Virus record (IMG/VR): IMGVR_UViG_3300046011_010118
Span: 1 to 64,000 of that record
Origin: a virus
Direction: 5' to 3' (one strand)
Length of the DNA stretch: 64,000 bases
Shown: positions 1 through 64,000 of the stretch, piece by piece
Position numbering within the stretch: the stretch's first letter is position 1
Layout of the letters: each line of letters starts with the position of its first letter
Notes under the pieces: generated by a model
What the model was told of the DNA's origin: nothing
The model's input: the letters and a program-made list of their open reading frames with translations, nothing else
The model's database searches: none
Program-made: the position numbers and the translations under genes

Positions 1-56
1 AGGACAAACTAAAAATAAAATTTGGAAACCAAATAATCTTTTTTACATTTACATTG

Positions 57-182
57 TCATTTGGACGGGCGCCCTATGAAATGGGTGGAGGGATCAGAGG
101 TAGGCTGCTTAAGACGTCTTCCACTATCCCCAAAATAAAATTGGTCTAAAGTTACGAATAAGAATTTGGTTTCCCAAATCAT
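57..182 (-). CDS. possible small ORF, 41 aa, in a GC-rich island
   Basis: An ATG-to-TGA frame of 41 residues whose C-terminal half (GDSGRRLKQPTSDPSTHF) is polar and basic. It lies in a stretch much richer in G+C than the rest of the window, with two perfect palindromes inside it (GGGCGCCC at 67-74 and AAGACGTCTT at 111-120). The start lies in a small TTTGG/CCAAA hairpin (about 165-178), and a similar hairpin followed by T-rich sequence lies beyond the stop (21-33). I do not recognise the peptide. The base composition and palindromes would equally suit a structured RNA or a DNA site, so the coding call is weak. Confidence 0.3.
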   Translation of the reverse strand: MIWETKFLFVTLDQFYFGDSGRRLKQPTSDPSTHFIGRPSK

Positions 183-196
183 ACCAGGACAACAAA

Positions 197-230
197 AGAC
201 CCAGTTCATTAATTAAAACGAACCGGGTCT
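197..230 (-). terminator. rho-independent terminator
   Basis: Hairpin with arms AGACCCAGTTC and GAACCGGGTCT (one bulge) around a 12-nt AT-rich loop. On the minus strand it is followed by CTTTTGTTG. It sits just beyond the stop of the AT-hook gene at 258-509, so it probably ends that transcript. Confidence 0.75.
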
Positions 231-257
231 AGTTGATAACCCCTAAATTACCAACAA

Positions 258-509
258 TTAAGCCACTTCTGTTGTGGCTTGTTTCTTTGGGCGTCCACGC
301 TTCACAACTTCACCATTTGCAATTCGTTCTGCAAACGCTGCGAGACGTTGCTGGCGTGCACTGTTTTCATTTGGTTTACGTCCACGTTGAACACTTAATC
401 CTTGCTCTGCCAATGCGGCACGAGTTGCAAGTTTCAACTGACGAGCGCTGTTAGGATTTACCTTACGTCCACGCTGTTTTGTTTCGGTTGTCTGAATTGT
501 TGTTTCCAT
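258..509 (-). CDS. small AT-hook-like DNA-binding protein
   Basis: An 83-residue basic protein with three short AT-hook-like cores: RGRK near residue 13, RGRK near 43 and RGRP near 71. The first two lie in an internal repeat of the form QRGRKxNxNSARQxxLA, so the protein is a tandem duplication plus a C-terminal RGRPKK tail. AT-hooks bind the minor groove of AT-rich DNA, which fits an AT-rich phage genome; a nucleoid-like or regulatory role is inference. The start has the phage's usual context (AAGGTTATG). It is monocistronic, with a terminator at 197-230, and is the first gene downstream of the gene-free region 510-1093. Confidence 0.7.
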   Translation of the reverse strand: METTIQTTETKQRGRKVNPNSARQLKLATRAALAEQGLSVQRGRKPNENSARQQRLAAFAERIANGEVVKRGRPKKQATTEVA

Positions 510-1093
510 AACCTTGATTTTTGTTTTTTTTATTTATTTAATCAAATTAACAAACTAAATATACTATGTTTTTATTTGGTTTCAAAATTTTCCTTAACAA
601 AAAAACATATTTCTGGATATACAAAAACATTTGAAATGATTTGTTGATGTCGCGCTGAATTCATGCATACAAACACAACACCATTACCCACATTACTCTG
701 TTTCATTCCACATATTATCAAATATCCATACATAAAAAAATACCGATATGTTTATGTTTTGATATACTTATATGCTATCTTCCATATTTGGAACGTTTAA
801 CATATAACATAAATCTATGTTAATTTGTTGAGTTTCCCGCGTAAACTTCAATTACCTCTTGTCAATCACGCCTATGGTCACATAAAAAGAAGGCGCGGTA
901 ACTACGTTATATTCAACCATAATGTTATACCAGTATGTTCCCACGTAGGGACGTTACCCGTTTCTATCGTTCCCCCGTTTCACCGTCCGACGTTTACCCA
1001 CATTACGTTTATCCACATTACGGTTCCCACGTAACGTTATATTCTTTCCTGCTTTAATTGCATTAACAAAAAAACGCAACAGAAAAAAATTCA
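510..1093. other. gene-free control region, candidate replication origin
   Basis: About 580 bases with no convincing ORF. The part next to the AT-hook gene holds its promoter-like sequence. The middle (about 590-830) is very AT-rich with repeated ATATG/CATAT steps. The part from 930 to 1035 is richer in G+C and carries short direct repeats. One 9-mer at 1009-1017 equals the consensus DnaA box TTATCCACA, and related 9-mers (TTACCCACA at 684-692 and 994-1002; TTCCCACGT at 938-946 and 1024-1032) lie in the same orientation. An AT-rich unwinding stretch beside DnaA-like iterons is the usual plan of an origin, but it could also be a regulatory region; nothing here proves function. Confidence 0.45.
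961..1035 (+). repeat. 15-bp iteron-like tandem array
   Basis: Consecutive 15-bp units begin at 976, 991, 1006 and 1021. The best pair, CGTTTACCCACATTA and CGTTTATCCACATTA, differ at one base; the next is CGGTTCCCACGTAAC. The 961-975 and 976-990 stretches are degenerate relatives. The core of the third unit is TTATCCACA. Exact 15-bp spacing in a gene-free region suggests a protein-binding array. Confidence 0.55.
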
Positions 1094-1309
1094 TTACTCG
1101 TCGTTTTTATTATCCAAAAATTCATCGGTACTCTCCGCCACACGATATTTCATGTTCATATTATGTCTGAGTTCATCTTCTTCTAATATACGTTCCTTAT
1201 TTGCTTCCCACCATTCCCTATAGCTTGGTGATGTTAACATGCTTCGCTCATGTTGTTCATTATCCCATTGCTTTGCGTTTGGGTCCGTTTCATTGCTATA
1301 AACTGCCAT
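1094..1309 (-). CDS. hypothetical small acidic protein
   Basis: 71 residues, strongly charged and predicted mostly helical, with a central SPSYREWWEANKERILEE segment. Not recognised. It lies only 14 nt from the end of the gene at 1324-1557 upstream and lacks the usual AAGGTTATG start context, so it is probably the second gene of a two-gene unit whose 3' end borders the candidate origin region. Confidence 0.55.
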   Translation of the reverse strand: MAVYSNETDPNAKQWDNEQHERSMLTSPSYREWWEANKERILEEDELRHNMNMKYRVAESTDEFLDNKNDE

Positions 1310-1323
1310 ATACTATGTTTAAT

Positions 1324-1557
1324 TTATTCATCAATATCATTTCCGTCCATATCAAAATCCTCATACGTTTCACATACCTCTCTCAATTCTTGCCCTAGTT
1401 CCGATTTGACATCTATTGTTCCTTCATTATCACTTGTGATGAACCAAAAATCTACTATTTCATCCTCTTGACATTGCACATAAAAAACATCGTCTGGTCC
1501 TTCAATAGTCCAATGAATTGTTCTGTAAATTACCTTGTCGGTTACTTGATAATCCAT
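1324..1557 (-). CDS. hypothetical small acidic protein
   Basis: 77 residues with a beta-rich first half (VTDKVIYRTIHWTIEG, VFYVQC, DFWFIT) and a very acidic C-terminus (YEDFDMDGNDIDE). Not recognised. Its start has AAAAGTTATG, matching the start context of its neighbours, and TATATTTA lies about 35 nt upstream, so it probably has its own promoter. Part of the tiny-gene region of unknown, presumably early host-modulating, genes. Confidence 0.6.
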   Translation of the reverse strand: MDYQVTDKVIYRTIHWTIEGPDDVFYVQCQEDEIVDFWFITSDNEGTIDVKSELGQELREVCETYEDFDMDGNDIDE

Positions 1558-1606
1558 AACTTTTATTTTAATTATTTAATACGTTAAATATAAGAAAAAA
1601 ACTTGG

Positions 1607-1810
1607 TCACTCAAAATATCCATTTTGTTGATGCCATACTCCGTTTATTTGTATCTCAATTGTGTAATCGCCGTTGTATTTTCTATTTTCGGGATGTGTT
1701 AACCATACCTTAACACCTTGTTCCCAAATTTTTAATTCATCCCCGTCCCACGCTTGCTCAATGGTTTCTAGTTGTTGCAAATCGCGTTTGCTGTAACTAA
1801 TTGTATTCAT
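1607..1810 (-). CDS. hypothetical small protein
   Basis: 67 residues, Trp- and Tyr-rich (AWDGDELKIWEQGVKVW, INGVWHQQNGYFE), likely a small beta-containing fold. Not recognised. GTATGTTTA lies about 25-30 nt upstream of the start, matching the promoter-like element of neighbouring genes. Confidence 0.55.
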   Translation of the reverse strand: MNTISYSKRDLQQLETIEQAWDGDELKIWEQGVKVWLTHPENRKYNGDYTIEIQINGVWHQQNGYFE

Positions 1811-1856
1811 AACTAATTTATTTAATTACCTTAAACATACACACAAAAAACTTGGT

Positions 1857-2099
1857 TTACAAATGATTACCCGTAAGCATATTTTGCTTAGTTGTAACCA
1901 TTAGTGGTGTTTCCCTTGTTCCATACACCCAATGATATAACAAATCATTTACCAATTCTGCATAAAATTCTGGATCTGCCTTGATATCTTCAAGCGTTGA
2001 TTCAAATGCATTTTCAATTTGCTTTGACCTGTCTACATAGTTAATATCAAGGTAAGGATTGTACCTTTTGTCTGGTGCAAATAGTGGTGTTGTTGTCAT
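1857..2099 (-). CDS. hypothetical small protein
   Basis: 80 residues with a proline-rich N-terminus (TTTPLFAPDKRYNPYLD) followed by two probable helices (QIENAFESTLEDIKADP, FYAELVNDLLYHWVYG). Not recognised. The start has the GGTTATG context and lies 7 nt after the stop of the gene at 2107-2343, so the two are probably cotranscribed. Confidence 0.55.
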   Translation of the reverse strand: MTTTPLFAPDKRYNPYLDINYVDRSKQIENAFESTLEDIKADPEFYAELVNDLLYHWVYGTRETPLMVTTKQNMLTGNHL

Positions 2100-2106
2100 A
2101 ACCTAT

Positions 2107-2343
2107 TTATTTAATTACCTTAAAATACTTCTTTACATCATTATATTCCCACCAACCATCATTACATTCACCTTTCCACTCACCTTCAATACAAATAAAA
2201 TCCCCATCTTCATCTTTTTCCCACACATCACCTACAACCAACAAATGAGAAAAAGAACTCTGAAATTCCTTCTCATCTATCATTCCTATACCACTCAAAT
2301 CCTCGGACACATAGTAAGCGTTTTTTACTACTTTGATTTTCAT
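2107..2343 (-). CDS. hypothetical small beta-rich protein, paralogue of the 3131-3343 gene
   Basis: 78 residues. The segment FICIEGEWKGECNDGWWEY followed by a KKYFK ending resembles VYVEGEWGWCSGWELIF...FVVHFK in the protein encoded at 3131-3343. This suggests two paralogues of one small barrel-like fold, in the size range of SH3-like domains. Function unknown. It has a clear promoter-like element 18-37 nt upstream (2361-2380). Confidence 0.6.
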   Translation of the reverse strand: MKIKVVKNAYYVSEDLSGIGMIDEKEFQSSFSHLLVVGDVWEKDEDGDFICIEGEWKGECNDGWWEYNDVKKYFKVIK

Positions 2344-2360
2344 ATGTTTTAATTTTATGA

Positions 2361-2380
2361 ATTAAATATACAAACAAAAA
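2361..2380 (-). promoter_or_regulatory. early-type promoter-like element
   Basis: On the minus strand this reads TTTTTGTTTGTATATTTAAT, ending about 17 nt before the ATG of the gene at 2107-2343. Near-identical copies precede other genes here (2911-2929, 3930-3947, 4756-4773). The GTATATTTA or GTACATTTA core resembles the Bacteroidota -7 element TAnnTTTG except for its last base. The call rests on recurrence; no transcription start is known. Confidence 0.55.
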
Positions 2381-2447
2381 TTATGTTTCCAAGCGTATAT
2401 ACGTATGTTTGTATTGATGTGTTGTACTGCAAAAGCTCTGCTATTTT

Positions 2448-2690
2448 TTATTTAACAGAGCCGTAAACCATCAAGTTTTCAATAACACACATATACGACC
2501 CTTCTCTATTAAAACCATGTGCCTCGTACCATAACAACAAATCTTCAATTGATTCACATTCGTTTATTTCATCTTTCATTCCGTTGATATACGGAACAGG
2601 GTCATTACCTTCATCGCTATGAAAATCGTTGAGCCATTCTGCTTCACTTTTGATAACGATTTGTTTCAAATCATTTAGTGTTATAGCCAT
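2448..2690 (-). CDS. hypothetical small acidic protein
   Basis: 80 residues, helical and acidic at the N-terminus (LNDLKQIVIKSEAEWLND) with a Cys-containing middle (DEINECESIEDLLLWY). Not recognised. The start context is AAGGTTATG. It follows 2704-2895 by 13 nt and is probably cotranscribed with it. Confidence 0.55.
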   Translation of the reverse strand: MAITLNDLKQIVIKSEAEWLNDFHSDEGNDPVPYINGMKDEINECESIEDLLLWYEAHGFNREGSYMCVIENLMVYGSVK

Positions 2691-2703
2691 AACCTTGATT
2701 TAA

Positions 2704-2895
2704 TTACATATAAATTTGTTCTGCTATGTATTCGGCTAAGTCATCATCATAAATCAATTCGTCCTTGTCGTTAAACAATTCCCAATCGATGATTTTACCT
2801 CTATCATCTAGATACTCCTTGTATGTGTATCTGTTTTCTTCTACTATTACTTCGTAAATAGTAGTTGTTGTTGTTAGTTGTGATAGTATTTGCAT
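2704..2895 (-). CDS. hypothetical small protein
   Basis: 63 residues: a Thr-rich N-terminus (QLTTTTTIYEVIVEE) and an acidic C-terminus. Not recognised. It starts with AAAAGGTTATG, and a promoter-like element (2911-2929 on the minus strand) lies 16-34 nt upstream. Confidence 0.55.
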   Translation of the reverse strand: MQILSQLTTTTTIYEVIVEENRYTYKEYLDDRGKIIDWELFNDKDELIYDDDLAEYIAEQIYM

Positions 2896-2910
2896 AACCT
2901 TTTATTTAGT

Positions 2911-2929
2911 TAAATGTATAAACAAAAAC
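2911..2929 (-). promoter_or_regulatory. early-type promoter-like element
   Basis: Minus strand GTTTTTGTTTATACATTTA, 15 nt before the ATG of the 2704-2895 gene. Same layout as the element at 2361-2380: a T-rich stretch, TTTG-like bases, then TACATTTA. Confidence 0.5.
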
Positions 2930-2933
2930 TGCG

Positions 2934-3125
2934 TTACCCAATTTTGAAATCGGTGTATTGTTCTGCTAGTTCGATTACTTCACCTTCATCTAGTACCATT
3001 ACACCACCTTCGTCATATAACCCCCAAATGCCATTGTTTACAAATATCCATTTGTCTTCATGTTGTTGAAATTCTGCTCCGTATTTTTTTAATGCTTTCA
3101 AAGCACCATTTAAAATCATATTCAT
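2934..3125 (-). CDS. hypothetical small protein
   Basis: 63 residues with alternating hydrophobic strands (KWIFVNNGIWGLYDEGGVMVLDEG) and a short helical tail. Not recognised. It starts 5 nt beyond the stop of the 3131-3343 gene, so the pair is probably one unit. Confidence 0.55.
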   Translation of the reverse strand: MNMILNGALKALKKYGAEFQQHEDKWIFVNNGIWGLYDEGGVMVLDEGEVIELAEQYTDFKIG

Positions 3126-3130
3126 AACTT

Positions 3131-3343
3131 TTATTTTATTGTAACGTTATAGTTTGTATCCATCATTTTAAAATGTACAACAAATTCCTTTGGACTAAAA
3201 ATTAATTCCCAACCACTACACCAACCCCACTCTCCTTCAACATACACTGATCCTTCTTCTGTTTTGATGAGTTTAACTGCATCACCTTGCATAGCAACAA
3301 CATTTTCATTGTCTGCTATTCCTTTAATACATTCAAATTTCAT
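3131..3343 (-). CDS. hypothetical small beta-rich protein, paralogue of the 2107-2343 gene
   Basis: 70 residues. The central VYVEGEWGWCSGWELIF segment and the C-terminal hydrophobic strands resemble the protein at 2107-2343. Function unknown. It starts with AAGTTATG, downstream of a terminator hairpin (3375-3394) and TACATTTA. Confidence 0.6.
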   Translation of the reverse strand: MKFECIKGIADNENVVAMQGDAVKLIKTEEGSVYVEGEWGWCSGWELIFSPKEFVVHFKMMDTNYNVTIK

Positions 3344-3374
3344 AACTTATTTATTTAGTTAAATGTAAAAATAA

Positions 3375-3394
3375 AAGCTAGGTTTTCCTAGCTT
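3375..3394 (-). terminator. rho-independent terminator
   Basis: Perfect hairpin AAGCTAGG-AAAA-CCTAGCTT (minus strand) followed by TTATTTTTA. It begins at the stop codon of the gene at 3394-3801 and lies ahead of the promoter-like sequence for the 3131-3343 gene, so terminator and next promoter are packed together. Confidence 0.7.
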
Positions 3395-3801
3395 CATTCT
3401 GGATGTAATTCGTATAGATTTATTGTTTCCTTGGTATTTATTTTGTAACACTCCCAATAATCACCATCAAACACATACAAATAATCTACATTGTCATCTT
3501 TAAGTAAATCATTAAAATATGCGGTTCGTTTACTTGTATCTGATTCACCTCTGTCTCGTCCATAGGCTAAACACCATTTTTCGTTGTGTGTAGTTCTATC
3601 GTTAAAATCTTGTTTTTCACCGATTTCTTCTGATAAAATACTCAAACTACCTAAGTCAAGTAATTGCCTTACTTTGTTAATGTTTTGGTAGTGTTCAGCT
3701 AAAATTTTTCCGTTGTGCTGTGGATAACCATCATAGTGACAATAAATGTAATCAATGGTTCCATCTGTGTTTCTAACACCAATGTGTGATCTTGTTGCCA
3801 T
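3394..3801 (-). CDS. conserved phage protein of the MATRSHIG type
   Basis: 135 residues. The N-terminus MATRSHIGVRNTDGTIDYIY, followed by CHYDGYPQHNGKIL, matches a protein family I recognise from many phages and some bacteria, where it is uncharacterised. The C-terminal half is acidic and aromatic (YLYVFDGDYWECYKIN). It is the largest gene in the first 4 kb, ends in a strong terminator and lies just downstream of the tRNA-like gene at 3818-3915, from which it may be cotranscribed. Confidence 0.7.
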   Translation of the reverse strand: MATRSHIGVRNTDGTIDYIYCHYDGYPQHNGKILAEHYQNINKVRQLLDLGSLSILSEEIGEKQDFNDRTTHNEKWCLAYGRDRGESDTSKRTAYFNDLLKDDNVDYLYVFDGDYWECYKINTKETINLYELHPE

Positions 3802-3817
3802 AACCTTTATTTTTTAG

Positions 3818-3915
3818 TAGTCAGGACAGGATTCGAACCTGTAAATCTTTTCCTTGTGTACTCTAACAATTAAGAGTGTATAAGGTTTTTACGTCTAACA
3901 TTCCGCCACCTGACT
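3818..3915 (-). tRNA. tRNA-like gene, Leu-type D-arm, anticodon not assigned
   Basis: A 98-nt element with a 7-bp acceptor (AGTCAGG/CCTGACT), a good T-arm (ACAGG-TTCGAAT-CCTGT) and a D-arm (TGGCGGAATGTTAGACG) typical of bacterial tRNA-Leu. The anticodon region is abnormal: 48 nt lie between D-arm and T-stem. They form an inner stem ACTCT/AGAGT with an 8-nt loop TAATTGTT, flanked by an outer CCTT/AAGG pairing. TAA is in the loop but not in the standard 7-nt position. It may be a decaying or interrupted tRNA-Leu(UAA), or a tRNA-like decoy. No CCA is encoded. Confidence 0.6.
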
Positions 3916-3929
3916 ATCTTTTATTTATT

Positions 3930-3947
3930 TAAATATACAAACAAAAA
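3930..3947 (-). promoter_or_regulatory. early-type promoter-like element before the tRNA-like gene
   Basis: Minus strand TTTTTGTTTGTATATTTA, ending 14 nt before the 5' end of the tRNA-like gene. It is almost identical to the elements before protein-coding genes. Because no start codon follows, this placement supports a transcriptional rather than translational role for the motif. Confidence 0.55.
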
Positions 3948-3961
3948 TTTGGTTTATCTAA

Positions 3962-4231
3962 TTAATTATCTTCTACATCACCCCAAGAATTGATATAAAA
4001 CCTATATCCTGCTTCTTCAAGTGCTTTACTAATTTCTCTCGCAATGTGCCAACGTGGCTCTGTATCATGTACTTCAGGATGTTTTGCTTCTACCTTATCA
4101 AGACCCTCATTATAGATCTTTTCAATATCTTCTTTAGTTAATCGAGTCTTACCCAAGATCTTTTTCTTGACTGACTTGACCATTGATTCGCAGGCTCGAT
4201 CACCTGCTGGTGTAAACATTTCGTATGGCAT
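3962..4231 (-). CDS. hypothetical protein
   Basis: 89 residues, mostly helical and basic in the first half (ESMVKSVKKKILGKTRLTKEDIEKIY), with an HPEVHDTEPRWHIAREI segment. Not recognised. Start context AAAAAGGTTATG. Confidence 0.6.
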   Translation of the reverse strand: MPYEMFTPAGDRACESMVKSVKKKILGKTRLTKEDIEKIYNEGLDKVEAKHPEVHDTEPRWHIAREISKALEEAGYRFYINSWGDVEDN

Positions 4232-4261
4232 AACCTTTTTATTTAATTAAAGATAAAAACT

Positions 4262-4738
4262 TTATTTGGTTTCTTCAAACTTAAACGCATTACGAATAGG
4301 ACGTCTAAAACCATTATTCCTAATTTTAAAATTACCATTATCATAAATAACCCCATCCTTAATAGTTAAAGCGTGTCCCCTTACTAATATAAAATAAGTA
4401 CCTTTGTTGTGTTTCTGAGAAAATGTTCCTACTGTATATTGAACTTTCTTGTGGGTATAATCAGGGTTATACAAATCATTAGAAGAAATAGATATAAAAT
4501 GTTTATTATTTATTTTTACCTCTGCATTTGAAAGGATTGATAGTTTAATAGCAGTTAGTGATGTTCCCTCTCGATCAGGTCGTTTTAGATTTTCTTTAAC
4601 CCATTTGTGTGCTGTTGGATAATCTGTGTCTGCGGCAATAGCCATTGCTCTAACAACACAATCATTGTTTTCCCATTCAAATCCTGTTTTATCTAAAACA
4701 GATGTTGAACTAATTACTTCTGGTTTGTTATTATTCAT
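4262..4738 (-). CDS. predicted papain-like/C39-like cysteine peptidase
   Basis: 158 residues. NDCVVRAMAIAADTDYPTAH near residue 26 places a Cys at the start of a helix, as in papain-fold peptidases. GTYFILVRGHALTIKDGVIYDN near residues 112-133 supplies a His before a strand and a following Asp/Asn, the order expected of a Cys-His-Asn/Asp triad. Similar small proteins are common in phages and are usually unannotated. Substrate unknown; early host-protein processing is one possibility. The gene has its own promoter-like element at 4756-4773 and start context AAAAGGTTATG. Confidence 0.55.
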   Translation of the reverse strand: MNNNKPEVISSTSVLDKTGFEWENNDCVVRAMAIAADTDYPTAHKWVKENLKRPDREGTSLTAIKLSILSNAEVKINNKHFISISSNDLYNPDYTHKKVQYTVGTFSQKHNKGTYFILVRGHALTIKDGVIYDNGNFKIRNNGFRRPIRNAFKFEETK

Positions 4739-4755
4739 AACCTTTTTTATTTGTA

Positions 4756-4773
4756 TAAATGTACAAACAAAAA
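4756..4773 (-). promoter_or_regulatory. early-type promoter-like element
   Basis: Minus strand TTTTTGTTTGTACATTTA, 17 nt before the start codon of the peptidase-like gene, immediately after a short TTTAG/CTAAA inverted repeat. Same form as 2361-2380 and 3930-3947. Confidence 0.55.
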
Positions 4774-4792
4774 TTTAGTTTCTAAAAACTAA

Positions 4793-5029
4793 TCACTTCA
4801 CAATTTCACTATATTTCTTCCAATTAACGGCTCCATATGAAGCATCTTCAATAGGCATAGCTAACATACATTCATTATCAAATTTACCTATTGCTATAAA
4901 ACCAAACCCTTCACAAATAAGTGGTATGTAATAGTCATTTTCCAATAGTTCAAATTCCAAAAGTATATCAAAATCACCTTCAAACCCCATATCATGGAGT
5001 TCACAATACTGCTTACTAAAATCAGCCAT
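4793..5029 (-). CDS. hypothetical protein
   Basis: 78 residues, acidic, with two Cys (QYCELHD, PLICEGFGF) and hydrophobic strands. Not recognised. It lies 11 nt downstream of the gene at 5041-5391 and is probably cotranscribed with it. Confidence 0.55.
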   Translation of the reverse strand: MADFSKQYCELHDMGFEGDFDILLEFELLENDYYIPLICEGFGFIAIGKFDNECMLAMPIEDASYGAVNWKKYSEIVK

Positions 5030-5040
5030 GTTATGTTATT

Positions 5041-5391
5041 TTATTCATTAACAAACTCTACAGTTGCAGAAATATAATACTGTCCTCCTTGTTTCCCTAT
5101 AAACCCTGGAGAACAAGGGCAAGTACAACCACATTTTTGTCTCCAACCCCATTCTTCATTTTTTACTGCTTCATAAACATTAGGAAATTCTTCCTTTAGT
5201 TTTTCAATAACAACAGGGATTACTTCTGTTTTCCAAACCTTAGATGGGCGATCATGTCTGTTAAATAAATTGTCTAGGACAGTTTCATTTTCAGGCCAAA
5301 TATAAAGTTTGTTTGATCCTTTATACGGTTCGTTTTTTCTGGTGTGGTACGGTTCGTACTCGGCTTTTAAGCCTTTAATTGTAAATTTCAT
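5041..5391 (-). CDS. conserved phage protein with a CxCxCPCSPG Cys cluster
   Basis: 116 residues. A basic N-terminal half (FTIKGLKAEYEPYHTRKNEP) is followed by a helix and a compact Cys cluster, WRQKCGCTCPCSPGFIGKQ, near residues 83-101, then a C-terminal strand. The four closely spaced Cys may bind a metal. I have the impression of similar phage proteins but know no function. Start context AAAAGGTTATG. Confidence 0.55.
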   Translation of the reverse strand: MKFTIKGLKAEYEPYHTRKNEPYKGSNKLYIWPENETVLDNLFNRHDRPSKVWKTEVIPVVIEKLKEEFPNVYEAVKNEEWGWRQKCGCTCPCSPGFIGKQGGQYYISATVEFVNE

Positions 5392-5429
5392 AACCTTTTA
5401 TTTATATGAATGTAAGAACAAAAATTGGG

Positions 5430-5792
5430 TTAACAACAGTCACCCCAATCTTGTCTAATCCTAAAACCTAAAATTGTCGATAGTATTATATCTTCCTGTT
5501 CAAATAAAGCATTTCCAGGAGCATCATCATCAGCAATTGTTAGTATTTCAGATATACTAACAGCCTTATTTACTTTCTCGATTTGTTTTTCACTTATGTT
5601 TTCTGATGTTCGAATCATATCAGCAAACATTTCAACATCAGCTAAGCAATCATTATTGGCTGCGTTTTTAATTTCATTCATCATGTCTGTACAAAAATCA
5701 TAACTTGATCTTTTAATTAGATCAATTACTTGCCTTTTAGCAACATTTAAATTATACTTTTTTTCAAGTACTTGGGGTTTTTTCTTTGCCAT
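5430..5792 (-). CDS. hypothetical helical protein
   Basis: 120 residues: a Lys-rich N-terminus (MAKKKPQVLEKKY), then helical segments and an acidic stretch, ending in a hydrophobic region and WGDCC. Not recognised. It has its own AAAGGTTATG start and an upstream TACATTTA element. Confidence 0.55.
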   Translation of the reverse strand: MAKKKPQVLEKKYNLNVAKRQVIDLIKRSSYDFCTDMMNEIKNAANNDCLADVEMFADMIRTSENISEKQIEKVNKAVSISEILTIADDDAPGNALFEQEDIILSTILGFRIRQDWGDCC

Positions 5793-5838
5793 AACCTTTA
5801 TTTTTATTTAGATAAATGTATGAAAGAAAATTTAGTTT

Positions 5839-6750
5839 CTAAATTACCACTTGTGTTTGTATAGCGCTGTTGTCTAATAATCCCTTACTAACAACATAAT
5901 CATGGTCAAACTTTACTTTACCAAAATCTTCCCAAAACACATTCATGATGCGGTGGTCAACTGTAAATGGTCCTACTTCAAATTGATTTATTCCAATCAT
6001 ATGATAAATTGGTCCAAGTAAAAATTCATCATTAATTACTCTAGAACCTTCATATAATCCTATTTGCTTTGTTTCGTATAAATGAACAACCATTTCATTC
6101 CAAATAGTAAACAACTTCATCATTTGTTCTTCACTTTCAAATATAAACAAACGAGCTGCGGCATCAGGAGTAAATACAATTTCATCTGTTGTTTCATAAT
6201 TATACTTTTCCTTTAATATATTCCAAGTCAGTTCTAATTGTGGGCAATGATTTTTAGTTGTACCATAAATTGCTACTGCATTGTATAGTTTGTTTTTGTA
6301 ACTAAACATATGATTGAATGTTTTGCCTAACACATCCATTTCAACCATTCGTTTAAAACTAAAACAAGAATCAACACACATCATAGCAACATTTGTAATA
6401 CCTAAACGTTGTGCTTGAATTAAATTAAAACGATACACAGAAAAAGAAAACTTACTACCTGCACCTAAATTCTGTGTGATGTAGTTATAATGTTCTTCTG
6501 CTGTCATTCCTGTATAGAATTTTTCATATGGTTCTATCTCAGGATATTCACTATAAAAATCTTGTAGTTCATTAACTATTAAGTTTTTACGTGTGCATTG
6601 ATTAAAGTATTCTTTGTTGTCTGTTAGAACAAGATAATAGATGTTTTCATCATCTATACAATTATACTCTAGTTGGTACAAAGTTATTTCACGAAATGTT
6701 TCTCCACCACAAATGTAACCAATAGCTACTTTCTCATTTAATTGACTCAT
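5839..6750 (-). CDS. glycosyltransferase-like protein with a degenerate DxD, paralogue of the 47854-48915 gene
   Basis: 303 residues. Two blocks match the protein at 47854-48915: FSFSVYRFNLIQAQRLGITN against its FSYSLHRFSFPTIAKLGYNK, and FESEEQMMKLFTIWNEMVVH against FESPEKVQKYFETWNEVIRL. The spacing suits a GT-A glycosyltransferase fold. Where the paralogue has FMDGDVK, the likely metal-binding DxD, this protein has MCVDSCF, so the metal site is altered and catalysis uncertain. It overlaps the upstream gene at 6734-7123 by 17 nt. It could be an inactive accessory subunit or a divergent active enzyme. Confidence 0.55.
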   Translation of the reverse strand: MSQLNEKVAIGYICGGETFREITLYQLEYNCIDDENIYYLVLTDNKEYFNQCTRKNLIVNELQDFYSEYPEIEPYEKFYTGMTAEEHYNYITQNLGAGSKFSFSVYRFNLIQAQRLGITNVAMMCVDSCFSFKRMVEMDVLGKTFNHMFSYKNKLYNAVAIYGTTKNHCPQLELTWNILKEKYNYETTDEIVFTPDAAARLFIFESEEQMMKLFTIWNEMVVHLYETKQIGLYEGSRVINDEFLLGPIYHMIGINQFEVGPFTVDHRIMNVFWEDFGKVKFDHDYVVSKGLLDNSAIQTQVVI

Positions 6751-7123
6751 TGCTATCTTCTTCGTTTAATCGTTTTAATTCGTCTTTACCTTCTTCGCTC
6801 AATCCATAAAGTATTTCTCCAGTATCACTTATACTTATCTCTAGTAATCCTTTATCACTTAAATCTTCTAACGCTTTGTCAACCATCATTTCTACTCCTA
6901 AACGATAAGCTTCATCCATTTCTTCATCACTCAACATAAATGTTTCTTCTTTACCTATGATATAGTCTTGGTATTTTTCAACACACTTTTTCCTTATTTC
7001 AATACACCAGTATTCTACTATTAATGTATCTATTTCATTAGTATCTTTAATTTCAAGTAAGCCTTGAATTAAAATATCTGCGTAGTCATCCCCGCTTTGT
7101 ATATTGTAACCATCTAAACTCAT
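6734..7123 (-). CDS. hypothetical protein with possible winged-helix C-terminus
   Basis: 129 residues, acidic. The C-terminal half (ALEDLSDKGLLEISIS...ILYGLSEEGKDELKRL) has the helix, short hairpin, helix pattern of winged-helix proteins, but similarity is at the level of pattern only. It overlaps the following glycosyltransferase-like gene by 17 nt, suggesting coupled translation. Confidence 0.55.
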   Translation of the reverse strand: MSLDGYNIQSGDDYADILIQGLLEIKDTNEIDTLIVEYWCIEIRKKCVEKYQDYIIGKEETFMLSDEEMDEAYRLGVEMMVDKALEDLSDKGLLEISISDTGEILYGLSEEGKDELKRLNEEDSNESIK

Positions 7124-7146
7124 TGTAACTGTTTCTTATACATATG

Positions 7147-7233
7147 TTAATTCAAATGTATATAATTAATTGTTGCAAATACATTTTCCGTATCAATAGG
7201 AATGTATGCTGTGTGTTCATTTACTCTAAACAT
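7147..7233 (-). CDS. possible 28-aa peptide
   Basis: A complete short frame (MFRVNEHTAYIPIDTENVFA...) filling the gap between two genes. It lacks the usual start context. Included only because it otherwise explains the interval; weak. Confidence 0.25.
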   Translation of the reverse strand: MFRVNEHTAYIPIDTENVFATINYIHLN

Positions 7234-7242
7234 ATTGTAAGT

Positions 7243-7512
7243 TTATGATTCTGGATTTGGTTTCTCGTTTGGGGCTGGTTTGTTATTTCCAACACCTAAT
7301 CCTTCATATTTGAGGAGAGCATTTGCAACGTATAATTGCACTTTGTGAAGATATTTCATCTGCTCAATTTCACTAATCATTTTAAGACGATCTGATTCTT
7401 TAATTTTGCTTTCTTGAAGATAGTCAAGACATATCTTCTTTGCTTCGTCTAAAGTTTTTGCTTCGAAAACTTGTGTTGCAATTTGGTCGAGTGTTGATAC
7501 TAGGGGTTTCAT
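7243..7512 (-). CDS. hypothetical helical protein
   Basis: 89 residues, two or three helices (LDEAKKICLDYLQESKIKES, KYLHKVQLYVANALLKYEG) followed by a Pro/Asn-rich tail (NNKPAPNEKPNPES). Not recognised. Start context AAAAAGTTATG. Confidence 0.55.
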   Translation of the reverse strand: MKPLVSTLDQIATQVFEAKTLDEAKKICLDYLQESKIKESDRLKMISEIEQMKYLHKVQLYVANALLKYEGLGVGNNKPAPNEKPNPES

Positions 7513-7562
7513 AACTTTTTAATTTAACCTCAATTTACATTCTTAATTGGGTTTCTCCAAAT

Positions 7563-7727
7563 CTACTCTTCATACTTACTATCTAAATCAACAATATGGT
7601 TACTCCACCACTGTCTAAACTTGTTTGATTTAGGTTTATCTTCTAAGATACCTGATATGTACATTATAGAAATTATTACTCCAATAGAAAGAGCAAATAA
7701 TATAATAAGTAATTTTAATATAAACAT
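7563..7727 (-). CDS. small single-pass membrane protein, 54 aa
   Basis: Complete frame: an N-terminal hydrophobic segment (FILKLLIILFALSIGVIISI) then a soluble tail with KFRQWWSNHIVDLDSKYEE. The Trp-Trp/His tail after one membrane helix resembles small membrane proteins of other T4-like phages, as far as I can recall. It fills most of the gap between the genes at 7243-7512 and 7735-8031. Confidence 0.6.
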   Translation of the reverse strand: MFILKLLIILFALSIGVIISIMYISGILEDKPKSNKFRQWWSNHIVDLDSKYEE

Positions 7728-7734
7728 AAATTGA

Positions 7735-8031
7735 TTATTTTCTTTTTAGAAATAAATTAGCAATAAGTCCTATAACAACATATCCTATTTGTGTTACTAA
7801 ATAACCCATATAGTATGTACTTGTATTACGTGGACCAATAATGTGATAAATTCCTATTATGTAAATAAGAAAAAATAGTATTTGAAATAAAAGTAAAAAC
7901 TTTACTCTACCTTCAAAGCGATAATCGTCTTTTGTATCCCAAAATAGTTTGACTATACCTGCAGTAGCAAAAACATAGAATAGGATAAATCCTAAACTTG
8001 ATAACAATGATTTTAAATCTTTATAGTCCAT
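7735..8031 (-). CDS. small membrane protein, three predicted transmembrane segments
   Basis: 98 residues with hydrophobic segments near residues 10-28, 45-65 and 72-92 and a basic FLKRK end, suggesting a cytoplasmic C-terminus. Function unknown. It lies between two other small membrane proteins, so 7563-8297 looks like a membrane cassette. Own start context AAAAGGTTATG. Confidence 0.6.
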   Translation of the reverse strand: MDYKDLKSLLSSLGFILFYVFATAGIVKLFWDTKDDYRFEGRVKFLLLFQILFFLIYIIGIYHIIGPRNTSTYYMGYLVTQIGYVVIGLIANLFLKRK

Positions 8032-8060
8032 AACCTTTTATTTTGAATATACAACCTTTT

Positions 8061-8297
8061 TTATGGTTTCAAATCTTCTTTTTCTACTTCTATAGACATA
8101 TCAGTATCATCAATTATACCTTTCTCGTGTAATTTTTTAGCCATAACAAAACTAGTTACAGTATGTACAAACTGGTTGCTTCTGAGTTGGATTAATTCTT
8201 TTTCTACTTTGTTTAGCTTATACATGCAAATAAGAAAACCAAAAGTACTAACAACGTTATATGCTGTTTGTAAGTCAAATTGTAGAGTCATTGTCAT
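8061..8297 (-). CDS. small membrane-associated protein
   Basis: 78 residues with a hydrophobic stretch near residues 10-27 (TAYNVVSTFGFLICMYKL), a helical middle and an acidic tail (MSIEVEKEDLKP). Its start overlaps the end of the gene at 8275-8451, so the two are coupled. Confidence 0.55.
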   Translation of the reverse strand: MTMTLQFDLQTAYNVVSTFGFLICMYKLNKVEKELIQLRSNQFVHTVTSFVMAKKLHEKGIIDDTDMSIEVEKEDLKP

Positions 8298-8451
8298 TGT
8301 TTTTTAGAAATGAAGGTTTTGTCCATTCTACTTGATCAATAGTTGTATCTGGTTCTACTTCAATCCAAGCAGGAACAATATATTTCTTTTGGTCAGTTGG
8401 GCTAATAAAGAATGTGGGTGGCAAAACACCTTCGTACTTATATTTTTTCAT
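8275..8451 (-). CDS. hypothetical protein, 58 aa
   Basis: I start it at MKKYKYEGVLPPTFF because that ATG carries the AATGGTTATG context shared by this region; an upstream in-frame ATG at 8499 would add 16 residues overlapping the next gene. The protein is Pro/Tyr-rich with PPTFFISPTDQKKYIVPAW. Not recognised. Confidence 0.55.
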   Translation of the reverse strand: MKKYKYEGVLPPTFFISPTDQKKYIVPAWIEVEPDTTIDQVEWTKPSFLKNNDNDSTI

Positions 8452-8467
8452 AACCATTTGTTTTGAA

Positions 8468-8713
8468 TCAGTATTCATCATCATATTCCCCTTCATCATA
8501 GAAGTTATTCAAATCCTTCAATGATAAAATACCTTCACCCTCACTAATCAAATTGTAAATAATACCTTCATCTTCATTTTCCATAGAATAATCAATCAAT
8601 GAATCTATGTCGTTTACTCCTAATTCTTCATATGCTTCATCTAAGATATTTAACCACATATCATCATTACTCAATTGATCATGTAATTCTAATAGTTGAT
8701 CATAAATGTTCAT
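8468..8713 (-). CDS. hypothetical very acidic protein
   Basis: 81 residues, net charge strongly negative (YSMENEDEGIIYN..., ending NNFYDEGEYDDEY). Very acidic small phage proteins can mimic nucleic acid, but nothing specific supports that here. A TATATTTAT element lies about 20 nt upstream of the start. Confidence 0.55.
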   Translation of the reverse strand: MNIYDQLLELHDQLSNDDMWLNILDEAYEELGVNDIDSLIDYSMENEDEGIIYNLISEGEGILSLKDLNNFYDEGEYDDEY

Positions 8714-8749
8714 TGTTATCTTAATTTTAAATAAATATACTAAACTAAT

Positions 8750-9202
8750 TTATTCCCCAAATACCCAACTACATTCTGCAAAAGCTTTATTTGTATTTTG
8801 TTTAGCAAAATCTTCGGCTTGAATTTCATAGGGGTTCTTCCAATAACCAAATTTTTCTGTATAGTAAAAATATAACTTCATATTTTGAGTATAATGACAA
8901 TACTCATGTAATAATGAAGCTGTTAATGATTTTATTGTTTTGTTTCGTTTTAAATGTATTGTTATTAAATTATCTTCTTTAACCCAATCAGCCATATTAT
9001 CATAATTCTTAGTATTGCGTCTTAAAACATAAACACCTGGTTTGCGTTTTGGTGCTTTATACCTGTATATTTTGAATTTGATTTTTTTATGATAAGGGGT
9101 ATGATACTCCTTATGTAATAGGTTAAGTACTTCTTTAATATAAGCCAATAATACTTTTCGAGATAAGTTTCGAGTACGAGTATATAGGGATATATTGCTC
9201 AT
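8750..9202 (-). CDS. SprT/ImmA-like zinc metallopeptidase
   Basis: 150 residues. The zincin motif HEYCH near residue 95 (SLLHEYCHYTQNMK) gives HExxH, and YEIQAEDFAKQN about 25 residues on supplies a candidate third ligand Glu. The N-terminal half is basic (YHKKIKFKIYRYKAPKRKPG). Size and motif match SprT-like and IrrE/ImmA-like domains, which phages often carry. Substrate unknown. Monocistronic-looking. Confidence 0.6.
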   Translation of the reverse strand: MSNISLYTRTRNLSRKVLLAYIKEVLNLLHKEYHTPYHKKIKFKIYRYKAPKRKPGVYVLRRNTKNYDNMADWVKEDNLITIHLKRNKTIKSLTASLLHEYCHYTQNMKLYFYYTEKFGYWKNPYEIQAEDFAKQNTNKAFAECSWVFGE

Positions 9203-9286
9203 AGAAGAGGGGGATTTCGTATCTAAATATACGACTGAAATCTCACCCTTCCAAAAATGTAAAAGAACTTTTTAAATCGTTATGTT

Positions 9287-9430
9287 CTAGTTCTGTTCTG
9301 TTTTTAGCTCGTTATATTCCTCTTCATCATGTTGCTGTTTCAACCATTCTTCATAACGATAATCAGCATCAATTGTATCAGGCCATAAATCAGCATATCT
9401 ATCTGTTATCAATTCTTTAATTTTACTCAT
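9287..9430 (-). CDS. hypothetical small acidic protein, 47 aa
   Basis: Complete frame beginning MSKIKELITDRYADLWPD and ending in a Glu/Gln-rich tail (WLKQQHDEEEYNELKTEQN). Its start follows the stop of the 9432-9656 gene directly, indicating a two-gene unit. Not recognised. Confidence 0.5.
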   Translation of the reverse strand: MSKIKELITDRYADLWPDTIDADYRYEEWLKQQHDEEEYNELKTEQN

Positions 9431-9431
9431 A

Positions 9432-9656
9432 TTATTCTCCAATTGTAACGTCAAAACGAATGTGAGCTAATACTAATTTTTCTTTACCTAATTCAAAGAC
9501 TTTGATTTGCTCAATCTCGTCTCCTTCCAGTTCCTCGATATCAATATATTCTTGAATTGCTTCGATAACTTGCTCGCGAGTTCCTGTTGCAATAAATTCA
9601 TTTTGATAATCATCAAAAGCGATGTAATTGGGTGGGAGTGTTTTTTTCTTTGACAT
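9432..9656 (-). CDS. hypothetical protein
   Basis: 74 residues: basic start (MSKKKTLPPNYIAFDDYQNE), helix (REQVIEAIQEYIDIEEL), C-terminal strand pair. Not recognised. It lies immediately downstream of the strong terminator at 9692-9715 and has its own AAAAGTTATG start. Confidence 0.55.
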   Translation of the reverse strand: MSKKKTLPPNYIAFDDYQNEFIATGTREQVIEAIQEYIDIEELEGDEIEQIKVFELGKEKLVLAHIRFDVTIGE

Positions 9657-9691
9657 AACTTTTATTTTTTGTTTACAATAAATTTAAAAAT

Positions 9692-9715
9692 GGGAGCTTG
9701 GTTTCCCAAGCTCCC
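9692..9715 (-). terminator. strong rho-independent terminator
   Basis: Perfect 10-bp hairpin GGGAGCTTGG/CCAAGCTCCC with a 4-nt loop, followed on the minus strand by ATTTTTAAATTT. It sits just beyond the DUF932 gene at 9732-10523. Confidence 0.85.
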
Positions 9716-9731
9716 GGTAACAACACAACTA

Positions 9732-10523
9732 TTAACTGGCAAATCCTTCAGCCAACTGCCATAACTCACCATTGAATTGCATGTCAGCTGTAAAATTCTT
9801 AAGTGCTCTTACTTTACGTGTTTTCTTCCCATTATTGTAACTAAGACCACCATTAACTAATTTTTCCTGAATACGATTAAATACTGTCCATAAATTGGAT
9901 CCTTTATCTTGATCACGTTCAGCAGCTACTAGTTCTACTAGTTCAACTGATGTTTTCTTTCCTTTCCAACGCAGTGCAACTGCTTTAGTTGCAAATTCTT
10001 CTATTTGTGCTTCAGATAGTTCTGTACTTCTGAATGTATTAATTTTTTGAACCAATTTAGGTAATGTGTCAATCATATTGCGAACTTGCTCACGCAATGC
10101 CTCAAATGTATATCCCATGTGACGAATAGATACATTACTAAATTCAGAATCAGCAATTACAAGTCCATTTGAACAAACTAAACGATACAATCCAACTCTC
10201 AAATGAAATGCATTTTTTCCATCATGACTATTAGTCAATAGCAATTCAGGAAATACATCATCACCATCATTTCCTTTAATCATAATGTTTTGATTTTGGA
10301 AACGAATAATGTGTTTTTGGTAACCTTTACCCTTACGTGCTCTAACTTCTTGAGCACTCACTGGTGTCCAACCTAATTCAATCATGTCTTCAATTACTTG
10401 AGACGTTGGAATGTGAGTGTAGTTGTTTGATACATTAGGTGCTGATGCAAGTGTAAATGCACTTGAACACACATCTTGGATGTCTTGCAAACTCATTGGT
10501 TCGCGTTTGTTTGTAATTGTCAT
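9732..10523 (-). CDS. DUF932 phage/plasmid-like protein
   Basis: 263 residues. The pattern TSQVIEDMIELGWTPVSAQE, then HIIRFQNQN, LLLTNSHDGKNAFHLRVGLYRLVCSNGLVI and a helical C-terminal half matches the DUF932 family common in phages and plasmids. Its function is not firmly known; it is usually found among early or DNA-metabolism genes. Monocistronic: its own AAAAAGGTTATG start and a strong terminator downstream. Confidence 0.8.
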   Translation of the reverse strand: MTITNKREPMSLQDIQDVCSSAFTLASAPNVSNNYTHIPTSQVIEDMIELGWTPVSAQEVRARKGKGYQKHIIRFQNQNIMIKGNDGDDVFPELLLTNSHDGKNAFHLRVGLYRLVCSNGLVIADSEFSNVSIRHMGYTFEALREQVRNMIDTLPKLVQKINTFRSTELSEAQIEEFATKAVALRWKGKKTSVELVELVAAERDQDKGSNLWTVFNRIQEKLVNGGLSYNNGKKTRKVRALKNFTADMQFNGELWQLAEGFAS

Positions 10524-10547
10524 AACCTTTTTATTTTAAATGTACAA

Positions 10548-11246
10548 TTAAATAAACGGGTTTCCAAGTTTTTTCCATTCATAATACTTTTCTATTGATG
10601 TTGGTCCTTGATCTCCATCTATATTATCGTATCTATCTAATAAATAATAATCATTCATCCCACATCCCGAATAACATTCATTTTCATCTATGAAATGTAT
10701 ATTTTCTTCTCCTATTCTTTTCTTTAAAGGTAAATATACTTGATCATGGAAGTGACCTTTGTTGGTTGGATTAGTGGGGTCTAGAAATGATTCTTTAAAG
10801 GTGCTTAACATATGTTTAGGAAACACATACAAATTATCACAGGTAAAACCTCTTCCATCGTAAAAGTGGTTTTTTTCTCTAAATAAAAAGTTAAATTTGT
10901 TGTAGTCTATATTTAAAGAAGATAATGAATTAAAAAATATAATATCAAATCTAGTAATTATCACTAAGTCCAAATCTTCATTTTCCATTACATTTACTAA
11001 ATATATTAATTTATTTAATATACGAAATTCAGTATGTATAAAAGGAACAAGTTTAGTATCTACATATTTCTTAGGATTGTAAAAATCAAGCAGTTCTTGA
11101 GTTATATCTTCTGTTGATAAGTAGAGATTAACTTCATGACCTGACCAACAGTTAATTACTTTATTTTTTATTTCATCTTTAGTTCGTCTCCAATCTCTAT
11201 TTCTAAAACCAGATGATAATCCTACTAGTCCAATTCCTATTTTCAT
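10548..11246 (-). CDS. glycosyltransferase-like protein (GT-A-type)
   Basis: 232 residues. The order KIGIGLVGLSSGFRN, HEVNLYLSTED, then LDLVIITRFDIIF near residue 100 resembles GT-A-like proteins in which RxD replaces DxD. FREKNHF, CDNLYVFPK and FHDQVYLPL follow as likely acceptor-side elements. Assignment to a numbered family is not possible by eye. It stands apart from the main glycan operons but belongs to the same theme. It follows 11250-11447 by 3 nt. Confidence 0.5.
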   Translation of the reverse strand: MKIGIGLVGLSSGFRNRDWRRTKDEIKNKVINCWSGHEVNLYLSTEDITQELLDFYNPKKYVDTKLVPFIHTEFRILNKLIYLVNVMENEDLDLVIITRFDIIFFNSLSSLNIDYNKFNFLFREKNHFYDGRGFTCDNLYVFPKHMLSTFKESFLDPTNPTNKGHFHDQVYLPLKKRIGEENIHFIDENECYSGCGMNDYYLLDRYDNIDGDQGPTSIEKYYEWKKLGNPFI

Positions 11247-11249
11247 CTA

Positions 11250-11447
11250 TTATTTGTTCTTATTTTCCCTAATTATCCTAAGTGCTTTATTTAAATATAA
11301 AATAGCATCCATATGTTCCTCTAAAGCATGTTGTAAATAATCTTCTAAATCTAGATCAGTACGATCTAAATCTACACCATATTTTTCTTTACCTTTTGTT
11401 GCTCTGTACTCGAATTTTTCAATTATTTCTTTTACTATACTATCCAT
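11250..11447 (-). CDS. small MazG-like / phage helical protein
   Basis: 65 residues: KFEYRATKGKEKYGVDLDRTDL followed by EDYLQHALEEHMDAILYLNKAL. The KYGxxLDRxDLxxxDYLQHAxEExMDAxLYL pattern is common in phages, and the acidic EExMD helix resembles MazG-type NTP pyrophosphohydrolases. If active it would act on nucleotides, in keeping with ThyX nearby, but one domain this short may be only a relative. Confidence 0.55.
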   Translation of the reverse strand: MDSIVKEIIEKFEYRATKGKEKYGVDLDRTDLDLEDYLQHALEEHMDAILYLNKALRIIRENKNK

Positions 11448-11475
11448 AGGTTTAATTTATATAAAGGTAAGAAAA

Positions 11476-11497
11476 GGAGTTTGGTTATCCAAACTCC
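11476..11497 (-). terminator. rho-independent terminator
   Basis: Perfect 9-bp hairpin GGAGTTTGG/CCAAACTCC, loop of 4, followed on the minus strand by TTTTCTTACC. It ends the unit that runs 12796 to 11520 and precedes the promoter-like sequence of the 11250-11447 gene. Confidence 0.8.
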
Positions 11498-11519
11498 ATT
11501 TTCTACTTGCATGGGTGGG

Positions 11520-11726
11520 TCAATATTTTACAAACTTACTAAATGCCATTTTTTCACCTTCTGTTCTAGGTTTTGATTCAATTCTTACATTTACCTGTGG
11601 TTTACGTCCCCTTGGTTTTGATTGTTTTTCTTCAGGTTCTTCCCATCTCCAATTAGCTACTTTTTTACGAAATGCTACTCTAGCTCTCTCTAAACTACCA
11701 TTGTCCTTAGGATAAACAGGCATCAT
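11520..11726 (-). CDS. small basic protein with AT-hook-like core
   Basis: 68 residues, basic, with KPRGRKPQVNVRIESKPR in the middle, an RGRKP AT-hook-like core like those in the 258-509 protein. The start overlaps the preceding stop as ATGA, so translation is coupled to 11723-11914. DNA binding is inferred from the motif only. Confidence 0.55.
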   Translation of the reverse strand: MMPVYPKDNGSLERARVAFRKKVANWRWEEPEEKQSKPRGRKPQVNVRIESKPRTEGEKMAFSKFVKY

Positions 11727-11914
11727 ATAAATTCAATTAATAGTTCACCATGATACATTCTTTGTAAAGCATCTAATTTACACATGTGATCAAATGGTTT
11801 GGCTTCATTTATGTTGAGTGACCATTGAGGTACACCACCATACTTTAAACCAGTAAAAAATCCATATTCACTAAATATAACAAATTCTTTTGAGACTCCC
11901 TTTTTACTTTTCAT
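11723..11914 (-). CDS. hypothetical protein
   Basis: 63 residues with a Lys-rich start, aromatic middle (EYGFFTGLKYGGVPQWSLN) and Cys/Met/His-containing helix. Not recognised. ATGA overlaps with both neighbours. Confidence 0.5.
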   Translation of the reverse strand: MKSKKGVSKEFVIFSEYGFFTGLKYGGVPQWSLNINEAKPFDHMCKLDALQRMYHGELLIEFI

Positions 11915-12531
11915 TGCTCTGGTACTAATCTGTTTAATTCTTCTTTTAGTGAATCTATAGTGTAACCACTATGAAACTTAGTGCTAGGATCCAATCTTTT
12001 AATTTGTTCTGCTAAGTCCTCTTTATGTCCTTCCCTGTAGAACTTATCTTCAATGGCATCAGCTAGATCATTCATTTGCTCGCTACCCCAAACTGATATT
12101 CTTAGATCATACCATTCCCATTTGGTTTTATAGTCTACGAGTGTGTAGCCTTTAGTTATTTTTCTTTTAAGATTACTTAAAGATCTATTCCTTACTCTTA
12201 CTATAGAGTTATCATCACCAAATAGATGTAGAAAACGTAATACAAATCTAGGACACCACCAAGGTCTTGCTTTGTAGTCCATAAATATAACAAGTGGTTC
12301 CATTGCTTTAAATATTGAATCATTTTCTTTCCAAGGTACTGAACCTAGATATCCATACTTCTCGTGGAAAGTTTTAGGAAAGAATACAGCTCTAACGTCA
12401 TCCCAATTAACGTCTCTAGTATGAATCATTCCTTTTTTTCTACCTTTCCAAAAGGGAAGACTCTTTAGAAAATCGATTGTCCTCTCTTTGAAAGGCTTTG
12501 GTGTATAGAATTTACTCTTTTTCAAAGTCAC
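11911..12531 (-). CDS. conserved phage hypothetical protein
   Basis: 206 residues, basic and aromatic (PFWKGRKKGMIHTRDVNWDDVRAVFFPK, ARPWWCPRFVLRFLHLFGDD). Not recognised. It overlaps the upstream gene by 20 nt and the downstream gene by 4 nt in a compact four-gene unit. Confidence 0.55.
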   Translation of the reverse strand: MTLKKSKFYTPKPFKERTIDFLKSLPFWKGRKKGMIHTRDVNWDDVRAVFFPKTFHEKYGYLGSVPWKENDSIFKAMEPLVIFMDYKARPWWCPRFVLRFLHLFGDDNSIVRVRNRSLSNLKRKITKGYTLVDYKTKWEWYDLRISVWGSEQMNDLADAIEDKFYREGHKEDLAEQIKRLDPSTKFHSGYTIDSLKEELNRLVPEQ

Positions 12532-12796
12532 TAAATTTAAGTCCCCACATTAACGAACACATTGCTGCTTCTCGTTTTGCTATTTTAGAGAACATTTTAC
12601 AATCTTTTTTAAAATATTCTATCATCCATTTTTGCCATTCATCATTTTGAGCTACAGTCATTGTCCATTCCTGATACCAAGCATCTTTACGTCCTACTAC
12701 TTGCTCATAAGTAACGTCATGTCCTGCGATTTCAAACATTTTATTAATTATTGTTTGCACTATTTCTTCCTTTGATGGTCTTTTTTTTCGTGCCAT
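12512..12796 (-). CDS. conserved phage hypothetical protein
   Basis: 94 residues, MARKKRPSKEEIVQTIINKM then FEIAGHDVTYEQVVGRKDAW and a Trp/Met-rich helical end. I recognise the general form from other T4-like phages, where it has no function assigned. It starts one base after the metallophosphoesterase gene ends. Confidence 0.6.
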   Translation of the reverse strand: MARKKRPSKEEIVQTIINKMFEIAGHDVTYEQVVGRKDAWYQEWTMTVAQNDEWQKWMIEYFKKDCKMFSKIAKREAAMCSLMWGLKFSDFEKE

Positions 12797-12797
12797 A

Positions 12798-13535
12798 TTA
12801 TCTTACTTTACCTGTTGTAATAACATTATCATTAATGATAAGATATTCTCCACTGGTTTCCAAAGTATCTATAAAGAAATATTTTAATCCGTTTGTTTTG
12901 CCATGAATATCTATTTGGTTTTGTGCTGTATGTCCTGCTATTTGAATTATTTCTTTGCGTAATGTATTTCTATTAGCTGATTTTAGTGAGCGGGGTCTAA
13001 TCCAGATTGGTGATTGTTCTTCATTATCACCATATGGATCTAAATAACTTATATTAGTGGCACTTCCAAAACTAAATGTTAATGGTTTATATTTAAATAA
13101 TTCATTTAAATCATCAACTATAGTTTCTGTTTTCCATCCATTAGTTCCAAATACACTATCCATAAATTTACTACTAACACCAGCATGGCTAAATAGAAAA
13201 TCATCAAATTGATATGCCATTTGTAAATGTTCTCTATTAGCATCTAATACAGGACGAATTTGATAACTAAACATTGCTTGATAACCAGATGTGCCTGTAT
13301 CACCTACTTCAGGGAAATAATGATGATCGTGATTACCAATCAACATTATAACTTCCTTACCACTTGTTTTTTTATACTCAATGATATCAAGGAAATTATT
13401 TAATTGTTCTTCTCCCTTAATGTTAAATGAATCGAAATAGTCACCAATGAATATAACCCTATCAGGATTATCTTGATGTACTGCTAATTTCCAGTTAGAG
13501 CGGCCATGTGTATCACCTAACACTATTGTTTTCAT
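12798..13535 (-). CDS. calcineurin-like metallophosphoesterase
   Basis: 245 residues with the ordered motifs of the metallophosphoesterase superfamily: GDTHG near residue 7, GDYFDS near residue 31, GNHDHH near residue 66, SHAG near 115 and GHT near 200, which supply the two-metal site. Relatives include bacterial Ser/Thr phosphatases and diadenosine tetraphosphatases. Substrate unknown. A second, different phosphoesterase lies at 14464-15120, with ThyX between them. Own AAGGTTATG start. Confidence 0.85.
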   Translation of the reverse strand: MKTIVLGDTHGRSNWKLAVHQDNPDRVIFIGDYFDSFNIKGEEQLNNFLDIIEYKKTSGKEVIMLIGNHDHHYFPEVGDTGTSGYQAMFSYQIRPVLDANREHLQMAYQFDDFLFSHAGVSSKFMDSVFGTNGWKTETIVDDLNELFKYKPLTFSFGSATNISYLDPYGDNEEQSPIWIRPRSLKSANRNTLRKEIIQIAGHTAQNQIDIHGKTNGLKYFFIDTLETSGEYLIINDNVITTGKVR

Positions 13536-13563
13536 AACCTTAATTTAATTAATTAGTTTGAGT

Positions 13564-13800
13564 TTACCAAACTTTCCACCAAGGCTTTTTAGGTGGTGGT
13601 GGAGGTGTTTGCTTTGGATCTGTTACTTTAAGAACACGGTCCAAGAATAAGGAAGCGTTTTTATGTATTATGTGTTTATTCTGTTCATTTAAACCAGATA
13701 TGTTTATATTGATTTGAACAGGAACTTGAACCTTAGATGCTTCAAACGTAGTTTGAATTATAAAGTATTCTTTACCATTTCGTGTAACAAAGTGCATCAT
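13564..13800 (-). CDS. hypothetical protein with poly-Pro/Trp tail
   Basis: 78 residues: a beta-rich body (MMHFVTRNGKEYFIIQTTF, VPVQININISG) and a striking tail with TPPPPPKKPWWKVW. Such Pro-Trp tails may be interaction handles. Not recognised. ATATTTAT lies about 5 nt upstream of its start. Confidence 0.5.
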   Translation of the reverse strand: MMHFVTRNGKEYFIIQTTFEASKVQVPVQININISGLNEQNKHIIHKNASLFLDRVLKVTDPKQTPPPPPKKPWWKVW

Positions 13801-13820
13801 ATTAATAAATATAACACTTT

Positions 13821-14471
13821 TTACAGGTTGAATGCTTCAATTGTTTCTTTAAATGGATTACCTTCTATTTGCTTAACTAAATCGAGCATATCTTGAGCTA
13901 GTTGTCTTACTTCAACTTGAGCATGCTCGCTATTTCTTAATTGTTGGAAATGATAAAACGAACGCCAGTTAAACATTACATCCATTGTAATTTGACTATT
14001 GAATGTTTTAAAGAAGCGAGCTGATTCCTTAGCACGTTTACGGCCTAATACTGGTGTTAGATCTTCTAAACACTTGTGGTATAATTGATTGCCATACCTA
14101 GTATATTCATCTAATATATCAGCCCAATTTTTTCTTTGTAGATGTTCCATACTGCAAGGAATATCAGGCCAATCATTAGGAATATAGTATTTATCTTCTT
14201 TCAATTCCTTATAACGAGCGCTCTCACCATTAACTGAAACACCAATACGATGTTTAATTAAATGGATATGAGTTGCTTGATCCACTGTTACTAGAAAATG
14301 TAATGATGATTTTTCAAATGGTGTATGATGTCCTTCACTTGCTAACATTTTAAGTAGCTTACCTACCCTAGCTTTCTTCTCATCAGTAATATCTCTAGAT
14401 GTTGATGTCCAAGCTGATTGGGCATGTATTAGATCTGAACCGTAATGTCCTAATAATTCTACTTTATTCAT
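13821..14471 (-). CDS. thyX: flavin-dependent thymidylate synthase
   Basis: 216 residues. ThyX makes dTMP from dUMP using FAD, NADPH and methylene-tetrahydrofolate. The N-terminus VELLGHYGSDL, TPFEKSSLHFLV near residue 55 and the signature KHRIGVSVNGESARY near residues 78-92 identify it. The usual signature is RHR-x7-S; here the first Arg is Lys and the spacer is one residue longer, a form I believe occurs in other phage and bacterial ThyX. FNWRSFYHFQQLR near 165 supplies later active-site residues. It overlaps the 14464-15120 gene by 8 nt. With the dCTP deaminase-like protein (54536-55054) it forms a dTMP-supply route. Confidence 0.92.
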   Translation of the reverse strand: MNKVELLGHYGSDLIHAQSAWTSTSRDITDEKKARVGKLLKMLASEGHHTPFEKSSLHFLVTVDQATHIHLIKHRIGVSVNGESARYKELKEDKYYIPNDWPDIPCSMEHLQRKNWADILDEYTRYGNQLYHKCLEDLTPVLGRKRAKESARFFKTFNSQITMDVMFNWRSFYHFQQLRNSEHAQVEVRQLAQDMLDLVKQIEGNPFKETIEAFNL

Positions 14472-15120
14472 CTATAACAAATTTTTCATGGTGATCAGAA
14501 GGTAATATACTTGCTTTAATTGGTCTAGTTTCAAGTAATGATATTACTTCTTTTAATTCATATGGTTTTAAATTATTTCCATCTATTCCAACATCCATTG
14601 CTCTACCAGGCATTAATTTTTTGTTACCTCGTAAGTGAACATGTCCAAATAAATGGAAACGACCTTTATTCATATCATGCCAACTACAAATGGGATAATG
14701 TGATAACACAAAATCATATTCTAAATCATCACTGTTATCATCAATTACTCTTAATACTTTATATTGTTCTACATCTACAAACAATGATCTAATATCATCT
14801 TTATTTCGTTCAATATGATGATCATGATTACCTAAAATTAGGTAAATGTTTTGACATGTTAATCTATGTTTAAATTCACTAATAGATTCAAACCCACCAA
14901 ATGACCAATCACCCAAATGAATTAATATATCGTCTTGTCCTACTGTATTGTTAATGTTGTTAATAATAGTATCATTCATCTTAGCTAATGTAGAAAAGTC
15001 CCTAGTGTGACCATCAGCATGAGTCCAACTTGTAACTCCACGACAGATATTCTTATGATTATAGTGAGTATCTGATGTGAAGAATAATTTTTGGTGAGGT
15101 TTTAAATTAATAATCCACAT
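14464..15120 (-). CDS. phage-type metallophosphoesterase
   Basis: 218 residues with SDTHYNHKNI near residue 16, GDWSFGG near 70, GNHDHH near 97, SHYP near 137 and GHVHLRG near 155: the complete metallophosphoesterase motif set, in the spacing of the small phosphoesterases common in phages and bacteria. Substrate unknown. Its 3' end overlaps the thyX start, so the two are translationally coupled. Confidence 0.85.
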   Translation of the reverse strand: MWIINLKPHQKLFFTSDTHYNHKNICRGVTSWTHADGHTRDFSTLAKMNDTIINNINNTVGQDDILIHLGDWSFGGFESISEFKHRLTCQNIYLILGNHDHHIERNKDDIRSLFVDVEQYKVLRVIDDNSDDLEYDFVLSHYPICSWHDMNKGRFHLFGHVHLRGNKKLMPGRAMDVGIDGNNLKPYELKEVISLLETRPIKASILPSDHHEKFVIDE

Positions 15121-15123
15121 AAG

Positions 15124-15276
15124 TTAAAATATATCATTGTGATCTTTTTCATCCCAATTTAACCAGTCTTCACCTTTATAGTCAGGGTGATTTTTATGCA
15201 TGTTGTCAATTCCTTCCACCCATGCCCAAGATAGAAATATCAATCCACCTATAAAGCCAAGTATTAGTCCCACCAT
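15124..15276 (-). CDS. small membrane protein, 50 aa
   Basis: Complete frame starting MVGLILGFIGGLIFLSWAWV, a single membrane segment, then a soluble tail with HPDYKGEDWLNWDEKDHND. It fills the gap between 14464-15120 and 15264-15626 and overlaps the latter by 13 nt. Confidence 0.6.
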   Translation of the reverse strand: MVGLILGFIGGLIFLSWAWVEGIDNMHKNHPDYKGEDWLNWDEKDHNDIF

Positions 15277-15626
15277 CCTTCAATATGTTTATCAAGTAAT
15301 TTAAATAATAATTGACGTGCTTTTTTCTGTTTATTATAAGCAGTATCTATTTTTTCTTTAGTTAATTCATTTTCATTGATTAATATTTCCATATAAGCTT
15401 CATTCTGCACCTTTTCAATCAACCTAACACACAACATGATTCTATCTGCATCATAATTAGAATTAACATGGTAACCATACTTACGAGTATGTTCGGCAGT
15501 AAATATAAGTTTATGTTTTAATATTTCAAAAATGTGATAATAATCCCATTGTTCGTCCTTCCAAATAATAGGCAACCAACGAAATAGATTTTTAGTTCGT
15601 CTTATGATTCGCTTTATGCGCCACAT
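15264..15626 (-). CDS. conserved phage protein of T4-like viruses
   Basis: 120 residues: basic Arg-rich N-terminus (RIKRIIRRTKNLFRWLPIIW), then KDEQWDYYHIFEILKHKL and a helical end. The RNLFRWLPIIWKDEQWDYY pattern resembles a family I have seen in T4-like phages, without known function. It overlaps its upstream neighbour by 35 nt. Confidence 0.6.
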   Translation of the reverse strand: MWRIKRIIRRTKNLFRWLPIIWKDEQWDYYHIFEILKHKLIFTAEHTRKYGYHVNSNYDADRIMLCVRLIEKVQNEAYMEILINENELTKEKIDTAYNKQKKARQLLFKLLDKHIEGWWD

Positions 15627-15921
15627 TTTTTAACTTTCTTTTTAAAAGTAAGCTGTATATTTTTTCTTTGTAATTGGTTACTTTAGTCATAGCTACCCAT
15701 TTACCAACTACACTTCCAGCTATGTATACTATAATTACTGACCAATTACCTTTAAATAAACTATCAATAGCAAAGTAAACTGAACCTAAAGACACTAAAT
15801 TAATCCAAATTGAATTGATCATTAGTTCTTTTACTTTGTGTTCATAGGTATACTTTATTTCTAAAGTTTTGAACACGTTAAATAGGACTTGAAAAATAAA
15901 TACTAATAGATAGATCTTCAT
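15592..15921 (-). CDS. small integral membrane protein (UPF0316/DUF5698-like)
   Basis: 109 residues, three predicted membrane segments (residues 2-20, 35-55, 62-82). The order FQVLFNVFKTLEIKYTYE...AIDSLFKGNW...YIAGSVVGKWVAM loosely resembles the DUF5698/UPF0316 small membrane family. Function unknown; the similarity is impressionistic. Confidence 0.5.
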   Translation of the reverse strand: MKIYLLVFIFQVLFNVFKTLEIKYTYEHKVKELMINSIWINLVSLGSVYFAIDSLFKGNWSVIIVYIAGSVVGKWVAMTKVTNYKEKIYSLLLKRKLKNVAHKANHKTN

Positions 15922-15948
15922 ATAGTGAAGATACTAAAGGTTTTCGGG

Positions 15949-16899
15949 TTATCCAAGAGGATCTGTAAAGAATCTATAGAATGATTTTAATTCACTGTTA
16001 GATTCAAGTAATCCAGGCCATACACTAGATTCTTCTTGATAGAATGTATTAAATGTCCAATCTTTAAACCATTCAGGATGTTTAACATGGATATAACCCA
16101 TTAATTCTTGTTCTGTACAGGCATAATTATGCTCAGGTAGATCAAGGATTCTATTTGCTAATTCTGTAAAAGCATCTATATAATTTTTTAAATATGGTGT
16201 TTTACCTCCGAACATAGCACCAACAGGGAATTTGTTTGATCTTACTATGTCATCATAAACATCTTCTCCTATCTTTTCTGAAAGTAATCTATAATCATTG
16301 TCCATTGTATCTTGTCTACACATACAGAGTATTTTATCCCTAACAAATGTATTAATTTTTTCCATTGTTTGAGGATTAAATGCTTTGTCAAAAACAAAGA
16401 ATTTATATTCCTGTTCACGATCATGATTAAATCTAGTTTCAAATCCTTCTTCATCTTTATATTTACATAAAACATAAGGAAGCAAAGAACCAGTAGACAA
16501 ACCAGCATCTATCCAATAAACATACTTAGTTTCATCATATTCTAAATTTAGAAAATGCCATTTTAACCAATATATTGCAATTGGTAAAGTATAAAATGGA
16601 TGAAACTCGTTATTGTATAGTTCTGGGTTATTTATTCTATTTCTATAAATTCTATCATGGAATGGGCTTGTTGTTAAATCAAATAACTTAATTGTTAAGT
16701 TGGTTAAGTTATGTTTTTCTTTGATAGATAATAAATAATCAAATCCTTTATCACCAGCATCTGTATAACAAACAACTTCAGCACCTAAACCACAAATTGA
16801 TGTGATTGAATAGGCATACCATTCAAATCTATTTAATTTACCCCAAAATGGAGGACCAGCATGTGCAGCGAAAAATGTTGTAACTAATTTAGTAGGCAT
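15949..16899 (-). CDS. HtrL/YibB-like glycosyltransferase-type protein
   Basis: I start it at MPTKLVTTFFAAH (316 residues); a longer frame to 16959 would run into the tRNA-like gene. YVYWIDAGLSTGSLLPYV near residue 150 matches LWLDAGITNTVY in the middle domain of the 802-aa protein at 43816-46224, and GAMFGGKTPYL near 235 parallels its GGLFGGHKDF. These are features of the HtrL/YibB-type family, which has a GT-A-like fold. The acceptor is unknown; its place beside the RNA island is separate from the glycan operons. Confidence 0.55.
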   Translation of the reverse strand: MPTKLVTTFFAAHAGPPFWGKLNRFEWYAYSITSICGLGAEVVCYTDAGDKGFDYLLSIKEKHNLTNLTIKLFDLTTSPFHDRIYRNRINNPELYNNEFHPFYTLPIAIYWLKWHFLNLEYDETKYVYWIDAGLSTGSLLPYVLCKYKDEEGFETRFNHDREQEYKFFVFDKAFNPQTMEKINTFVRDKILCMCRQDTMDNDYRLLSEKIGEDVYDDIVRSNKFPVGAMFGGKTPYLKNYIDAFTELANRILDLPEHNYACTEQELMGYIHVKHPEWFKDWTFNTFYQEESSVWPGLLESNSELKSFYRFFTDPLG

Positions 16900-16920
16900 T
16901 ATAACGTTTATAATAAATAT

Positions 16921-17033
16921 TGGTTGCGGAGAGAGGACTTGAACCTCCACGCTGCTCAAAGCAGCAGACGCTTGTTTCGCGCCTCATGTCTACCATCGGT
17001 AGTCGTACGCCTACTCGCTTTCACCACTCCGCA
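16921..17033 (-). tRNA. abnormal tRNA-like gene (109 nt plus encoded CCA)
   Basis: A perfect 7-bp acceptor (TGCGGAG/CTCCGCA), discriminator A and genome-encoded CCA, plus a T-arm (GGAGG-TTCAAGT-CCTCT), show a tRNA on the minus strand. The middle is too long: 76 nt between the bases after the acceptor and the T-stem. It contains three successive hairpins, CTACC-GAT-GGTAG, GGCGC-GAAACAA-GCGTC and GCTGC-TTTGA-GCAGC. No hairpin gives a fully canonical class II anticodon arm. The third can be redrawn as TGCTG-CTTTGAG-CAGCG with anticodon UUG, but then almost no variable loop remains. It is the only RNA gene of the cluster I noticed with CCA encoded. I cannot assign an amino acid. Confidence 0.6.
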
Positions 17034-17047
17034 CATTTAATCATAAG

Positions 17048-17133
17048 TACCTGAGGCCGGAGTCGAACCGGCACGGGCATTTCTGCCCAAGAGATTTTAA
17101 GTCTCTCTTGTCTACCTATTTCAACACTCAGGT
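17048..17133 (-). tRNA. tRNA-Leu(UAA)
   Basis: Acceptor ACCTGAG/CTCAGGT, anticodon arm AGAGA-CTTAAAA-TCTCT with anticodon TAA, long variable arm (GGGCAGAAATGCCC), T-arm GCCGG-TTCGACT-CCGGC. Class II, as expected for Leu. It decodes TTA, a codon favoured in this AT-rich genome. No CCA encoded. Confidence 0.95.
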
Positions 17134-17175
17134 ATAAGTTAAAGGTAAGAACTTTAACTTTGGTTTCCACTTTTG

Positions 17176-17247
17176 TAGTCCCGACAAGAATCGAACTTGT
17201 ATTCTCTGCTTAGAAGGCAGATGTTCTATCCGTTGAACTACAGGACC
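17176..17247 (-). tRNA. tRNA-Arg(UCU)
   Basis: Acceptor GGTCCTG/CGGGACT with wobble pairs, anticodon arm TCTGC-CTTCTAA-GCAGA with anticodon TCT, T-arm ACAAG-TTCGATT-CTTGT. It decodes AGA, a codon favoured by the low G+C content. Confidence 0.95.
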
Positions 17248-17267
17248 TTATTTCCGAAGCTCCATAG

Positions 17268-17341
17268 TTGACCCTACAGGAATTGAACCTGTGACCTACT
17301 GATTATGAGTCAGTTGCTCTAACCAATTGAGCTAAGGGTCA
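17268..17341 (-). tRNA. tRNA-Met(CAU), elongator type
   Basis: Acceptor TGACCCT/AGGGTCA, anticodon arm ACTGA-CTCATAA-TCAGT with anticodon CAT, T-arm ACAGG-TTCAATT-CCTGT. The paired first base of the acceptor argues against an initiator tRNA. A CAT anticodon could also belong to tRNA-Ile with modified C34, which I cannot exclude. Confidence 0.9.
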
Positions 17342-17346
17342 ATTTG

Positions 17347-17417
17347 ATGTTCCTCTAGGATTCGAACCTAGACTAAGTGGACCAAAACCACTTGTGCTAC
17401 CGTTACACCAAAGAACA
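17347..17417 (-). tRNA. tRNA-Gln(UUG)
   Basis: Acceptor TGTTCTT/GGAACA with wobble, anticodon arm AGTGG-TTTTGGT-CCACT with anticodon TTG, T-arm CTAGG-TTCGAAT-CCTAG. It decodes CAA. Confidence 0.93.
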
Positions 17418-17532
17418 TTTTGAGGAAAGCAGTAGATGGGTGCGTGGACAACTGCTTTTATGATTAGCTTTACTAACCTAAGTCCTAATCAACCTCAGTG
17501 GCGTCAATGCTTGTTTTAGCACCGTCTTCAGG
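17418..17532 (-). other. 115-nt spacer with two stem-loops inside the tRNA cluster
   Basis: No tRNA T-arm or ORF is evident. On the minus strand it can form GATTAG...CTAATC with a 17-nt loop and AAAGCAGT...ACTGCTTT around a 17-nt loop. All other tRNA spacers here are 5-45 nt, so this long structured spacer may be a separate small RNA, a processing element, or a degraded tRNA. Confidence 0.35.
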
Positions 17533-17604
17533 TACTCTGTAGGGGATTCGAACCCCTATTACCTCCGTGAAAGGGAGGTGAACTAACCCTTATTCGAACA
17601 GAGC
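17533..17604 (-). tRNA. tRNA-Glu(UUC)
   Basis: Acceptor GCTCTGT/ACAGAGT, anticodon arm CCTCC-CTTTCAC-GGAGG with anticodon TTC, T-arm TAGGGG-TTCGAAT-CCCCTA. It decodes GAA. Confidence 0.94.
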
Positions 17605-17608
17605 ATCT

Positions 17609-17684
17609 GTCGGGGAAGCAGGATTCGAACCTACGACCTCTTGGTCCCAAACCAAGCATACTACCGGACTGTACTATTCCCCGA
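17609..17684 (-). tRNA. tRNA-Pro(UGG)
   Basis: Acceptor TCGGGGA/TCCCCGA, anticodon arm CTTGG-TTTGGGA-CCAAG with anticodon TGG, T-arm GTAGG-TTCGAAT-CCTGC. It decodes CCA and other Pro codons, notable because the window encodes a very Pro-rich repeat protein. Confidence 0.93.
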
Positions 17685-17729
17685 TTCATGAATTAAAGAT
17701 ACAAATTTTATTTTAGGTTTCAAAAAAAA

Positions 17730-17753
17730 AGCCTTGACTTTTCAGCCAAGGCT
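17730..17753 (-). terminator. rho-independent terminator
   Basis: Hairpin AGCCTTG...CAAGGCT followed on the minus strand by nine T residues. It ends the lipoprotein gene 17776-17949 and separates it from the tRNA genes downstream. Confidence 0.88.
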
Positions 17754-17775
17754 CTTTAGTGCTTTGATCTGTAGA

Positions 17776-17949
17776 TTATTTTACTCCAACAGCAGGTGTA
17801 GAAGCAGTAGTATCAACAGCTACAGCTGTAGTATCTACGGTTACAGAATCAACTTTGGTTGAATCAACAGTTGTAGCAGTTCCTTCACTTGAATTGTTAC
17901 AAGCAGCGAACATAATAACAGCTGCGATTGCAATCATTGTTTTTTTCAT
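17776..17949 (-). CDS. small secreted lipoprotein, 57 aa
   Basis: MKKTMIAIAAVIMFAACNNS is a typical signal peptide ending in the lipobox FAAC, with Cys17 as the predicted lipidated residue. The mature part is a short Thr/Val/Asp/Ser-rich chain (VDSTKVDSVTVDTTAVAVD) with near-repeats of V-D-S/T. This form is typical of Bacteroidota lipoproteins and supports such a host. It is monocistronic, with a TATATTTATGG element about 30 nt upstream and a strong terminator. A surface role such as superinfection exclusion is possible but unproven. Confidence 0.85.
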   Translation of the reverse strand: MKKTMIAIAAVIMFAACNNSSEGTATTVDSTKVDSVTVDTTAVAVDTTASTPAVGVK

Positions 17950-18026
17950 CTTTTTTCGTTTTTGTTAAAAAATTTAAGCGACCATAAATATATGGTTACT
18001 TATTTGGGTTTCCAAATTTAATTTAG

Positions 18027-18410
18027 TGGAGGAGACGGGAATCGAACCCGTGTATCCATAAGGAACAATAACACCAGCGTATCACATGCTTAGATCTGCA
18101 AGCTGATCAGTAATTGGGGACGCTAGTTTTGGTTAGCGTGCCTACCACCACCTAATTTTATGAAACTAGGAAAACTAGAGCTATAATACTGAGACTATAG
18201 CGGGGTTGCTGTTCTGTTGCAAGGCTATCAGCTGCCCCTTGCGGATTAGGCTGCTACAGCGTAATCGGCACCTACGAACGCCATTAAGTCGTCGAAGGTC
18301 ATTGTTGACATTTCGTCATTTATTGGTTGAAAATTTGTTTAAAGACGACATATCCAAACGTCTGCATGTAGTGGTACCTTCACATTACGGAGCAATACCT
18401 GGACTCCCCC
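18027..18410 (-). ncRNA. ssrA: transfer-messenger RNA (tmRNA)
   Basis: A 384-nt RNA gene. The ends form a 7-bp acceptor (GGGGGAG/CTCCTCC, one G-U) followed by discriminator A, with a T-arm containing GGGTTCGATTCCCG at the 3' end, the tRNA-like domain of tmRNA. The internal tag frame (18246-18281) reads AFVGADYAVAA then stop, ending in the hydrophobic AA degradation signal of SsrA tags. Host-type tags in Bacteroidota commonly end in YALAA, so this differs. tmRNA with SmpB rescues stalled ribosomes and marks incomplete proteins for proteolysis. I see no smpB in the window, so host SmpB is probably used. Confidence 0.93.
18246..18281 (-). other. tmRNA proteolysis-tag reading frame
   Basis: Eleven codons from GCG (likely resume codon) to TAA, encoding AFVGADYAVAA. 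The last residues, YAVAA, fit recognition by ClpXP-type proteases. The resume position is inferred from the tag's usual start with Ala. Confidence 0.8.
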
Positions 18411-18438
18411 ATATTTTAAAGAACTAATAATAAATATA

Positions 18439-18831
18439 CTAAAGATTCTTTATGGTTCCAATTAAATTATCTACTGCTTCTTTCTTTCGTTTACGAGTAG
18501 TTTTTTTAGGAAGACCATTTATAATTTTTTCTTTTGCCTTAACTAATTCGGCACATAACTCATATTCTTCAAGTTCAATAAGAAGATCTAAATTTTTTTC
18601 TAGATTTTCTAAAAAATTAGTTTCTTCAACATTCAAACAAACTATTTCCTTCGACTTAGGAATTATAATTTCAGCAAATACTGTTTTTGATTTTCCAAAT
18701 TTAATACAGTGTATAATAGCTTCAACTATTTTTACAGCAAATTCATATCTATAATCTTCAAATACTGTTTTAGGAGCATTTGTTCTTATAGATAAAGGTT
18801 CAAAAATGGTAATATTTGCTTTAGTTGCCAT
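18439..18831 (-). CDS. hypothetical protein with UVR-like helix, paralogue of 20620-21009
   Basis: 130 residues. LEKNLDLLIELEEYELCAELVKAKEKI near residue 82 resembles LEKAQTYFMDLEQYEMCADIQKLIESL in the protein at 20620-21009 and recalls the UVR motif of UvrB/UvrC. The C-terminus is basic (KKTTRKRKKEA). Function unknown. Its start overlaps the stop region of 18821-18997. Confidence 0.55.
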   Translation of the reverse strand: MATKANITIFEPLSIRTNAPKTVFEDYRYEFAVKIVEAIIHCIKFGKSKTVFAEIIIPKSKEIVCLNVEETNFLENLEKNLDLLIELEEYELCAELVKAKEKIINGLPKKTTRKRKKEAVDNLIGTIKNL

Positions 18832-18997
18832 TATTTTCTTCTGTTGTTTTTACTTCTGGCATAGGGATAGGAGGTGGTGGATGTAACATTGCTTCATATC
18901 CTATTATGCAGTTTTCACAACATACAGTACCATTTGAGGCTGTTCGTCTTTGACAACCACAAGATAATTGGCTACCACAATTTGGGCATACTCTCAT
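18821..18997 (-). CDS. zinc-ribbon small protein, 58 aa
   Basis: Complete frame starting MRVCPNCGSQLSCGCQ and continuing with VCCENC, so it has paired Cys motifs CPNC and CENC about 25 residues apart plus CGC, a likely zinc ribbon. The rest is Pro-rich (MLHPPPPIPMPEV). It overlaps the next gene by 11 nt and has an ATATTTATA element at 19013-19021 upstream. Confidence 0.65.
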   Translation of the reverse strand: MRVCPNCGSQLSCGCQRRTASNGTVCCENCIIGYEAMLHPPPPIPMPEVKTTEENNGN

Positions 18998-19012
18998 ACT
19001 GTTTTATTTGAA

Positions 19013-19021
19013 TATAAATAT
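19013..19021 (-). promoter_or_regulatory. late-type promoter-like 9-mer ATATTTATA
   Basis: One of at least nine exact copies placed 4-24 nt before minus-strand start codons (see finding on the ATATTTATA motif). Here it is 16 nt upstream of the zinc-ribbon gene. Confidence 0.45.
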
Positions 19022-19024
19022 TGA

Positions 19025-19219
19025 TTAATCTTCAATACTATTGCGTAATTGTTGTTTGTATATTGCCTTTAATTTTTTACCTCGTTTTTCAACAGAAGGT
19101 TTAGTATACTCTTGTCTACTACGTAATTCTTTTACAATACCAAGTTTATTGTGCTTGTTTTTATATTGTTTTAATGCTTGATCTATTGACTTAAAATCTT
19201 TAGTATTTACTATAATCAT
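19025..19219 (-). CDS. rpsU: ribosomal protein bS21
   Basis: 64 residues covering the full bS21 length. SIDQALKQYKNKHNKLGIVK near residue 11, ELRSRQEYTKPSVEKRG and KKLKAIYKQQ follow the family pattern (SI-ALKR-K, LRRR, KPSxKRR, KAxY) closely, so it is probably functional. bS21 sits on the 30S platform near the anti-Shine-Dalgarno end of 16S rRNA; in Bacteroidota it is part of the pocket that hides that sequence. A phage copy could replace the host protein in ribosomes and bias initiation. The start overlaps the upstream stop by 4 nt. Confidence 0.9.
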   Translation of the reverse strand: MIIVNTKDFKSIDQALKQYKNKHNKLGIVKELRSRQEYTKPSVEKRGKKLKAIYKQQLRNSIED

Positions 19220-19401
19220 AGTCCTTTTTGTTTTTTCTTTAATTTAACCCAAGCAAGTTGTTCTGCTAATGAAGCACCTCGTTGATTTAAATCACTCCAT
19301 TCTTCTTCACCTAATGGAGTGCGTTTTTTTCTTTTTTTTAGACTTTTATCTGCTTTTCTACTAAATTTGTCTTGTGCTTCGTCTTTAGTTTGAATAGGCA
19401 T
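19216..19401 (-). CDS. small basic protein upstream of bS21
   Basis: 61 residues, very Lys/Arg-rich (KADKSLKKRKKRTP, LAWVKLKKKQKGL). It shares a 4-nt stop/start overlap with rpsU, so the two are translationally coupled and may act together, for example on RNA or ribosomes. Not recognised. Confidence 0.55.
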   Translation of the reverse strand: MPIQTKDEAQDKFSRKADKSLKKRKKRTPLGEEEWSDLNQRGASLAEQLAWVKLKKKQKGL

Positions 19402-19406
19402 ATTAG

Positions 19407-19616
19407 TTAGTTTATTACATCTACAATTGGTGAAGTAATAGCTGCCTTAATTTCAAAGTTACGTTCGCTTCTTTCAACTAAATACTTAGTCATTTTAGCT
19501 TCAGCTTCAGTAACTGATACAGCATCAATAAGGTAATCTACTTTTTGTCTTTTAATTTTACCTTTTTCATCTTCAAGTTGAAATTCAACTTTAACTGTGT
19601 AATACTTGTTTTCCAT
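19407..19616 (-). CDS. DUF4494-like protein, 69 aa
   Basis: I start it at MENKYYTVKVEFQLEDEKGK because an upstream frame to 19715 would overlap the preceding gene's end out of phase. WxVKV-like strand, KVDYLIDAVSVTEAEAKMTK and a terminal strand match the DUF4494 family, which is characteristic of Bacteroidota. Function unknown; the presence supports the host assignment. Confidence 0.65.
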   Translation of the reverse strand: MENKYYTVKVEFQLEDEKGKIKRQKVDYLIDAVSVTEAEAKMTKYLVERSERNFEIKAAITSPIVDVIN

Positions 19617-19647
19617 AATCTTGATTTTGTTTTTGTGTTTATAAATA

Positions 19648-20301
19648 TTATTTTGTATAAGCAATAAATTCAGATCCAGGTTCATCATCATCGTCATCTT
19701 CATCCCATAATCCAAGTGATTTCATATTTTCAATTTGTTCTGGTGATAGTTCCCACTCGTGAGGTGTTGCTTTTACTTCTGTATTGTCTTCAATATGTCT
19801 AACTTGATTTGGAGTTAATGGATCAGCAACGTATAAGAAATAACAATTGTAGCATGTTAATTCTAGATTATCAAGTAAATAGTTATTTTTATTTCCATCT
19901 TTAAAATTCAATAATAATGGTATTTTATAGTCAGTTACTCTGCGTTCATTAAATCCACATTTACAGCATTCTTCTTTTAAATACCCTTCAGTTATTATTC
20001 TTGATTTTATTTTTTCAGGTGTAAATGATTCCCACCCAGTACCAGTTTCAACTATGATTTTAACATTTGGTTCTTTGCGTTTATTAGGTAAAAATTTGGG
20101 AATACCCTTACCGCTTTGATTTTTATGTATTTCGAATAATGAAGGTGAATCTATATCTCCATCATTTACTTTATATTGTTTAGCCCAAGGTTTATAATGC
20201 TGGTATGATACTCCTAAATAGCGAGCAGCAGCACGATTTGATTTTGTAAATCGCATTGCACGCAATATATCTTCTTTACTTAATGGTTTAGGAGCAGGCA
20301 T
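19648..20301 (-). CDS. HTH plus degenerate HNH-type zinc protein
   Basis: 217 residues. The N-terminus (SKEDILRAMRFTKSNRAAAR YLG in order, residues 8-30) reads as a helix-turn-helix that includes AARYLGVSYQHYKPW. The middle has ECCKCGFNE and later LELTCYNCYFLY, two CxxC pairs around NFKDGNKNNYLLDN, as in HNH nucleases, but the His expected before the DGN element is missing (LLLNFKDG). It may be a DNA-binding protein derived from an HNH enzyme. The C-terminus is very acidic. Confidence 0.55.
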   Translation of the reverse strand: MPAPKPLSKEDILRAMRFTKSNRAAARYLGVSYQHYKPWAKQYKVNDGDIDSPSLFEIHKNQSGKGIPKFLPNKRKEPNVKIIVETGTGWESFTPEKIKSRIITEGYLKEECCKCGFNERRVTDYKIPLLLNFKDGNKNNYLLDNLELTCYNCYFLYVADPLTPNQVRHIEDNTEVKATPHEWELSPEQIENMKSLGLWDEDDDDDEPGSEFIAYTK

Positions 20302-20702
20302 TACTTTTTAACTTGTTTTATTAATTCCCATAAATCCTCAATTCGCTCTAAAGGAATAGGATTATCATCTTCATCATATATTGGATTAATAGTTCCATCA
20401 GGATTAGTTCTTTCATAAACATAAAAGCTAACTAATTCACCTGCTTCTTTTCCAAAATGCATAAAAATAAAACTATCAATTATTTGGAAAAACGGTTCAT
20501 CATACTTAGTCATATCAAGCCCATAATCAATATGCATCATAGGCCCTCTATTTACAATATGTGTTAATAAGGAAATAGTACTAATGAATATTTCTCGTTG
20601 AGTATCTTCGTTTGTCTTTTTACGACGTTTTAGAGTACTTTGAGCCCCTATTATTTGATTTATCTGCTCTTGAAGTTTTTCTATGTATTCTTTTTGATCC
20701 AT
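20301..20702 (-). CDS. hypothetical phage protein
   Basis: 133 residues. Coiled-coil-like basic N-terminus (YIEKLQEQINQIIGAQSTLK), aromatic middle and acidic end. Not recognised. It overlaps the upstream gene by 83 nt and shares one base with the next start, so it belongs to the 18.4-21.4 kb unit. Start context AGTTATG. Confidence 0.55.
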   Translation of the reverse strand: MDQKEYIEKLQEQINQIIGAQSTLKRRKKTNEDTQREIFISTISLLTHIVNRGPMMHIDYGLDMTKYDEPFFQIIDSFIFMHFGKEAGELVSFYVYERTNPDGTINPIYDEDDNPIPLERIEDLWELIKQVKK

Positions 20703-21009
20703 AACTATTTAATGATTCTATTAATTTTTGAATGTCAGCACACATTTCGTATTGTTCTAAATCCATAAAATATGTTTGTGCTTTTTCTAATGATTGTTTC
20801 CAACCAGTACGATCAAGTGAAATATAATTCCCTGTAGAGTTTAATTCTATAATAGTTGCTTCAGATTTATTTGTTTTAGCTGCTGATTTTATTCCTTCAA
20901 CAATACTATTATAAAGTATGTCTTTTATTTGTACATTTTCTTGAATTGCTGTAAAGTCAATTCCTTCTTGGACAGTAATATACAAATTAGGAATTTTTCT
21001 TTTAGACAT
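20620..21009 (-). CDS. hypothetical protein with UVR-like helix, paralogue of 18439-18831
   Basis: 129 residues. Shares the EQYEMCADIQKLI helix with the protein at 18439-18831. The basic C-terminus (KRIHRKTSRADKSNNRG) overlaps the next gene's coding sequence over 83 nt, which constrains both. Function unknown. Confidence 0.55.
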   Translation of the reverse strand: MSKRKIPNLYITVQEGIDFTAIQENVQIKDILYNSIVEGIKSAAKTNKSEATIIELNSTGNYISLDRTGWKQSLEKAQTYFMDLEQYEMCADIQKLIESLNSYGSKRIHRKTSRADKSNNRGSKYSKTS

Positions 21010-21020
21010 ATCCAGTAGTT

Positions 21021-21395
21021 TTATACTTGTTCTTTTTCAGCACCTCCAGTTTCCAATGCTGATTTGATAAGCATTTTGATATTATTTAGGCTAATTAAAA
21101 ATCCAATAACATTTTCATAAGGTACATCTAAATCAACGTCAACACTTAACATATGAGGAGCTAAACCAGCATTTAACTTGGTTTTTAACTTTTGTGTTAA
21201 TTCTTCTTTTTGACTTTGAGTATATCCTTTAGGTAATATAAATTGAACTTTAATACCCTTTTTAGTTGGGTTTGAATTAACGTCTAATTTTAAGCGAGGT
21301 GATGTAGATGTATCAACTTCAACATCTGCTGTTGCTTCTACTTCTTCTGCTTCAAGATATAACTTTAACTCTTCTAATATGCTAATTGGTTTCAT
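21021..21395 (-). CDS. hypothetical protein
   Basis: 124 residues: Glu/Val/Thr-rich N-terminus, a beta-rich middle (GIKVQFILPKGYTQSQKEEL), then amphipathic C-terminal helices. Not recognised. ATATTTATA lies at 21408-21416, 13 nt upstream of its start, so a transcript may begin here, downstream of the glycan operon. Confidence 0.5.
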   Translation of the reverse strand: MKPISILEELKLYLEAEEVEATADVEVDTSTSPRLKLDVNSNPTKKGIKVQFILPKGYTQSQKEELTQKLKTKLNAGLAPHMLSVDVDLDVPYENVIGFLISLNNIKMLIKSALETGGAEKEQV

Positions 21396-21398
21396 GTA

Positions 21399-22331
21399 CT
21401 ATTTTCGTATAAATATTAAATCTTGTTCAAATGATTCTAATGATTCTACATTAACTTTAACATTTCCTAACTCAAACATACCGATTTCGTTATTTTCTGC
21501 AACAATATCATTCAGTTGTGTTAAAAATGTGTAATCTTGTTGAGTAAAGGTATTAACATCTATTTCAACAACCACATTTGCTTCTTCAAGAGGAGATGTA
21601 AAGAATAAGTCTAATGCTTTAGTTAGGTCAGGAGTAGCATTACCTATAATAACATAAGCCTTTTTATATACCTTATTATATTTGGATATCCTAAAACCCC
21701 ACTTTTTAATAAAGGCTAAGTTAGACATCATTTCGATTTCTTGATAGTTATCTGATCTTGATGTTTTGCTCACAAAGTGATATACCATAGCTGCATTTGC
21801 TACTTTACATTCAAACCCAGCTAATTTATATCTTAAATGCACATCATCATCTTCACAGAATTTTTTAAAGGTATATCCATCTATGTCAAGATAATCTTCT
21901 TTATAAACGGCAAAGAATAGTTGTGAACCACCATCAATCAAAACATCATCTACAGTATATTGAAAGAATTTGTTTTTATCGTAATTTTCAATTCCACGAC
22001 CACAATCAAATATAGATTTGCCTGGATATTCGTCTGTGTAAATTGGTGGTTCTACTCGATGATAAACTAATACCATTTTGCGTTTAATATGCTTTAAAAT
22101 AGTTTCCACAAATCCAGGATGTGGCACCATATCATTATGCATCAATACTACTACTTCACCTTTTGCTTTAGCTACAGCATTGTTAAAATTAATTCCTAAA
22201 GTCACATCATCATTTACTTCAACTACAATTTCAACTTCATTTTCATCAGGATATAACTCTCTGATTTGTTGAACCGCAAAGTCAGTATAATGTTGATTAG
22301 ATGTGGTTGCTGGTATTATTAGTGATATCAT
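21399..22331 (-). CDS. glycosyltransferase family 2-like protein
   Basis: 310 residues. ISLIIPATTSNQHYTDFAVQ, then VVLMHNDMVPHPGFVE near residue 80 (HND in the DxD position), DGGSQLFFAVYKEDYLDIDG and FCEDDDVHLRYKLAGFECKV, the pattern of GT2 enzymes (GT-A fold). It transfers a sugar from a nucleotide donor; acceptor unknown. It overlaps the upstream GT2 gene by 35 nt and ends the large glycan operon. Confidence 0.8.
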   Translation of the reverse strand: MISLIIPATTSNQHYTDFAVQQIRELYPDENEVEIVVEVNDDVTLGINFNNAVAKAKGEVVVLMHNDMVPHPGFVETILKHIKRKMVLVYHRVEPPIYTDEYPGKSIFDCGRGIENYDKNKFFQYTVDDVLIDGGSQLFFAVYKEDYLDIDGYTFKKFCEDDDVHLRYKLAGFECKVANAAMVYHFVSKTSRSDNYQEIEMMSNLAFIKKWGFRISKYNKVYKKAYVIIGNATPDLTKALDLFFTSPLEEANVVVEIDVNTFTQQDYTFLTQLNDIVAENNEIGMFELGNVKVNVESLESFEQDLIFIRK

Positions 22332-23190
22332 ATATCATTCTGTTTTTAATTGATGGTATTGGTTTTACAAAATCATTATTATCAAATTGTGGCATTGCTC
22401 CCCATTTATTTAAAAATTTCTTTGCATTTTTATATTCATTAAGTCTTTGTCTTTCAGAAGATTGTCCATTGTTTTCTTCTAAACGATGTGAACCTCTACC
22501 TGCAAAATGCCAAATTACAGATTTAGTTGTTTGAACAAATCCAAACCCTTCATTTTGCATTCTAATAAATAAGTCCATGTCTTCCCAAGATGTTGGAGCA
22601 AATAAGGCATCATTGCCTCCAATATAGTCCCAATCTTCTTTTCTAATTATAAACCCACCTGCACCTTCACATCTTCTTATTTGAATATCATTCAAGCTAC
22701 TAAATTCTCTTGAAAATTCCAAAAATGCATTTTCATTAAAATCATCATGATATGCCCCAATTGCATCTACAGGAAAGAATATATTACCTGGTTTTTGAGG
22801 TGGATTGTTAAATATGTTTGGTTGTATTCTCCAAGACGATATGGCATATTTACTGTCATATTTTCTTATTTCATTTAATAATACTAAATCAAACTCTTCA
22901 GCAACATAAAAGTCAGATTGTAAAAATATAATATATTCTGTTTTTACCTTACTAGCACAGAAGTTCATCCCACCACCTATTCCTCTAGCCGGTTCAAAAT
23001 GTGGTTCAATATATATTTCTAGATTGTATTGATCTTTAACTTCTTCAAGCCATTCGTTTGTTCCATCAGTACAGTTTTCTGCATGTATTATAAATGGAGC
23101 ATCTTTAAAATAGGCATTTTGTCTTACTGATTTGATGCTCCATTTTAAATATTCTAGATTATTGTATGTTGAAATTGTAAATGTAATCAT
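22297..23190 (-). CDS. glycosyltransferase family 2-like protein
   Basis: 297 residues. ITFTISTYNNLEYLKWSIKS, ARGIGGGMNFCASKVKTEYI and FLQSDFYVAEEFD (SDF as DxD equivalent near residue 95), then GGFIIRKEDWDYIGG and WEDMDLFIRMQNEGF, the acceptor/ED motif region. A typical GT2. It sits next to a methyltransferase and overlaps the next GT2 gene. Confidence 0.82.
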   Translation of the reverse strand: MITFTISTYNNLEYLKWSIKSVRQNAYFKDAPFIIHAENCTDGTNEWLEEVKDQYNLEIYIEPHFEPARGIGGGMNFCASKVKTEYIIFLQSDFYVAEEFDLVLLNEIRKYDSKYAISSWRIQPNIFNNPPQKPGNIFFPVDAIGAYHDDFNENAFLEFSREFSSLNDIQIRRCEGAGGFIIRKEDWDYIGGNDALFAPTSWEDMDLFIRMQNEGFGFVQTTKSVIWHFAGRGSHRLEENNGQSSERQRLNEYKNAKKFLNKWGAMPQFDNNDFVKPIPSIKNRMIYDITNNTSNHI

Positions 23191-23193
23191 TTA

Positions 23194-23892
23194 TTATTGT
23201 TTTTTAAAGGTGAAATACCAATTCCATGATCTTCTTAAAGATTCATCCATTGTTGATTCGGACTCTATTCTAGGATAATCAGCAGTCATTAGAATTGATG
23301 GATAAACAGATACTGGATCCCAACCATGGGTATACATAAAGTAGATAAAATTATCATAATCAAATAATCCTCTATAAATCCAATCATGTCCCATTCTCCA
23401 ATTAGGTACTGAAATAGAGAATAAAGTATGTTCTGGGGTGTGGGTATGTAGATTTCTGATTAAATTACCTGGATTGCTAACATGTTCTAGGAAATCATTT
23501 GCTACTATTACATCATATTTGTCTGTTAATGGTGTAACGTCAATTCCATCCATCATATTTTGAACTATGAATTTTCCTTTATATCCACGTTCATCAAATA
23601 ATTGTTTAGCACCTATTTTATCTACAAACGTATAATTACACCCTGTTTCATTAATAATTAACTGTCCTAAATATCCAGGACCAGATCCTAATTCTAACAC
23701 ATAACTATCTTTAGTTACATTAGTTTCATTTATTATTAACTTTTTTTCGTATTCATATCTTTGCTTCCATATGTCTTCAGTATCTCTGAGTTGTCCTTCA
23801 GGTACAGTAGTCCATTCTAAATTTTGTTTTTCTTCAGTATGCTGAGTTACATAGTGTGCTTTAAAATCAACATCGTTTGAGTGTCTAAACAT
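23194..23892 (-). CDS. SAM-dependent methyltransferase
   Basis: 232 residues. VLELGSGPGYLGQLI near residue 62 is motif I, followed by FVDKIG, then VIVANDFLEHVSNPGNLI near 120 (motif IV/post-I region). Class I fold of the type often found in sugar-modification clusters, so it may methylate a glycan or sugar. Placed between two GT2 genes with 3-5 nt spacers. Confidence 0.82.
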   Translation of the reverse strand: MFRHSNDVDFKAHYVTQHTEEKQNLEWTTVPEGQLRDTEDIWKQRYEYEKKLIINETNVTKDSYVLELGSGPGYLGQLIINETGCNYTFVDKIGAKQLFDERGYKGKFIVQNMMDGIDVTPLTDKYDVIVANDFLEHVSNPGNLIRNLHTHTPEHTLFSISVPNWRMGHDWIYRGLFDYDNFIYFMYTHGWDPVSVYPSILMTADYPRIESESTMDESLRRSWNWYFTFKKQ

Positions 23893-23897
23893 GTTTT

Positions 23898-24629
23898 TTA
23901 AATTTTATAATTAAATGCTTTATTTCTTATTTCTGTAAATTTATTAAATTTTCCTGTTTCAGTAAAATATTCAAACATATTTCTTTCAGCCATGCTGTTT
24001 GTGTCGGATAATTCGTCTGCAAATAGCTTTAGTGTTTGACTAATTAAGTGAATAGTAGGTGTTTTATCACATACTCCCATTTTCCAATTATTTTCTTCAC
24101 ATATCATTGCTGATAGGCAATCTATACCCCATCCATAAATTAATTTGGAAGGTATTGGATATAATTTTTCAGCTAATTCTCTTGAAAACATAGGTGCTTG
24201 GTAATCTATAAATGGTACTTCTCTAGTTGTACCTGTATTCCAAGGTCTCATTGTTTTCCATATTGTTTGATCCCCTGTATGTGGTTCTAAAATGCAAGGT
24301 GAAATTAATTTAAAATCGCCTTTAAACATTTCTTCACGTAATGTTCTAATATAGTTAGCTCCATGTAATAATACATCGTTATTTAAAATAATAACAGAAT
24401 CATATTGTGGTGATTCTAAGAATAAATCTAAAATAACACTTACACCACCTCCATAACGTACATTTTCTTCTAAAGCATGTGTTGTGTATTTACTAACTTT
24501 ATCTTTATGTGAACCATTATCTATAACAGCAACGTCGTATATATCTTCTTCAAATGGTTTTAAAGTTTCATATAAACTATCTGTTAATTCAAATGTGTTG
24601 TATTGTAATATTGCTACTAGTGTTTTCAC
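23898..24629 (-). CDS. glycosyltransferase family 2-like protein
   Basis: 243 residues. TLVAILQYNTFELTDSLYETL at the N-terminus, VAVIDNGSHK, VRYGGGVSVILD and VIILNNDVLLHG near residue 88 (NND as DxD equivalent). Rhamnosyltransferase-like GT2 by general form. It shares one base with the preceding stop, indicating a coupled operon. Confidence 0.8.
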   Translation of the reverse strand: MKTLVAILQYNTFELTDSLYETLKPFEEDIYDVAVIDNGSHKDKVSKYTTHALEENVRYGGGVSVILDLFLESPQYDSVIILNNDVLLHGANYIRTLREEMFKGDFKLISPCILEPHTGDQTIWKTMRPWNTGTTREVPFIDYQAPMFSRELAEKLYPIPSKLIYGWGIDCLSAMICEENNWKMGVCDKTPTIHLISQTLKLFADELSDTNSMAERNMFEYFTETGKFNKFTEIRNKAFNYKI

Positions 24630-25207
24630 TATATACGTTTTAAAATAGTTAAACCATTATTGTTTGTATATGTTTCGTGAACATTCCATTCTTTATGTTC
24701 TTCTAAGAATTCATTTATGGCAGGTATTAGTCCTTTCTTTTCAGACCCGTTATACCACCCAAATTTATCATAGCTGTTTAATTCATCTTGATTTCCAAAC
24801 AATACAGTATCGTGTAAAATAATATATTTTTTTACTTTTGAAGCATGTAGTGTTAATTCAGCACTTAGTTGTTTATATGAGTGCCAAGTATCAATGAATA
24901 ATAAGTCAGTTTCGTCAATTTCTATTTCTAAATTATTAGTTAACCAAAATTTATATTGACAATTTATGTCTCTAGCATATTGTTCAGCTAATTCAATACT
25001 AGCACCCCATTTTGATGGGTGTTGTATGTCAATAGAAAACATTTTTTTAGGCTTAGCAGCCAAGAAAGCATAAGTAGATACGATCCATCTTACACCCATT
25101 TCAGTTACATGTTCACATTCTTCAGCATACTTTTTTAATGTTGGAAGATGTTCATTAATATCTGATTCGGTTTTTACTAAGTATTTATATTTTTCTTCTA
25201 ATGTCAT
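24629..25207 (-). CDS. class I methyltransferase-like protein
   Basis: 192 residues. HVTEMGVRWIVSTYAFLA near residue 34 in motif I position, FSIDIQHPS, then LLFIDTWHSYKQLSAEL and KYIILHDTVLFG. This WHSY/HDT pattern is seen in methyltransferase-fold proteins found in sugar clusters, some annotated as cephalosporin-hydroxylase-like. The exact reaction is unknown. A 4-nt overlap couples it to the nucleotidyltransferase. Confidence 0.65.
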   Translation of the reverse strand: MTLEEKYKYLVKTESDINEHLPTLKKYAEECEHVTEMGVRWIVSTYAFLAAKPKKMFSIDIQHPSKWGASIELAEQYARDINCQYKFWLTNNLEIEIDETDLLFIDTWHSYKQLSAELTLHASKVKKYIILHDTVLFGNQDELNSYDKFGWYNGSEKKGLIPAINEFLEEHKEWNVHETYTNNNGLTILKRI

Positions 25208-25827
25208 GTATTAGTATATTTTCGACTTATATCTCTGAAGTTTTCTATAAACACATACCCAGGATTACTTAGTATAAGTGGTTCAGATATTGTATTATAA
25301 CTACGTAATAATGTTTCGCCATATCCTTTTGTAAATCCAATTATACCCCAAGCATAAGCATTATCTTCTTTTGTAAATATACGCTTAGGTTTTTCATAAA
25401 ACACATTTTCACATATAATTCCCCAGTTTGAATGGTCTTCAACATTGAATAAAGCAAACACACAGTCATTACCTGCTTTCATACATTTGGAAATATCAGT
25501 GAACATGTTTTCAGGATATTCGAATCTAGTATCAGGTAGTATCATTATGTTATATTCACCCCAATATTCTTTAGCACTTAGTAAAGATTCACCTGTAGAT
25601 TCACCTCCACCAATTACATGTTCTATATTATTATCTTCTAGATATTTAATAAATTCTACTTTTTCTTTTCTAGTAATAATTACAGGTTCAATATTAAATC
25701 GTTTGCATATATTTAAAGACCACTCAATTGTTGGTTTTCCGTCTTCATCAGGTAATAATTCCTTAGCTTCATGAGGTTGCATTCTCATTCTTGTTCCATA
25801 ACCAGCACAAGGTATTAATGCTTTCAT
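25204..25827 (-). CDS. sugar-nucleotide pyrophosphorylase (RmlA-like nucleotidyltransferase)
   Basis: 207 residues. KALIPCAGYGTRMRMQPHEA then AKELLPDEDGKPTIEW gives the GxGTRM...K..LP signature that binds the NTP and the sugar phosphate. ILPDTRFEYPENMF holds the metal-binding Asp. It should make an NDP-sugar from a sugar-1-phosphate. It is shorter than full RmlA (about 290) and lacks the C-terminal extension. ATGA overlaps on both sides place it tightly between a reductase and a methyltransferase. Confidence 0.8.
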   Translation of the reverse strand: MKALIPCAGYGTRMRMQPHEAKELLPDEDGKPTIEWSLNICKRFNIEPVIITRKEKVEFIKYLEDNNIEHVIGGGESTGESLLSAKEYWGEYNIMILPDTRFEYPENMFTDISKCMKAGNDCVFALFNVEDHSNWGIICENVFYEKPKRIFTKEDNAYAWGIIGFTKGYGETLLRSYNTISEPLILSNPGYVFIENFRDISRKYTNT

Positions 25828-26534
25828 AAAATACTATTTAATTTTTCTAAATTCATTGATATATTTCCTGGTACGTGATCTGGTTTTTGTGATGGTTGAG
25901 TTTCTGGTTTTGTTTGTTTTGCTAGATCAAGCATTGTTTTAATCTCAGTACCTACATTGTAAATACCTGTTGCTTTTTTATTTATTAATTTAACAATTAA
26001 ATCTGCTATTATATCTACATAATCAAAGTTTCCTATTTGATTATACCAGGCATATTTAAATTCAAACGGTCTAGATTTAAATGAACATCTACAAATTAAA
26101 TGGTTGTTGTTAGTTAACGAAATATATTCATCAGCTAACAATTTGTAGTATGTATACCAGTTGTTTGAAGGTACAGGCATATCCTCTTCAGTTGCATTGT
26201 TTACAGATCCAGCATAAACATAATCTGTTGAAATATGTACTAACTTTATTTTATAAGCATTACACACATCAGAAAGTATACTAACCGCTTCATAGTTTAC
26301 TTTATACATCGACTCTTTATCTGTTGAATATGTGTCTGTATTTGCAATGCAATTTACTACTACATCATATTTTGATGTTACTATAGTACCGTGATGTATT
26401 TCTAATAGAGTATCAGTAATATCTTTATTATTAGTAAGATCAAATCCATCTTTTTTTCTTGAAATATAATCCCATTTAGTTTGTTTTACTATTTCAGATC
26501 CTAACTTTCCATCTCCTAATACTAATACTTTCAT
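25824..26534 (-). CDS. RmlD-like NAD(P)-dependent sugar reductase/epimerase
   Basis: 236 residues, short-chain dehydrogenase fold. VLVLGDGKLGSEIVKQ is the GxxGxxG cofactor loop, VVNCIANTDTYSTDKE near residue 75, LVHISTDYVYAGS near 113 and YTYYKLLADEY near 140 (the YxxxK catalytic pair) match dTDP-4-dehydrorhamnose reductase and relatives. It should reduce or epimerise a 4-keto sugar nucleotide. Its 3' end overlaps the nucleotidyltransferase start, its 5' end the dehydrase. Confidence 0.78.
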   Translation of the reverse strand: MKVLVLGDGKLGSEIVKQTKWDYISRKKDGFDLTNNKDITDTLLEIHHGTIVTSKYDVVVNCIANTDTYSTDKESMYKVNYEAVSILSDVCNAYKIKLVHISTDYVYAGSVNNATEEDMPVPSNNWYTYYKLLADEYISLTNNNHLICRCSFKSRPFEFKYAWYNQIGNFDYVDIIADLIVKLINKKATGIYNVGTEIKTMLDLAKQTKPETQPSQKPDHVPGNISMNLEKLNSIL

Positions 26535-27814
26535 TTGAATTTCTTTAAAACGTCTTCAATGTATCCAAATACAGGTTCACGATAATGAGGAGCAGCTCCA
26601 ACAAAGAATACTTTATCAAGTACCTTATTTGCTTCAGGGTATTTTTTATAATCATCTAAAAATTCAAATCCAGGATGCATTAATATATTTCCTGCGAAGT
26701 AATTTCTAGTTTGTATTTTATTATCTTCTAGATGTTGTACTAATCTATGTTTTAATCCTTCTTCTTCACATATGATTGGAGTTCCAAACCAACATGGTTC
26801 TGCTTTATCTAATGTTTGAGGTACTCTTACATTTGGAATATATTTTAAAAATATTGATTCAATTACATCTTTAGAAAGTCTTCTATTTTTTTCTATTTCT
26901 TCAAATTTATCTAATTGAGCTAATCCAATAGCACCTTGCAAATCTAATGGTTTTAAATTAAATCCCATATTTGCAAACACGTATTTGTGATCAATTATAC
27001 CATCATAATTTTCAAGCCATTTATCAAATCTGTTTCCACAAGTACCACATGATAATAAATTAGCTGATCCTACACAATAGCAATCTCTACCCCACCATGA
27101 AAAACTTACAAATAATGATTTTAATTTGTCATCATTAGTACAAACCATCCCACCTTCACCTGTTGAAATGTGGTGTGCTGGGTAGAATGAGTTTGAATGT
27201 GCTATATAATAATCTGTTAAGAGTAACCCTCCCCACTTGCTTCCTAAGCTGTCACAGTTGTCACCTATCAACTTGAGATCATACTTATTTGCTAATTCTA
27301 CTAGCTTATCAAAGTCGGGAGGATTACCTAGTACAGGAGAAACAAATATACCTTTTGTTTTTGGTGTAATTTTTTCTTCAATTTTATTTACATCAAAGTT
27401 TAAAGTATCCCATTCAATATCTACAAATACAGGTTTTAATCTATTTTGATAAATTACAGATACTGTTGTTGCAAATCCAACAGGCGACACGATTAATTCA
27501 TCATCGTCTTGCCAATTGAATCGTTTTTTAAGAGCAGCAATCAATACTAAGTTAGCAGATGAACCTGAGTTCACCATGTGAGCATGCTTTTGATTGAATT
27601 TCTTTGCAAATCTGCTCTCAAATTTATGTACTTTTTCTCCTGCTACAATCCACTTTCCATTTAAGAAAGCATCCATAGCAGCTACTATCTCATTACTATC
27701 CCAGTAAGGACCTGAATAATATACTGGTGTTTTGCCAGGTTCAAAATGGTCATTATAAATGTATTTTGGAACATGGTTTCCAGCTAATGCTTGTATGTTT
27801 GATAATTCTATCAT
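26531..27814 (-). CDS. E1/RfbH-type NDP-4-keto-6-deoxyhexose 3-dehydrase
   Basis: 427 residues, DegT/DnrJ/EryC1 fold. SFYPAHHISTGEGG near residue 209-222 has His in place of the PLP-binding Lys, the mark of the 3-dehydrases (E1/RfbH and ColD) that use PMP for C-3 deoxygenation. Four Cys at 187, 245, 247 and 256 give C-x57-C-x-C-x8-C, nearly the [2Fe-2S] spacing known for E1 (last spacer 7), so this is the iron-sulfur E1 kind rather than ColD. It implies a 3,6-dideoxyhexose. The partner reductase E3 is not visible. ATGA overlaps link it to its neighbours. Confidence 0.85.
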   Translation of the reverse strand: MIELSNIQALAGNHVPKYIYNDHFEPGKTPVYYSGPYWDSNEIVAAMDAFLNGKWIVAGEKVHKFESRFAKKFNQKHAHMVNSGSSANLVLIAALKKRFNWQDDDELIVSPVGFATTVSVIYQNRLKPVFVDIEWDTLNFDVNKIEEKITPKTKGIFVSPVLGNPPDFDKLVELANKYDLKLIGDNCDSLGSKWGGLLLTDYYIAHSNSFYPAHHISTGEGGMVCTNDDKLKSLFVSFSWWGRDCYCVGSANLLSCGTCGNRFDKWLENYDGIIDHKYVFANMGFNLKPLDLQGAIGLAQLDKFEEIEKNRRLSKDVIESIFLKYIPNVRVPQTLDKAEPCWFGTPIICEEEGLKHRLVQHLEDNKIQTRNYFAGNILMHPGFEFLDDYKKYPEANKVLDKVFFVGAAPHYREPVFGYIEDVLKKFK

Positions 27815-28479
27815 TTATATATTTTTTCCCAATCAATTACTGGTGCAAGCCATTCTACTTCACAATGTGTTGATAAACTAGGTATTGGAGCTAAAACGCT
27901 TCTTCCTTTATATGCTGATAAATGTTCAAATCGGCCTCTATCACTTGGATTGCTAGTATGAATATCAAAGTCTTCATTAATTATTCTTTTAGATACTAAT
28001 ACACTACCTGTACTACTTGGAACTGTTTTCCAATGGTGTGTTTTAGTAGGAAGAATATATGAAGTTAATCCAGGATAGTGGTTTGGATTGTAAAAATCAG
28101 GATGATCATATAACGTTACATAATCAATATCTTCATAAGTACTAAATAGTTCTTTTGCTTTAAAGGGCCATTCAGGTCTAAATGCATAGTCATTTTCAGC
28201 AAAGTATACTATATCGTCATCATTTAGATTTAAATTTTTAGCATAATTCCAAGTATAAAGATATGAAGCCCAATCAGATCCTCCCTTAAAAACCTCAGTA
28301 CAATGTATTCTAGAATCATTAATTTGGCAATCACCATCAAACATTAAGTGGAATTTAACAAAGTCTAATCCATCTATTGTTGATAATATATTATTTAAAC
28401 TTTTTTCATATGAAAACCAGCTAGGTCTGTTTTTACCAAACCCACTGTGATTAGTATGTCTATAAAGTATGTGTATCAT
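27811..28479 (-). CDS. glycosyltransferase-like protein
   Basis: 222 residues. FHLMFDGDCQI near residue 46, then DIVYFAENDYAFRPEWPFK near 90 (ENDY in the DxD-equivalent position) and THHWKTVPSSTGSVLVSKR. The pattern suits a GT-A-type enzyme, family unassigned. Coupled by 4-nt overlaps to the dehydrase gene and the acyltransferase gene. Confidence 0.6.
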   Translation of the reverse strand: MIHILYRHTNHSGFGKNRPSWFSYEKSLNNILSTIDGLDFVKFHLMFDGDCQINDSRIHCTEVFKGGSDWASYLYTWNYAKNLNLNDDDIVYFAENDYAFRPEWPFKAKELFSTYEDIDYVTLYDHPDFYNPNHYPGLTSYILPTKTHHWKTVPSSTGSVLVSKRIINEDFDIHTSNPSDRGRFEHLSAYKGRSVLAPIPSLSTHCEVEWLAPVIDWEKIYK

Positions 28480-29063
28480 TTTATTCTTTTTGCAGGTACA
28501 CCAACATATATACCCGATTCTATAAGATCTGTTACTACAGCCGCATTTGCTCCTATAGTAATAGATTCATTAATTATTAATTTTTCTCTTATAGAAGCAT
28601 TGTTTCCCATATACACTTTATCTTGAATTTTAACATTACCTGATACTATAGAACCAGGCATTGCGCTAAAATAGTCTCTAATTATACAATCATGTCCAAT
28701 ATGAACTGCTCTGTTCAATATTGCATGATCTCCTATTTCTATATTATATGTTAATACACAATTAGCTCCTATAAAAGAGCCTTGTCCTATATTAACATAA
28801 GATAATACTAATGCCGATGGGTGAATATATGAAAAATATTTTGTGTTTCCAGGGAGTTTATTAAACATTTCAGATCTATCTTGAGGTTTTGCTATTGCTA
28901 TCATTACCTCATATTCTGTAGGGTCAAATTCAGATAATGGAAATATATAATCGTTGTTTTCTTTCCAGTATTTATCATCTACAAAGCACTTCATTGTAAA
29001 ATCTCCAATGTGTGCTCTTACTTCTTGAGCGTGTCCTCCAGCGCCTATTAATGCTCTTTTCAT
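28476..29063 (-). CDS. PglD/NeuD-like sugar O/N-acyltransferase
   Basis: 195 residues. The N-terminal RALIGAGGHAQEVRAHIGDF with CFVDDKYW is the small Rossmann-like domain of PglD/NeuD. The rest is a left-handed beta-helix of hexapeptide repeats (GSFIGANCVLTYNIEIGDHA, NRAVHIGHDCIIRDY, ESITIGANAAVVTD). It should transfer an acetyl group from acetyl-CoA to a sugar. HIGHDC supplies the catalytic His. Confidence 0.85.
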   Translation of the reverse strand: MKRALIGAGGHAQEVRAHIGDFTMKCFVDDKYWKENNDYIFPLSEFDPTEYEVMIAIAKPQDRSEMFNKLPGNTKYFSYIHPSALVLSYVNIGQGSFIGANCVLTYNIEIGDHAILNRAVHIGHDCIIRDYFSAMPGSIVSGNVKIQDKVYMGNNASIREKLIINESITIGANAAVVTDLIESGIYVGVPAKRIK

Positions 29064-29687
29064 TTAACTTTTATTTTGGTAGTACCAACAGTTATCATTA
29101 TTAAAGACCTTTAAATTATTCTCATTAGCATAATCATGCACTGCTCTACGTACAGTTTCCCATGTATAATCATCTCCGATTATATTTGCGTTTGGCCATA
29201 ATTTATGAGTAATTTTAATATCATGTAAAACAGAATCATAATCATGGTGCGCATCTATATAGACTAAATCAAAAGGAATATTCATTTTACCTAATATTTC
29301 TAAACCTTCTACTGTTTTAGCTCTAAGTGGGGTTAAATGGTGTTTATGATCCCACATATTAACTAAAAACGTTTCCCACAATACACTAATTTGAGGCCAT
29401 AATTCTTTTACTTGTTCGATACCAAATTCTTCTTGGACATAATCGTTCATATCTTTACTCCAATGATCTATACACACTATATGAGCATCTGGGGCGTTTT
29501 CTGCTATGAATTTTGTTGAACCTGCTCCTGTCCAACTTCCCATTTCTAGAATATATTTAGGTTTTAAATCTCTTATTACTGATTTTAGTATGTGGTGGTT
29601 TCCTATTCCAAACCAATTATGGCTATCTTTATTAATATTTGGTTTTTCACTAGGCCATTGAAACAGAGATTCTATTCGTTCTTTCAT
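29064..29687 (-). CDS. class I SAM-dependent methyltransferase
   Basis: 207 residues. ILEMGSWTGAGSTKFIAENA near residue 41 (motif I), VCIDHWS at the end of strand 2, and DLVYIDAHHDYDSVLHD near 140. The YIDAHHDY form belongs to the Methyltransf_24-type enzymes common in glycan clusters. Substrate unknown. Adjacent, with no gap, to the acyltransferase. Confidence 0.8.
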   Translation of the reverse strand: MKERIESLFQWPSEKPNINKDSHNWFGIGNHHILKSVIRDLKPKYILEMGSWTGAGSTKFIAENAPDAHIVCIDHWSKDMNDYVQEEFGIEQVKELWPQISVLWETFLVNMWDHKHHLTPLRAKTVEGLEILGKMNIPFDLVYIDAHHDYDSVLHDIKITHKLWPNANIIGDDYTWETVRRAVHDYANENNLKVFNNDNCWYYQNKS

Positions 29688-30313
29688 TGTTTATAGATGT
29701 CAAATTTAGATAAATCTGGATATGGTAATTCTAAATCAGTATTGTGCTTTTTGGTTCCATCTATATTATAGAATTGATTCATTAATAGTAATCCTCTAGC
29801 TGCTAACTCAGGCATCATATAGAAATTCCATCCTAGCATATCAAAATTATCATCATGATATGAACATTCTCTTCTACCACTATATCTTGCTCTTTTAAAC
29901 CAGTGATATGCTTCTAAACTGTCAGTTAAGATAGCTCCACCTTTACTTAATTTAAAATGCTTATAAGGACCTGTAAATGAAACACACATATGAGTTCCTG
30001 GTTTGTACATGTCTGCTGTAAAGCATAAAGCACTGTCCCAAACATTAGTAGGTGCTAATTGATAAGCTCCTTTTAATGTTTTACCTTCTACAGGTGTAAA
30101 TTTTACTTTAGCACCAGCATGAATAATTTCACAAGGTACAGATGGGTATGTACGAGCAGGGATTGTTACTTCTTTTCCTTTAACATTTTCAAACATTAAA
30201 GCCAAGAATAAAGCATTACTTTGGTTATCTACAGTTACTACGTAAGGAGCACCTGTATAGTCAGCTAGTGCTTTTTCGAAATCTTCTGTTATTTTATAAA
30301 TACCATTTGCCAT
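29684..30313 (-). CDS. short DegT/DnrJ/EryC1-type aminotransferase
   Basis: 209 residues, about half the usual 370-400. DNQSNALFLALMFE, VTIPARTYPSVPCEIIHAGA and SFTGPYKHFKLSKGGAILTD (Lys in the PLP-binding position) match DegT-type sugar aminotransferases. The small domain is largely missing. Either a minimal enzyme or an evolutionary fragment kept in frame. Unlike the 26531-27814 gene it retains the Lys, so aminotransfer to a keto sugar is the expected reaction if active. Confidence 0.7.
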   Translation of the reverse strand: MANGIYKITEDFEKALADYTGAPYVVTVDNQSNALFLALMFENVKGKEVTIPARTYPSVPCEIIHAGAKVKFTPVEGKTLKGAYQLAPTNVWDSALCFTADMYKPGTHMCVSFTGPYKHFKLSKGGAILTDSLEAYHWFKRARYSGRRECSYHDDNFDMLGWNFYMMPELAARGLLLMNQFYNIDGTKKHNTDLELPYPDLSKFDIYKQ

Positions 30314-30316
30314 AAT

Positions 30317-30943
30317 CTATATTTTTTCGTAAAAAGCATTTTGTTTTTCTTGACGCTCAATTGTTTTAGAATGTACTAATTCATATCCTTTAGGTAAATT
30401 AGCTATTGTTTTCCAACCTGCAAGACGCTCGTGTACTTTGTTAATCCACGTTATTTCCTTTTTATTAGCGCATATACGTGTTTGGAAATCAGGATAATTA
30501 ACCCACCCATTATCATCTACAAACCATCTCCATTTATCAATGTGATCACGAGTTAATCCTTCGACAGTATTAATTCTAGGTACGGCGATTAGATCTACTA
30601 AATCTTTATTCATGTCTAATATACCATGAATATTTTCAGCTAATCCATCACTTAGATATTCATCTGCATCAATAAAGAATACCCAATCACGTGTACAGTG
30701 GTTTTTAACATTATTTTTAAATGATGCAAAGTCACCATTTAGTGAAGCGAATATTCTATGATATTCAAAAGATTGTCCAACATTATATTTGTTGGCTACT
30801 TTTTTAACCTCGTCTGTAGCAGTTGAATCTAATTGAACCATTATTTCATCACCTGGTTTGATGATGGTTACTAGTTGATCTAGTAAACGCTCTAGTTCAA
30901 CATGTTCATTCCATGCTGTAATTGCAAAACTAATTGTAGACAT
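30317..30943 (-). CDS. glycosyltransferase family 2-like protein
   Basis: 208 residues. TISFAITAWNEHVELERLLD, DEIMVQLDSTATDEVKKV, and WVFFIDADEYLSDGLAENI near residue 88 with DAD as the metal-binding motif. WINKVHERLAGW resembles the C-terminal element of the LPS core glucosyltransferase group. Start context AAGTTATG; first gene of the run 30943 to 21399. Confidence 0.8.
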   Translation of the reverse strand: MSTISFAITAWNEHVELERLLDQLVTIIKPGDEIMVQLDSTATDEVKKVANKYNVGQSFEYHRIFASLNGDFASFKNNVKNHCTRDWVFFIDADEYLSDGLAENIHGILDMNKDLVDLIAVPRINTVEGLTRDHIDKWRWFVDDNGWVNYPDFQTRICANKKEITWINKVHERLAGWKTIANLPKGYELVHSKTIERQEKQNAFYEKI

Positions 30944-30946
30944 AAC

Positions 30947-31192
30947 TTAGTCATTTAATAACTCTTTTTTAGATTCATTAGATACTGAATTTGTATCTGT
31001 TGATACCCACTGTTTATATTTTTCAGCAGCACTTAGTAAGGTTTCATTTGGTTCATAGTCATAATAGATAACATCATCATTTACTTCTTTGATTTTTTCC
31101 TTTAACATGTCCCATTGAGCTGGGGTTATGTTATGATGATGTGCTCCTTCCATGAATCCTTTAAACCAAATTACAAAGTCTCTACTTGTCAT
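30947..31192 (-). CDS. conserved small phage protein
   Basis: 81 residues, SRDFVIWFKGFMEGAHHHNI then TPAQWDMLKEKIKEV. The SRDFxxWxxGFxE...xTPxQWxxxKxxL pattern recurs in many tailed phages; function unknown. It overlaps the upstream zinc-ribbon gene by 4 nt. Confidence 0.65.
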   Translation of the reverse strand: MTSRDFVIWFKGFMEGAHHHNITPAQWDMLKEKIKEVNDDVIYYDYEPNETLLSAAEKYKQWVSTDTNSVSNESKKELLND

Positions 31193-31620
31193 AACGAATT
31201 TAATTTTAAAATAGCAGATGCAAATGATTCTCTTGGAAAATGTTCCATTAAACTCATATCAATTCTATGAGTTTGATTTTTTGGAAAACGTGCTTTTTCC
31301 TCTTCTTTAATTGGTACTAATGGAGCAACTGTCCATTTCCAAGCATCTTTATTACTTCCATTTGGAAATAATATACCTTTTTCAGCTATATTGATTGTAC
31401 TTGGATACCATACGAATCCATCTTTATCTACTATTTCTAAATCTTTAATTAGTTCTGGGAGTGATTCTTTTGCATTTGTTACAAAGTCGCTGTCCTGTAC
31501 CATGTGTGAAGTGCTTCCGTATCCACAATTAAAACACATCCATTGAATGAATTGTTCATGATGATACTCATAACACATTTCAGCGTCACAACATGGACAC
31601 TTAATTAAATTGTCAGTCAT
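31189..31620 (-). CDS. zinc-ribbon-containing hypothetical protein
   Basis: 143 residues. The N-terminus has CPCCDAEMCYEYHHEQF followed by WMCFNCGYGS, that is CxxC...CxxC, a zinc ribbon of about 30 residues. The rest is a beta-rich domain with WYPSTINIAEKGILFP. Function unknown. Confidence 0.6.
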   Translation of the reverse strand: MTDNLIKCPCCDAEMCYEYHHEQFIQWMCFNCGYGSTSHMVQDSDFVTNAKESLPELIKDLEIVDKDGFVWYPSTINIAEKGILFPNGSNKDAWKWTVAPLVPIKEEEKARFPKNQTHRIDMSLMEHFPRESFASAILKLNSL

Positions 31621-31643
31621 AATATAAAGGTATAAACTATATT

Positions 31644-31829
31644 TTAGAATCCAAACAACTTCTTAATTTTATCTAATAAAGATGTTTTTATTTCAACATC
31701 ACGATTAGATACAAATGGAGTTGTTTCTGGAGCAAGAACTGGAAGTTCAACATTCTTTTTCTTTGATGTTGGTTTCTTTGCAGTTGTTGCTTTTTTAGTT
31801 GTTACCTTTTTTGTGGTTTTCTTTTCCAT
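31644..31829 (-). CDS. Lys/Thr-rich histone-H1-like tail protein
   Basis: 61 residues. The first half is almost only Lys, Thr, Ala and Ser (KKTTKKVTTKKATTAKKPTS), like the C-terminal tails of histone H1-like bacterial proteins; the end KTSLLDKIKKLFGF is an amphipathic helix. DNA or membrane binding is plausible. ATATTTATA lies at 31846-31854, 17 nt upstream. Confidence 0.55.
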   Translation of the reverse strand: MEKKTTKKVTTKKATTAKKPTSKKKNVELPVLAPETTPFVSNRDVEIKTSLLDKIKKLFGF

Positions 31830-31845
31830 GATTGATTTGTTTGTA

Positions 31846-31854
31846 TATAAATAT
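31846..31854 (-). promoter_or_regulatory. late-type promoter-like 9-mer ATATTTATA
   Basis: Exact copy of the recurring motif, 17 nt before the start of the Lys/Thr-rich protein gene and inside the short gap after the upstream glycosyltransferase gene. Confidence 0.45.
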
Positions 31855-31857
31855 AGA

Positions 31858-33159
31858 TTATTGTTCTATCTTTTTAAGTTTAGGCAACTTAAGTTCAACT
31901 TGTTTTGGAAATTCAGGAGTATACTTTTTAAGTAATTCGTCTAACACCTCAACCATTTTGTCAAATGAGAAATTTTGTTTATTTCTGTATGCGAGGCGTT
32001 TTGCTTTTTCTTGATATTCTTTATAGTTGGTAAATACATCCATTAAAGCATGTCCTGATTGGTTATCATCAGGTTTGAACCACATTGATTCAGCCAATAT
32101 TGTATTAGCAACAGCCGCACTTGGGTGTACTTGATTTAATGTACCTCCTACTAAGCCACAGAGTTCAGAATTTAAGAAATCTAAATGCCCACTCCATCCA
32201 CTAGCAATAATTGGTTTTCCAATAACACTAAATTCAAGTAACGGGCGTCCAAATCCTTCACCTTTAGTAAAGGACACCATTGCTTTTACTTTTGGGTGGT
32301 TGTATATGCAATTTACTTCATCATCACTCAAATCACCATGGATTAAGTAGATATTAGGTATATCTTTTGAATTTACTGTTTTTCTAATATCATCTATCTT
32401 CTTCAAAATATTGTCTCTATCTATAATTGAAGGAGCACCTTGTGATACTTTTAAAATTAGTCCTGGTTTGTTTTTCTTTCCTTTAAATACTTCAAGGAAT
32501 GCTTTAATCATGTATCCAACATTCTTTCTATCTTCAGCATAGTCACCTTGCAACCAGTGCCCTACAAATAAGTAACAGAATTCTTCTTTAATTGTATTTA
32601 AATCATCATAAATGTCAAAATCAACAATATCGTCCGATTTAAAATATTTATTTAAATCAGCACCTTCAAATAATATTTCAAGTGGTTTTTTTAATTCAAT
32701 TACGTTTACTAATTGACCATTTGGTGCTTTCTGTTCAAATTTACTACTTTGAAATACTTTTTTAGAATGATCAGATGATACTAAATTTAGAGTCATTCTA
32801 TTACAACCTTCAATCCAACTAGGATCGCATGTTGTAGTTTCAATACCTGCTGTAACACCAATATTGAATTTACCTAATGGTTGAAATTCATTTGGTACTG
32901 TAATTTGGATCCATACTTCAGGTTGTTTAGGAACACTCATTGTTAGTTTTCCAATGATTCTATTTTTCAAATCTTCTTCTTCAGCAATGTTTGTATCTAA
33001 AGCACCGAATGGTGTTTGTCCCCATCTTTGAGATAATATTTTAATATCCCATTCTTCACCTTTAATTTTGATAAGTGATTTTACAAAATCACGAGATCTA
33101 GCTCCGTATCCACTATACGTGTCAATAGGGCAACTTACTATACAAAGTGGTTTACTCAT
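31858..33159 (-). CDS. glycosyltransferase family 4-like protein
   Basis: 433 residues, GT-B type. SCPIDTYSGYGARSRDFVKS at the N-terminus (glycine-rich acceptor loop), FCYLFVGHWLQ near residue 190, KPGLILKV, and the C-terminal donor-site region FTKGEGFGRPLLEFSVIGKP near 300 with the E-x7-E motif of retaining GT4 enzymes. It overlaps the next GT4 gene (33156-34598) by 4 nt. Confidence 0.82.
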   Translation of the reverse strand: MSKPLCIVSCPIDTYSGYGARSRDFVKSLIKIKGEEWDIKILSQRWGQTPFGALDTNIAEEEDLKNRIIGKLTMSVPKQPEVWIQITVPNEFQPLGKFNIGVTAGIETTTCDPSWIEGCNRMTLNLVSSDHSKKVFQSSKFEQKAPNGQLVNVIELKKPLEILFEGADLNKYFKSDDIVDFDIYDDLNTIKEEFCYLFVGHWLQGDYAEDRKNVGYMIKAFLEVFKGKKNKPGLILKVSQGAPSIIDRDNILKKIDDIRKTVNSKDIPNIYLIHGDLSDDEVNCIYNHPKVKAMVSFTKGEGFGRPLLEFSVIGKPIIASGWSGHLDFLNSELCGLVGGTLNQVHPSAAVANTILAESMWFKPDDNQSGHALMDVFTNYKEYQEKAKRLAYRNKQNFSFDKMVEVLDELLKKYTPEFPKQVELKLPKLKKIEQ

Positions 33160-34598
33160 AACGAAATTACAGTTTTATTTTGTTTTGCAGGTAATTCTTC
33201 AATTTTTATAAAATTATAACATTCTCTAGGCTCCCATTTTTCAAGAGTTTTATCAATATATTTGATAACATTTTTAGCCATATTTTTAGATGTCATCATT
33301 GCTTCATCTGATGTAACCCATTTACGAGCGGCTTCTCCTCTACGTTTACGTTCATCAGAACTTAATTCATATAGTGCTTTTATTTGAGCAGCTGCATCTC
33401 TAAAATCAGCTCTATCATCAAAGATATAAGGTGTTGGGACTGAACCTACAAGAGATAAATTTGATGGAAATACTGGGAAGGCCCATTCACCACATTTTTT
33501 ATATTTTCCAAAATGGTTTGATCCAAATTCTTCAGTGAATTTAATCCATTCACCATTTTCATCTTCAAAGCGCATTTGGTCTTGCATACCACCAGTTACG
33601 TTGGCAATGATTGGTTTTCCACACATCATAGCTTCAGTTAAACTTAATCCCCATCCTTCATTCGATGAAATCAAAATACAAGCATCCATTGAATTGTATA
33701 GTAAATTCATTTGTTCAGGAACAAATCTATTTAATCCTGTAATTAATACATTTGGAGGATTTTTACCCCAAATCATTTCAATTACAGCAGGAATATCTGT
33801 TCCGTTTTCATCTACAGGGTGTGTATGAGCTATAAATGCTACTTTATCTTTTTTATCTTCTGGAAGTTGGTCTACAAATAATTTCCAAGCTAATAGTACA
33901 TCTGGGAATGATTTGCGTCTAATGTTTCTAGAGTTAAATCCTAAAACAAAGTCAAATTCTTTTTTTCCAAATATGTTCTTTTTAAACTCTTCAAGTTCTT
34001 TTCCTTTATCTGTTCCTTCCTGAATAGGGAAGAATACATCTTCATTTATACCATGAGGCACATATCCTATTACTTTGTCTTTGGCTTTATCACCTAACAC
34101 AGCATGATTTAAGTTTTCAGTCTGTTTAGAAATAGCTAATAAACCATCACATGATTCGTAATATGGTCTGTTGTAAAGTGGATAAGGCAATGAATCCCAA
34201 ATGTTCAAATAAATAATTGGAACTTGAGAACGTATCTCTCTTTCATGCATCCACAACCAAATCCAATAACGTGGATCTGTAAACAACATGATTGCGTCTG
34301 GTTTTTCAACTTCAAGTAATGCTCTAATGGCTTCAATAGTTCCATATCCAGAACTAGGGTATAATGTTACTTGAGCATCTTCAATTCCATTAAATTTATT
34401 TGCATCTGCACTTAAATCTAATTTTTTACCTTCGTCTGGGTGTTTGATTGTACTACCTAAATTTATCCAATTGTAGTAATGGCAGGTACCTAAAATCATT
34501 TCCCTTGCCATAGTTGCAATACCAGAAGTTGTTCTGATATCATCTGATAATAGTAAAATCTTTTTACGTTGTGCTTGTGGAATGTAACCTTCTTTCAT
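33156..34598 (-). CDS. glycosyltransferase family 4-like protein
   Basis: 480 residues, GT-B type. KILLLSDDIRTTSGIATMAR at the N-terminus, FVLGFNSRNIRRKSFPDVLL near residue 218, and ISSNEGWGLSLTEAMMCGKP near 310, the E-x7-E donor-binding motif of GT4. The pair of adjacent GT4 enzymes suggests successive steps on one glycan. First gene of its coupled pair. Confidence 0.82.
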   Translation of the reverse strand: MKEGYIPQAQRKKILLLSDDIRTTSGIATMAREMILGTCHYYNWINLGSTIKHPDEGKKLDLSADANKFNGIEDAQVTLYPSSGYGTIEAIRALLEVEKPDAIMLFTDPRYWIWLWMHEREIRSQVPIIYLNIWDSLPYPLYNRPYYESCDGLLAISKQTENLNHAVLGDKAKDKVIGYVPHGINEDVFFPIQEGTDKGKELEEFKKNIFGKKEFDFVLGFNSRNIRRKSFPDVLLAWKLFVDQLPEDKKDKVAFIAHTHPVDENGTDIPAVIEMIWGKNPPNVLITGLNRFVPEQMNLLYNSMDACILISSNEGWGLSLTEAMMCGKPIIANVTGGMQDQMRFEDENGEWIKFTEEFGSNHFGKYKKCGEWAFPVFPSNLSLVGSVPTPYIFDDRADFRDAAAQIKALYELSSDERKRRGEAARKWVTSDEAMMTSKNMAKNVIKYIDKTLEKWEPRECYNFIKIEELPAKQNKTVISL

Positions 34599-34615
34599 AA
34601 TAATTTTTAAAAGTA

Positions 34616-34819
34616 TTAAAGACTACCACTCATTATTAATTCAGTGTGGTTGTGTAATTGTTTGCGAAATTCTTCACTGCTCAAATACAAATGAATTGCT
34701 CTATTTGTTAACTTTTGTAAGTTAAATTTGTTTTTGATACTTGCAACTTTAAATTCTTCAAACAAGTCTTGATGTACTTTTACACTCGTAAGTGTTAATT
34801 TTTCATTTTTGCTTGCCAT
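34616..34819 (-). CDS. ribbon-helix-helix-like small regulator
   Basis: 67 residues. KLTLTSVKVHQDLFEEFKVA then FNLQKLTNRAIHLYLSS resembles a ribbon-helix-helix protein of CopG/Arc type: one strand followed by two helices. It could be a transcriptional regulator. ATATTTATA lies at 34836-34844. Confidence 0.6.
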   Translation of the reverse strand: MASKNEKLTLTSVKVHQDLFEEFKVASIKNKFNLQKLTNRAIHLYLSSEEFRKQLHNHTELIMSGSL

Positions 34820-34835
34820 AAACTATATATTTTGA

Positions 34836-34844
34836 TATAAATAT
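34836..34844 (-). promoter_or_regulatory. late-type promoter-like 9-mer ATATTTATA
   Basis: Exact copy, 17 nt before the start codon of the ribbon-helix-helix-like gene, in a run of alternating A and T. Confidence 0.45.
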
Positions 34845-34852
34845 ATATTCCT

Positions 34853-35794
34853 TTAAAAAGAATTTAACTTGTTACAAAGAGAGGGATTGTTGTTAAATTG
34901 GCACCATTTACATAAAGGTCCTACTTGTTTTAGGTGTTCTTTAACTAATGGTTTTCCATCTTTATCAAAACAATCTTCTATAAATGTACGAAAGCCTTCT
35001 AATGTAGCCGAACGTTTTCTTGGGCCTGATGCAGGAGTGAATGTTTGAATCCTAGGAATCGGATATTCACTGTTTTCCCATATTTTACGCTTCACAATGA
35101 AGAATTCAACTTCAATTTTATCTATATCCCAATTGAATAATTTACTAAAGTATTCTTTATAAAGTAATATTTGTGATGTTTTAGTTTCGTTTCGTTTATC
35201 CTCGTCTCTCCATCCACGTTTTGAGGTTTTAATATCGTAAATACAAATGGTGTCTGTATTTTCATTATATAGTATAAAATCGATAAAACCCCTAAATTTA
35301 ACATTAGGATAATTTTCATGCGGAGTATATGCTAAAGGAAATTCAATTCCTATAAGGTGAGTTTTACGAGATGAAAAATATTCTCCTCGTTTTTTAAGGA
35401 AAAATTCTATTATTTCTCTTCCATCCTCGAAGTATTCAGCCATTTCAGCTGCTGAGGAGAAGTGTGTTTTGTGATTTTGTTCGAATCCTGTTTTGTATTC
35501 TTCCCTAAATGTGTTTTCAAACAGGCCTATAATATCTTCCCTGTCAGCAGCTGCTCCACTTTGTTCATACATTACTTTAAGGTAATGCTGTAATGCTGTA
35601 TGCATTGCTGTTCCAAATGTAAGTTCAATGCTTGGGGGGTTCTTATGTTTATCTACACTTTGAAGCTTCCACTTGTGTGGGCATTGCTTCCAAGTAGAAT
35701 ACTGTGAATATGAAACTATTTTTTCTTTACTCCAATCAATCTCTGTTTCTTTATGCTCGAGTAGAGGCTTTAGATGCTTTGGTAGTTTTTTCAT
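34853..35794 (-). CDS. PD-(D/E)XK nuclease (RecB/Cas4-like)
   Basis: 313 residues. YSQYSTWKQCPHKWKL near residue 30, GTAMHTALQHYL near 82, FRGFIDFILYNENTD near 172 (the catalytic Asp) and ICIYDIKTSKRGW (D-x-K) near 190, then QILLYKEYF. C-terminal CKWCQFNNNPSLC with the N-terminal Cys could bind an Fe-S cluster as in AddB and Cas4. A recombination or end-processing exonuclease is likely. It overlaps gene 62 by 44 nt, within the replication block. Confidence 0.82.
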   Translation of the reverse strand: MKKLPKHLKPLLEHKETEIDWSKEKIVSYSQYSTWKQCPHKWKLQSVDKHKNPPSIELTFGTAMHTALQHYLKVMYEQSGAAADREDIIGLFENTFREEYKTGFEQNHKTHFSSAAEMAEYFEDGREIIEFFLKKRGEYFSSRKTHLIGIEFPLAYTPHENYPNVKFRGFIDFILYNENTDTICIYDIKTSKRGWRDEDKRNETKTSQILLYKEYFSKLFNWDIDKIEVEFFIVKRKIWENSEYPIPRIQTFTPASGPRKRSATLEGFRTFIEDCFDKDGKPLVKEHLKQVGPLCKWCQFNNNPSLCNKLNSF

Positions 35795-36203
35795 CTTTCA
35801 ATAACTTTTTTATTTCATCATCGTCTATTCCTCTGCTACTTAAGATGTTTTTTACTTCATCTTTATTTAATATATGGAGATATTCTTTTATCTCTCTAGT
35901 TGATATTTGGTAATGATTAGCTAAAGTATCTAATAATTCACTATTTACTTTAGATTTAGTTGATTTAATATATTTTGCAAATACCTTATTTTCAGGTAAA
36001 TACTTACAGTATATTAAATATATTTGATCAGGTTTTAATTGCCAAAACTGTTGTAGATAATTGGCTAATTCAAGATATGGTTCATACATTGATACAAGTC
36101 TATGCATCATGTAAGGATTAAATGTCGCTTTGTCCTCTTCACTAAATGAGGACCAAGGATCCTTAATGTACGTAACCTGTTTAAACCAATCAAATATTGT
36201 CAT
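35751..36203 (-). CDS. 62: clamp-loader small subunit, T4 gp62-like
   Basis: 150 residues. MTIFDWFKQVTYIKDPWSSF then SEEDKATFNPYMMHRLVSMY closely follows gp62 of T4-like phages, and YLIYCKYLPENKVFAKYIK fits its middle. Gp62 joins gp44 in the complex that loads the gp45 clamp. It lies four genes from the clamp gene, with gene 44 just upstream, conserving the T4-like order. Lys/Thr-rich C-terminus. Confidence 0.8.
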   Translation of the reverse strand: MTIFDWFKQVTYIKDPWSSFSEEDKATFNPYMMHRLVSMYEPYLELANYLQQFWQLKPDQIYLIYCKYLPENKVFAKYIKSTKSKVNSELLDTLANHYQISTREIKEYLHILNKDEVKNILSSRGIDDDEIKKLLKDEKTTKASKASTRA

Positions 36204-36206
36204 TTA

Positions 36207-36425
36207 TTACTTATCTTTAGGCATAAATTCAGCATTTACATGTCCACATTTAGAACAAGTAAATACTGGAATAGGCATAAGTGCATCTTGTGCAGTACCA
36301 GTTACGAAACGAGATATTTTACGTAACATTACTCCTTCGATAAACACTTCGTTTTCACATTCTTCACACTTAATAGGCGTTGTATCTTTTAACGCCACGT
36401 TCATGTTTAATTGCTGTTGGTTCAT
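36207..36425 (-). CDS. zinc-ribbon protein
   Basis: 72 residues. IKCEECENEVF near residue 18 and FTCSKCGHVNAEFMP near 53 form a CxxC...CxxC ribbon with VMLRKISRFVTG between. Similar proteins occur in the replication blocks of T4-like phages, role unknown. 4-nt overlap with the upstream gene. Confidence 0.6.
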   Translation of the reverse strand: MNQQQLNMNVALKDTTPIKCEECENEVFIEGVMLRKISRFVTGTAQDALMPIPVFTCSKCGHVNAEFMPKDK

Positions 36426-36700
36426 TTTGATTTTGTTTTAGAAAACCCTTGTTTTAAAGGTTCTATGTTTTTAGGTTCATCTTTTAAAAATTCTGCCTTA
36501 ACTGCTCTCCAATAATTTATATGGTTTGTATCTTTTTTTCTAGCTTCATCTACTTCTTCTTCTGAAAAGCGAGAATAGTTCATTTTTTCTAAAGAACCAA
36601 TAAGACCACTTATAAAAGCAATGACTTGTTCTTTATTTTGTTTCTTTAAATGGTTTGCTTGTTCTACTGGGGATGCAGTTGTTGTATCTAGTAAATTCAT
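36422..36700 (-). CDS. hypothetical protein in the replication block
   Basis: 92 residues, helical: QVIAFISGLIGSLEKMNYSR, then EEEVDEARKKDTNHINYW and a basic tail. Not recognised. It follows the clamp-loader ATPase gene by 2 nt. Confidence 0.55.
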   Translation of the reverse strand: MNLLDTTTASPVEQANHLKKQNKEQVIAFISGLIGSLEKMNYSRFSEEEVDEARKKDTNHINYWRAVKAEFLKDEPKNIEPLKQGFSKTKSK

Positions 36701-36702
36701 AG

Positions 36703-37614
36703 TTATTTTATTTTTAGTATCTGTGATATAAACGCCATGAAGTTAATTTCTTTATCGGCAATACTGTTATTTTGCCATAAATATTGGGCTGAATGGATTG
36801 CTATATCGGCAGGTGCATTTGAATATTCAGTTACACGTTCGTATAAACCGGTAAATAATGGTACATAATCATTTATGTCTGCGTCTGCTATTGTTTGTCT
36901 GATATCAGTCCATGCTGTTTTGCTCTTTGATTTTAGGTGCTTTATAACGTCATTTAAAACACCTTCAACATTAGCAACTAATGCTCCTGGATTTAAATTA
37001 TTACTGTCATCTACTGATTGTTGAGATGCATTAATAATTTTTCTAATGTCAGGATAATATGTTTTAACTAGAGCAGCAATGTCTGTTAATTCATATTTTA
37101 CTTTTTCTTGATCTAAAAGCCAAGCTAAATGTTTTGCAACATCGCCTTTAGCAGGTGGTTCAATATGAAATGTTTGGCATCTGCTCTTAAGTGGATCAAT
37201 AATACGTTCAGCATAGTTAGCTGTAAGTATAAATCGTGTTTTTGCAGAATATGTTTCCATTACATTACGCAATGCGGCTTGTGCTTGAGCAGTAATATAA
37301 TCGGCTTCATCCAATATTACTACTTTAAGTGGATTAAAACTATTTACAGAGGCAAAATCAACGATTTTATCTCTAATAGTGTCAATACCTCTTTCATCAG
37401 ATGCGTTAATATACATTATATCACACTTGATATTTTTAGTAATTAACTTAGCTAATGTTGTTTTACCTGTACCAGGTTTTCCAAATAGCAGTAAATGAGG
37501 AATATCATTTGTAGTGATACATTTAGAAATGAAGGCTTTTACACCCTCATTTCCAACGTATGTATCTAGTGTTTGGCTACGATATTTCTCAACCCATAGG
37601 GAATTGTTCGCCAT
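36703..37614 (-). CDS. 44: clamp-loader AAA+ ATPase, T4 gp44-like
   Basis: 303 residues. Walker A GKPGTGKTTLAK near residue 45, Walker B VVILDEADYIT near 100, sensor 1 FILTANYAE and the arginine-finger region SRCQTFHIEP mark an RFC/DnaX-type clamp loader. With gp62 it opens and loads the sliding clamp using ATP. Slightly shorter than T4 gp44 (319). Its first 26 nt overlap the end of groEL, so the chaperonin and the replisome are expressed together. Confidence 0.92.
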   Translation of the reverse strand: MANNSLWVEKYRSQTLDTYVGNEGVKAFISKCITTNDIPHLLLFGKPGTGKTTLAKLITKNIKCDIMYINASDERGIDTIRDKIVDFASVNSFNPLKVVILDEADYITAQAQAALRNVMETYSAKTRFILTANYAERIIDPLKSRCQTFHIEPPAKGDVAKHLAWLLDQEKVKYELTDIAALVKTYYPDIRKIINASQQSVDDSNNLNPGALVANVEGVLNDVIKHLKSKSKTAWTDIRQTIADADINDYVPLFTGLYERVTEYSNAPADIAIHSAQYLWQNNSIADKEINFMAFISQILKIK

Positions 37615-39220
37615 CTTTATCTTTTTTAGGTTCGTTATAGATTACACATTCAGTCAATAATACAGTACCTGCTACTGAAATGGCATTTTCAAGTGCTGTA
37701 CGAGCTACTTTCATTGGATCAATAATGCCTGCTTCAAACATATCTTGTACTGTTTCTGACTTAATGTCATATCCAAATGTACGACCATTTGTAGGGTTTT
37801 CCTCTCTAGCTTTTCTAAGGGCAAAGATAATTTCATCTTTGTTTTCAATTCCAGCATTTGATAGGATTTTGAGGAATGGAGAACCACAAGCAACATATGC
37901 TATTTTCTTTCCTAAATTAAAGTCTTCACCATCATCTTTCTTAAGTGTGATTTTCTCTCTTGCTTCGAGTAAAGCTACACCACCACCTGGAAGCAATCCT
38001 TCTTCAAGTGCTGCTTTAGTTGCTTGTAAAGCGTCATCAATGCGGTCTTTCTTTTCTTTCATTTCGGTTTCAGTAGCACCTCCGATATTAATCACAGCTA
38101 CTCCACCTACTAGTTTTCCAAGGCGTTCTTGCAAATGTTCTTTTTCAAATGCAGAAAGTGATTTTCCAATTTGTTCTTTAAGTTCTGCAATACGTGCTTG
38201 AACGTTTTCTTCAGAACCACTACCATCTACAATTGTAGTAGTGTCTTTAGTTACAGTTACTACTCTTGCTTTACCGAACCAGTCTGAATTAAAACGCTCT
38301 AGTTTCATTCCTTTTTCAGGTGAAATTACAGTACCACCAGTTACAGTTGCAATATCTTCCAAAAGTGCCAAACGACGGTCTCCAAAGTCAGGAGCTTTAA
38401 CAGCAACTGCCTTTAACATTCCTCTCATTTTATTTACAATCAATGTTGATAGTGCTTCACCATCAATATCTTCTGCAATAATTAAGAGTGAACTGTCTGT
38501 TTGTGAAGTACCTTCAAGTACTGGAAGTAATTCTTTAACTGATGTTAAACGTCCATTATAAATTAAGATCAATGGATCTTTTAAAATAGCAGACATTGTA
38601 CTGTTGTCTGTAGTGAAATACATTGATTTGTATCCTCTATCAAACTGAATACCTTCTACTGTTTCAAGTGATGTTTCACCTGTTTTACTTTCTTCAACAG
38701 TAACAACACCATCCATTCCTACCATATTCATAGCTTCAGCTACTAATGCTCCAATTTCTTCATCATTATTTGCTGAAATAGTAGCTACTTGCTTGATTTG
38801 GTCTTCAGAATTGATGTCACGTTTAATTTCATTTAAACCAGCAATTACTTCTTTAGATGCTGCTTCAATACCTTTCTTTACTAAAACCACATTAGTATTA
38901 GGATTAATACTTGAGAATGATTTAGTAATTAAGGCATTTGCAAGCACAGTTGATGTAGTTGTACCATCACCTGCTTTATCTGCAGTTTTAATAGATGCTT
39001 GCTTAATCATTTGAGCACCTATATTTTCAATTGGGTCTTCAACGTCTTTAAGCGTTTTTGCTACTGTAACACCATCTTTGGTACTACGTACAGTTCCGTA
39101 TTCATCAATGAATACTACATTACGGCCATAAGGTCCGAGCGTTGAGCTAACGGCATCAGCCACTTGCTTAATACCATTAGCTAATTTTTCTTTTGCTTCT
39201 TGATTGAAAGCTGTTTTCAT
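37589..39220 (-). CDS. groEL: GroEL chaperonin
   Basis: 543 residues, close to the 548 of E. coli GroEL. TLGPYGRNVVFIDEYG near residue 28, KDGVTVAKTL near 49, AGDGTTTSTVLANALI near 83 (catalytic Asp) and EGLLPGGGVALLEARE near 400 are conserved. It should form the barrel that folds proteins with GroES and ATP. The usual GGM-rich C-terminal tail is replaced by a charged end (KKDKDGEQFPMG). The groES gene lies 180 nt upstream. It overlaps gene 44. Complete chaperonins are rare in phages; the replication-gene context rules out host contamination. Confidence 0.95.
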   Translation of the reverse strand: MKTAFNQEAKEKLANGIKQVADAVSSTLGPYGRNVVFIDEYGTVRSTKDGVTVAKTLKDVEDPIENIGAQMIKQASIKTADKAGDGTTTSTVLANALITKSFSSINPNTNVVLVKKGIEAASKEVIAGLNEIKRDINSEDQIKQVATISANNDEEIGALVAEAMNMVGMDGVVTVEESKTGETSLETVEGIQFDRGYKSMYFTTDNSTMSAILKDPLILIYNGRLTSVKELLPVLEGTSQTDSSLLIIAEDIDGEALSTLIVNKMRGMLKAVAVKAPDFGDRRLALLEDIATVTGGTVISPEKGMKLERFNSDWFGKARVVTVTKDTTTIVDGSGSEENVQARIAELKEQIGKSLSAFEKEHLQERLGKLVGGVAVINIGGATETEMKEKKDRIDDALQATKAALEEGLLPGGGVALLEAREKITLKKDDGEDFNLGKKIAYVACGSPFLKILSNAGIENKDEIIFALRKAREENPTNGRTFGYDIKSETVQDMFEAGIIDPMKVARTALENAISVAGTVLLTECVIYNEPKKDKDGEQFPMG

Positions 39221-39221
39221 A

Positions 39222-39383
39222 TTAATCTTTTAAAAGTTTATACATCATAAACCATAAGGCACTAACTGCTAATCCTAGTGAAAGCCACGATGGAGCATAC
39301 ATAATAACAGCAAACCAGGCTACCATGCCGGCTATTGTACCTAAAGTGTACATAAACGATTTTCCTAGAGTTTTTAAGTTCAT
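39222..39383 (-). CDS. small membrane protein, 53 aa
   Basis: Complete frame, MNLKTLGKSFMYTLGTIAGM then hydrophobic segments around AWFAVIMYAPSWLSLGLAVS. Two membrane helices likely. It fits exactly between groES and groEL. Function unknown. Confidence 0.6.
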   Translation of the reverse strand: MNLKTLGKSFMYTLGTIAGMVAWFAVIMYAPSWLSLGLAVSALWFMMYKLLKD

Positions 39384-39400
39384 ATTATTTATTTTTTATT

Positions 39401-39691
39401 TTATTCTTCAATTAATGCTAATACATGTGCTTCAGCTACAGCAAGGTATTCTACACCTTCCCATTCTAATTTTGCAGGACCTACTTGTGGTAGTACTACT
39501 TTATCTCCTACTTTAAAAGACATAGGAACACGAGCATCACCTGCTGCATTCCATTTTCCTGGTCCCACATCAATAATTGTTCCAACAATTGCTTTTTCTT
39601 GCGACAAATCTGGAATGATGAATTTGCCGTGCATTTTTTCTGTTTTTTCGTCCACCTTTATAATAAGGGCGTCCCATACTGCTTTAATCAT
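39401..39691 (-). CDS. groES: GroES co-chaperonin
   Basis: 96 residues. VWDALIIKVDEKTEKMHGKF with IIPDLSQEKAIVGTIIDVGP covers the N-terminal strand, mobile loop and GxVxxVG element; KVGDKVVLPQVGPAKLEWEG and EYLAVAEAHVLALI complete the fold. The mobile loop carries FII where E. coli GroES has IVL. It should cap GroEL; it shares the operon with the phage groEL. The start overlaps the upstream stop by 4 nt. Confidence 0.93.
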   Translation of the reverse strand: MIKAVWDALIIKVDEKTEKMHGKFIIPDLSQEKAIVGTIIDVGPGKWNAAGDARVPMSFKVGDKVVLPQVGPAKLEWEGVEYLAVAEAHVLALIEE

Positions 39692-39990
39692 ATACCTAGT
39701 GCTTTTTTAAATTTATCAAGTGTTTGTTTATGTTCTATAACATATTCTTTAAGAGTAAGTATTGCTTTACTATCTACCATTTTACCACGTACTAATTTAT
39801 GTACAATAGATTCTAACGAACTATAATAGCCAACGGCCATCATGTTATCGTTATAACCTGGTTCCATTAGTGTGTAGCAATTTTTATCCTCATGAATTTC
39901 ATAAGGGGCAAACAGAGGATCTTTGATGATTACTACATCTTTAGTTTGTCCCTTTTGACGTCCGCGACGTCCTTGTGTTGAATCACTCAT
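39688..39990 (-). CDS. hypothetical protein upstream of groES
   Basis: 100 residues: a basic Gly/Arg-rich start (GRRGRQKGQTKDVVIIKDP) then a mixed domain ending in helices. Not recognised. Coupled to groES by a 4-nt overlap. ATATTTATA lies 22 nt upstream of its start (40012-40020), so a transcript for the chaperonin genes may begin here. Confidence 0.55.
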   Translation of the reverse strand: MSDSTQGRRGRQKGQTKDVVIIKDPLFAPYEIHEDKNCYTLMEPGYNDNMMAVGYYSSLESIVHKLVRGKMVDSKAILTLKEYVIEHKQTLDKFKKALGI

Positions 39991-40011
39991 AACTTTTATT
40001 AATTTATTATA

Positions 40012-40020
40012 TATAAATAT
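40012..40020 (-). promoter_or_regulatory. late-type promoter-like 9-mer ATATTTATA
   Basis: Exact copy of the recurring motif, upstream of the gene leading into groES and groEL, just beyond the stop of the 40024-40224 gene. Confidence 0.45.
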
Positions 40021-40023
40021 ATG

Positions 40024-40224
40024 CTAGTTAATGGGGTCTCCCACAACTTCCTCAACAATTTCAGCTTCCTCTACTAATTCACAAAAGAATAAGCGATCTC
40101 CTTGTTTAAATGTTCTATGTAATGGTGATATTTTGTTCCATTCAGGTCCCAATGGTTCATAATCAGCGCTCATGTTTCGACGCACTATGAACAATTCATC
40201 ATTTATTTTAATTATATTAGGCAT
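40024..40224 (-). CDS. hypothetical protein next to the clamp gene
   Basis: 66 residues, beta-rich (INDELFIVRRNM, DRLFFCELVEEAEIVEEVVG) with an acidic end. Not recognised. It shares one base with the sliding-clamp stop, so it is translationally coupled to it. Confidence 0.55.
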   Translation of the reverse strand: MPNIIKINDELFIVRRNMSADYEPLGPEWNKISPLHRTFKQGDRLFFCELVEEAEIVEEVVGDPIN

Positions 40225-40964
40225 TATGATATTTGTAATTCAGGTAAATAATATACTGAGTATCCTGTTTCTGTTTTAAATTCAAGTTTAAGTAATCCTT
40301 GTGTACTTAAGTATCCTTTAGCTTCAGTCATATCATCTTTATTTGCATTAAGGATTTCCTTTACATATGCAGAATTAAATGACACGAAGCCATCATGTAA
40401 ATTTTCAAATGATGCTTCTGTTGTAAATTCTACTTTATTTGAATGTGATGTTGGCTCTCCTAAAACAAATTTTACTTGTTTATTTCCTTCATCATTTGTA
40501 ATAGTAGACATTCTAAATATGTCTTTAACATTTGATCCTAAAGCACCTTTTGCTTTGGCAAAACGCATAATAAATTCAGAATCAACTACAAATGACACTT
40601 CGTATCCTGGTTCTGTAATTTCAGGTGTGGTTTGAATAATATAAGGGTCTGCTAGTGAATATTGTAGTGAGAAATTTGAATCTTCAATTTGTAATTTAGT
40701 AGGTACTTTATGTGTTTTTTCAACATTAATTATAACGTCCATATCTAGGATACTTAACATTTTAAGTAATCCACTTGTATTGAATATACCTAATGTACCA
40801 TCATCTAATTTAACATCACATTCAATACGTCCTACTAAATCTTGATTTGGGGATACAAATCCAACATTTAAACGATTATTAACAATATTCCATTTGACAC
40901 TTTCTACAGTGCCATTTAAGTAATATTTTTCAATATTTGCTACTAAGTCTAGTTTATTGATCAT
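40224..40964 (-). CDS. 45: DNA polymerase sliding clamp, T4 gp45-like
   Basis: 246 residues, against 228 for T4 gp45. The alternation of strands, LKMLSILDMDVIINVEKTHK near residue 65, FSLQYSLADP and the C-terminal SVYYLPELQI agree with a trimeric clamp subunit. In T4 this clamp also activates late transcription. It lies beside genes 44, 62 and 43 as expected. Confidence 0.8.
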   Translation of the reverse strand: MINKLDLVANIEKYYLNGTVESVKWNIVNNRLNVGFVSPNQDLVGRIECDVKLDDGTLGIFNTSGLLKMLSILDMDVIINVEKTHKVPTKLQIEDSNFSLQYSLADPYIIQTTPEITEPGYEVSFVVDSEFIMRFAKAKGALGSNVKDIFRMSTITNDEGNKQVKFVLGEPTSHSNKVEFTTEASFENLHDGFVSFNSAYVKEILNANKDDMTEAKGYLSTQGLLKLEFKTETGYSVYYLPELQIS

Positions 40965-40965
40965 A

Positions 40966-41094
40966 TTAATTTCCTCTCCCCGTTTTTCTAATTTGGGTAT
41001 TTGTCTTGGCTGGTTTTGGTTGTGTGACCTTTCCCTTTTTATCTGTTTTATTTTTCTTTGCTTCGTTTGGGTTGTTAAAGAATTTTGATGGCAT
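40966..41094 (-). CDS. small basic protein, 42 aa
   Basis: Complete frame, MPSKFFNNPNEAKKNKTDKK, Lys/Asn/Pro-rich and probably disordered. It sits between the polymerase and clamp genes; function unknown. The stop is one base from the clamp start. Confidence 0.5.
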   Translation of the reverse strand: MPSKFFNNPNEAKKNKTDKKGKVTQPKPAKTNTQIRKTGRGN

Positions 41095-41095
41095 A

Positions 41096-41167
41096 TTATT
41101 TGTTTTTAGTGTTTTCGTGTATCTTATACAAGAGTATAACGATAACGAACATTAAAGCTGTTTGCAT
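41096..41167 (-). CDS. possible 23-aa membrane peptide
   Basis: Complete short frame, MQTALMFVIVILLYKIHENT, one membrane helix with a charged tail. Its stop is next to the start of the 40966-41094 gene. Small hydrophobic peptides are common in phages, but coding potential cannot be proven at this length. Confidence 0.35.
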   Translation of the reverse strand: MQTALMFVIVILLYKIHENTKNK

Positions 41168-41206
41168 GTTATTTATTTATATCTAAAGATAATAAGGTTT
41201 CCTGGT

Positions 41207-43792
41207 TTATCCAAACTTAAAGAACTTGTTGATGTTGTTATTGAATATTGGTTTTCCCCATTTCAAATCCTCATATAGTGTTTCTAATTTGTTTTTTAAC
41301 ATTGAATCAAATAACTGTACTTTATCCAGGTATTTTTCAATAAATTCTGTAATAAATGGAGGATCATCATATCCATTAAATCCAATAACATCAATTCGAT
41401 ATGGGTTATCTTTTAAATATGCTATAAACATTTTATCTCCAATTTGAAATGCATTGTGTTTTTTATCTAACTTCTTAAATTTAAGTAAGTCATTATAGTA
41501 AATAGCTGCTTTAGTATTGATAGGACATTTCAATTCCAATTTAGAGAATATTTCGCCTGCTTGTGGAGGTGAAGCAATATATTCAGCCATATTTTTTAAT
41601 CCAGTAGGTTTAAGTAGCAAGCGCCAATCTACTGTGTTGATGCTTTCTCTGAATGTAATGATTTGTTTGTCTATTTCTGGTTTGGGTTTACCAAACATGA
41701 TATCTTGAATTAATCCCTTTGCAAATTTTCTAAAGTAAGGAGCAAAGTTAGATTTCATTAGATCTAATCCTTTAATATCTAGTTCTTCAGTTGGTACACC
41801 TTCTTTATTTACAATAAATTGAGCGTAACGTCTTTTACCTGCAAAGTATCCTCGCTCAAGTACTACCTCTTGCTTTAATTCAAAATAATGAGGACGATCA
41901 TGTAGATTGAATAATTCTACTACTAGTGTGTTTAAGTTTTCATTTGCTGCTTTTTGAATTTCAGTAGCAACTTCTAAAACATATTTTACTGCTTCCTCTC
42001 TACTACTTAAATCTACATTAGGATGCCTTTTCTGGATTAGATCCTTAACTTGAATGAATAGTGAATCGGTATCTGAAGTTACAATATAATCAATACCTTC
42101 AGTTTCCATTTGTTTATTCATCCATTTATTTACATACTTGATTGATTCTTGAGTTAGTCTTTGTCCTGTAAGTGTAATTGCTTTAGATATGAATTTATGT
42201 CCATCAGTGTATCTCCATCCATTAATTGCAAATACACCGTAAACGTCATTTAATTTAATTTTATAAGCGTGTTGACGTCTGTTGTAAAAGTCTCCCATAA
42301 CAGGATCTTTATCTACTTTAAACGCCTTTTTCATTTTATTTTTATATTCAACACGTTTGTTGAACCAATCACTTAAGATATCACACACTACTGAATTTTT
42401 ATCTTTACGGAATATTACTCCAGGTGCAGATATAATCCAATTTTCACTTTCAATTAATTTTACTATTTTACCTACTGTAATAACAGAGCGTGATATATTT
42501 TTATTTGAATTGATTTTCTCAATAGTTACTTCAGTATCTGGATTTAGTAGTTTTAATTCTTTTAAAGACCATTGATTGTCATATTTGTCTTTATTTACAA
42601 TTCTACCTATTAATGTTTCAATACCCATATTCAAGGATCGAATAATTGATGGATATAGTGAGGTAAAGTCCAAATCAATAACCCATTCATATAATCCTGG
42701 TGTTGGGTCTTTTAAATATCCACCAGCATATTCTTCCTTAATATCTTTTAAATTAGGATTGTATGTAGTAGGTTTATTTGGTGAAACTATATCTTTACGC
42801 TTCAAATACGTTAAAATAGCACCCTCATTAAGTGCTGTTGACAGATATATTTGTTCGTAAGGTACATGGCACAAGTGAGATACAGTAACAGTTAGATCAA
42901 TAAATTTAAGTTTATTTTCAAGCGCAACTATAATTTCAACGTCACGCAAATTATATTCAATAAACTTATTTACATCCTCTTTAAATAATTTATCTAACGA
43001 TCCTAAGTAATCTACTTTACCTAAATCAACATATTTCTCTCCAATATTACCTAAGGCATAAGATGGTTCTTGTGTTGTAATATACTTTTTAAACAGCAGC
43101 ATATAGTCAAGATGGTTTACACCTGCTATAGTAGTATATTTTGCCCCTGCAAATTCGCCTTCATCTACCTTTTTAAGTGGAGATAAACGTGCTGCTTGGC
43201 TTTCACCCAATACATTTGCAATACGATGGTATAAGTAAGGAATATCAAAGAACTCACTATTCCATCCTGTTATAATTGTTGGATCTAATTCTTCCCATTT
43301 GTCAAGGAACTTATACATTAATTCCTTTTCTGTAAAGCAAGGTACTACAGTTTTGTTTTCATTTGTAGATTCAGTCATTGTCTTTGCTTCATCTAAAATA
43401 TAACAGTAATACATTTTAGTACTATTGTCATATAAAGCAATGGCTGTTAATTTACCTGCTGGATTGCGAACTGTATCTTGAGTAAGTGCACCTGCAATTT
43501 CACATTCAATGTCTAAATAAATTATATTTTGATATTCAGGTGTATCATCTGATTCATAATATGCATCTACAAGTACACGAGTATATTTGTCAACATCACT
43601 TTCAAATACATTTGGATCTTTATACCCATATTGTTTTGTAGGTGATACACGTTGCCCATCTAGTGTTTCGTATTGGCCCCTTTCATCAGCGACATAGCAG
43701 GTGGCTCGATATGGAAATTCGAGCCAACCTTTTTTATCGTCGCGTAAGTGATATTTCTTTTCTCCTCTATTGTAATAGATTGCTTGATACAT
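41207..43792 (-). CDS. 43: family B DNA polymerase, T4 gp43-like
   Basis: 861 residues, against 898 for T4. Exonuclease motif YLDIECE near residue 97 and DYLGSL/NLRDVEIIVALE further on; polymerase motif A DLDFTSLYPSIIRSLNMG near 375, motif B KIKLNDVYGVFAINGWR near 515, motif C TSDTDSLF near 572. Replicates the phage genome with 3'-5' proofreading. Last gene of the replication block, preceding the glycan genes. ORF is intact, with no intein or intron. Confidence 0.95.
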   Translation of the reverse strand: MYQAIYYNRGEKKYHLRDDKKGWLEFPYRATCYVADERGQYETLDGQRVSPTKQYGYKDPNVFESDVDKYTRVLVDAYYESDDTPEYQNIIYLDIECEIAGALTQDTVRNPAGKLTAIALYDNSTKMYYCYILDEAKTMTESTNENKTVVPCFTEKELMYKFLDKWEELDPTIITGWNSEFFDIPYLYHRIANVLGESQAARLSPLKKVDEGEFAGAKYTTIAGVNHLDYMLLFKKYITTQEPSYALGNIGEKYVDLGKVDYLGSLDKLFKEDVNKFIEYNLRDVEIIVALENKLKFIDLTVTVSHLCHVPYEQIYLSTALNEGAILTYLKRKDIVSPNKPTTYNPNLKDIKEEYAGGYLKDPTPGLYEWVIDLDFTSLYPSIIRSLNMGIETLIGRIVNKDKYDNQWSLKELKLLNPDTEVTIEKINSNKNISRSVITVGKIVKLIESENWIISAPGVIFRKDKNSVVCDILSDWFNKRVEYKNKMKKAFKVDKDPVMGDFYNRRQHAYKIKLNDVYGVFAINGWRYTDGHKFISKAITLTGQRLTQESIKYVNKWMNKQMETEGIDYIVTSDTDSLFIQVKDLIQKRHPNVDLSSREEAVKYVLEVATEIQKAANENLNTLVVELFNLHDRPHYFELKQEVVLERGYFAGKRRYAQFIVNKEGVPTEELDIKGLDLMKSNFAPYFRKFAKGLIQDIMFGKPKPEIDKQIITFRESINTVDWRLLLKPTGLKNMAEYIASPPQAGEIFSKLELKCPINTKAAIYYNDLLKFKKLDKKHNAFQIGDKMFIAYLKDNPYRIDVIGFNGYDDPPFITEFIEKYLDKVQLFDSMLKNKLETLYEDLKWGKPIFNNNINKFFKFG

Positions 43793-43815
43793 TATTTAAA
43801 GATACAAAAGAGAAT

Positions 43816-46224
43816 TTAGTTCTCACGTCTTTCTTCTGGTTTATAATATACAATCCTGTTGTGCCAAACTGGTGCTGCTAATAATATTGCTGGTTTAATA
43901 TGTCCTCTCATTGTTTCTTGGAACATATATGACATCCATGTTTGTTCAAATGGATTTGCCCATTCAGTTTCTAGGAACATTTTATAGTTACCTTTTTTGT
44001 TTACAATCATAGGCCAGTTTGCATAATATATTTCTCCGGTTGCATAAGATAATTCACCATTTACTTCAATTCTATCAAATTTAGTTCTTGGAGCGTATGG
44101 GTCTAATCCTGATACTGGTAGTTGGTCATAATCAGGCCATACAAATGTTCTTACTGATTGTGGTACATTATACCAAGATACCTGAATGTTATTGTCCATG
44201 TATACTTCAGTATATGATAATTTGAGGAAATCAAAATCTTCCTTAGCCATTATTTCATGAATCTTCTTCCACAAGTCAGGAACGAATTTTCTAAATCCAT
44301 TTCTACAATATCCTGTTTCAGTTGAAGGATAGAACCCCATATCATCTTCAAAGAATAAGTAATAGTCACTATCTGATTCTTGGAAATGTTTTGCAGCAAA
44401 TAATCTTCCACCATTAATCCCTTTATTTTCGTTCATAATGATATGTTCAAAACCATATTTGTCTGCTACTACTTTATTATCAATTCGTGCTTGTGGATCT
44501 GTAGAATTATCAATTAGTATTTTCTTATGTGGTTTTTCTAGCCAATCAGGTGAATTTGCTTTCCATGTAGCTAATGTGTGTTCAATTTGTTGAGGGAAAT
44601 TAAACGTAAGCATGTACAATGATGTTTTATCTGTAGTAGCATTGTATATGCTCTTAGGCAATACATGGGCACGTTTACTATTATTTTCTAATTGTACTTG
44701 ATCGTCTAATAATGCTTGTACAAACTTAACAATTAATCCATTATCATCTAAAGCAAAACGTCTGTAAAGATGTGGTTCAAGATGTGCCATGATACTAAAG
44801 ATACTTTCTTCAGTACCCATATATCCTTCATCTAAAGTACCTTGTAACAAAGCATAATAAGTACCATTTGCTTGAGTTAAGAAATCTTTATGTCCACCAA
44901 ACAATCCACCTCTACAAACATATTCTACTTTTTCACGAGCATATCTGTTAATTCCTTTAACTTCAAACCCATGAATTTCATCTACAGGCTGGTAAGGGTA
45001 ACTTAAGAATAGGAATGTTTTTAAGTATGGGATAATTTTATCTAGTGCTCTGTTTTCTGTAAAGTATTTTTCATAAACAGTATTTGTAATACCTGCATCA
45101 AGCCATAAGAAATAATTTGTATCAAATACATTCATTACTTTAGCATCATGCAACATGAACATTTTTGATTGTACAATTGGATTGTACCATTCAAGTGCTG
45201 CTTGAGGACTACTTTTCAACCAACCATTTTCTCCTGTTTGATTAAGCCATTTTTCACTTGTTCTTATTTGTTGGGTTTTATCCCAAAACGGAGCATAAAA
45301 GTTATTTTTAATGTCGTCTAATTCAAAGTTTCTAACGTGTGTGTTTTCAGGTTTACGTTTTTCCCAAACTAGATATTCATATTCTTTAGGAATATAAATA
45401 AACATTTTTACAGGTATATCTAGGAACTTTCTAAAGTTTTCAATATAATGACTAAAGTCTCTACCTGGTCTTCCTATGTTCCATAATCCAGTTACTAAGG
45501 TTAAATCATCAGTTGTTTCTAATGCTTTAACTGGTTCAGACATTTGTACTTGTTGTCTTAATTTATCCAACTCATAAAATGCTAATCCTTTTCTAACACC
45601 ATTATCGTATCCGTCTACTTTAGGTTTTTCCTCAATGTAAAATTCAGGTTTAGGAAAATTAAAAGGTGCTGAATGTAAGCATACAGGATAAAAAGCAGCA
45701 GCTCCTCTATCCCAATTTGCTTCTACTGTTACAGTATTGTCTCTATTCTCATGAGTATAATTTGGATCATTTAAACTATACCAAGTAGTAGTTAAAAGAT
45801 ATTTACATTTTGATTTTAAAATATTTGCTATTGCTTTTTGTCCACCATCTAAAGTAAGATGTCCCAATACATCTCTTACAATCAATAAATCACCTTCAGG
45901 TATTTCAATACCGTCTTGTGTTAAGTCTAATTCTTTAAAACTAATTATTGAATTTGCAAACTTTTGGTTGTCCTGAATCATTTCAGGTACAATATCACAA
46001 CCTGTATATTTTTCAAAATTGTATACAATGTCTTTCATCCAGTTAAAGTCCCCACAAGGAACATCAACTACAGATTTTATTTCTTTGTCTTTAACTAACT
46101 GTTTGATTTGTTGCCTAATAATATCAGTTTCTTCCATGGTGCTTCCAGGGCCACTTTTACTTTCAGGCCAACCACCAAATCTCCAGTTTGTGTAAACGTC
46201 TTGAAAAGTTTCTTTTAAACTCAT
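43816..46224 (-). CDS. three-domain fusion: methyltransferase, HtrL/YibB-like, GT2-like
   Basis: 802 residues. Residues about 30-190 form a class I methyltransferase (VVDVPCGDFNWMKDI, YTGCDIVPEMI, LLIVRDVLGHLTLDG). About 225-500 resembles HtrL/YibB-type glycosyltransferases (LVTGLWNIGRPG, YFLWLDAGITN, GGLFGGHKDF), like the protein at 15949-16899. About 540-780 is a GT2-like domain (LYMLTFNFPQQIEHTL, KGINGGRLFA, YYLFFEDDMGFYPS with DDM as DxD). It probably adds and methylates successive residues of one glycan. It overlaps the carbamoyltransferase by 4 nt. Confidence 0.75.
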   Translation of the reverse strand: MSLKETFQDVYTNWRFGGWPESKSGPGSTMEETDIIRQQIKQLVKDKEIKSVVDVPCGDFNWMKDIVYNFEKYTGCDIVPEMIQDNQKFANSIISFKELDLTQDGIEIPEGDLLIVRDVLGHLTLDGGQKAIANILKSKCKYLLTTTWYSLNDPNYTHENRDNTVTVEANWDRGAAAFYPVCLHSAPFNFPKPEFYIEEKPKVDGYDNGVRKGLAFYELDKLRQQVQMSEPVKALETTDDLTLVTGLWNIGRPGRDFSHYIENFRKFLDIPVKMFIYIPKEYEYLVWEKRKPENTHVRNFELDDIKNNFYAPFWDKTQQIRTSEKWLNQTGENGWLKSSPQAALEWYNPIVQSKMFMLHDAKVMNVFDTNYFLWLDAGITNTVYEKYFTENRALDKIIPYLKTFLFLSYPYQPVDEIHGFEVKGINRYAREKVEYVCRGGLFGGHKDFLTQANGTYYALLQGTLDEGYMGTEESIFSIMAHLEPHLYRRFALDDNGLIVKFVQALLDDQVQLENNSKRAHVLPKSIYNATTDKTSLYMLTFNFPQQIEHTLATWKANSPDWLEKPHKKILIDNSTDPQARIDNKVVADKYGFEHIIMNENKGINGGRLFAAKHFQESDSDYYLFFEDDMGFYPSTETGYCRNGFRKFVPDLWKKIHEIMAKEDFDFLKLSYTEVYMDNNIQVSWYNVPQSVRTFVWPDYDQLPVSGLDPYAPRTKFDRIEVNGELSYATGEIYYANWPMIVNKKGNYKMFLETEWANPFEQTWMSYMFQETMRGHIKPAILLAAPVWHNRIVYYKPEERREN

Positions 46225-47852
46225 AATTTCATGTATTTTCTGATGTATTCGTTTTCTATAATTAATGTATCCATTTGTGTGTTTTCAAACACGTTAAATG
46301 CATCTTTTAATGTGCTAAGTATAGGCATTCTGTTTACGTTAAATGAAGTATTTAATATAACTCCAATGCCTGTTTTTGCTTCAAACATAGTAATTAAATC
46401 GTACAACCATGGGTTTTGTTCTCTAGTTACTGTTTGAACACGAGCAGTATTGTCAACGTGTGTAATTGCTGCTAATTTTTCTCTCCATTCCTCACGTACA
46501 ATTGGAGCATAAGACATCCATCTTGCATCTCTATTCCATTCAAAGTATTTATTTACATCTTCTAAACGTACAACTGGAGCAAATGGTCTATACCATTCTC
46601 TATGTTTTACTTTAGCGTTTAAGATATCTTTCATTTCTGGGAATGAAGGATTACAAATAATACTTCTATTGCCTAATGCTCTTGGTCCATGTTCACCTCT
46701 ATCTCTTACAACGCCTATAATTTTACCTTCAGCTAAATCATCAATTACTTCATCCATGTTTAATTCATCTTTCCACCATGATGATTGGTTAAAGTAGTAT
46801 TGGAACATATATTTGTCCATTATAGGTAAACCAGCATATGTAATATCTATTGGCTCTTCAGGTCTTAAAAATCCAGCCATTAAACCAACTGCTAAACCAC
46901 AGTCATTAGGGTTAGGACCTACAAATACATCTTTACCAAACTCATTTACTAAACGAGTATTTAATAAAATGTTTAATCCACATCCACCTGTAATGCCAAT
47001 AGGCAAATCAGGGAATAAATCAAAATAAGGTTTTGCTATTTCTAAGAAACATTCTTCAAATGCTCTTTGTGAAGTTGCTGCTATATCCCAAGCAAGTTGT
47101 CCTTCTAATCTGTTATGTTCATCAAACGTAACACCTATGCTTTCACCTAGTGGGATCATTTTTTCTAAGTAAGTATGTCCTTGAGGATCGCTTTTATAAT
47201 ATTCTTTAAAAGCATCCATCCATTCTTCTCTTACATTACCGTATGAAACTAGACCCATTATCTTTCCAGCATATACTAAGTTTCCTTCACTTAATCCTTC
47301 AAAACTAATATCTTTTAAATAGTGTCCTATCAACATATAAGGAAAACCTAAGTCATAGTCAATCCAATGTTCTCCCATTGTTGGGCAAGCTAATCGTTCT
47401 AAAAGTTTTGGATGTTGTCCTCTTTGACAGTAGAATATATTAAATTTTCCATCATCACCTCCTCCATCAAATGAAAATACTAATGCTTCTTTATGTGGGG
47501 ATTGATAAAAGGTACCAGCAGCGTGGGCCTGATGGTGATGATATGAAATATGCCTATCAGCTGGTATAACTTCATGTGTGCGTAGTAATACATTATCTAC
47601 TACTAGATCGGTGTTCATTGAAATACAATGTTCAAAATGTTCAATGCCGTATTCTTCTTTTACAAATGCAAGAATACTCTTTATAATTTCTACAAAGTCT
47701 CTATAATTTTTATGTTTTGGGCATTTATATTGAGCAAGTCCTGAGTTTTTATACCCTAAAAAGCGTTCAACTTCAATTACAGATATAATTTTTCCGTCTT
47801 GCTCAATAGCAAAAGCAGCGTTGTGGGACCCGTAGTATGCTATATTTGCCAT
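46221..47852 (-). CDS. carbamoyltransferase, NodU/TobZ family
   Basis: 543 residues. IAYYGSHNAAFAIEQDGKII at the N-terminus, YHHHQAHAAGTFYQS near residue 105 (metal-binding His), LVFSFDGGGDDGKFN near 125, and the C-terminal VVRDRGEHGPRALGNRSI, HREWYRPFAPVV and VILNTSFN blocks. These enzymes carry a carbamoyl group from carbamoyl phosphate through carbamoyl-AMP to a hydroxyl of a sugar. It suggests carbamoylated sugars on the product of this cluster. Confidence 0.92.
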   Translation of the reverse strand: MANIAYYGSHNAAFAIEQDGKIISVIEVERFLGYKNSGLAQYKCPKHKNYRDFVEIIKSILAFVKEEYGIEHFEHCISMNTDLVVDNVLLRTHEVIPADRHISYHHHQAHAAGTFYQSPHKEALVFSFDGGGDDGKFNIFYCQRGQHPKLLERLACPTMGEHWIDYDLGFPYMLIGHYLKDISFEGLSEGNLVYAGKIMGLVSYGNVREEWMDAFKEYYKSDPQGHTYLEKMIPLGESIGVTFDEHNRLEGQLAWDIAATSQRAFEECFLEIAKPYFDLFPDLPIGITGGCGLNILLNTRLVNEFGKDVFVGPNPNDCGLAVGLMAGFLRPEEPIDITYAGLPIMDKYMFQYYFNQSSWWKDELNMDEVIDDLAEGKIIGVVRDRGEHGPRALGNRSIICNPSFPEMKDILNAKVKHREWYRPFAPVVRLEDVNKYFEWNRDARWMSYAPIVREEWREKLAAITHVDNTARVQTVTREQNPWLYDLITMFEAKTGIGVILNTSFNVNRMPILSTLKDAFNVFENTQMDTLIIENEYIRKYMKL

Positions 47853-47853
47853 A

Positions 47854-48915
47854 TTAATAAGGTTCTGTGTGAGGCCATGCGTTGCGGTCCTCTAATATTT
47901 GTTTTAAATCTTTGTTTTTTTCAATAAAGTCTTCTTCACTATCACCAGGTATAAACTTAGTTCCTAATCCTGGAGCCCCTCCATTTAATGGGAGAAAATA
48001 TCTATCTGTAAAATGAATTTGTCTGTTGTAAACAGTATTAGGGAAATTCAATACTTTCATTTGTTGATAGACATTAGTAGTTGCTACAGGCATATAATCA
48101 CATGTCATATATCCTCCACACTGTTGATGTTGTCTTAAAAATGTGTTTGAATGGAATAATCTAATAACTTCATTCCAGGTTTCAAAATACTTTTGTACTT
48201 TTTCTGGGGATTCGAAATGGTAGTATCTAAAAGGACCTTCAGTTAAAGGTAATTCAGTAATTACTTGTGGTTTAACTACATTATCTGCTTTATATAATTC
48301 ATGAAGAACAATAGAACATGCTTGTAAAGCACCAAATGATTGTCCCATTCCCATAGCCATTGACCATACAAAGTCAAATGTACCTTTTTGTTGGTTGAAT
48401 GTATCTTGTCTTATTCCTAACAATTCATAAACACATCCCTTCATTGAATTTACAGGCGAATCAAATTCAGCCCAAAATTGTTCTTCAGTTAATTCACCAC
48501 TTACTATTTTATCGTAACGTAATTTTACATCACCATCCATGAATACAACTTTATTGTATCCTAATTTTGCAATAGTTGGAAATGAAAATCTGTGTAGTGA
48601 ATATGAAAATAGTTTTCCCTTAGATAAAGATTCCATGTATTCATCACCATATTGTTTTGGATCTGTAGTAACAGCTGGAATAAATTCTAATTCTTTAGAC
48701 CATTCATATTCTTGTCTTGCTTCGTGTATATTTACAATTGCTTTAATTTTACCCGTTTGTTCTGCAAATTCAGTAAAATCTTCAGGCATGTCAGTTAAAA
48801 CAACATAATCCATCATGTTGTCATAACCCATTTCAATTGCATCAAGAATATTTAATTTAACGCGCTTGCGATACGAAGGGCCAAAACCCCAAAGTGAAAC
48901 AATTGGTTTATCCAT
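47854..48915 (-). CDS. glycosyltransferase-like protein, paralogue of the 5839-6750 gene
   Basis: 353 residues. VSLWGFGPSYRKRVKLN start, GKLFSYSLHRFSFPTIAKLG near residue 95, VVFMDGDVKLRYD near 117 with DGD as probable metal-binding motif. FESPEKVQKYFETWNEVIRL near 225 is shared with the 5839-6750 protein, which lacks this DxD. GT-A-type, family unassigned. Starts with AAGTTATG; follows 48919-49857 by 3 nt. Confidence 0.6.
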   Translation of the reverse strand: MDKPIVSLWGFGPSYRKRVKLNILDAIEMGYDNMMDYVVLTDMPEDFTEFAEQTGKIKAIVNIHEARQEYEWSKELEFIPAVTTDPKQYGDEYMESLSKGKLFSYSLHRFSFPTIAKLGYNKVVFMDGDVKLRYDKIVSGELTEEQFWAEFDSPVNSMKGCVYELLGIRQDTFNQQKGTFDFVWSMAMGMGQSFGALQACSIVLHELYKADNVVKPQVITELPLTEGPFRYYHFESPEKVQKYFETWNEVIRLFHSNTFLRQHQQCGGYMTCDYMPVATTNVYQQMKVLNFPNTVYNRQIHFTDRYFLPLNGGAPGLGTKFIPGDSEEDFIEKNKDLKQILEDRNAWPHTEPY

Positions 48916-48918
48916 AAC

Positions 48919-49857
48919 TTATTCTAATATTGTTGGGTCAAAAACTTTAAAAAATTCGTCTACTATTTTATTCGGTAATAAATATTTGTCATAGTAATCT
49001 ATATTATTTCTAGATATAGACATTAACAAATCATCATTATTGATGTTTTTCTCTACACTATCAATAAAATATTCTGCTATTCTTTCTAATGGTATCCCTG
49101 GGTATATCATAAAAGCTAAATCAGAAGGAGGAGTAGCAGCTATGTAATTTTGTCCAGGATATAATCCTTTATACATAGGTGTTAATGCTTCTGATCGGAT
49201 AATGGGAATACCTAGCCCCATTGATTCAAAATCTCTAACACACCATTCTCCAGCTCCATTTAAGGATAATGTAAGAGCATATTCATTCATTTTTTGAAAA
49301 TATGTTTCTCTAAAATACCCATCTTCTCTTCCATAAACATCAAATAAAGGATGTTTACGTAATATATCAGCTACTACTCGTCTAGATTCATATAAACCCC
49401 CTATAAAACATGCTTTACGTATTTTTTTAGTTGGATCATATGGCTCTCTAAATTGTTTAATGTAGTCGTAAATATAATAAAATTCTAATGGATATAAAAA
49501 TGGAGTAAATTTAGCATTATACTTTTCCATTATTTGTTCTGGGGTCATATAAACACCTAATCCTCCAATTATATGAACAATATCAAACATTTCCCATCCT
49601 TCATGCCTAAGCATTTCTAATGTTCTATCCCAAAAACTTACTAATGTTGTTTTTCTATTAGCATCATTAGTAATCTTCATAGCTGCTGTTCCTGAACGTG
49701 TAGATGGTCCTTGAGATATAGGGAACAGTTCTTGTACGTTTACTGCTTTTTTAGTTATATTAGGGTAGTGAAGATTCAGTTCAAGAAATATTCTATCAAA
49801 TACATACTGAAATCCTTGATTTCCCATTCCAAAAGGGTATTCTACTATTAAGTGCAT
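48919..49857 (-). CDS. GT-B-type glycosyltransferase-like protein
   Basis: 312 residues. HLIVEYPFGMGNQGFQYVFD, then IIGGLGVYMTPEQ, KACFIGGLYESRRVVADIL near residue 147, and LSLNGAGEWCVRDFESMGLG near 205, a donor-binding-like segment, followed by PIIRSEALTPMY. The general layout is that of GT-B enzymes; no family assigned. It shares one base with the GlcNAc-transferase-like gene at 49857-51149. Confidence 0.6.
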   Translation of the reverse strand: MHLIVEYPFGMGNQGFQYVFDRIFLELNLHYPNITKKAVNVQELFPISQGPSTRSGTAAMKITNDANRKTTLVSFWDRTLEMLRHEGWEMFDIVHIIGGLGVYMTPEQIMEKYNAKFTPFLYPLEFYYIYDYIKQFREPYDPTKKIRKACFIGGLYESRRVVADILRKHPLFDVYGREDGYFRETYFQKMNEYALTLSLNGAGEWCVRDFESMGLGIPIIRSEALTPMYKGLYPGQNYIAATPPSDLAFMIYPGIPLERIAEYFIDSVEKNINNDDLLMSISRNNIDYYDKYLLPNKIVDEFFKVFDPTILE

Positions 49858-51149
49858 TACTGGGGTTTGTAAGTATAGTTAACTAGTCCTTCAATTCGTT
49901 CAGCCCATCCTTGAGATTTACTATGTGCCCAAATAACCCAACGATGTGGAATTTTATCAGTTAAGAAGAATTTTTCTTCATTATACCATCCTGGTGATAA
50001 CATTATATTTTTTATTTGGTGTTCTTGATAATCTTCTCTCCATATTTCCTTTCCCTCTGCATCATCAAAAGCACAAACCCAAAAATCATAGTCATCATGT
50101 TTAAATTGAGCTTTATCAAATTGAACTAAATGATAAAATGAAAACATAAATGAGTTTTCCCATTCTTCATCATTTTCAATTACAGGATTAGGAGGATATT
50201 TGTTATCATAAGTATAACGTTGTACTGAACGCTTTTTAAAATGAATACCAGCATACTTCTCATAGTCGCGAAGTGTACGCTCAGTTCCTAAATCGTATCC
50301 TGTTAAATCAAACCCATTATCTTCTGTGCGTAGTAATTGTCTAATTTTAGATCTAGCAATAGTTTGTTGTGACCACCAATCTTCACCTCGTTTATGTTGA
50401 TCATCCCAAATTAATATGTTGCTTCTTTCTTCACGCATCGTAGCATGCCATACTACTAATTTGTGAGGATGGAAGAAATCATATCCGTGAGTATAAGAAC
50501 GTACTGTTAAATTAAGTTCTTCACCACTAAAGTAAATATCTTGGTCATGTAAAATTGTTTTTCCCCAATGTCCATCTGCAAAGCAAAAATGGCCTGATAA
50601 GAATCTTGATGGTGCTGGTTCAGTCATATTCTGCCATCCATGTAATAATGAAGGGCGAATGAATATAGTACCATGCGGATAAAAGCAAGCAAATGTTTGT
50701 TGCCAAGGCTCCATTGTTCTATCAGCAGGGTCATTAAACGGGTTATAATAAGGTAAATATGCCGCTAAAATCGGTTTTTTAACACCTTTAGCTTTAAGTT
50801 GGTCATGCATTTCAATTAATGTAACATCCCAACCTTCAGCAAATCTATGGTGTGAATCAAGTTGACAGATATATTCTTCATCTTTCAACATTGTATTAAT
50901 TTGGTAGCGAGCATAAGGCAATCCTTTGGCTTCAGTATAATGAATATCCATTATTCTAAAACGAGGATCATCTCTAAATTCATCTACATTATCAAACCCA
51001 TCTTCAGGATTAAATTGTCTACAAATACCAAATACTAATCTATTAGGATAAGTAGCGTTTTCAAGTGCTGATTTAATAGTAGGAACCAATTCTGGTTCTC
51101 TATAGGCAGGTAAATGGATAAAAATTTTTCTTGAGTTTGCTTTTTTCAT
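49857..51149 (-). CDS. GlcNAc-transferase-like protein (PF11397 type)
   Basis: 430 residues. IFIHLPAYREPELVPTIKSA, RLVFGICRQFNPEDGFDNVD, ICQLDSHHRFAEGWDVTLIE near residue 97 with DSH as the metal motif, and YFSGEELNLTVRSYTHGYD near 210. This matches the GlcNAc glycosyltransferase family whose eukaryotic members act on hydroxyproline of Skp1. The neighbour at 51149-52432 is a clear paralogue. In T4-like phages of marine bacteria such enzymes recur, acceptor unknown. Confidence 0.8.
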   Translation of the reverse strand: MKKANSRKIFIHLPAYREPELVPTIKSALENATYPNRLVFGICRQFNPEDGFDNVDEFRDDPRFRIMDIHYTEAKGLPYARYQINTMLKDEEYICQLDSHHRFAEGWDVTLIEMHDQLKAKGVKKPILAAYLPYYNPFNDPADRTMEPWQQTFACFYPHGTIFIRPSLLHGWQNMTEPAPSRFLSGHFCFADGHWGKTILHDQDIYFSGEELNLTVRSYTHGYDFFHPHKLVVWHATMREERSNILIWDDQHKRGEDWWSQQTIARSKIRQLLRTEDNGFDLTGYDLGTERTLRDYEKYAGIHFKKRSVQRYTYDNKYPPNPVIENDEEWENSFMFSFYHLVQFDKAQFKHDDYDFWVCAFDDAEGKEIWREDYQEHQIKNIMLSPGWYNEEKFFLTDKIPHRWVIWAHSKSQGWAERIEGLVNYTYKPQ

Positions 51150-52432
51150 TATCTAGGTATTTCTTGTTCAATAATTTCAGTATTCCAGTCTTTAGATACA
51201 CTATGAGGCCATAGTTTCCAACTATGAGGCATTTCATCACATTCAAATGTTCTCCAAATGTGATAGAAATGATCATCTTTAGGAGATGAAGCTATAATAT
51301 CTTTAACTTCACTTTCACTAGCATCCATTCTATTAATTTCATTACCATTTTTGTCTTTAAAGGCAATCACCCAACAATCATAATCGTTTTCAGGTAAAGA
51401 TCCTTTATAAACATCTATACAGTATTTAAATCTTTTTACATAATTATCTTCCCATTCTTTTTCATTTTTGAATGGTATAGGAAGCATTTTTTGTTCTGCT
51501 GTATGTTTTTGTACTCGTTTTCCTTTAAAATCTACTCCAACGTGACGTTCAAATTCAGATAATGGACGTTCTTTACCTAAATCAAACCCTACAAAATCAA
51601 GTCCTTCTCTACTTTCATCATCTATTCCAAATAATGCTCTATATTTTCTAAATGAAAATTTATCTAAAGGAGAAAATTGATGATCATCCCAATGTCGTTG
51701 TTTTCCTTGCCTTGTATACTCATGCCAAATTATTGGTTTATGAGGATGGAATAAATCATATCCGTGTGTAAATGCTCTAGCAGATATTGATGTTTCTTCT
51801 CCATGAAAGTAAAAATCAGGATCATGTGGTACATCATGTACAAATGATCCTAAAGTAAAACCAAAGTGTCCTGAATAAAATCTTGCTGGGATGGGTTCAG
51901 TGTGTTTTTGCCAATTGTCAACATGACAAGGAACAATGAATATAGGACCTTCAGGCATAAATCTATCATAATTAGTATGCCATACTTCTATATTACGTCC
52001 ATCAGGATCATTATTTGGAAAGTATCCAGGTAAATAAGCGGTTAGTAGTGGTTTTTTATGGCCTTTCTTTTGAAGACCTTTTAACATATCAATTAGTGTT
52101 TCATCCCAGTTTTTAGTAAAACGGTGATGTGAATCTAATTGTAATGTGTATGTTTCACCATTATAATATCTTTGCAATCTGTTTCGAGCCCAACAAACGC
52201 CTTTAGCATCTTTGTAGTGAATATCTATAATTTTAAAACGAGGATCATCTAAATATTCAGTTAAGTGATCCCATTCGTCTTCTTTAGCATGTTGCCATGC
52301 AATGCATATTCTAAGATTCTCAGGCCATTTTGCATTATCAAGCATGTCCTTAATTGTAGGACGTAATTCGGGATCTCGATATGAAGCTATTTGGACGAAT
52401 ATTGTTTCGTCGTGAGTTTTTTTTCTTGCCAT
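51149..52432 (-). CDS. GlcNAc-transferase-like protein (PF11397 type), paralogue
   Basis: 427 residues, same layout as the 49857-51149 protein: IFVQIASYRDPELRPTIKDM, RICIAWQHAKEDEWDHL, TLQLDSHHRFTKNWDETLID near residue 98, and YFHGEETSISARAFTHGYD near 213. The pair arose by duplication and shares one base at the junction. First gene of the 52.4-43.8 kb glycan cluster; the terminator at 52491-52511 separates it from the fibre genes. Confidence 0.8.
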   Translation of the reverse strand: MARKKTHDETIFVQIASYRDPELRPTIKDMLDNAKWPENLRICIAWQHAKEDEWDHLTEYLDDPRFKIIDIHYKDAKGVCWARNRLQRYYNGETYTLQLDSHHRFTKNWDETLIDMLKGLQKKGHKKPLLTAYLPGYFPNNDPDGRNIEVWHTNYDRFMPEGPIFIVPCHVDNWQKHTEPIPARFYSGHFGFTLGSFVHDVPHDPDFYFHGEETSISARAFTHGYDLFHPHKPIIWHEYTRQGKQRHWDDHQFSPLDKFSFRKYRALFGIDDESREGLDFVGFDLGKERPLSEFERHVGVDFKGKRVQKHTAEQKMLPIPFKNEKEWEDNYVKRFKYCIDVYKGSLPENDYDCWVIAFKDKNGNEINRMDASESEVKDIIASSPKDDHFYHIWRTFECDEMPHSWKLWPHSVSKDWNTEIIEQEIPR

Positions 52433-52490
52433 AACAATTTATACAACAATTATTTGCTATACATATATACTAAGATGAAAATAAATATAA

Positions 52491-52511
52491 GGGGGACCTT
52501 TTGGGTCCCCC
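52491..52511 (-). terminator. strong rho-independent terminator
   Basis: Perfect 8-bp hairpin GGGGGACC/GGTCCCCC with a 5-nt loop, followed on the minus strand by TTATATTTATTTT. It ends the fibre-gene transcript before the glycan cluster begins. Confidence 0.85.
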
Positions 52512-52540
52512 AGTTTTTATTAAATCTTATGTAAAGTAAA

Positions 52541-54178
52541 TTACACTGTTCTTATCAAAACAAAACTTCCACTTCTATATAAACCACCAAGTGGCACACC
52601 ACCAGTTGCAGCGGCAGCATCATCTACGAAATTAAGACTTTGTGATACTGCAGTTAAAACTACAAAGCTAGAAGCAGCAAGAGATCCTGATATATCTAAT
52701 GTGTAATTAGGTAATGATTTATTGATACCTACTTTAGCATTAGTCATTGAACCTGAAAAAGGATCCAGATTAAAAGGATCATAAGCATAAGATCCTGTTG
52801 CAAAAATTACACCACCTAAGTTAATAGAATCTCTTCTATTATTTTCTAAAGTAATGTTAGTTCCGATTATGATATTATTAGCTCCAATTCCAGCACCTGA
52901 TACTCTTTTACCAGCTTGCCATCCTATTAAGTTTGAGAAAGAAGAGCTTGCTGCACCCTGTCCAGCACTACGTCCTATGAAATTGGACTGTTCTGCTAAA
53001 GTTGCTTGATCGCCAGCAAAATCTCCTATAAAATTTGATTGTTGAGCGTACGTTGCACCTTGTCCAGCTGCATTTCCAATAAAGTTTGAGGTACCAGCAT
53101 TTGAAGCATTTTGACCAGCACTGGTTCCTATAAAGTTTGAACCAGCAGAACTTGCTGCATTTTGACCTGCTTGGCGTCCTATGAAGTTTGATTGTAGAGC
53201 ATTTGTTGCACCATTACCAGCATTGTAACCTATAAGGTTTGCATAAGAAGCATTTGTTGCATTAAAACCAGCATAATATCCTGAGAAGTTTGAATAGGAA
53301 GCATTTGTAGCATATCCACCAGCTCCTTCTCCCATAAAAATAGAATCATTAGCAACCGGTGTATCTACTCCTGCTGTAGTGCCAAAAATAATTGAACCTG
53401 TTCTATTAAAATTGGTGCCAGCAAGAGGATTATTTGAGTATAAGGTAGAACCTAATACTGAGATTGGAACATTTAGTGCAAATGAAGCAGATCTTGCATT
53501 AGTAGCAAATGAAGCAGATGTAGCATTAGTAGCAAATGAAGCAGATGTAGCATTAGTAGCAAATGAAGCAGATGTAGCATTAGTAGCAAATGAAGCTGTA
53601 CCTTGAAGTGAACCTGTAATGCCACTAGTTACATCTAATGAACCTGTAATTTGGACTGAACCTAAAATATTAGTTCCATTATCTGCTACAATATCAATAT
53701 GTTTAACTGAACCATAATTATCAACTTTAACATATGTTATATCATCACCAATAAATAATTGACCGCCACTTGCTGTGATATGTGTGTCGGTTGGTGATGT
53801 ATTATATACTTGTAAATACCTAACATCATTTGCGTCAGGTTGTAAAATTAAACTTCCTGTTCCTTTAATTGTATTTGTTACAGTTATTGAACCACTTATC
53901 GTTTGATCACCTTTAAATGTATTTGAACCAGTTGTAGCGAAGCTACCTGTATTAATTGCTCCACCAGCATTTAATGCAAATGATGCAGTTAATGCATAAG
54001 AAGCACTTGTAGCATTATTAGCAAATGAAGCACTAATAGATGAAGTTACTTGTGGTAAAGAACCTGCTAAATTAGCTATAGTAAGTTGAGAGGTTGTACC
54101 AGAAGCTACAATAGGTAGTACAGCATTATTAGCTGCTGAGGACGCTGAGGGTAATTGGGATATTTTTACGTCAGACAT
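52541..54178 (-). CDS. fibre-like protein with YadA-like head repeats
   Basis: 545 residues. The N-terminus is Ala/Ser-rich (SQLPSASSAANNAVLPIVAS), then tandem ASFATNATS repeats near residues 195-235, and from about 265 to 425 a series of 14-20-residue units of the form SNFIGxxAGxxA, like the beta-helical head repeats of trimeric adhesins. The end (SLNFVDDAAAATGGVPLGGLYRSGSFVLIR) is the trimerisation-type C-terminus I recognise from many phage fibre-like proteins. A trimeric tail or head fibre that contacts the host is likely. Confidence 0.75.
   Translation of the reverse strand: MSDVKISQLPSASSAANNAVLPIVASGTTSQLTIANLAGSLPQVTSSISASFANNATSASYALTASFALNAGGAINTGSFATTGSNTFKGDQTISGSITVTNTIKGTGSLILQPDANDVRYLQVYNTSPTDTHITASGGQLFIGDDITYVKVDNYGSVKHIDIVADNGTNILGSVQITGSLDVTSGITGSLQGTASFATNATSASFATNATSASFATNATSASFATNARSASFALNVPISVLGSTLYSNNPLAGTNFNRTGSIIFGTTAGVDTPVANDSIFMGEGAGGYATNASYSNFSGYYAGFNATNASYANLIGYNAGNGATNALQSNFIGRQAGQNAASSAGSNFIGTSAGQNASNAGTSNFIGNAAGQGATYAQQSNFIGDFAGDQATLAEQSNFIGRSAGQGAASSSFSNLIGWQAGKRVSGAGIGANNIIIGTNITLENNRRDSINLGGVIFATGSYAYDPFNLDPFSGSMTNAKVGINKSLPNYTLDISGSLAASSFVVLTAVSQSLNFVDDAAAATGGVPLGGLYRSGSFVLIRTV
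53484..53591 (-). repeat. four 27-bp tandem repeats in the fibre gene
   Basis: Units start at 53484, 53511, 53538 and 53565. The last three are identical at the DNA level and the first differs at two bases. Each encodes ATNATSASF. Near-identity suggests recent expansion or slippage in frame. Confidence 0.9.
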
Positions 54179-54182
54179 TTTG

Positions 54183-54452
54183 TTAAAGTATTATATTATT
54201 ATTGTTTTCAGTAGTTAAACGATTGTCATTTTCTGTGGCTAAATATGAAGTAACACTTTCTTCTCCTGGAGGAAAATAAGGACCAGATGATGGTGATTGT
54301 GGAGGAACAGCACCTAAAACATTCAATCTTCTAGCTGCTCTTCCTGTTACTGCTTCTAAAAATACACTATTTGTATATTGTTTTGTATATACATTAGGTA
54401 TTGATAGGTTTGATTGAGAATTTTGTAATCCTTGGTTTTTTCGTGTACTCAT
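54183..54452 (-). CDS. hypothetical protein next to the fibre gene
   Basis: 89 residues, Asn/Ser/Pro-rich (MSTRKNQGLQNSQSNLSIPN, PPQSPSSGPYFPPGEESVTS), probably partly disordered. Not recognised. ATATTTATA lies 17 nt upstream (54469-54477); it leads the fibre unit with 4-nt spacing. Confidence 0.5.
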   Translation of the reverse strand: MSTRKNQGLQNSQSNLSIPNVYTKQYTNSVFLEAVTGRAARRLNVLGAVPPQSPSSGPYFPPGEESVTSYLATENDNRLTTENNNNIIL

Positions 54453-54468
54453 TTTTTATAGCGTTGCG

Positions 54469-54477
54469 TATAAATAT
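54469..54477 (-). promoter_or_regulatory. late-type promoter-like 9-mer ATATTTATA
   Basis: Exact copy, between the terminator at 54487-54511 and the start of the 54183-54452 gene, a clean terminator-then-promoter arrangement. Confidence 0.5.
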
Positions 54478-54486
54478 GTAAAGTAA

Positions 54487-54511
54487 AATGCCCCTCGTTG
54501 TGAGGAGCATT
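54487..54511 (-). terminator. rho-independent terminator
   Basis: Hairpin AATGCTCCTC/GAGGGGCATT with one G-T pair, loop ACAAC, followed on the minus strand by TTACTTT. It follows the dCTP-deaminase-like gene. Confidence 0.75.
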
Positions 54512-54535
54512 AAAAATTAAAACTCTATTTGTAAA

Positions 54536-55054
54536 TTACAATGAATTACGTTGCTTATCGTTTTGCCACTGCCCATCATATTTTTCTGCAGGAGCACATT
54601 CGTGGAAGTAAATTTGTGCTACTCGAGCATTTTCTTCAATAAAGATTGGACAATGTACATACATCAACGTACCCATAAATTCAGTTTCGAATCCTGGATC
54701 AAATACAGGGCTATTGATAATAGCACCGTTACGATACAATGATGAACGTTGTTTAATGAATGCTACTCTATTATCTGGTATTTTGCACCCTTCATTAAAG
54801 GTAATGTCGTATACACCTTCATATAGTAACCAACCTGTTACTCCATCTAGATTAATTAATCCATATGGTTCATAATTAGTAAGATGTGTTTTATCTTTTA
54901 ATACTTTACCAACACGAAATCCTGCTAGATCTTTTTTATTTCCAACAGCATTTACTTGTTTAAGAGTAAGATCATATCCTACTTGAGCTGGTTTTCCTTG
55001 AGCGCGTTCGAGGAGCAATAGTCCTTCGTCTAATATTTGTTTTACGTTTAACAT
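54536..55054 (-). CDS. dCTP deaminase/dUTPase-superfamily enzyme
   Basis: 172 residues. GYDLTLKQVNAVGNK near residue 27, FIKQRSSLYRNGAIINSPVF near 101 and DPGFETEFMGTLMYVH match the dCTP deaminase/dUTPase trimer fold (RSS..R.G motif with the following DPGF loop). It would supply dUMP for ThyX or keep uracil out of DNA. I cannot tell deaminase from dUTPase by eye. Confidence 0.82.
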   Translation of the reverse strand: MLNVKQILDEGLLLLERAQGKPAQVGYDLTLKQVNAVGNKKDLAGFRVGKVLKDKTHLTNYEPYGLINLDGVTGWLLYEGVYDITFNEGCKIPDNRVAFIKQRSSLYRNGAIINSPVFDPGFETEFMGTLMYVHCPIFIEENARVAQIYFHECAPAEKYDGQWQNDKQRNSL

Positions 55055-55066
55055 AATATAAATTTA

Positions 55067-55228
55067 CTAAAGTTCTTCTACAATTCCAAGTACTTCTGCT
55101 ATTATTAGCAAAGCACCTGCTTTCCAAATATCGCCTAAACATAAGGCAATACCTGCTCCTATTCGTACTCCGGATTTGACTAAACTAATCCAAAAATGTC
55201 TACTTGATTTACTTTCTTTTGGTTGCAT
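55067..55228 (-). CDS. small membrane protein, 53 aa
   Basis: Complete frame, MQPKESKSSRHFWISLVKSG then a hydrophobic stretch (RIGAGIALCLGDIWKAGALL). One membrane helix or hairpin. Start context AAGTTATG. Fills the gap before the dCTP-deaminase-like gene. Function unknown. Confidence 0.55.
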   Translation of the reverse strand: MQPKESKSSRHFWISLVKSGVRIGAGIALCLGDIWKAGALLIIAEVLGIVEEL

Positions 55229-55249
55229 AACTTAATTAATTTTATATTT

Positions 55250-56020
55250 TTATGGCGCTGGTTCAAATCCAATTGGTGGTGGAAGTATTATATCTCCTCT
55301 TCCTGGGCTAGGCCCCCATCCCCCTTCATTCAAATATTGATAATATACATTAAAGTATCCTTTATTATATAAAGCAGTATATAATTGGTATGTAAAAACA
55401 CTATCAAAAACTGTTGAAGGAGGTGGATCAGAAGCATTACCTACACTATAATTTACTGGGTTGAAATTACTAAATAATGGCCATCCTTGAACAGAACATA
55501 AAGCTCCTTGAGTACATACCTCGCTACACATTTGCATAAAGTCTTTTAAAAGCTTTTCATTTCCTATTTCATCATACATGCTATAATATACACCATGAAC
55601 ACCATATCCACCAAGTTGAGGCATTATATCTCTCCAATCTCCATTATATATGTTAATTTGTGTTTCCGTTCCTAATTCTCCTTGTAATTGGGCCCAGTAA
55701 AGAGCATTAGTATATAATTCATCATTTATTTCAATACAGGTGTATGATCTAACTCCCATATCAATAAATTTTTGAGCGCTATATCCAAAACCAAACCCTA
55801 TTTCTAAAATATTATTTTCTCTAGGATAATTATTAGAACCGTTTGCTATTGTATATGCTGATTCTATTTCCATATTATAAAATCCTTGATGCATCATAGG
55901 ATTAACATTTACTTGTTGATCAATTGCAGGATTATATTTAGTATAATATGCTTTTTTATCAGCAGCTGATTGAATAATGTTAATAGAATTATATTTTTTA
56001 TATTCTGGGCTTAAAGGCAT
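55250..56020 (-). CDS. SAM-binding methyltransferase-fold protein
   Basis: 256 residues. ILEIGFGFGYSAQKFIDMG near residue 70 is motif I, TCIEINDELYTNAL follows, and NIYNGDWRDIMPQLGG near 120 is the post-motif region, like arginine/guanidinoacetate or spermidine synthase-type folds. The C-terminus is Pro/Gly-rich (GWGPSPGRGDIILPPPIGFE). In a fibre block it may modify a structural protein. 14-nt gap to the repeat protein. Confidence 0.7.
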   Translation of the reverse strand: MPLSPEYKKYNSINIIQSAADKKAYYTKYNPAIDQQVNVNPMMHQGFYNMEIESAYTIANGSNNYPRENNILEIGFGFGYSAQKFIDMGVRSYTCIEINDELYTNALYWAQLQGELGTETQINIYNGDWRDIMPQLGGYGVHGVYYSMYDEIGNEKLLKDFMQMCSEVCTQGALCSVQGWPLFSNFNPVNYSVGNASDPPPSTVFDSVFTYQLYTALYNKGYFNVYYQYLNEGGWGPSPGRGDIILPPPIGFEPAP

Positions 56021-56034
56021 AATTTAATTTAATT

Positions 56035-59000
56035 TTATACACAATATAGATATCCAAGTTTACCTGTATAAACTGTAATTGCTATATCTTTATTTGTGGT
56101 ACCTGAATTGATTATAAATTGAGTGCCTAAACAATCTAAATTATCACAATATGTAAAGCTATTAGCAGGGCAAGTACTTGTATCATCAGTAGCATTAAAT
56201 GATATACCAGTAGATCCACATTCTATTACAGCAAATGCTATATCTTGATTTTGGCTTAATGTAACACTACCATTTGATGAACAAACATCAGAAGTAGGAC
56301 AGTCTGCTTGGCCTCCTAAATATTGCCATACACCTCTTCCAGCACATCCATTCAAACGATAATAAATTTCATATCCATTTCCTACACCACTAGTACCTTG
56401 TTTACTATACACGGTAATTGTCACATTTGAAGAAGCTCCTGAAGGTGAAGGTGTAGGTGTAACTGAAGGTGTTGCAGTAATACTTGGGGTAGGTGTTATA
56501 CTAGGTGTTGCTGTTCTAGTAGGTGTTGGAGTAATACTTGGTGTAGTTGTTCTTGTTGGTGTTGATGTTATACTTGGTGTAATTGTTCTAGTTGGTGTTG
56601 ATGTTATACTTGGTGTAATTGTTCTAGTTGGTGTAATTGATGGAGTTGGTGTAATTGATGGAGTTGCAGTTCTAGAAGGCGTTGATGTTATACTTGGTGT
56701 AATACTTCTACTAGGAGTAATACTTGGTGTAGCTGTAATACTTGGAGTAGGTGTTATACTCGGAGTAGAAGTTATACTAGGTGTAATAGTACGTGTTGGT
56801 GTGATTGACGGTGTTGCCGTAATTGACGGTGTTGGCGTAATCGACGGTGTAGAAGTAATTGACGGTGTTATTGTTCTAGTAGGAGTAATACTCGGAGTAG
56901 CCGTAATTGTTGGTGTTGGTGTTATACTCGGAGTAGAAGTAATACTAGGAGTAATTGTTACAGATGGTGTAATTGTTCTAGTAGGTGTTATACTCGGAGT
57001 AGCAGTAATTGTTGGAGTAGGGGTAATACTTGGAGTTACAGTTACACTAGGAGTAATTGTTCTAGTAGGTGTTATACTCGGAGTAGCAGTAATTGTTGGT
57101 GTTGGTGTTATTGACGGTGTTACAGTAACACTTGGTGTAATTGTAGCTGTTGGAGTAATACTCGGTGTTGCTGTTATTGATGGAGTAGCAGTAATCGATG
57201 GTGTTACAGTTACACTAGGAGTAATTGTAGCTGTTGGAGTAATACTGGGAGTTGCAGTTATACTTGGTGTAATTGTAACACTAGGTGTAATTGTTCTTGT
57301 TGGAGTAATACTCGGTGTTGCTGTAATCGATGGAGTAATTGTTACACTAGGAGTAATTGTACTTGTAGGTGTAATTGTTACCGAAGGAGTTATAGTAGAC
57401 GTTGGTGTAATACTTGGTGTTACTGTTACAGATGGAGTAACTGTCACTGTCACAGACGGAGTAATGCTTGGTGTTACTGTTACTGAAGGAGTAATTGTGG
57501 CTGTAACTGAAGGTGTTACTGAAGGCGTTACAGTAACTGATGGTGTAATAGTAACAGTTGGAGTTATAGTACGAGTTGGAGTAATTGAAGGAGTAACTGT
57601 AACTGATGGAGTAACGGTTACACTAGGTGTAATTGTAACTGAAGGAGTTATAGTTGAAGTTGGTGTTATAGAAGGAGTTACTGTTACAGAAGGTGTAACT
57701 GTAACTGTTACTGATGGTGTAATACTAGGAGTAACGGTAACTGAAGGTGTGATAGTAGCTGTTACTGAAGGTGTAACTGTTATACTTGGAGTTACAGTAG
57801 CTGTCACAGATGGAGTAATACTCGGTGTTACAGTAACTGATGGTGTAATAGTAGATGTTGGTGTTATTGTTCTAGTAGGAGTAATACTTGGAGTTACTGT
57901 TACACTAGGTGTCACTGTAACAGAAGGTGTTACTGTAGAAGTCGGTGTTATAGAAGGAGTAACAGTTACGCTAGGTGTAATAGTAGAAGTTGGAGTAATT
58001 GTAGGTGTTACTGTTACAGAAGGTGTAACTGTGACTGTTGGAGTAACTGTTACTGAAGGTGTTATTGTTCTAGTAGGAGTAATACTTGGAGTTACTGTTA
58101 CTGAAGGTGTTATGGTTACTGTTACAGATGGAGTAATGCTTGGTGTTACTGTTACACTAGGAGTTACTGTTGCTGTTACAGATGGAGTTACTGTTACTGA
58201 AGGTGTAACTGTAACTGTTACAGATGGAGTAATAGAAGGAGTTATAGTAACAGATGGGGTAATTGTTCTAGTAGGAGTAATACTAGGAGTTACAGTAACA
58301 GAAGGAGTTACAGTAGCTGTTGGAGTTACTGTACTTGAAGGTGTAATTGTTGTTGTTGGTGTGATTGAAGGAGTAATTGTTACACTAGGTGTTACTGTTA
58401 TAGTTGGTGTAGCAGTTATACTAGGTGTTACTGTAACTGTTGGTGTTATACTAGGTGTGGCAGTAATACTCGGTGTTACAGTAACAGATGGAGTAATAGT
58501 AACAGATGGTGTAATTGTAGAAGTTGGTGTTATAGAAGGAGTGACAGTTACACTAGGTGATATTGTTGCTGTTATAGAAGGAGTAACAGTTACACTAGGG
58601 GTAATAGTAGCCGTTACAGATGGAGTTACAGTTACACTTGGAGTTACAGTAGCTGTTACTGAAGGTGTAACTGAAGGAGTAATTGTAGAAGTTGGAGTAA
58701 TACTTGGAGTTATAGTCACACTAGGAGTAACAGTAACTGTTGGAGTTACAGTTGAAGAAGGTGTAATAGTAACTGTAGGAGTGATGCTTGGTGTTACTGT
58801 CACAGATGGTGTTACAGTAGATGTAGGTGTCACTGTTACTGAAGGTGTAACTGTGCTTGTAGGTGTAATGCTTGGAGTAACAGTACTAGTAGGTGTAATT
58901 GTTCTTGTAGGTGTAATTGATGGAGTTACAGTCACACTAGGAGTAATAGTAACAGAAGGTGTTACAGTTGCTGATGGTGTGATTGTTGAAGTTGGAGTAA

Positions 59001-59559
59001 TTGTAGGTGTTACTGTTACACTAGGTGTAACGGTAACTGTTGCAGAAGGAGTTATAGAAGGTGTAACTGTAGCTGTTGGCGTTATAGTAGTAGTTACAGA
59101 TGGAGTAACAGTTGCGCTAGGTGTTACAGTAACAGTTACGCTAGGTGTTATAGTTGGAGTAACAGTTACTGATGGAGTAACAGTAGCAGTTACAGATGGA
59201 GTTATGGTCGCGCTAGGTGTCACTGTTACTGAAGGTGTAACTGTAGCTGTTGGCGTTATACTTGGGGTAACTGTTACGCTTGGAGTAGCAGTAATAGAAG
59301 GAGTAATTGTTACTGTTGGTGTTATTGTTGCCGATGGTGTTACAGTAAACGATGGAGTAATGGTAACAGTTGGGGTTATAGACGGGGTAGCCGTTATACT
59401 CGGAGTAACAGTAACAGACGGTGTTACAGTTGCTGTTACTGTTGGAGTCGGAGTAATACTAGGAGATACGAGAAAAGATAGTTTAAATTCGCCACTATCA
59501 TTATTGTTAACTAATCTAAAGTTACCTCCCCCACCTGTGTTTGATAGTGTCAATGGCAT
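56035..59559 (-). CDS. giant Ser/Thr/Pro repeat surface protein with Cys-rich C-terminal domain
   Basis: 1,174 residues. A short head (MPLTLSNTGGGGNFRLVNNN, ending FKLSFLVSP) is followed by about 1,000 residues of six-residue-type units such as TPSVTV, TPSITP, TPTVTI and, near the end, TPTRTI, then a 135-residue domain with VTITVYSKQGTSGVGNGYEI, eight or more Cys and a hydrophobic end. This is like a stiff, mucin-like or PT-rich linker holding a distal domain. Ser/Thr make up about half of the repeats, a good substrate for glycosylation. Acceptor of the phage glycosyltransferases is a hypothesis. The reverse strand also lacks stops here because of codon bias. Confidence 0.8.
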   Translation of the reverse strand: MPLTLSNTGGGGNFRLVNNNDSGEFKLSFLVSPSITPTPTVTATVTPSVTVTPSITATPSITPTVTITPSFTVTPSATITPTVTITPSITATPSVTVTPSITPTATVTPSVTVTPSATITPSVTATVTPSVTVTPTITPSVTVTVTPSATVTPSVTTTITPTATVTPSITPSATVTVTPSVTVTPTITPTSTITPSATVTPSVTITPSVTVTPSITPTRTITPTSTVTPSITPTSTVTPSVTVTPTSTVTPSVTVTPSITPTVTITPSSTVTPTVTVTPSVTITPSITPTSTITPSVTPSVTATVTPSVTVTPSVTATITPSVTVTPSITATISPSVTVTPSITPTSTITPSVTITPSVTVTPSITATPSITPTVTVTPSITATPTITVTPSVTITPSITPTTTITPSSTVTPTATVTPSVTVTPSITPTRTITPSVTITPSITPSVTVTVTPSVTVTPSVTATVTPSVTVTPSITPSVTVTITPSVTVTPSITPTRTITPSVTVTPTVTVTPSVTVTPTITPTSTITPSVTVTPSITPTSTVTPSVTVTPSVTVTPSITPTRTITPTSTITPSVTVTPSITPSVTATVTPSITVTPSVTATITPSVTVTPSITPSVTVTVTPSVTVTPSITPTSTITPSVTITPSVTVTPSVTVTPSITPTRTITPTVTITPSVTVTPSVTPSVTATITPSVTVTPSITPSVTVTVTPSVTVTPSITPTSTITPSVTITPTSTITPSVTITPSITATPSITPTRTITPSVTITPSITATPSITPTATITPSVTVTPSITATPSITATPSITPTATITPSVTVTPSITPTPTITATPSITPTRTITPSVTVTPSITPTPTITATPSITPTRTITPSVTITPSITSTPSITPTPTITATPSITPTRTITPSITSTPSITPTPSITATPSITPTRTITPSITSTPSITPTPSITATPSITPSRSITPSITSTPSRTATPSITPTPSITPTRTITPSITSTPTRTITPSITSTPTRTTTPSITPTPTRTATPSITPTPSITATPSVTPTPSPSGASSNVTITVYSKQGTSGVGNGYEIYYRLNGCAGRGVWQYLGGQADCPTSDVCSSNGSVTLSQNQDIAFAVIECGSTGISFNATDDTSTCPANSFTYCDNLDCLGTQFIINSGTTNKDIAITVYTGKLGYLYCV
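56440..59466 (-). repeat. 3-kb minisatellite encoding (T/S)P(S/T)(V/I)T repeats
   Basis: Continuous array with a basic 18-nt (six-codon) period and 12-nt variants, in which synonymous third positions vary between copies so that few long identical stretches exist. The arginine variant (TRTI) is spread through the array but is denser toward the C-terminal end. Boundaries are approximate. Confidence 0.85.
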
Positions 59560-59562
59560 GCA

Positions 59563-59571
59563 TATAAATAT
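59563..59571 (-). promoter_or_regulatory. late-type promoter-like 9-mer ATATTTATA
   Basis: Exact copy only 4 nt before the ATG of the repeat protein and within the end of the phosphoribosyltransferase region. The very short distance to the start is unusual; it may act with a leaderless or near-leaderless transcript, or be coincidental. Confidence 0.35.
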
Positions 59572-59572
59572 T

Positions 59573-59980
59573 CTACTTTAGCAAATAATCAGCTACGGAC
59601 TTACTGTCTTTATTTTCCCAAGGATACACTATCCATTCGTTTTCATAAGCAATTTCCCAAAAGTAGTCTGGTTGGTATTCAGATGATTGTTTCCAGTGTA
59701 AAGTAGCTGTATAGATATTTTCTTCAAATTTAAATTGTTTTAATGTTCTACCTGTATCACTGATATCATCTACAATTAAAATATTTCCAAATATATTTTT
59801 TATATTAGCTTGAGACACGAATGGAATACCTAATCTATGAGATAGCATAACTGCTGGAATTAAACCTCCACGAGGTAATCCTCCAACAGCATTAATTTTA
59901 ATTTCACTACTATTAATACTAGCAATTATTCTATTAATTGCTCTATCAATATCATTCCAAGTTAAAAATCGTCTGTCCAT
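59573..59980 (-). CDS. phosphoribosyltransferase
   Basis: 135 residues. NAVGGLPRGGLIPAVMLSHR near residue 31 and ILIVDDISDTGRTLKQF near 67, the PRPP-binding motif. The compact form resembles xanthine/guanine phosphoribosyltransferase (Gpt), so purine salvage from host breakdown products is likely. It overlaps folE by one base. Confidence 0.82.
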   Translation of the reverse strand: MDRRFLTWNDIDRAINRIIASINSSEIKINAVGGLPRGGLIPAVMLSHRLGIPFVSQANIKNIFGNILIVDDISDTGRTLKQFKFEENIYTATLHWKQSSEYQPDYFWEIAYENEWIVYPWENKDSKSVADYLLK

Positions 59981-60705
59981 TATTTATATCCTTCCATATT
60001 TAATTTTAACATTTCCATTACTTCCATTTTTGCTGTACGGCTATGATCTGCAAATACACCTGATACTTCACTTGTAACCATACTAGCTCCAAAGTGTTTT
60101 ACACCTCTACAACTAACACAGTTGTGGTATGAATGAATTACTACCATTACGTTTTCAGTTTCAGCTACTGCTTGAATAGCATTATGGACAGCAACTGTAA
60201 GTTGTTCTTGAATAGCACCTCTACGAGCAAAATGCTCTACAATACGATTTAATTTACTTAAACCAACTACTTTACCATCAGCTCCAGGAATATAAGCAAC
60301 GTGTGCTTTACCTAGAATAGCTTGGTGGTGATGTGAACACATACTAACAATAGGAATATCTCTTTCCAATACAATACCAGCATAACCATCACTTGGAAAG
60401 GCTGTAATATCAGTAGGTAAATTATATCTACCAGCCCATAAATCAAATACATAGGCTTTAGCTACACGACGAGGAGTTTCCATACTATTAGGATCATTTT
60501 CCCAATCAACACCAAGTGCTGTTAAAAACTGTCCATATGCTTTTTCAGCGTTAGCTACTATACCCCATTTTTCATCGTCACTTAAAGAACGATGATATCC
60601 ATCTTCAAGTAATGACTTTAAATGAGTTGAAATACCGTTAGCAAAACCAGGTTGTGCTGTTTCTAGAGTTTCGGCGTTCGCAATTTTTCTGCGTTTGTTT
60701 TCCAT
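59980..60705 (-). CDS. folE: GTP cyclohydrolase I
   Basis: 241 residues. PRRVAKAYVFDLW near residue 77, IPIVSMCSHHHQAILGKAHV near 113 and YHNCVSCRGVKHFGASMVTS near 188 place the zinc ligands (Cys, His, Cys) and catalytic His. It opens GTP to 7,8-dihydroneopterin triphosphate, the first step of folate and of 7-deazaguanine synthesis. In phages FolE often belongs to preQ0-type DNA modification, but no queC, queD, queE or dpdA gene is visible here, so folate supply for ThyX is an alternative. Confidence 0.93.
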   Translation of the reverse strand: MENKRRKIANAETLETAQPGFANGISTHLKSLLEDGYHRSLSDDEKWGIVANAEKAYGQFLTALGVDWENDPNSMETPRRVAKAYVFDLWAGRYNLPTDITAFPSDGYAGIVLERDIPIVSMCSHHHQAILGKAHVAYIPGADGKVVGLSKLNRIVEHFARRGAIQEQLTVAVHNAIQAVAETENVMVVIHSYHNCVSCRGVKHFGASMVTSEVSGVFADHSRTAKMEVMEMLKLNMEGYK

Positions 60706-60772
60706 TTATATAACTTTTATTTTGTAACTGTAAATATAAGACTATTTTTTTGGTCTATCAAATTTTCTTGGA

Positions 60773-61003
60773 TTAATTGTACATTTCGTAAATTCTATTA
60801 ATTACGTCTGTATCAGTCCATTGCCCAATAGCATCATAAGTAGAACCACTCCATAAAGTAATAACTCCAATTTCTTTAGTTTGAGCTTGTACTCTTTTAG
60901 CTTCTGGATAATCTACTATGAGATTAACATTAATTATTTGAGTTGTTACTGATTGTTGAGGTACGGTAACGATGTTTTTTGGGGTTGAAAAATCTACTTG
61001 CAT
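60773..61003 (-). CDS. hypothetical protein
   Basis: 76 residues, beta-rich (NIVTVPQQSVTTQIINVNLI, GVITLWSGSTYDAIGQW). Not recognised. Location among fibre and lysis genes suggests a structural or accessory role. Confidence 0.5.
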   Translation of the reverse strand: MQVDFSTPKNIVTVPQQSVTTQIINVNLIVDYPEAKRVQAQTKEIGVITLWSGSTYDAIGQWTDTDVINRIYEMYN

Positions 61004-61015
61004 TTTTTATGTTTT

Positions 61016-61609
61016 TTATTTTAATAACTCGTAATATTCTTTGAAGTGTTTTTGACGATCAGCTAATCCAATTGTACCACCGTTAACACATTTAGTAACA
61101 GCTAATACAGAAGCATCAGATGCATCTTTACATTTTGTGAGGCAATTTTTAGAGAAGAACCAAGCAGCAGATAATAGCGGATACTTAGTTGCTACTAAAT
61201 CAGGATTTGCAGCAATGTCTTCATTAATTGCTTTACCAAATGCAGTGTAGTTTTGTTTACCTGTTAATTGGATATAACCACGTCCACGGAATTTAAATCC
61301 TTCACCTGATGCTTCATCACCATTACCCATACGAGATGCATAAACGCGATTAGCAATTTTTTCAGGTTTGCGTTGATATTGTTCAGCTAATACAGGAGTT
61401 GGGAAATATTTTTTAAATATACCCTGTAAGCCCTTAGCGCTATAGTTTAAATTTTCATTTACAACACGGAATCCACCTGATTCATGTCCACATTGTGCTA
61501 AAAAGTGTGCTAATTTCACAGCAGTGTCAATTTTGAATGTATTTATTACACCCGGAATCTGCTCAATTACTTTGTCAGGAATATGCCCTTTTAATTTATT
61601 TAAATCCAT
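61016..61609 (-). CDS. endolysin, GH19 chitinase-like lysozyme
   Basis: 197 residues. AHFLAQCGHESGGFR with catalytic Glu43, LQGIFKKYFPTPVLAEQY, ANRVYASRMGNGDEASGEGF and KFRGRGYIQLTGKQNYTAFG, the conserved GH19 core used by many phage endolysins to cut peptidoglycan. No signal peptide, so a holin is expected, but none is clear here. ATATTTATA lies 15 nt upstream (61624-61632). Confidence 0.9.
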   Translation of the reverse strand: MDLNKLKGHIPDKVIEQIPGVINTFKIDTAVKLAHFLAQCGHESGGFRVVNENLNYSAKGLQGIFKKYFPTPVLAEQYQRKPEKIANRVYASRMGNGDEASGEGFKFRGRGYIQLTGKQNYTAFGKAINEDIAANPDLVATKYPLLSAAWFFSKNCLTKCKDASDASVLAVTKCVNGGTIGLADRQKHFKEYYELLK

Positions 61610-61623
61610 AGAGTTGTGTTTAG

Positions 61624-61632
61624 TATAAATAT
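61624..61632 (-). promoter_or_regulatory. late-type promoter-like 9-mer ATATTTATA
   Basis: Exact copy 15 nt before the start of the endolysin gene, in the 29-nt gap after the lectin gene. A late gene is expected here. Confidence 0.5.
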
Positions 61633-61638
61633 TTTAAA

Positions 61639-63072
61639 TTATTGACTTGAATGAGAAAGATTAACATCTCCTAATATGCAATATTTGATATTTTGAGTAA
61701 TATCTGATGTTGTAACATTAAGTGTAAATGATGTTACTGGATTAATAGTGCTGAAATTAGATCTGGTTATTAAATCATAATTAGCAGCTGTAAACCATAA
61801 TACTTTATTTATTAATCTATACCCTGAATTGTGAGCTGCTATTAAATAAGCATCACCTAAATCCAATACTCCATTTTCATTTACATCAGCTGCTTTCCAT
61901 TGTTTGGTTCCTGTCATTACTAAACCTTGAGCAGTAACTGGTGGTGTGCTTTCATTTTGCATTTCATTCCATACTAAAGTAAAATCAGCAGATGTTATAC
62001 CTTGTACTGTTAATGAAGGTACTAATTTATAGGTTGAGTTTTGATTAGGTAAAACAAATGTATAAGTACCATTTGTGGCTACTGTTTTATAATCAACTAA
62101 AACATCATTTCCATTCACTACTCTATAAAGTGTGAGTAATGGTCTTGAACTTAATCCTGCTGGTATTGAAACTGTTCCTGTTAATGTATTTGTGATTGCT
62201 ACTGTGTTAGTAGTATTTGCTGAGTAGAAACCGGTAAATGTAGCGTCTGCTGGGTTAGACCAAGTGCCAAACTCTACAATATATGGATTTGAAAAATAAT
62301 CAGGTAAGTCATTCCAACAACTACCTCCACCCCATTTAGTGACAGCATAATGTTCACCACCTGCATTATTAGGTTCTCCTCCACACCAGTTATTATATTG
62401 ACCAGCTATATTACCTGCTGTTTGCCCATTTTGTGTTTTAATTAAAGTACCATTTTCAGGACCATCATCTATTCTCCAATATCCTTCCTGTAACCTATCT
62501 GATAGGGCAAACCATATATTAGTTTGAGGTACATTAGCTATAATAAAATTTTCCTCATTTGCTGAAGTAATTGTAACTAGATAACCTGTTTGTCCTTTAA
62601 ATGTTTGTTGTGAGGCTAATGTTTTAGCATTTGTGTAAGTAGCCGTTGTTGATATTGGTCTATAAAAGTGACCATTAGTAGCATTGTAATAATATCCCGT
62701 TGGATTAATAGTAGTTGTTACTGATATTTGAACATTACCTGTAGTAGCGCCTGTATTTACTTTTAATGATGCTAAGGCATTATTTACGTTAGCTTGAGTA
62801 CCTGTAAAACTTAAACGTGTTTGATTTGTCCAAGAATTATATCCTGTAGCAAATGATAATCCTGTAGTTGTAGTAATACTAAATGTTACACCAGCTGGTG
62901 GGTTAACAAAACCAATTGATGTTAGTAATGTTTCGGATCCAAATCCATTAATTACAAATCCACTTGCATCTTGTCCACTAACATTTACTTGGTAAGTTCT
63001 ACCTGGTGGCGCAGTTATTGACTGACCAAACAGCATAAAGGGAAATAGTAATATGACCAGTAGTAACCTCAT
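61639..63072 (-). CDS. secreted C-type-lectin protein with dockerin-like motif
   Basis: 477 residues. MRLLLVILLFPFMLFGQSIT is a signal peptide typical of flavobacteria (cleavage after FGQ). Residues about 120-270 form a C-type lectin domain: YLVTITSANEENFIIANV, NIWFALSDRLQEGYWRIDDG, WCGGEPNNAGGEHYAV, GGGSCWNDLPDYFSNPYIVE. Around residue 395 WKAADVNENGVLDLGDAYLI resembles a calcium-binding dockerin-type loop. Binding of host or environmental glycans is likely. No T9SS C-terminal signal is obvious. It overlaps the upstream barrel gene by 4 nt. Confidence 0.75.
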   Translation of the reverse strand: MRLLLVILLFPFMLFGQSITAPPGRTYQVNVSGQDASGFVINGFGSETLLTSIGFVNPPAGVTFSITTTTGLSFATGYNSWTNQTRLSFTGTQANVNNALASLKVNTGATTGNVQISVTTTINPTGYYYNATNGHFYRPISTTATYTNAKTLASQQTFKGQTGYLVTITSANEENFIIANVPQTNIWFALSDRLQEGYWRIDDGPENGTLIKTQNGQTAGNIAGQYNNWCGGEPNNAGGEHYAVTKWGGGSCWNDLPDYFSNPYIVEFGTWSNPADATFTGFYSANTTNTVAITNTLTGTVSIPAGLSSRPLLTLYRVVNGNDVLVDYKTVATNGTYTFVLPNQNSTYKLVPSLTVQGITSADFTLVWNEMQNESTPPVTAQGLVMTGTKQWKAADVNENGVLDLGDAYLIAAHNSGYRLINKVLWFTAANYDLITRSNFSTINPVTSFTLNVTTSDITQNIKYCILGDVNLSHSSQ

Positions 63073-64000
63073 AAATTAATCTTACTTCCTATTAGGAAAA
63101 ACGACAATATAGGGAAATCTGGGTTGGTAGACAAATTTGCTTTATAGTTCATATTTAGTTTAAAACGTCTTGTTAATTGATAGTCAAACCCACTACCTAA
63201 AAATGCACTAAATGTTCTATCGGTTGTTGTTACTTTATTTACAGTTGAATATATTAATGGAGTAGATATAATATATAACTCAGGAGATATAGTTAAACGT
63301 TTACTACCTTTAAATGGTTTAGTATAGAATGCTGTTACTGATGGTGATATAAATGTATTTTTTTCTTCACCATTTACTATAGTCATAGCACCACTCATAT
63401 TAAACCCAGTTACACCCCATTTACCAGCATTCAGTATTCCACTATAACCAACAAATCCAATTATGTTACCATATGAATAAACACCAGTTAAATTAATGTT
63501 GTGCACCCATTTTAATTTACCATTTTTACTAAAATTAATTTTAGTGTATTTACTTGATAAAGCAAATTGTTTAAAATTAAACCATATCATTGCTGTAGTA
63601 CCCCAACTTGACATTCCTGTCATTGAGGATTGATTCATACTTAAATTAAGTATAGGTGTAAATGTTTTATCTAGGTTTTGTGCTGTGGTGAAATCAGATG
63701 ATACTATTAAAGGATTATTTGATCCGCTTTTTCCATTTTTACCTCCTTTACCTCCACTACCACTATTATCATCTTTAGAACTATTTTGATTTTGTTGGTC
63801 TATATTCATCGTTGTTGTTGCAACCACCTCTTCTCCTTTCGCTTCAGTTTTCGTATCTGTTCCTGTAGTGGAAACACTACCATTCCCACTAGAGCTACTA
63901 CTGATAGGAACCCCAGTATTACTGTTGTTGCTAGACTCTGAATTATTATTTGAATTATTTCCAGTATTATTCTGATTGTTTTTGTCATTTTTCTTTTCAT
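63069..64000 (-). CDS. beta-barrel outer-membrane-like protein, 5' end outside the window
   Basis: The frame is open to the right edge of the window, so the gene is partial. The visible part has about 90 hydrophilic Asn/Ser/Gly/Lys-rich residues (NNQNNTGNNSNNNSESSNNS and SGSGGKGGKNGKSGS) followed by about 190 residues of alternating strands (LKWVHNINLTGVYSYGNIIG, KRLTISPELYIISTP, RRFKLNMNYKAN) ending SFFLIGSKINL, as in outer-membrane barrels. A shorter GTG start at 63827 would cut off most of the linker and is less likely. Role unknown; it is cotranscribed with the lectin. Confidence 0.65.
   Translation of the reverse strand, partial: EKKNDKNNQNNTGNNSNNNSESSNNSNTGVPISSSSSGNGSVSTTGTDTKTEAKGEEVVATTTMNIDQQNQNSSKDDNSGSGGKGGKNGKSGSNNPLIVSSDFTTAQNLDKTFTPILNLSMNQSSMTGMSSWGTTAMIWFNFKQFALSSKYTKINFSKNGKLKWVHNINLTGVYSYGNIIGFVGYSGILNAGKWGVTGFNMSGAMTIVNGEEKNTFISPSVTAFYTKPFKGSKRLTISPELYIISTPLIYSTVNKVTTTDRTFSAFLGSGFDYQLTRRFKLNMNYKANLSTNPDFPILSFFLIGSKINL

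Follow-up and report, generated by a model that had tools for sequence, protein, structure and literature searches.

Why does a phage carry a tmRNA of its own, and what is the peptide that it encodes good for? tmRNA tags are usually regarded as short host degrons. The stretch of DNA analysed here, referred to as the window, covers positions 1-64000 in a virus record 66,091 bases long, and a first-pass annotation had recognized in it a complete ssrA gene with its own proteolysis tag. Such genes are a minority trait in phages, as that annotation had stated, since 402 phages, or 2.3% of the available genomes, are credited with one in the accessible part of PMC9004378. The most frequent length of a tmRNA tag is given as 10 amino acids (PMC11915505, accessible part). 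Here, we describe the gene of the window, its relatives and its neighbourhood. Our reading, to which we give a probability of about 0.78, is that it is a functional one-piece phage tmRNA, which would borrow the SmpB of the host and add a phage-specific degron, the N-terminal extension of which is most likely a contact used during infection.

The identity of the gene was established with two programs (Table 1), the same two that had been proposed earlier as a check. The Rfam covariance search matched RF00023 over its full length (1-374 of 374) on the minus strand (65.2 bits, where 47 is the gathering score; E-value 3.5e-23), and ARAGORN also called a one-piece tmRNA. The permuted two-piece form, RF04321, stayed below the cut-off for this gene (21.1 bits versus 47). 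All 7 acceptor pairs can be formed, including the alanine-identity wobble G3-U70, as can 5 of 5 pairs of the T-arm. The gene is complete, with the pairing ends and T-arm that had been read in it. It is phage-encoded, lying in a virus record and having counterparts of the same type in related virus contigs. The lipoprotein gene noticed beside it is a 57-residue lipoprotein-like open reading frame on the same strand, located between the tmRNA and six tRNA genes. Elsewhere in the window, segment 3818-3915 (98 nt) matches the tRNA family RF00005 with 36.3 bits, above the gathering score, and has no ARAGORN call. A 926-residue open frame (56801-59581, plus strand) runs antisense over most of a 1174-residue gene (56035-59559, minus strand) and is perhaps compositional; the 1174-residue protein as a whole matches phrog_15511 with an E-value of 1.9e-38, and no single stretch of it passes alone.

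Table 1 Features of the tmRNA locus in the window, and group I introns in type-2 tmRNA genes of other virus records (record handle before the coordinates).
Feature	Position	Strand	Basis
tmRNA (ssrA), one-piece	18024..18410	-	RF00023 65.2 bits; ARAGORN 18026-18410
Acceptor stem, 5' strand GGGGGAG, including G3 of G3-U70	18404..18410	-	
Acceptor stem, 3' strand; next four bases ACTA, CCA not encoded	18028..18034	-	
T-arm, 5/5 pairs, loop TTCGATT	18035..18051	-	
AATAAAT motif directly 5' of the resume codon	18318..18324	-	
Tag frame, resume codon GAC to stop TAA, DEMSTMTFDDLMAFVGADYAVAA, 23 aa	18246..18317	-	Frame reading; protein-level selection in relatives
Small lipoprotein-like ORF, 57 aa, between tmRNA and tRNA genes	17776..17949	-	
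Six tRNA genes (Leu, Arg, Met, Gln, Glu, Pro), downstream of tmRNA	17047..17683	-	ARAGORN, Rfam
C0tm, 130 aa, adjoins tmRNA	18439..18831	-	C-terminal stretch UVR-like by eye
C3, DUF4494 protein; true start probably internal	19407..19715	-	PF14902, E 8e-11
C2, HNH-endonuclease-like	19648..20301	-	phrog_14736, E 1.7e-10; Pfam HNH only E 0.083
C4, conserved cassette protein	20301..20702	-	
C0up, clusters with C0tm	20620..21009	-	
C1, conserved cassette protein; clpP upstream of C1 in ClpP-bearing relatives	21021..21395	-	
Group I intron	L222:1709-1924		RF00028
Group I intron	L246:1706-1964		RF00028
Group I intron	L253:1718-1941		RF00028
Group I intron	L254:420-643		RF00028
Group I intron	L255:1743-1967		RF00028

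The tag of the window differs from the one first reported. The peptide AFVGADYAVAA named in the first-pass annotation corresponds only to the last 11 residues of a 23-residue tag, DEMSTMTFDDLMAFVGADYAVAA, which is roughly double the length of ordinary tags, begins at the GAC codon at 18317 and ends with the small hydrophobic segment AVAA followed by the stop codon. The position of the resume codon is marked by a short motif that recurs at other type-1 loci: AATAA[AC][TC] directly precedes the tag in 70 of the 77 type-1 loci of the tag-selected set whose match begins with Asp. The contrast that had been drawn with YALAA-ending tags does not hold, since 29 of the 79 complete type-1 tags in this tag-selected set end in YALAA and 50 in YAVAA. 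The real contrast with ordinary tags is the length together with a conserved N-terminal extension. Other proteins of the window contain no convincing tag-like stretch.

To compare the gene with relatives that were not selected for their tags, the family-B DNA polymerase of the window was used to collect 79 IMG/VR loci (from the best 80 of 86 relatives). The nearest named phage by this protein is Microcystis phage Mel-JY01, at 34.6% identity. RF00023 scored above the cut-off in 23 of the 79 records (19 of 40 and 4 of 39), and in 12 of the 20 that are at least 100 kb long; many of the remaining records are fragments, in which the absence of a tmRNA tells little. Matches with E-values of at most 0.001 that lie below the cut-off were excluded from these counts, because at this level matches were obtained in all 14 control genomes, archaea included, 9 of which had a match above the cut-off. 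All 23 tags, the frames of which were read by script, are long. Seventeen are of a type with 23-25 residues, hereafter type 1, to which the window belongs, and six are of a second type, type 2, with 35 residues starting with Gly. Over the 3,387 bases that were compared, one of the 23 records (G003, locus L004) does not differ from the window. A tmRNA was called by ARAGORN for 17 of these genes, in several of them with a tag that was cut short. Some RF00023 matches were partial (75-79 nt) and at first suggested decoys consisting of the tRNA-like domain only; this idea was abandoned when ARAGORN identified the seven examined as tRNA-Ala (five), tRNA-Pro (one) and tRNA-Met (one). When the phage collection was searched at the DNA level, neither the tmRNA gene nor 23 kb of the window gave a match.

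The pairing of the acceptor stem and T-stem is conserved in this set. In all 19 distinct sequences, one of which (L098) is identical to the gene of the window, the acceptor stem has 7/7 pairs, position 3-70 is G-U and the T-stem has 5/5 pairs. Pairing is kept despite variation at positions 5-7 of the acceptor stem and 1-4 of the T-stem; these changes are thus compensatory in both stems. The first-pass annotation had also raised the question whether a pseudoknot structure can form around the tag frame, and support for one is partial. Candidates resembling the H-type pseudoknot PK1 were found upstream of the tag in 12 of 16 distinct sequences; when scored against 60 dinucleotide shuffles, 6 of the 16 reached p ≤ 0.05. 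The candidate of the window itself (L098) has a p-value of 0.049, but its form extends into the start of the tag and looks unconvincing.

Comparison of the tag frames indicates that the type-1 peptide is maintained as a protein. For the 14 distinct type-1 sequences that the polymerase set provides, the tag frame has a pN/pS of 0.279 (pS 0.512, pN 0.143) and the shifted frames 1.68 and 1.77; codon positions 1, 2 and 3 show 351, 169 and 826 differences. The two halves of the tag behave alike: pN/pS is 0.270 for the extension and 0.282 for the core, and reading the halves in the other frames gives 1.41-2.07. In 40 distinct tag-selected type-1 sequences the ratio is 0.181, a set that is biased by the search toward conservation of the peptide. 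These patterns of substitution make protein-level selection on the type-1 tag, extension included, well supported. For type 2, such selection is only moderately supported: pN/pS is 0.55 in 36 distinct sequences that were selected by tag (0.57 outside the patterns used for searching), and the value of 1.18 in the polymerase set, no better than in other frames, comes from 3 distinct sequences only. The type-2 tag is predicted to form a single helix over residues 10-34 (pLDDT 76), a model on which none of our arguments rests. Homology between the type-1 and type-2 tags was considered and is not supported (hhalign E 0.041, probability 1.3).

Scans of IMG/VR with the tag patterns show how far the long tags have spread. 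They gave 319 type-1 loci, 80 of which were examined, and 60 type-2 loci. ARAGORN or Rfam at its cut-off identifies 128 of the 140 tag-selected loci as tmRNA genes; this number consists of 124 loci and 4 added later (L181, L244, L245 and L266), with L176 counted as identical to L174, and L181 scored 59.6 bits in one search and 32.1 in the whole-record search. Among the remaining loci, five carry a group I intron, one (L264) reaches 41.7 bits, below the cut-off, and six are cut by the end of the contig. When 32 records that bear a tmRNA or a tag were searched over their whole length, 27 were above the cut-off and 3 below it, with no match in 2; three of these five failures are caused by an intron. 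The introns (RF00028, 91.8-96.4 bits) interrupt type-2 phage tmRNA genes at a point 3' of the tag, and they hide the gene from both ARAGORN and Rfam at the five loci. In L253 and L254 the break falls in the T-loop, between GTT and CGA, with about 702 nt between the exons. tmRNA genes with an intron breaking the T-loop region are described in the accessible part of PMC11915505.

Bacterial genomes yielded neither of the two long tags. In 84,980 species of the genome_contigs collection, the type-1 and type-2 alignment scans matched 5 and 30 stretches, respectively, and confirmed none, which is strong but not absolute evidence of absence because the scans use short peptide patterns. To this extent, the earlier description of the gene as having its own proteolysis tag is supported. 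The type-2 tag was likewise not found in plasmids, and the type-1 tag had no match in named phages. Matches to the type-2 tag occur in 29 Flavobacterium phage records, with F. psychrophilum as the listed host; among them, Fpv20 has a 35-residue tag at an unannotated RF00023 match of 58.2 bits. One tmRNA is reported for the Cellulophaga phage Calle_1 (PMC8776804, accessible part). Its tag, as read from the sequence, is related to type 2 and has 30 residues, with the stretch NAQIEANM and the end AVGV. Overall, type-1 tags have 23-25 residues and type-2 tags 35-38, or 30 in Calle_1. The Calle_1 gene is annotated at 43002-43361 of MT732432.1 (L309), while the full Rfam match covers 42950-43311. 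These cultured type-2 carriers, together with the DUF4494 protein of the window, a member of what we take to be a Bacteroidota family, suggest that the host of the window phage is probably a member of the Flavobacteriia, in the Bacteroidota.

The tmRNA gene of the window adjoins a cassette of proteins that recurs in relatives. In 10 ClpP-bearing regions the order is large ORFs, ClpP-like protein, C1, C0up, C4, C2, C7, C3, tRNAs (mostly), C0tm and tmRNA. The window and its kin G001, G002, G003 and G005 have the same order of proteins without ClpP and C7, and their tRNA genes follow the tmRNA. The large ORFs upstream of the cassette in the window are glycosyltransferases. In G002 an extra ORF separates C0tm from the tmRNA, and in G015 and G018 a distant C0tm-like ORF comes after a type-1 tmRNA. 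A scan of 103 loci with a tmRNA or a type-1 tag located C0tm at 36 of them, so that many type-1 tmRNAs are in other surroundings or have flanks that are too short; no cassette protein is found near the tmRNA in the type-2 polymerase-set members G007, G011 and G055. C0tm and two relatives have no Pfam match. The predicted fold of one relative (L113, pLDDT 85.7) has no PDB match at E ≤ 0.001. Two C0up orthologues match the UVR motif PF02151 weakly, with E-values of 0.004 and 0.006, both below the cut-off, and no UVR motif was found in two C0tm relatives. In three regions (L277, as reverse complement, L279 and L282) the last 24-27 nt of the C0tm frame lie within the 5' end of the tmRNA, and in six other regions of the ClpP clade the gap is 5-6 nt. 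With such an overlap, 5' processing of the tmRNA would remove the stop codon of C0tm, and self-regulation through a nonstop mRNA is possible in these regions.

A ClpP-like gene (PF00574 above the cut-off) was found in 13 of 41 records, namely 11 of the 23 polymerase-set tmRNA records, where it lies 3-4 kb upstream of the tmRNA in the same cassette, and 2 of 16 tag-set records. The same search found none in the window record or in Fpv20. Among the polymerase-set records without a tmRNA, PF00574 was above the cut-off in 3 of 48 (8 short fragments were left out); two of these contigs end before the tmRNA site, and the third, L032, has a divergent ClpP without the cassette. Among 36 records chosen for a tree, ClpP is present in every row of one polymerase clade (13 of 13, including two contigs that end before the tmRNA site) and, outside it, in L032, so that the link between ClpP and the tmRNA looks like one inheritance and not like repeated evolution. 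A ClpP-like protein tested matches solved ClpP. The catalytic Ser and His are present in 7 of 7 aligned proteins, and in one checked against 6hwm the position of the Asp is a Glu. For one ClpP-like protein scanned, PHROGs ranks head-maturation protease families above ATP-dependent ones. Nine of 14 ClpP-positive records that were searched also encode a T4-type head protease, S77, so that the role of head protease need not fall to the ClpP-like protein. As a necessary partner of the tag, ClpP was ruled out, given that the window lacks it and that the tag is equally conserved where it is missing. Phage-encoded ClpX or SspB was also considered as a partner; each was above the cut-off in 0 of 37 records, and three partial ClpX matches were weak and below it.

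Taken together, the functional reading can be described as follows. The host alanyl-tRNA synthetase would recognize the G3-U70 pair and acceptor stem and charge the phage tmRNA. Host SmpB and EF-Tu would then carry it to ribosomes stalled on broken mRNA. Host SmpB is assumed because an SmpB gene is present in only 1 of 41 phage records, and not in that of the window; the single gene (G015:9561-9983, L267; PF01668, 165.5 bits) belongs to a record in which the tmRNA carries the type-1 tag that diverges most (L082). Translation would resume at the GAC after AAUAAAU and add 23 residues before the UAA, in the frame on which selection is observed. The AVAA end would be read by host ClpXP, as is established for similar ends, and the N-terminal extension most likely adds a contact for a protease, an adaptor or an unfoldase during infection. 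For some relatives, a phage ClpP-like subunit that cooperates with host ClpX may be part of the partner. The phage would gain by freeing ribosomes while phage and host mRNAs decay and by deciding the fate of the tagged proteins; these viruses probably control the fate of unfinished proteins with a label of their own. The roles first proposed for the gene, rescue after mRNA decay or tagging for a different protease, are plausible. The ClpP-like gene upstream of 11 of the 23 tmRNAs lends some support to the protease idea, though the window record has no ClpP. A stronger version, in which Bacteroidota phages possess their own tag-and-degrade channel and a phage-specific bipartite degron written by the tmRNA is read by the phage ClpP-like subunit and/or by C0tm and C0up as adaptors, seems doubtful to us. 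Were it true, proteins from stalled ribosomes would be routed to proteolysis controlled by the phage and not to the usual pathway of the host.

The same gene could serve simply as extra rescue capacity, or replace a host tmRNA lost in infection, with the tag acting as an ordinary ClpXP degron and the extension having no separate role. This is possible, at odds well short of even. The adjoining tRNA genes, as in other translation-supplement clusters, and tags ending in YAVAA or YALAA, as ordinary tags do, are consistent with it, but the extension is as constrained as the core and was not found in bacteria, and a 9-residue tag would suffice for dosage, as seven IMG/VR contigs matching the GENNYALAA coding pattern illustrate. 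That RNA structure and not the peptide has kept the extension, through helix 5 or a pseudoknot overlapping the frame, we consider improbable. Helix 5 does overlap the end of the tag frame in bacterial tmRNA, and synonymous variation is low in type 2 (pS 0.218); in type 1, however, the synonymous sites are the variable ones, and the tag changes in length by whole codons. As judged from these comparisons, neither neutral spacing nor RNA structure alone explains the conserved extension.

Two further explanations concern the origin of the gene and the defences of the host. A divergent tmRNA might be spared when a host nuclease, or a shutdown triggered by the phage, strikes the host tmRNA or its tagging. 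Phage tRNAs are counter-measures to tRNA-cleaving defences, and both the location of the tmRNA gene near phage tRNAs and the presence of two unlike long-tag types in neighbouring polymerase clades would suit such a role; no feature described here separates it from the other roles, and we hold it to be unlikely. Least credible, to the point of being barely worth entertaining, is that the gene is a non-functional remnant, either of a captured host tmRNA or of an attachment site. In favour of such a remnant is that integration is common at tmRNA genes, but the gene is complete, its stems show compensatory changes, its tag is under selection, the long tags were not found in bacterial genomes and it stands beside a conserved cassette. 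Integration at a tmRNA gene has been raised for a Maribacter phage (PMC11590407, accessible part).

A functional phage tmRNA with a degron of its own would matter for several reasons. Tag families of 23-25 and 35-38 residues occur across hundreds of contigs and, by the searches made, in virus records only. They are easily overlooked, because ARAGORN missed or shortened many of them. Why a phage wants its own degron is directly testable, since cultured carriers exist (Calle_1 and Fpv20), and the long tags could serve as new degrons in protein engineering.

We found no description of the long-tag families in the literature searched, which did not include most subscription journals. Phage tmRNAs have been described from the mycobacteriophages Bxz1 and Wildcat, Bacillus phage G and the OM43 phage Melnitz (PMC4131195, PMC9004378); the accessible parts of these two sources make no mention of a long conserved tag family or of a ClpP neighbour. 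The tmRNA of Melnitz is, by the same accessible text, a permuted two-piece form with a glutamine riboswitch, whereas that of the window is one-piece. The tag of Mesoplasma florum, 27 residues long, is comparable in length. It is read by Lon and belongs to a cellular gene, in a host without ClpXP, and its sequence is unrelated to that of the window. The seven host-like tmRNAs with the GENNYALAA tag share the one-piece form and the AA end with the gene of the window, and the tag is located at the same place, starting at nt 95-97 versus 94 in the window; their tag has 9 residues, in contrast to 23-25 in type 1 and 35-38 in type 2. Further parallels are Calle_1, the tmRNA of which is annotated in its record, and Fpv20, the tmRNA of which is not: both have long tags like that of the window, but of type 2 and not of type 1.
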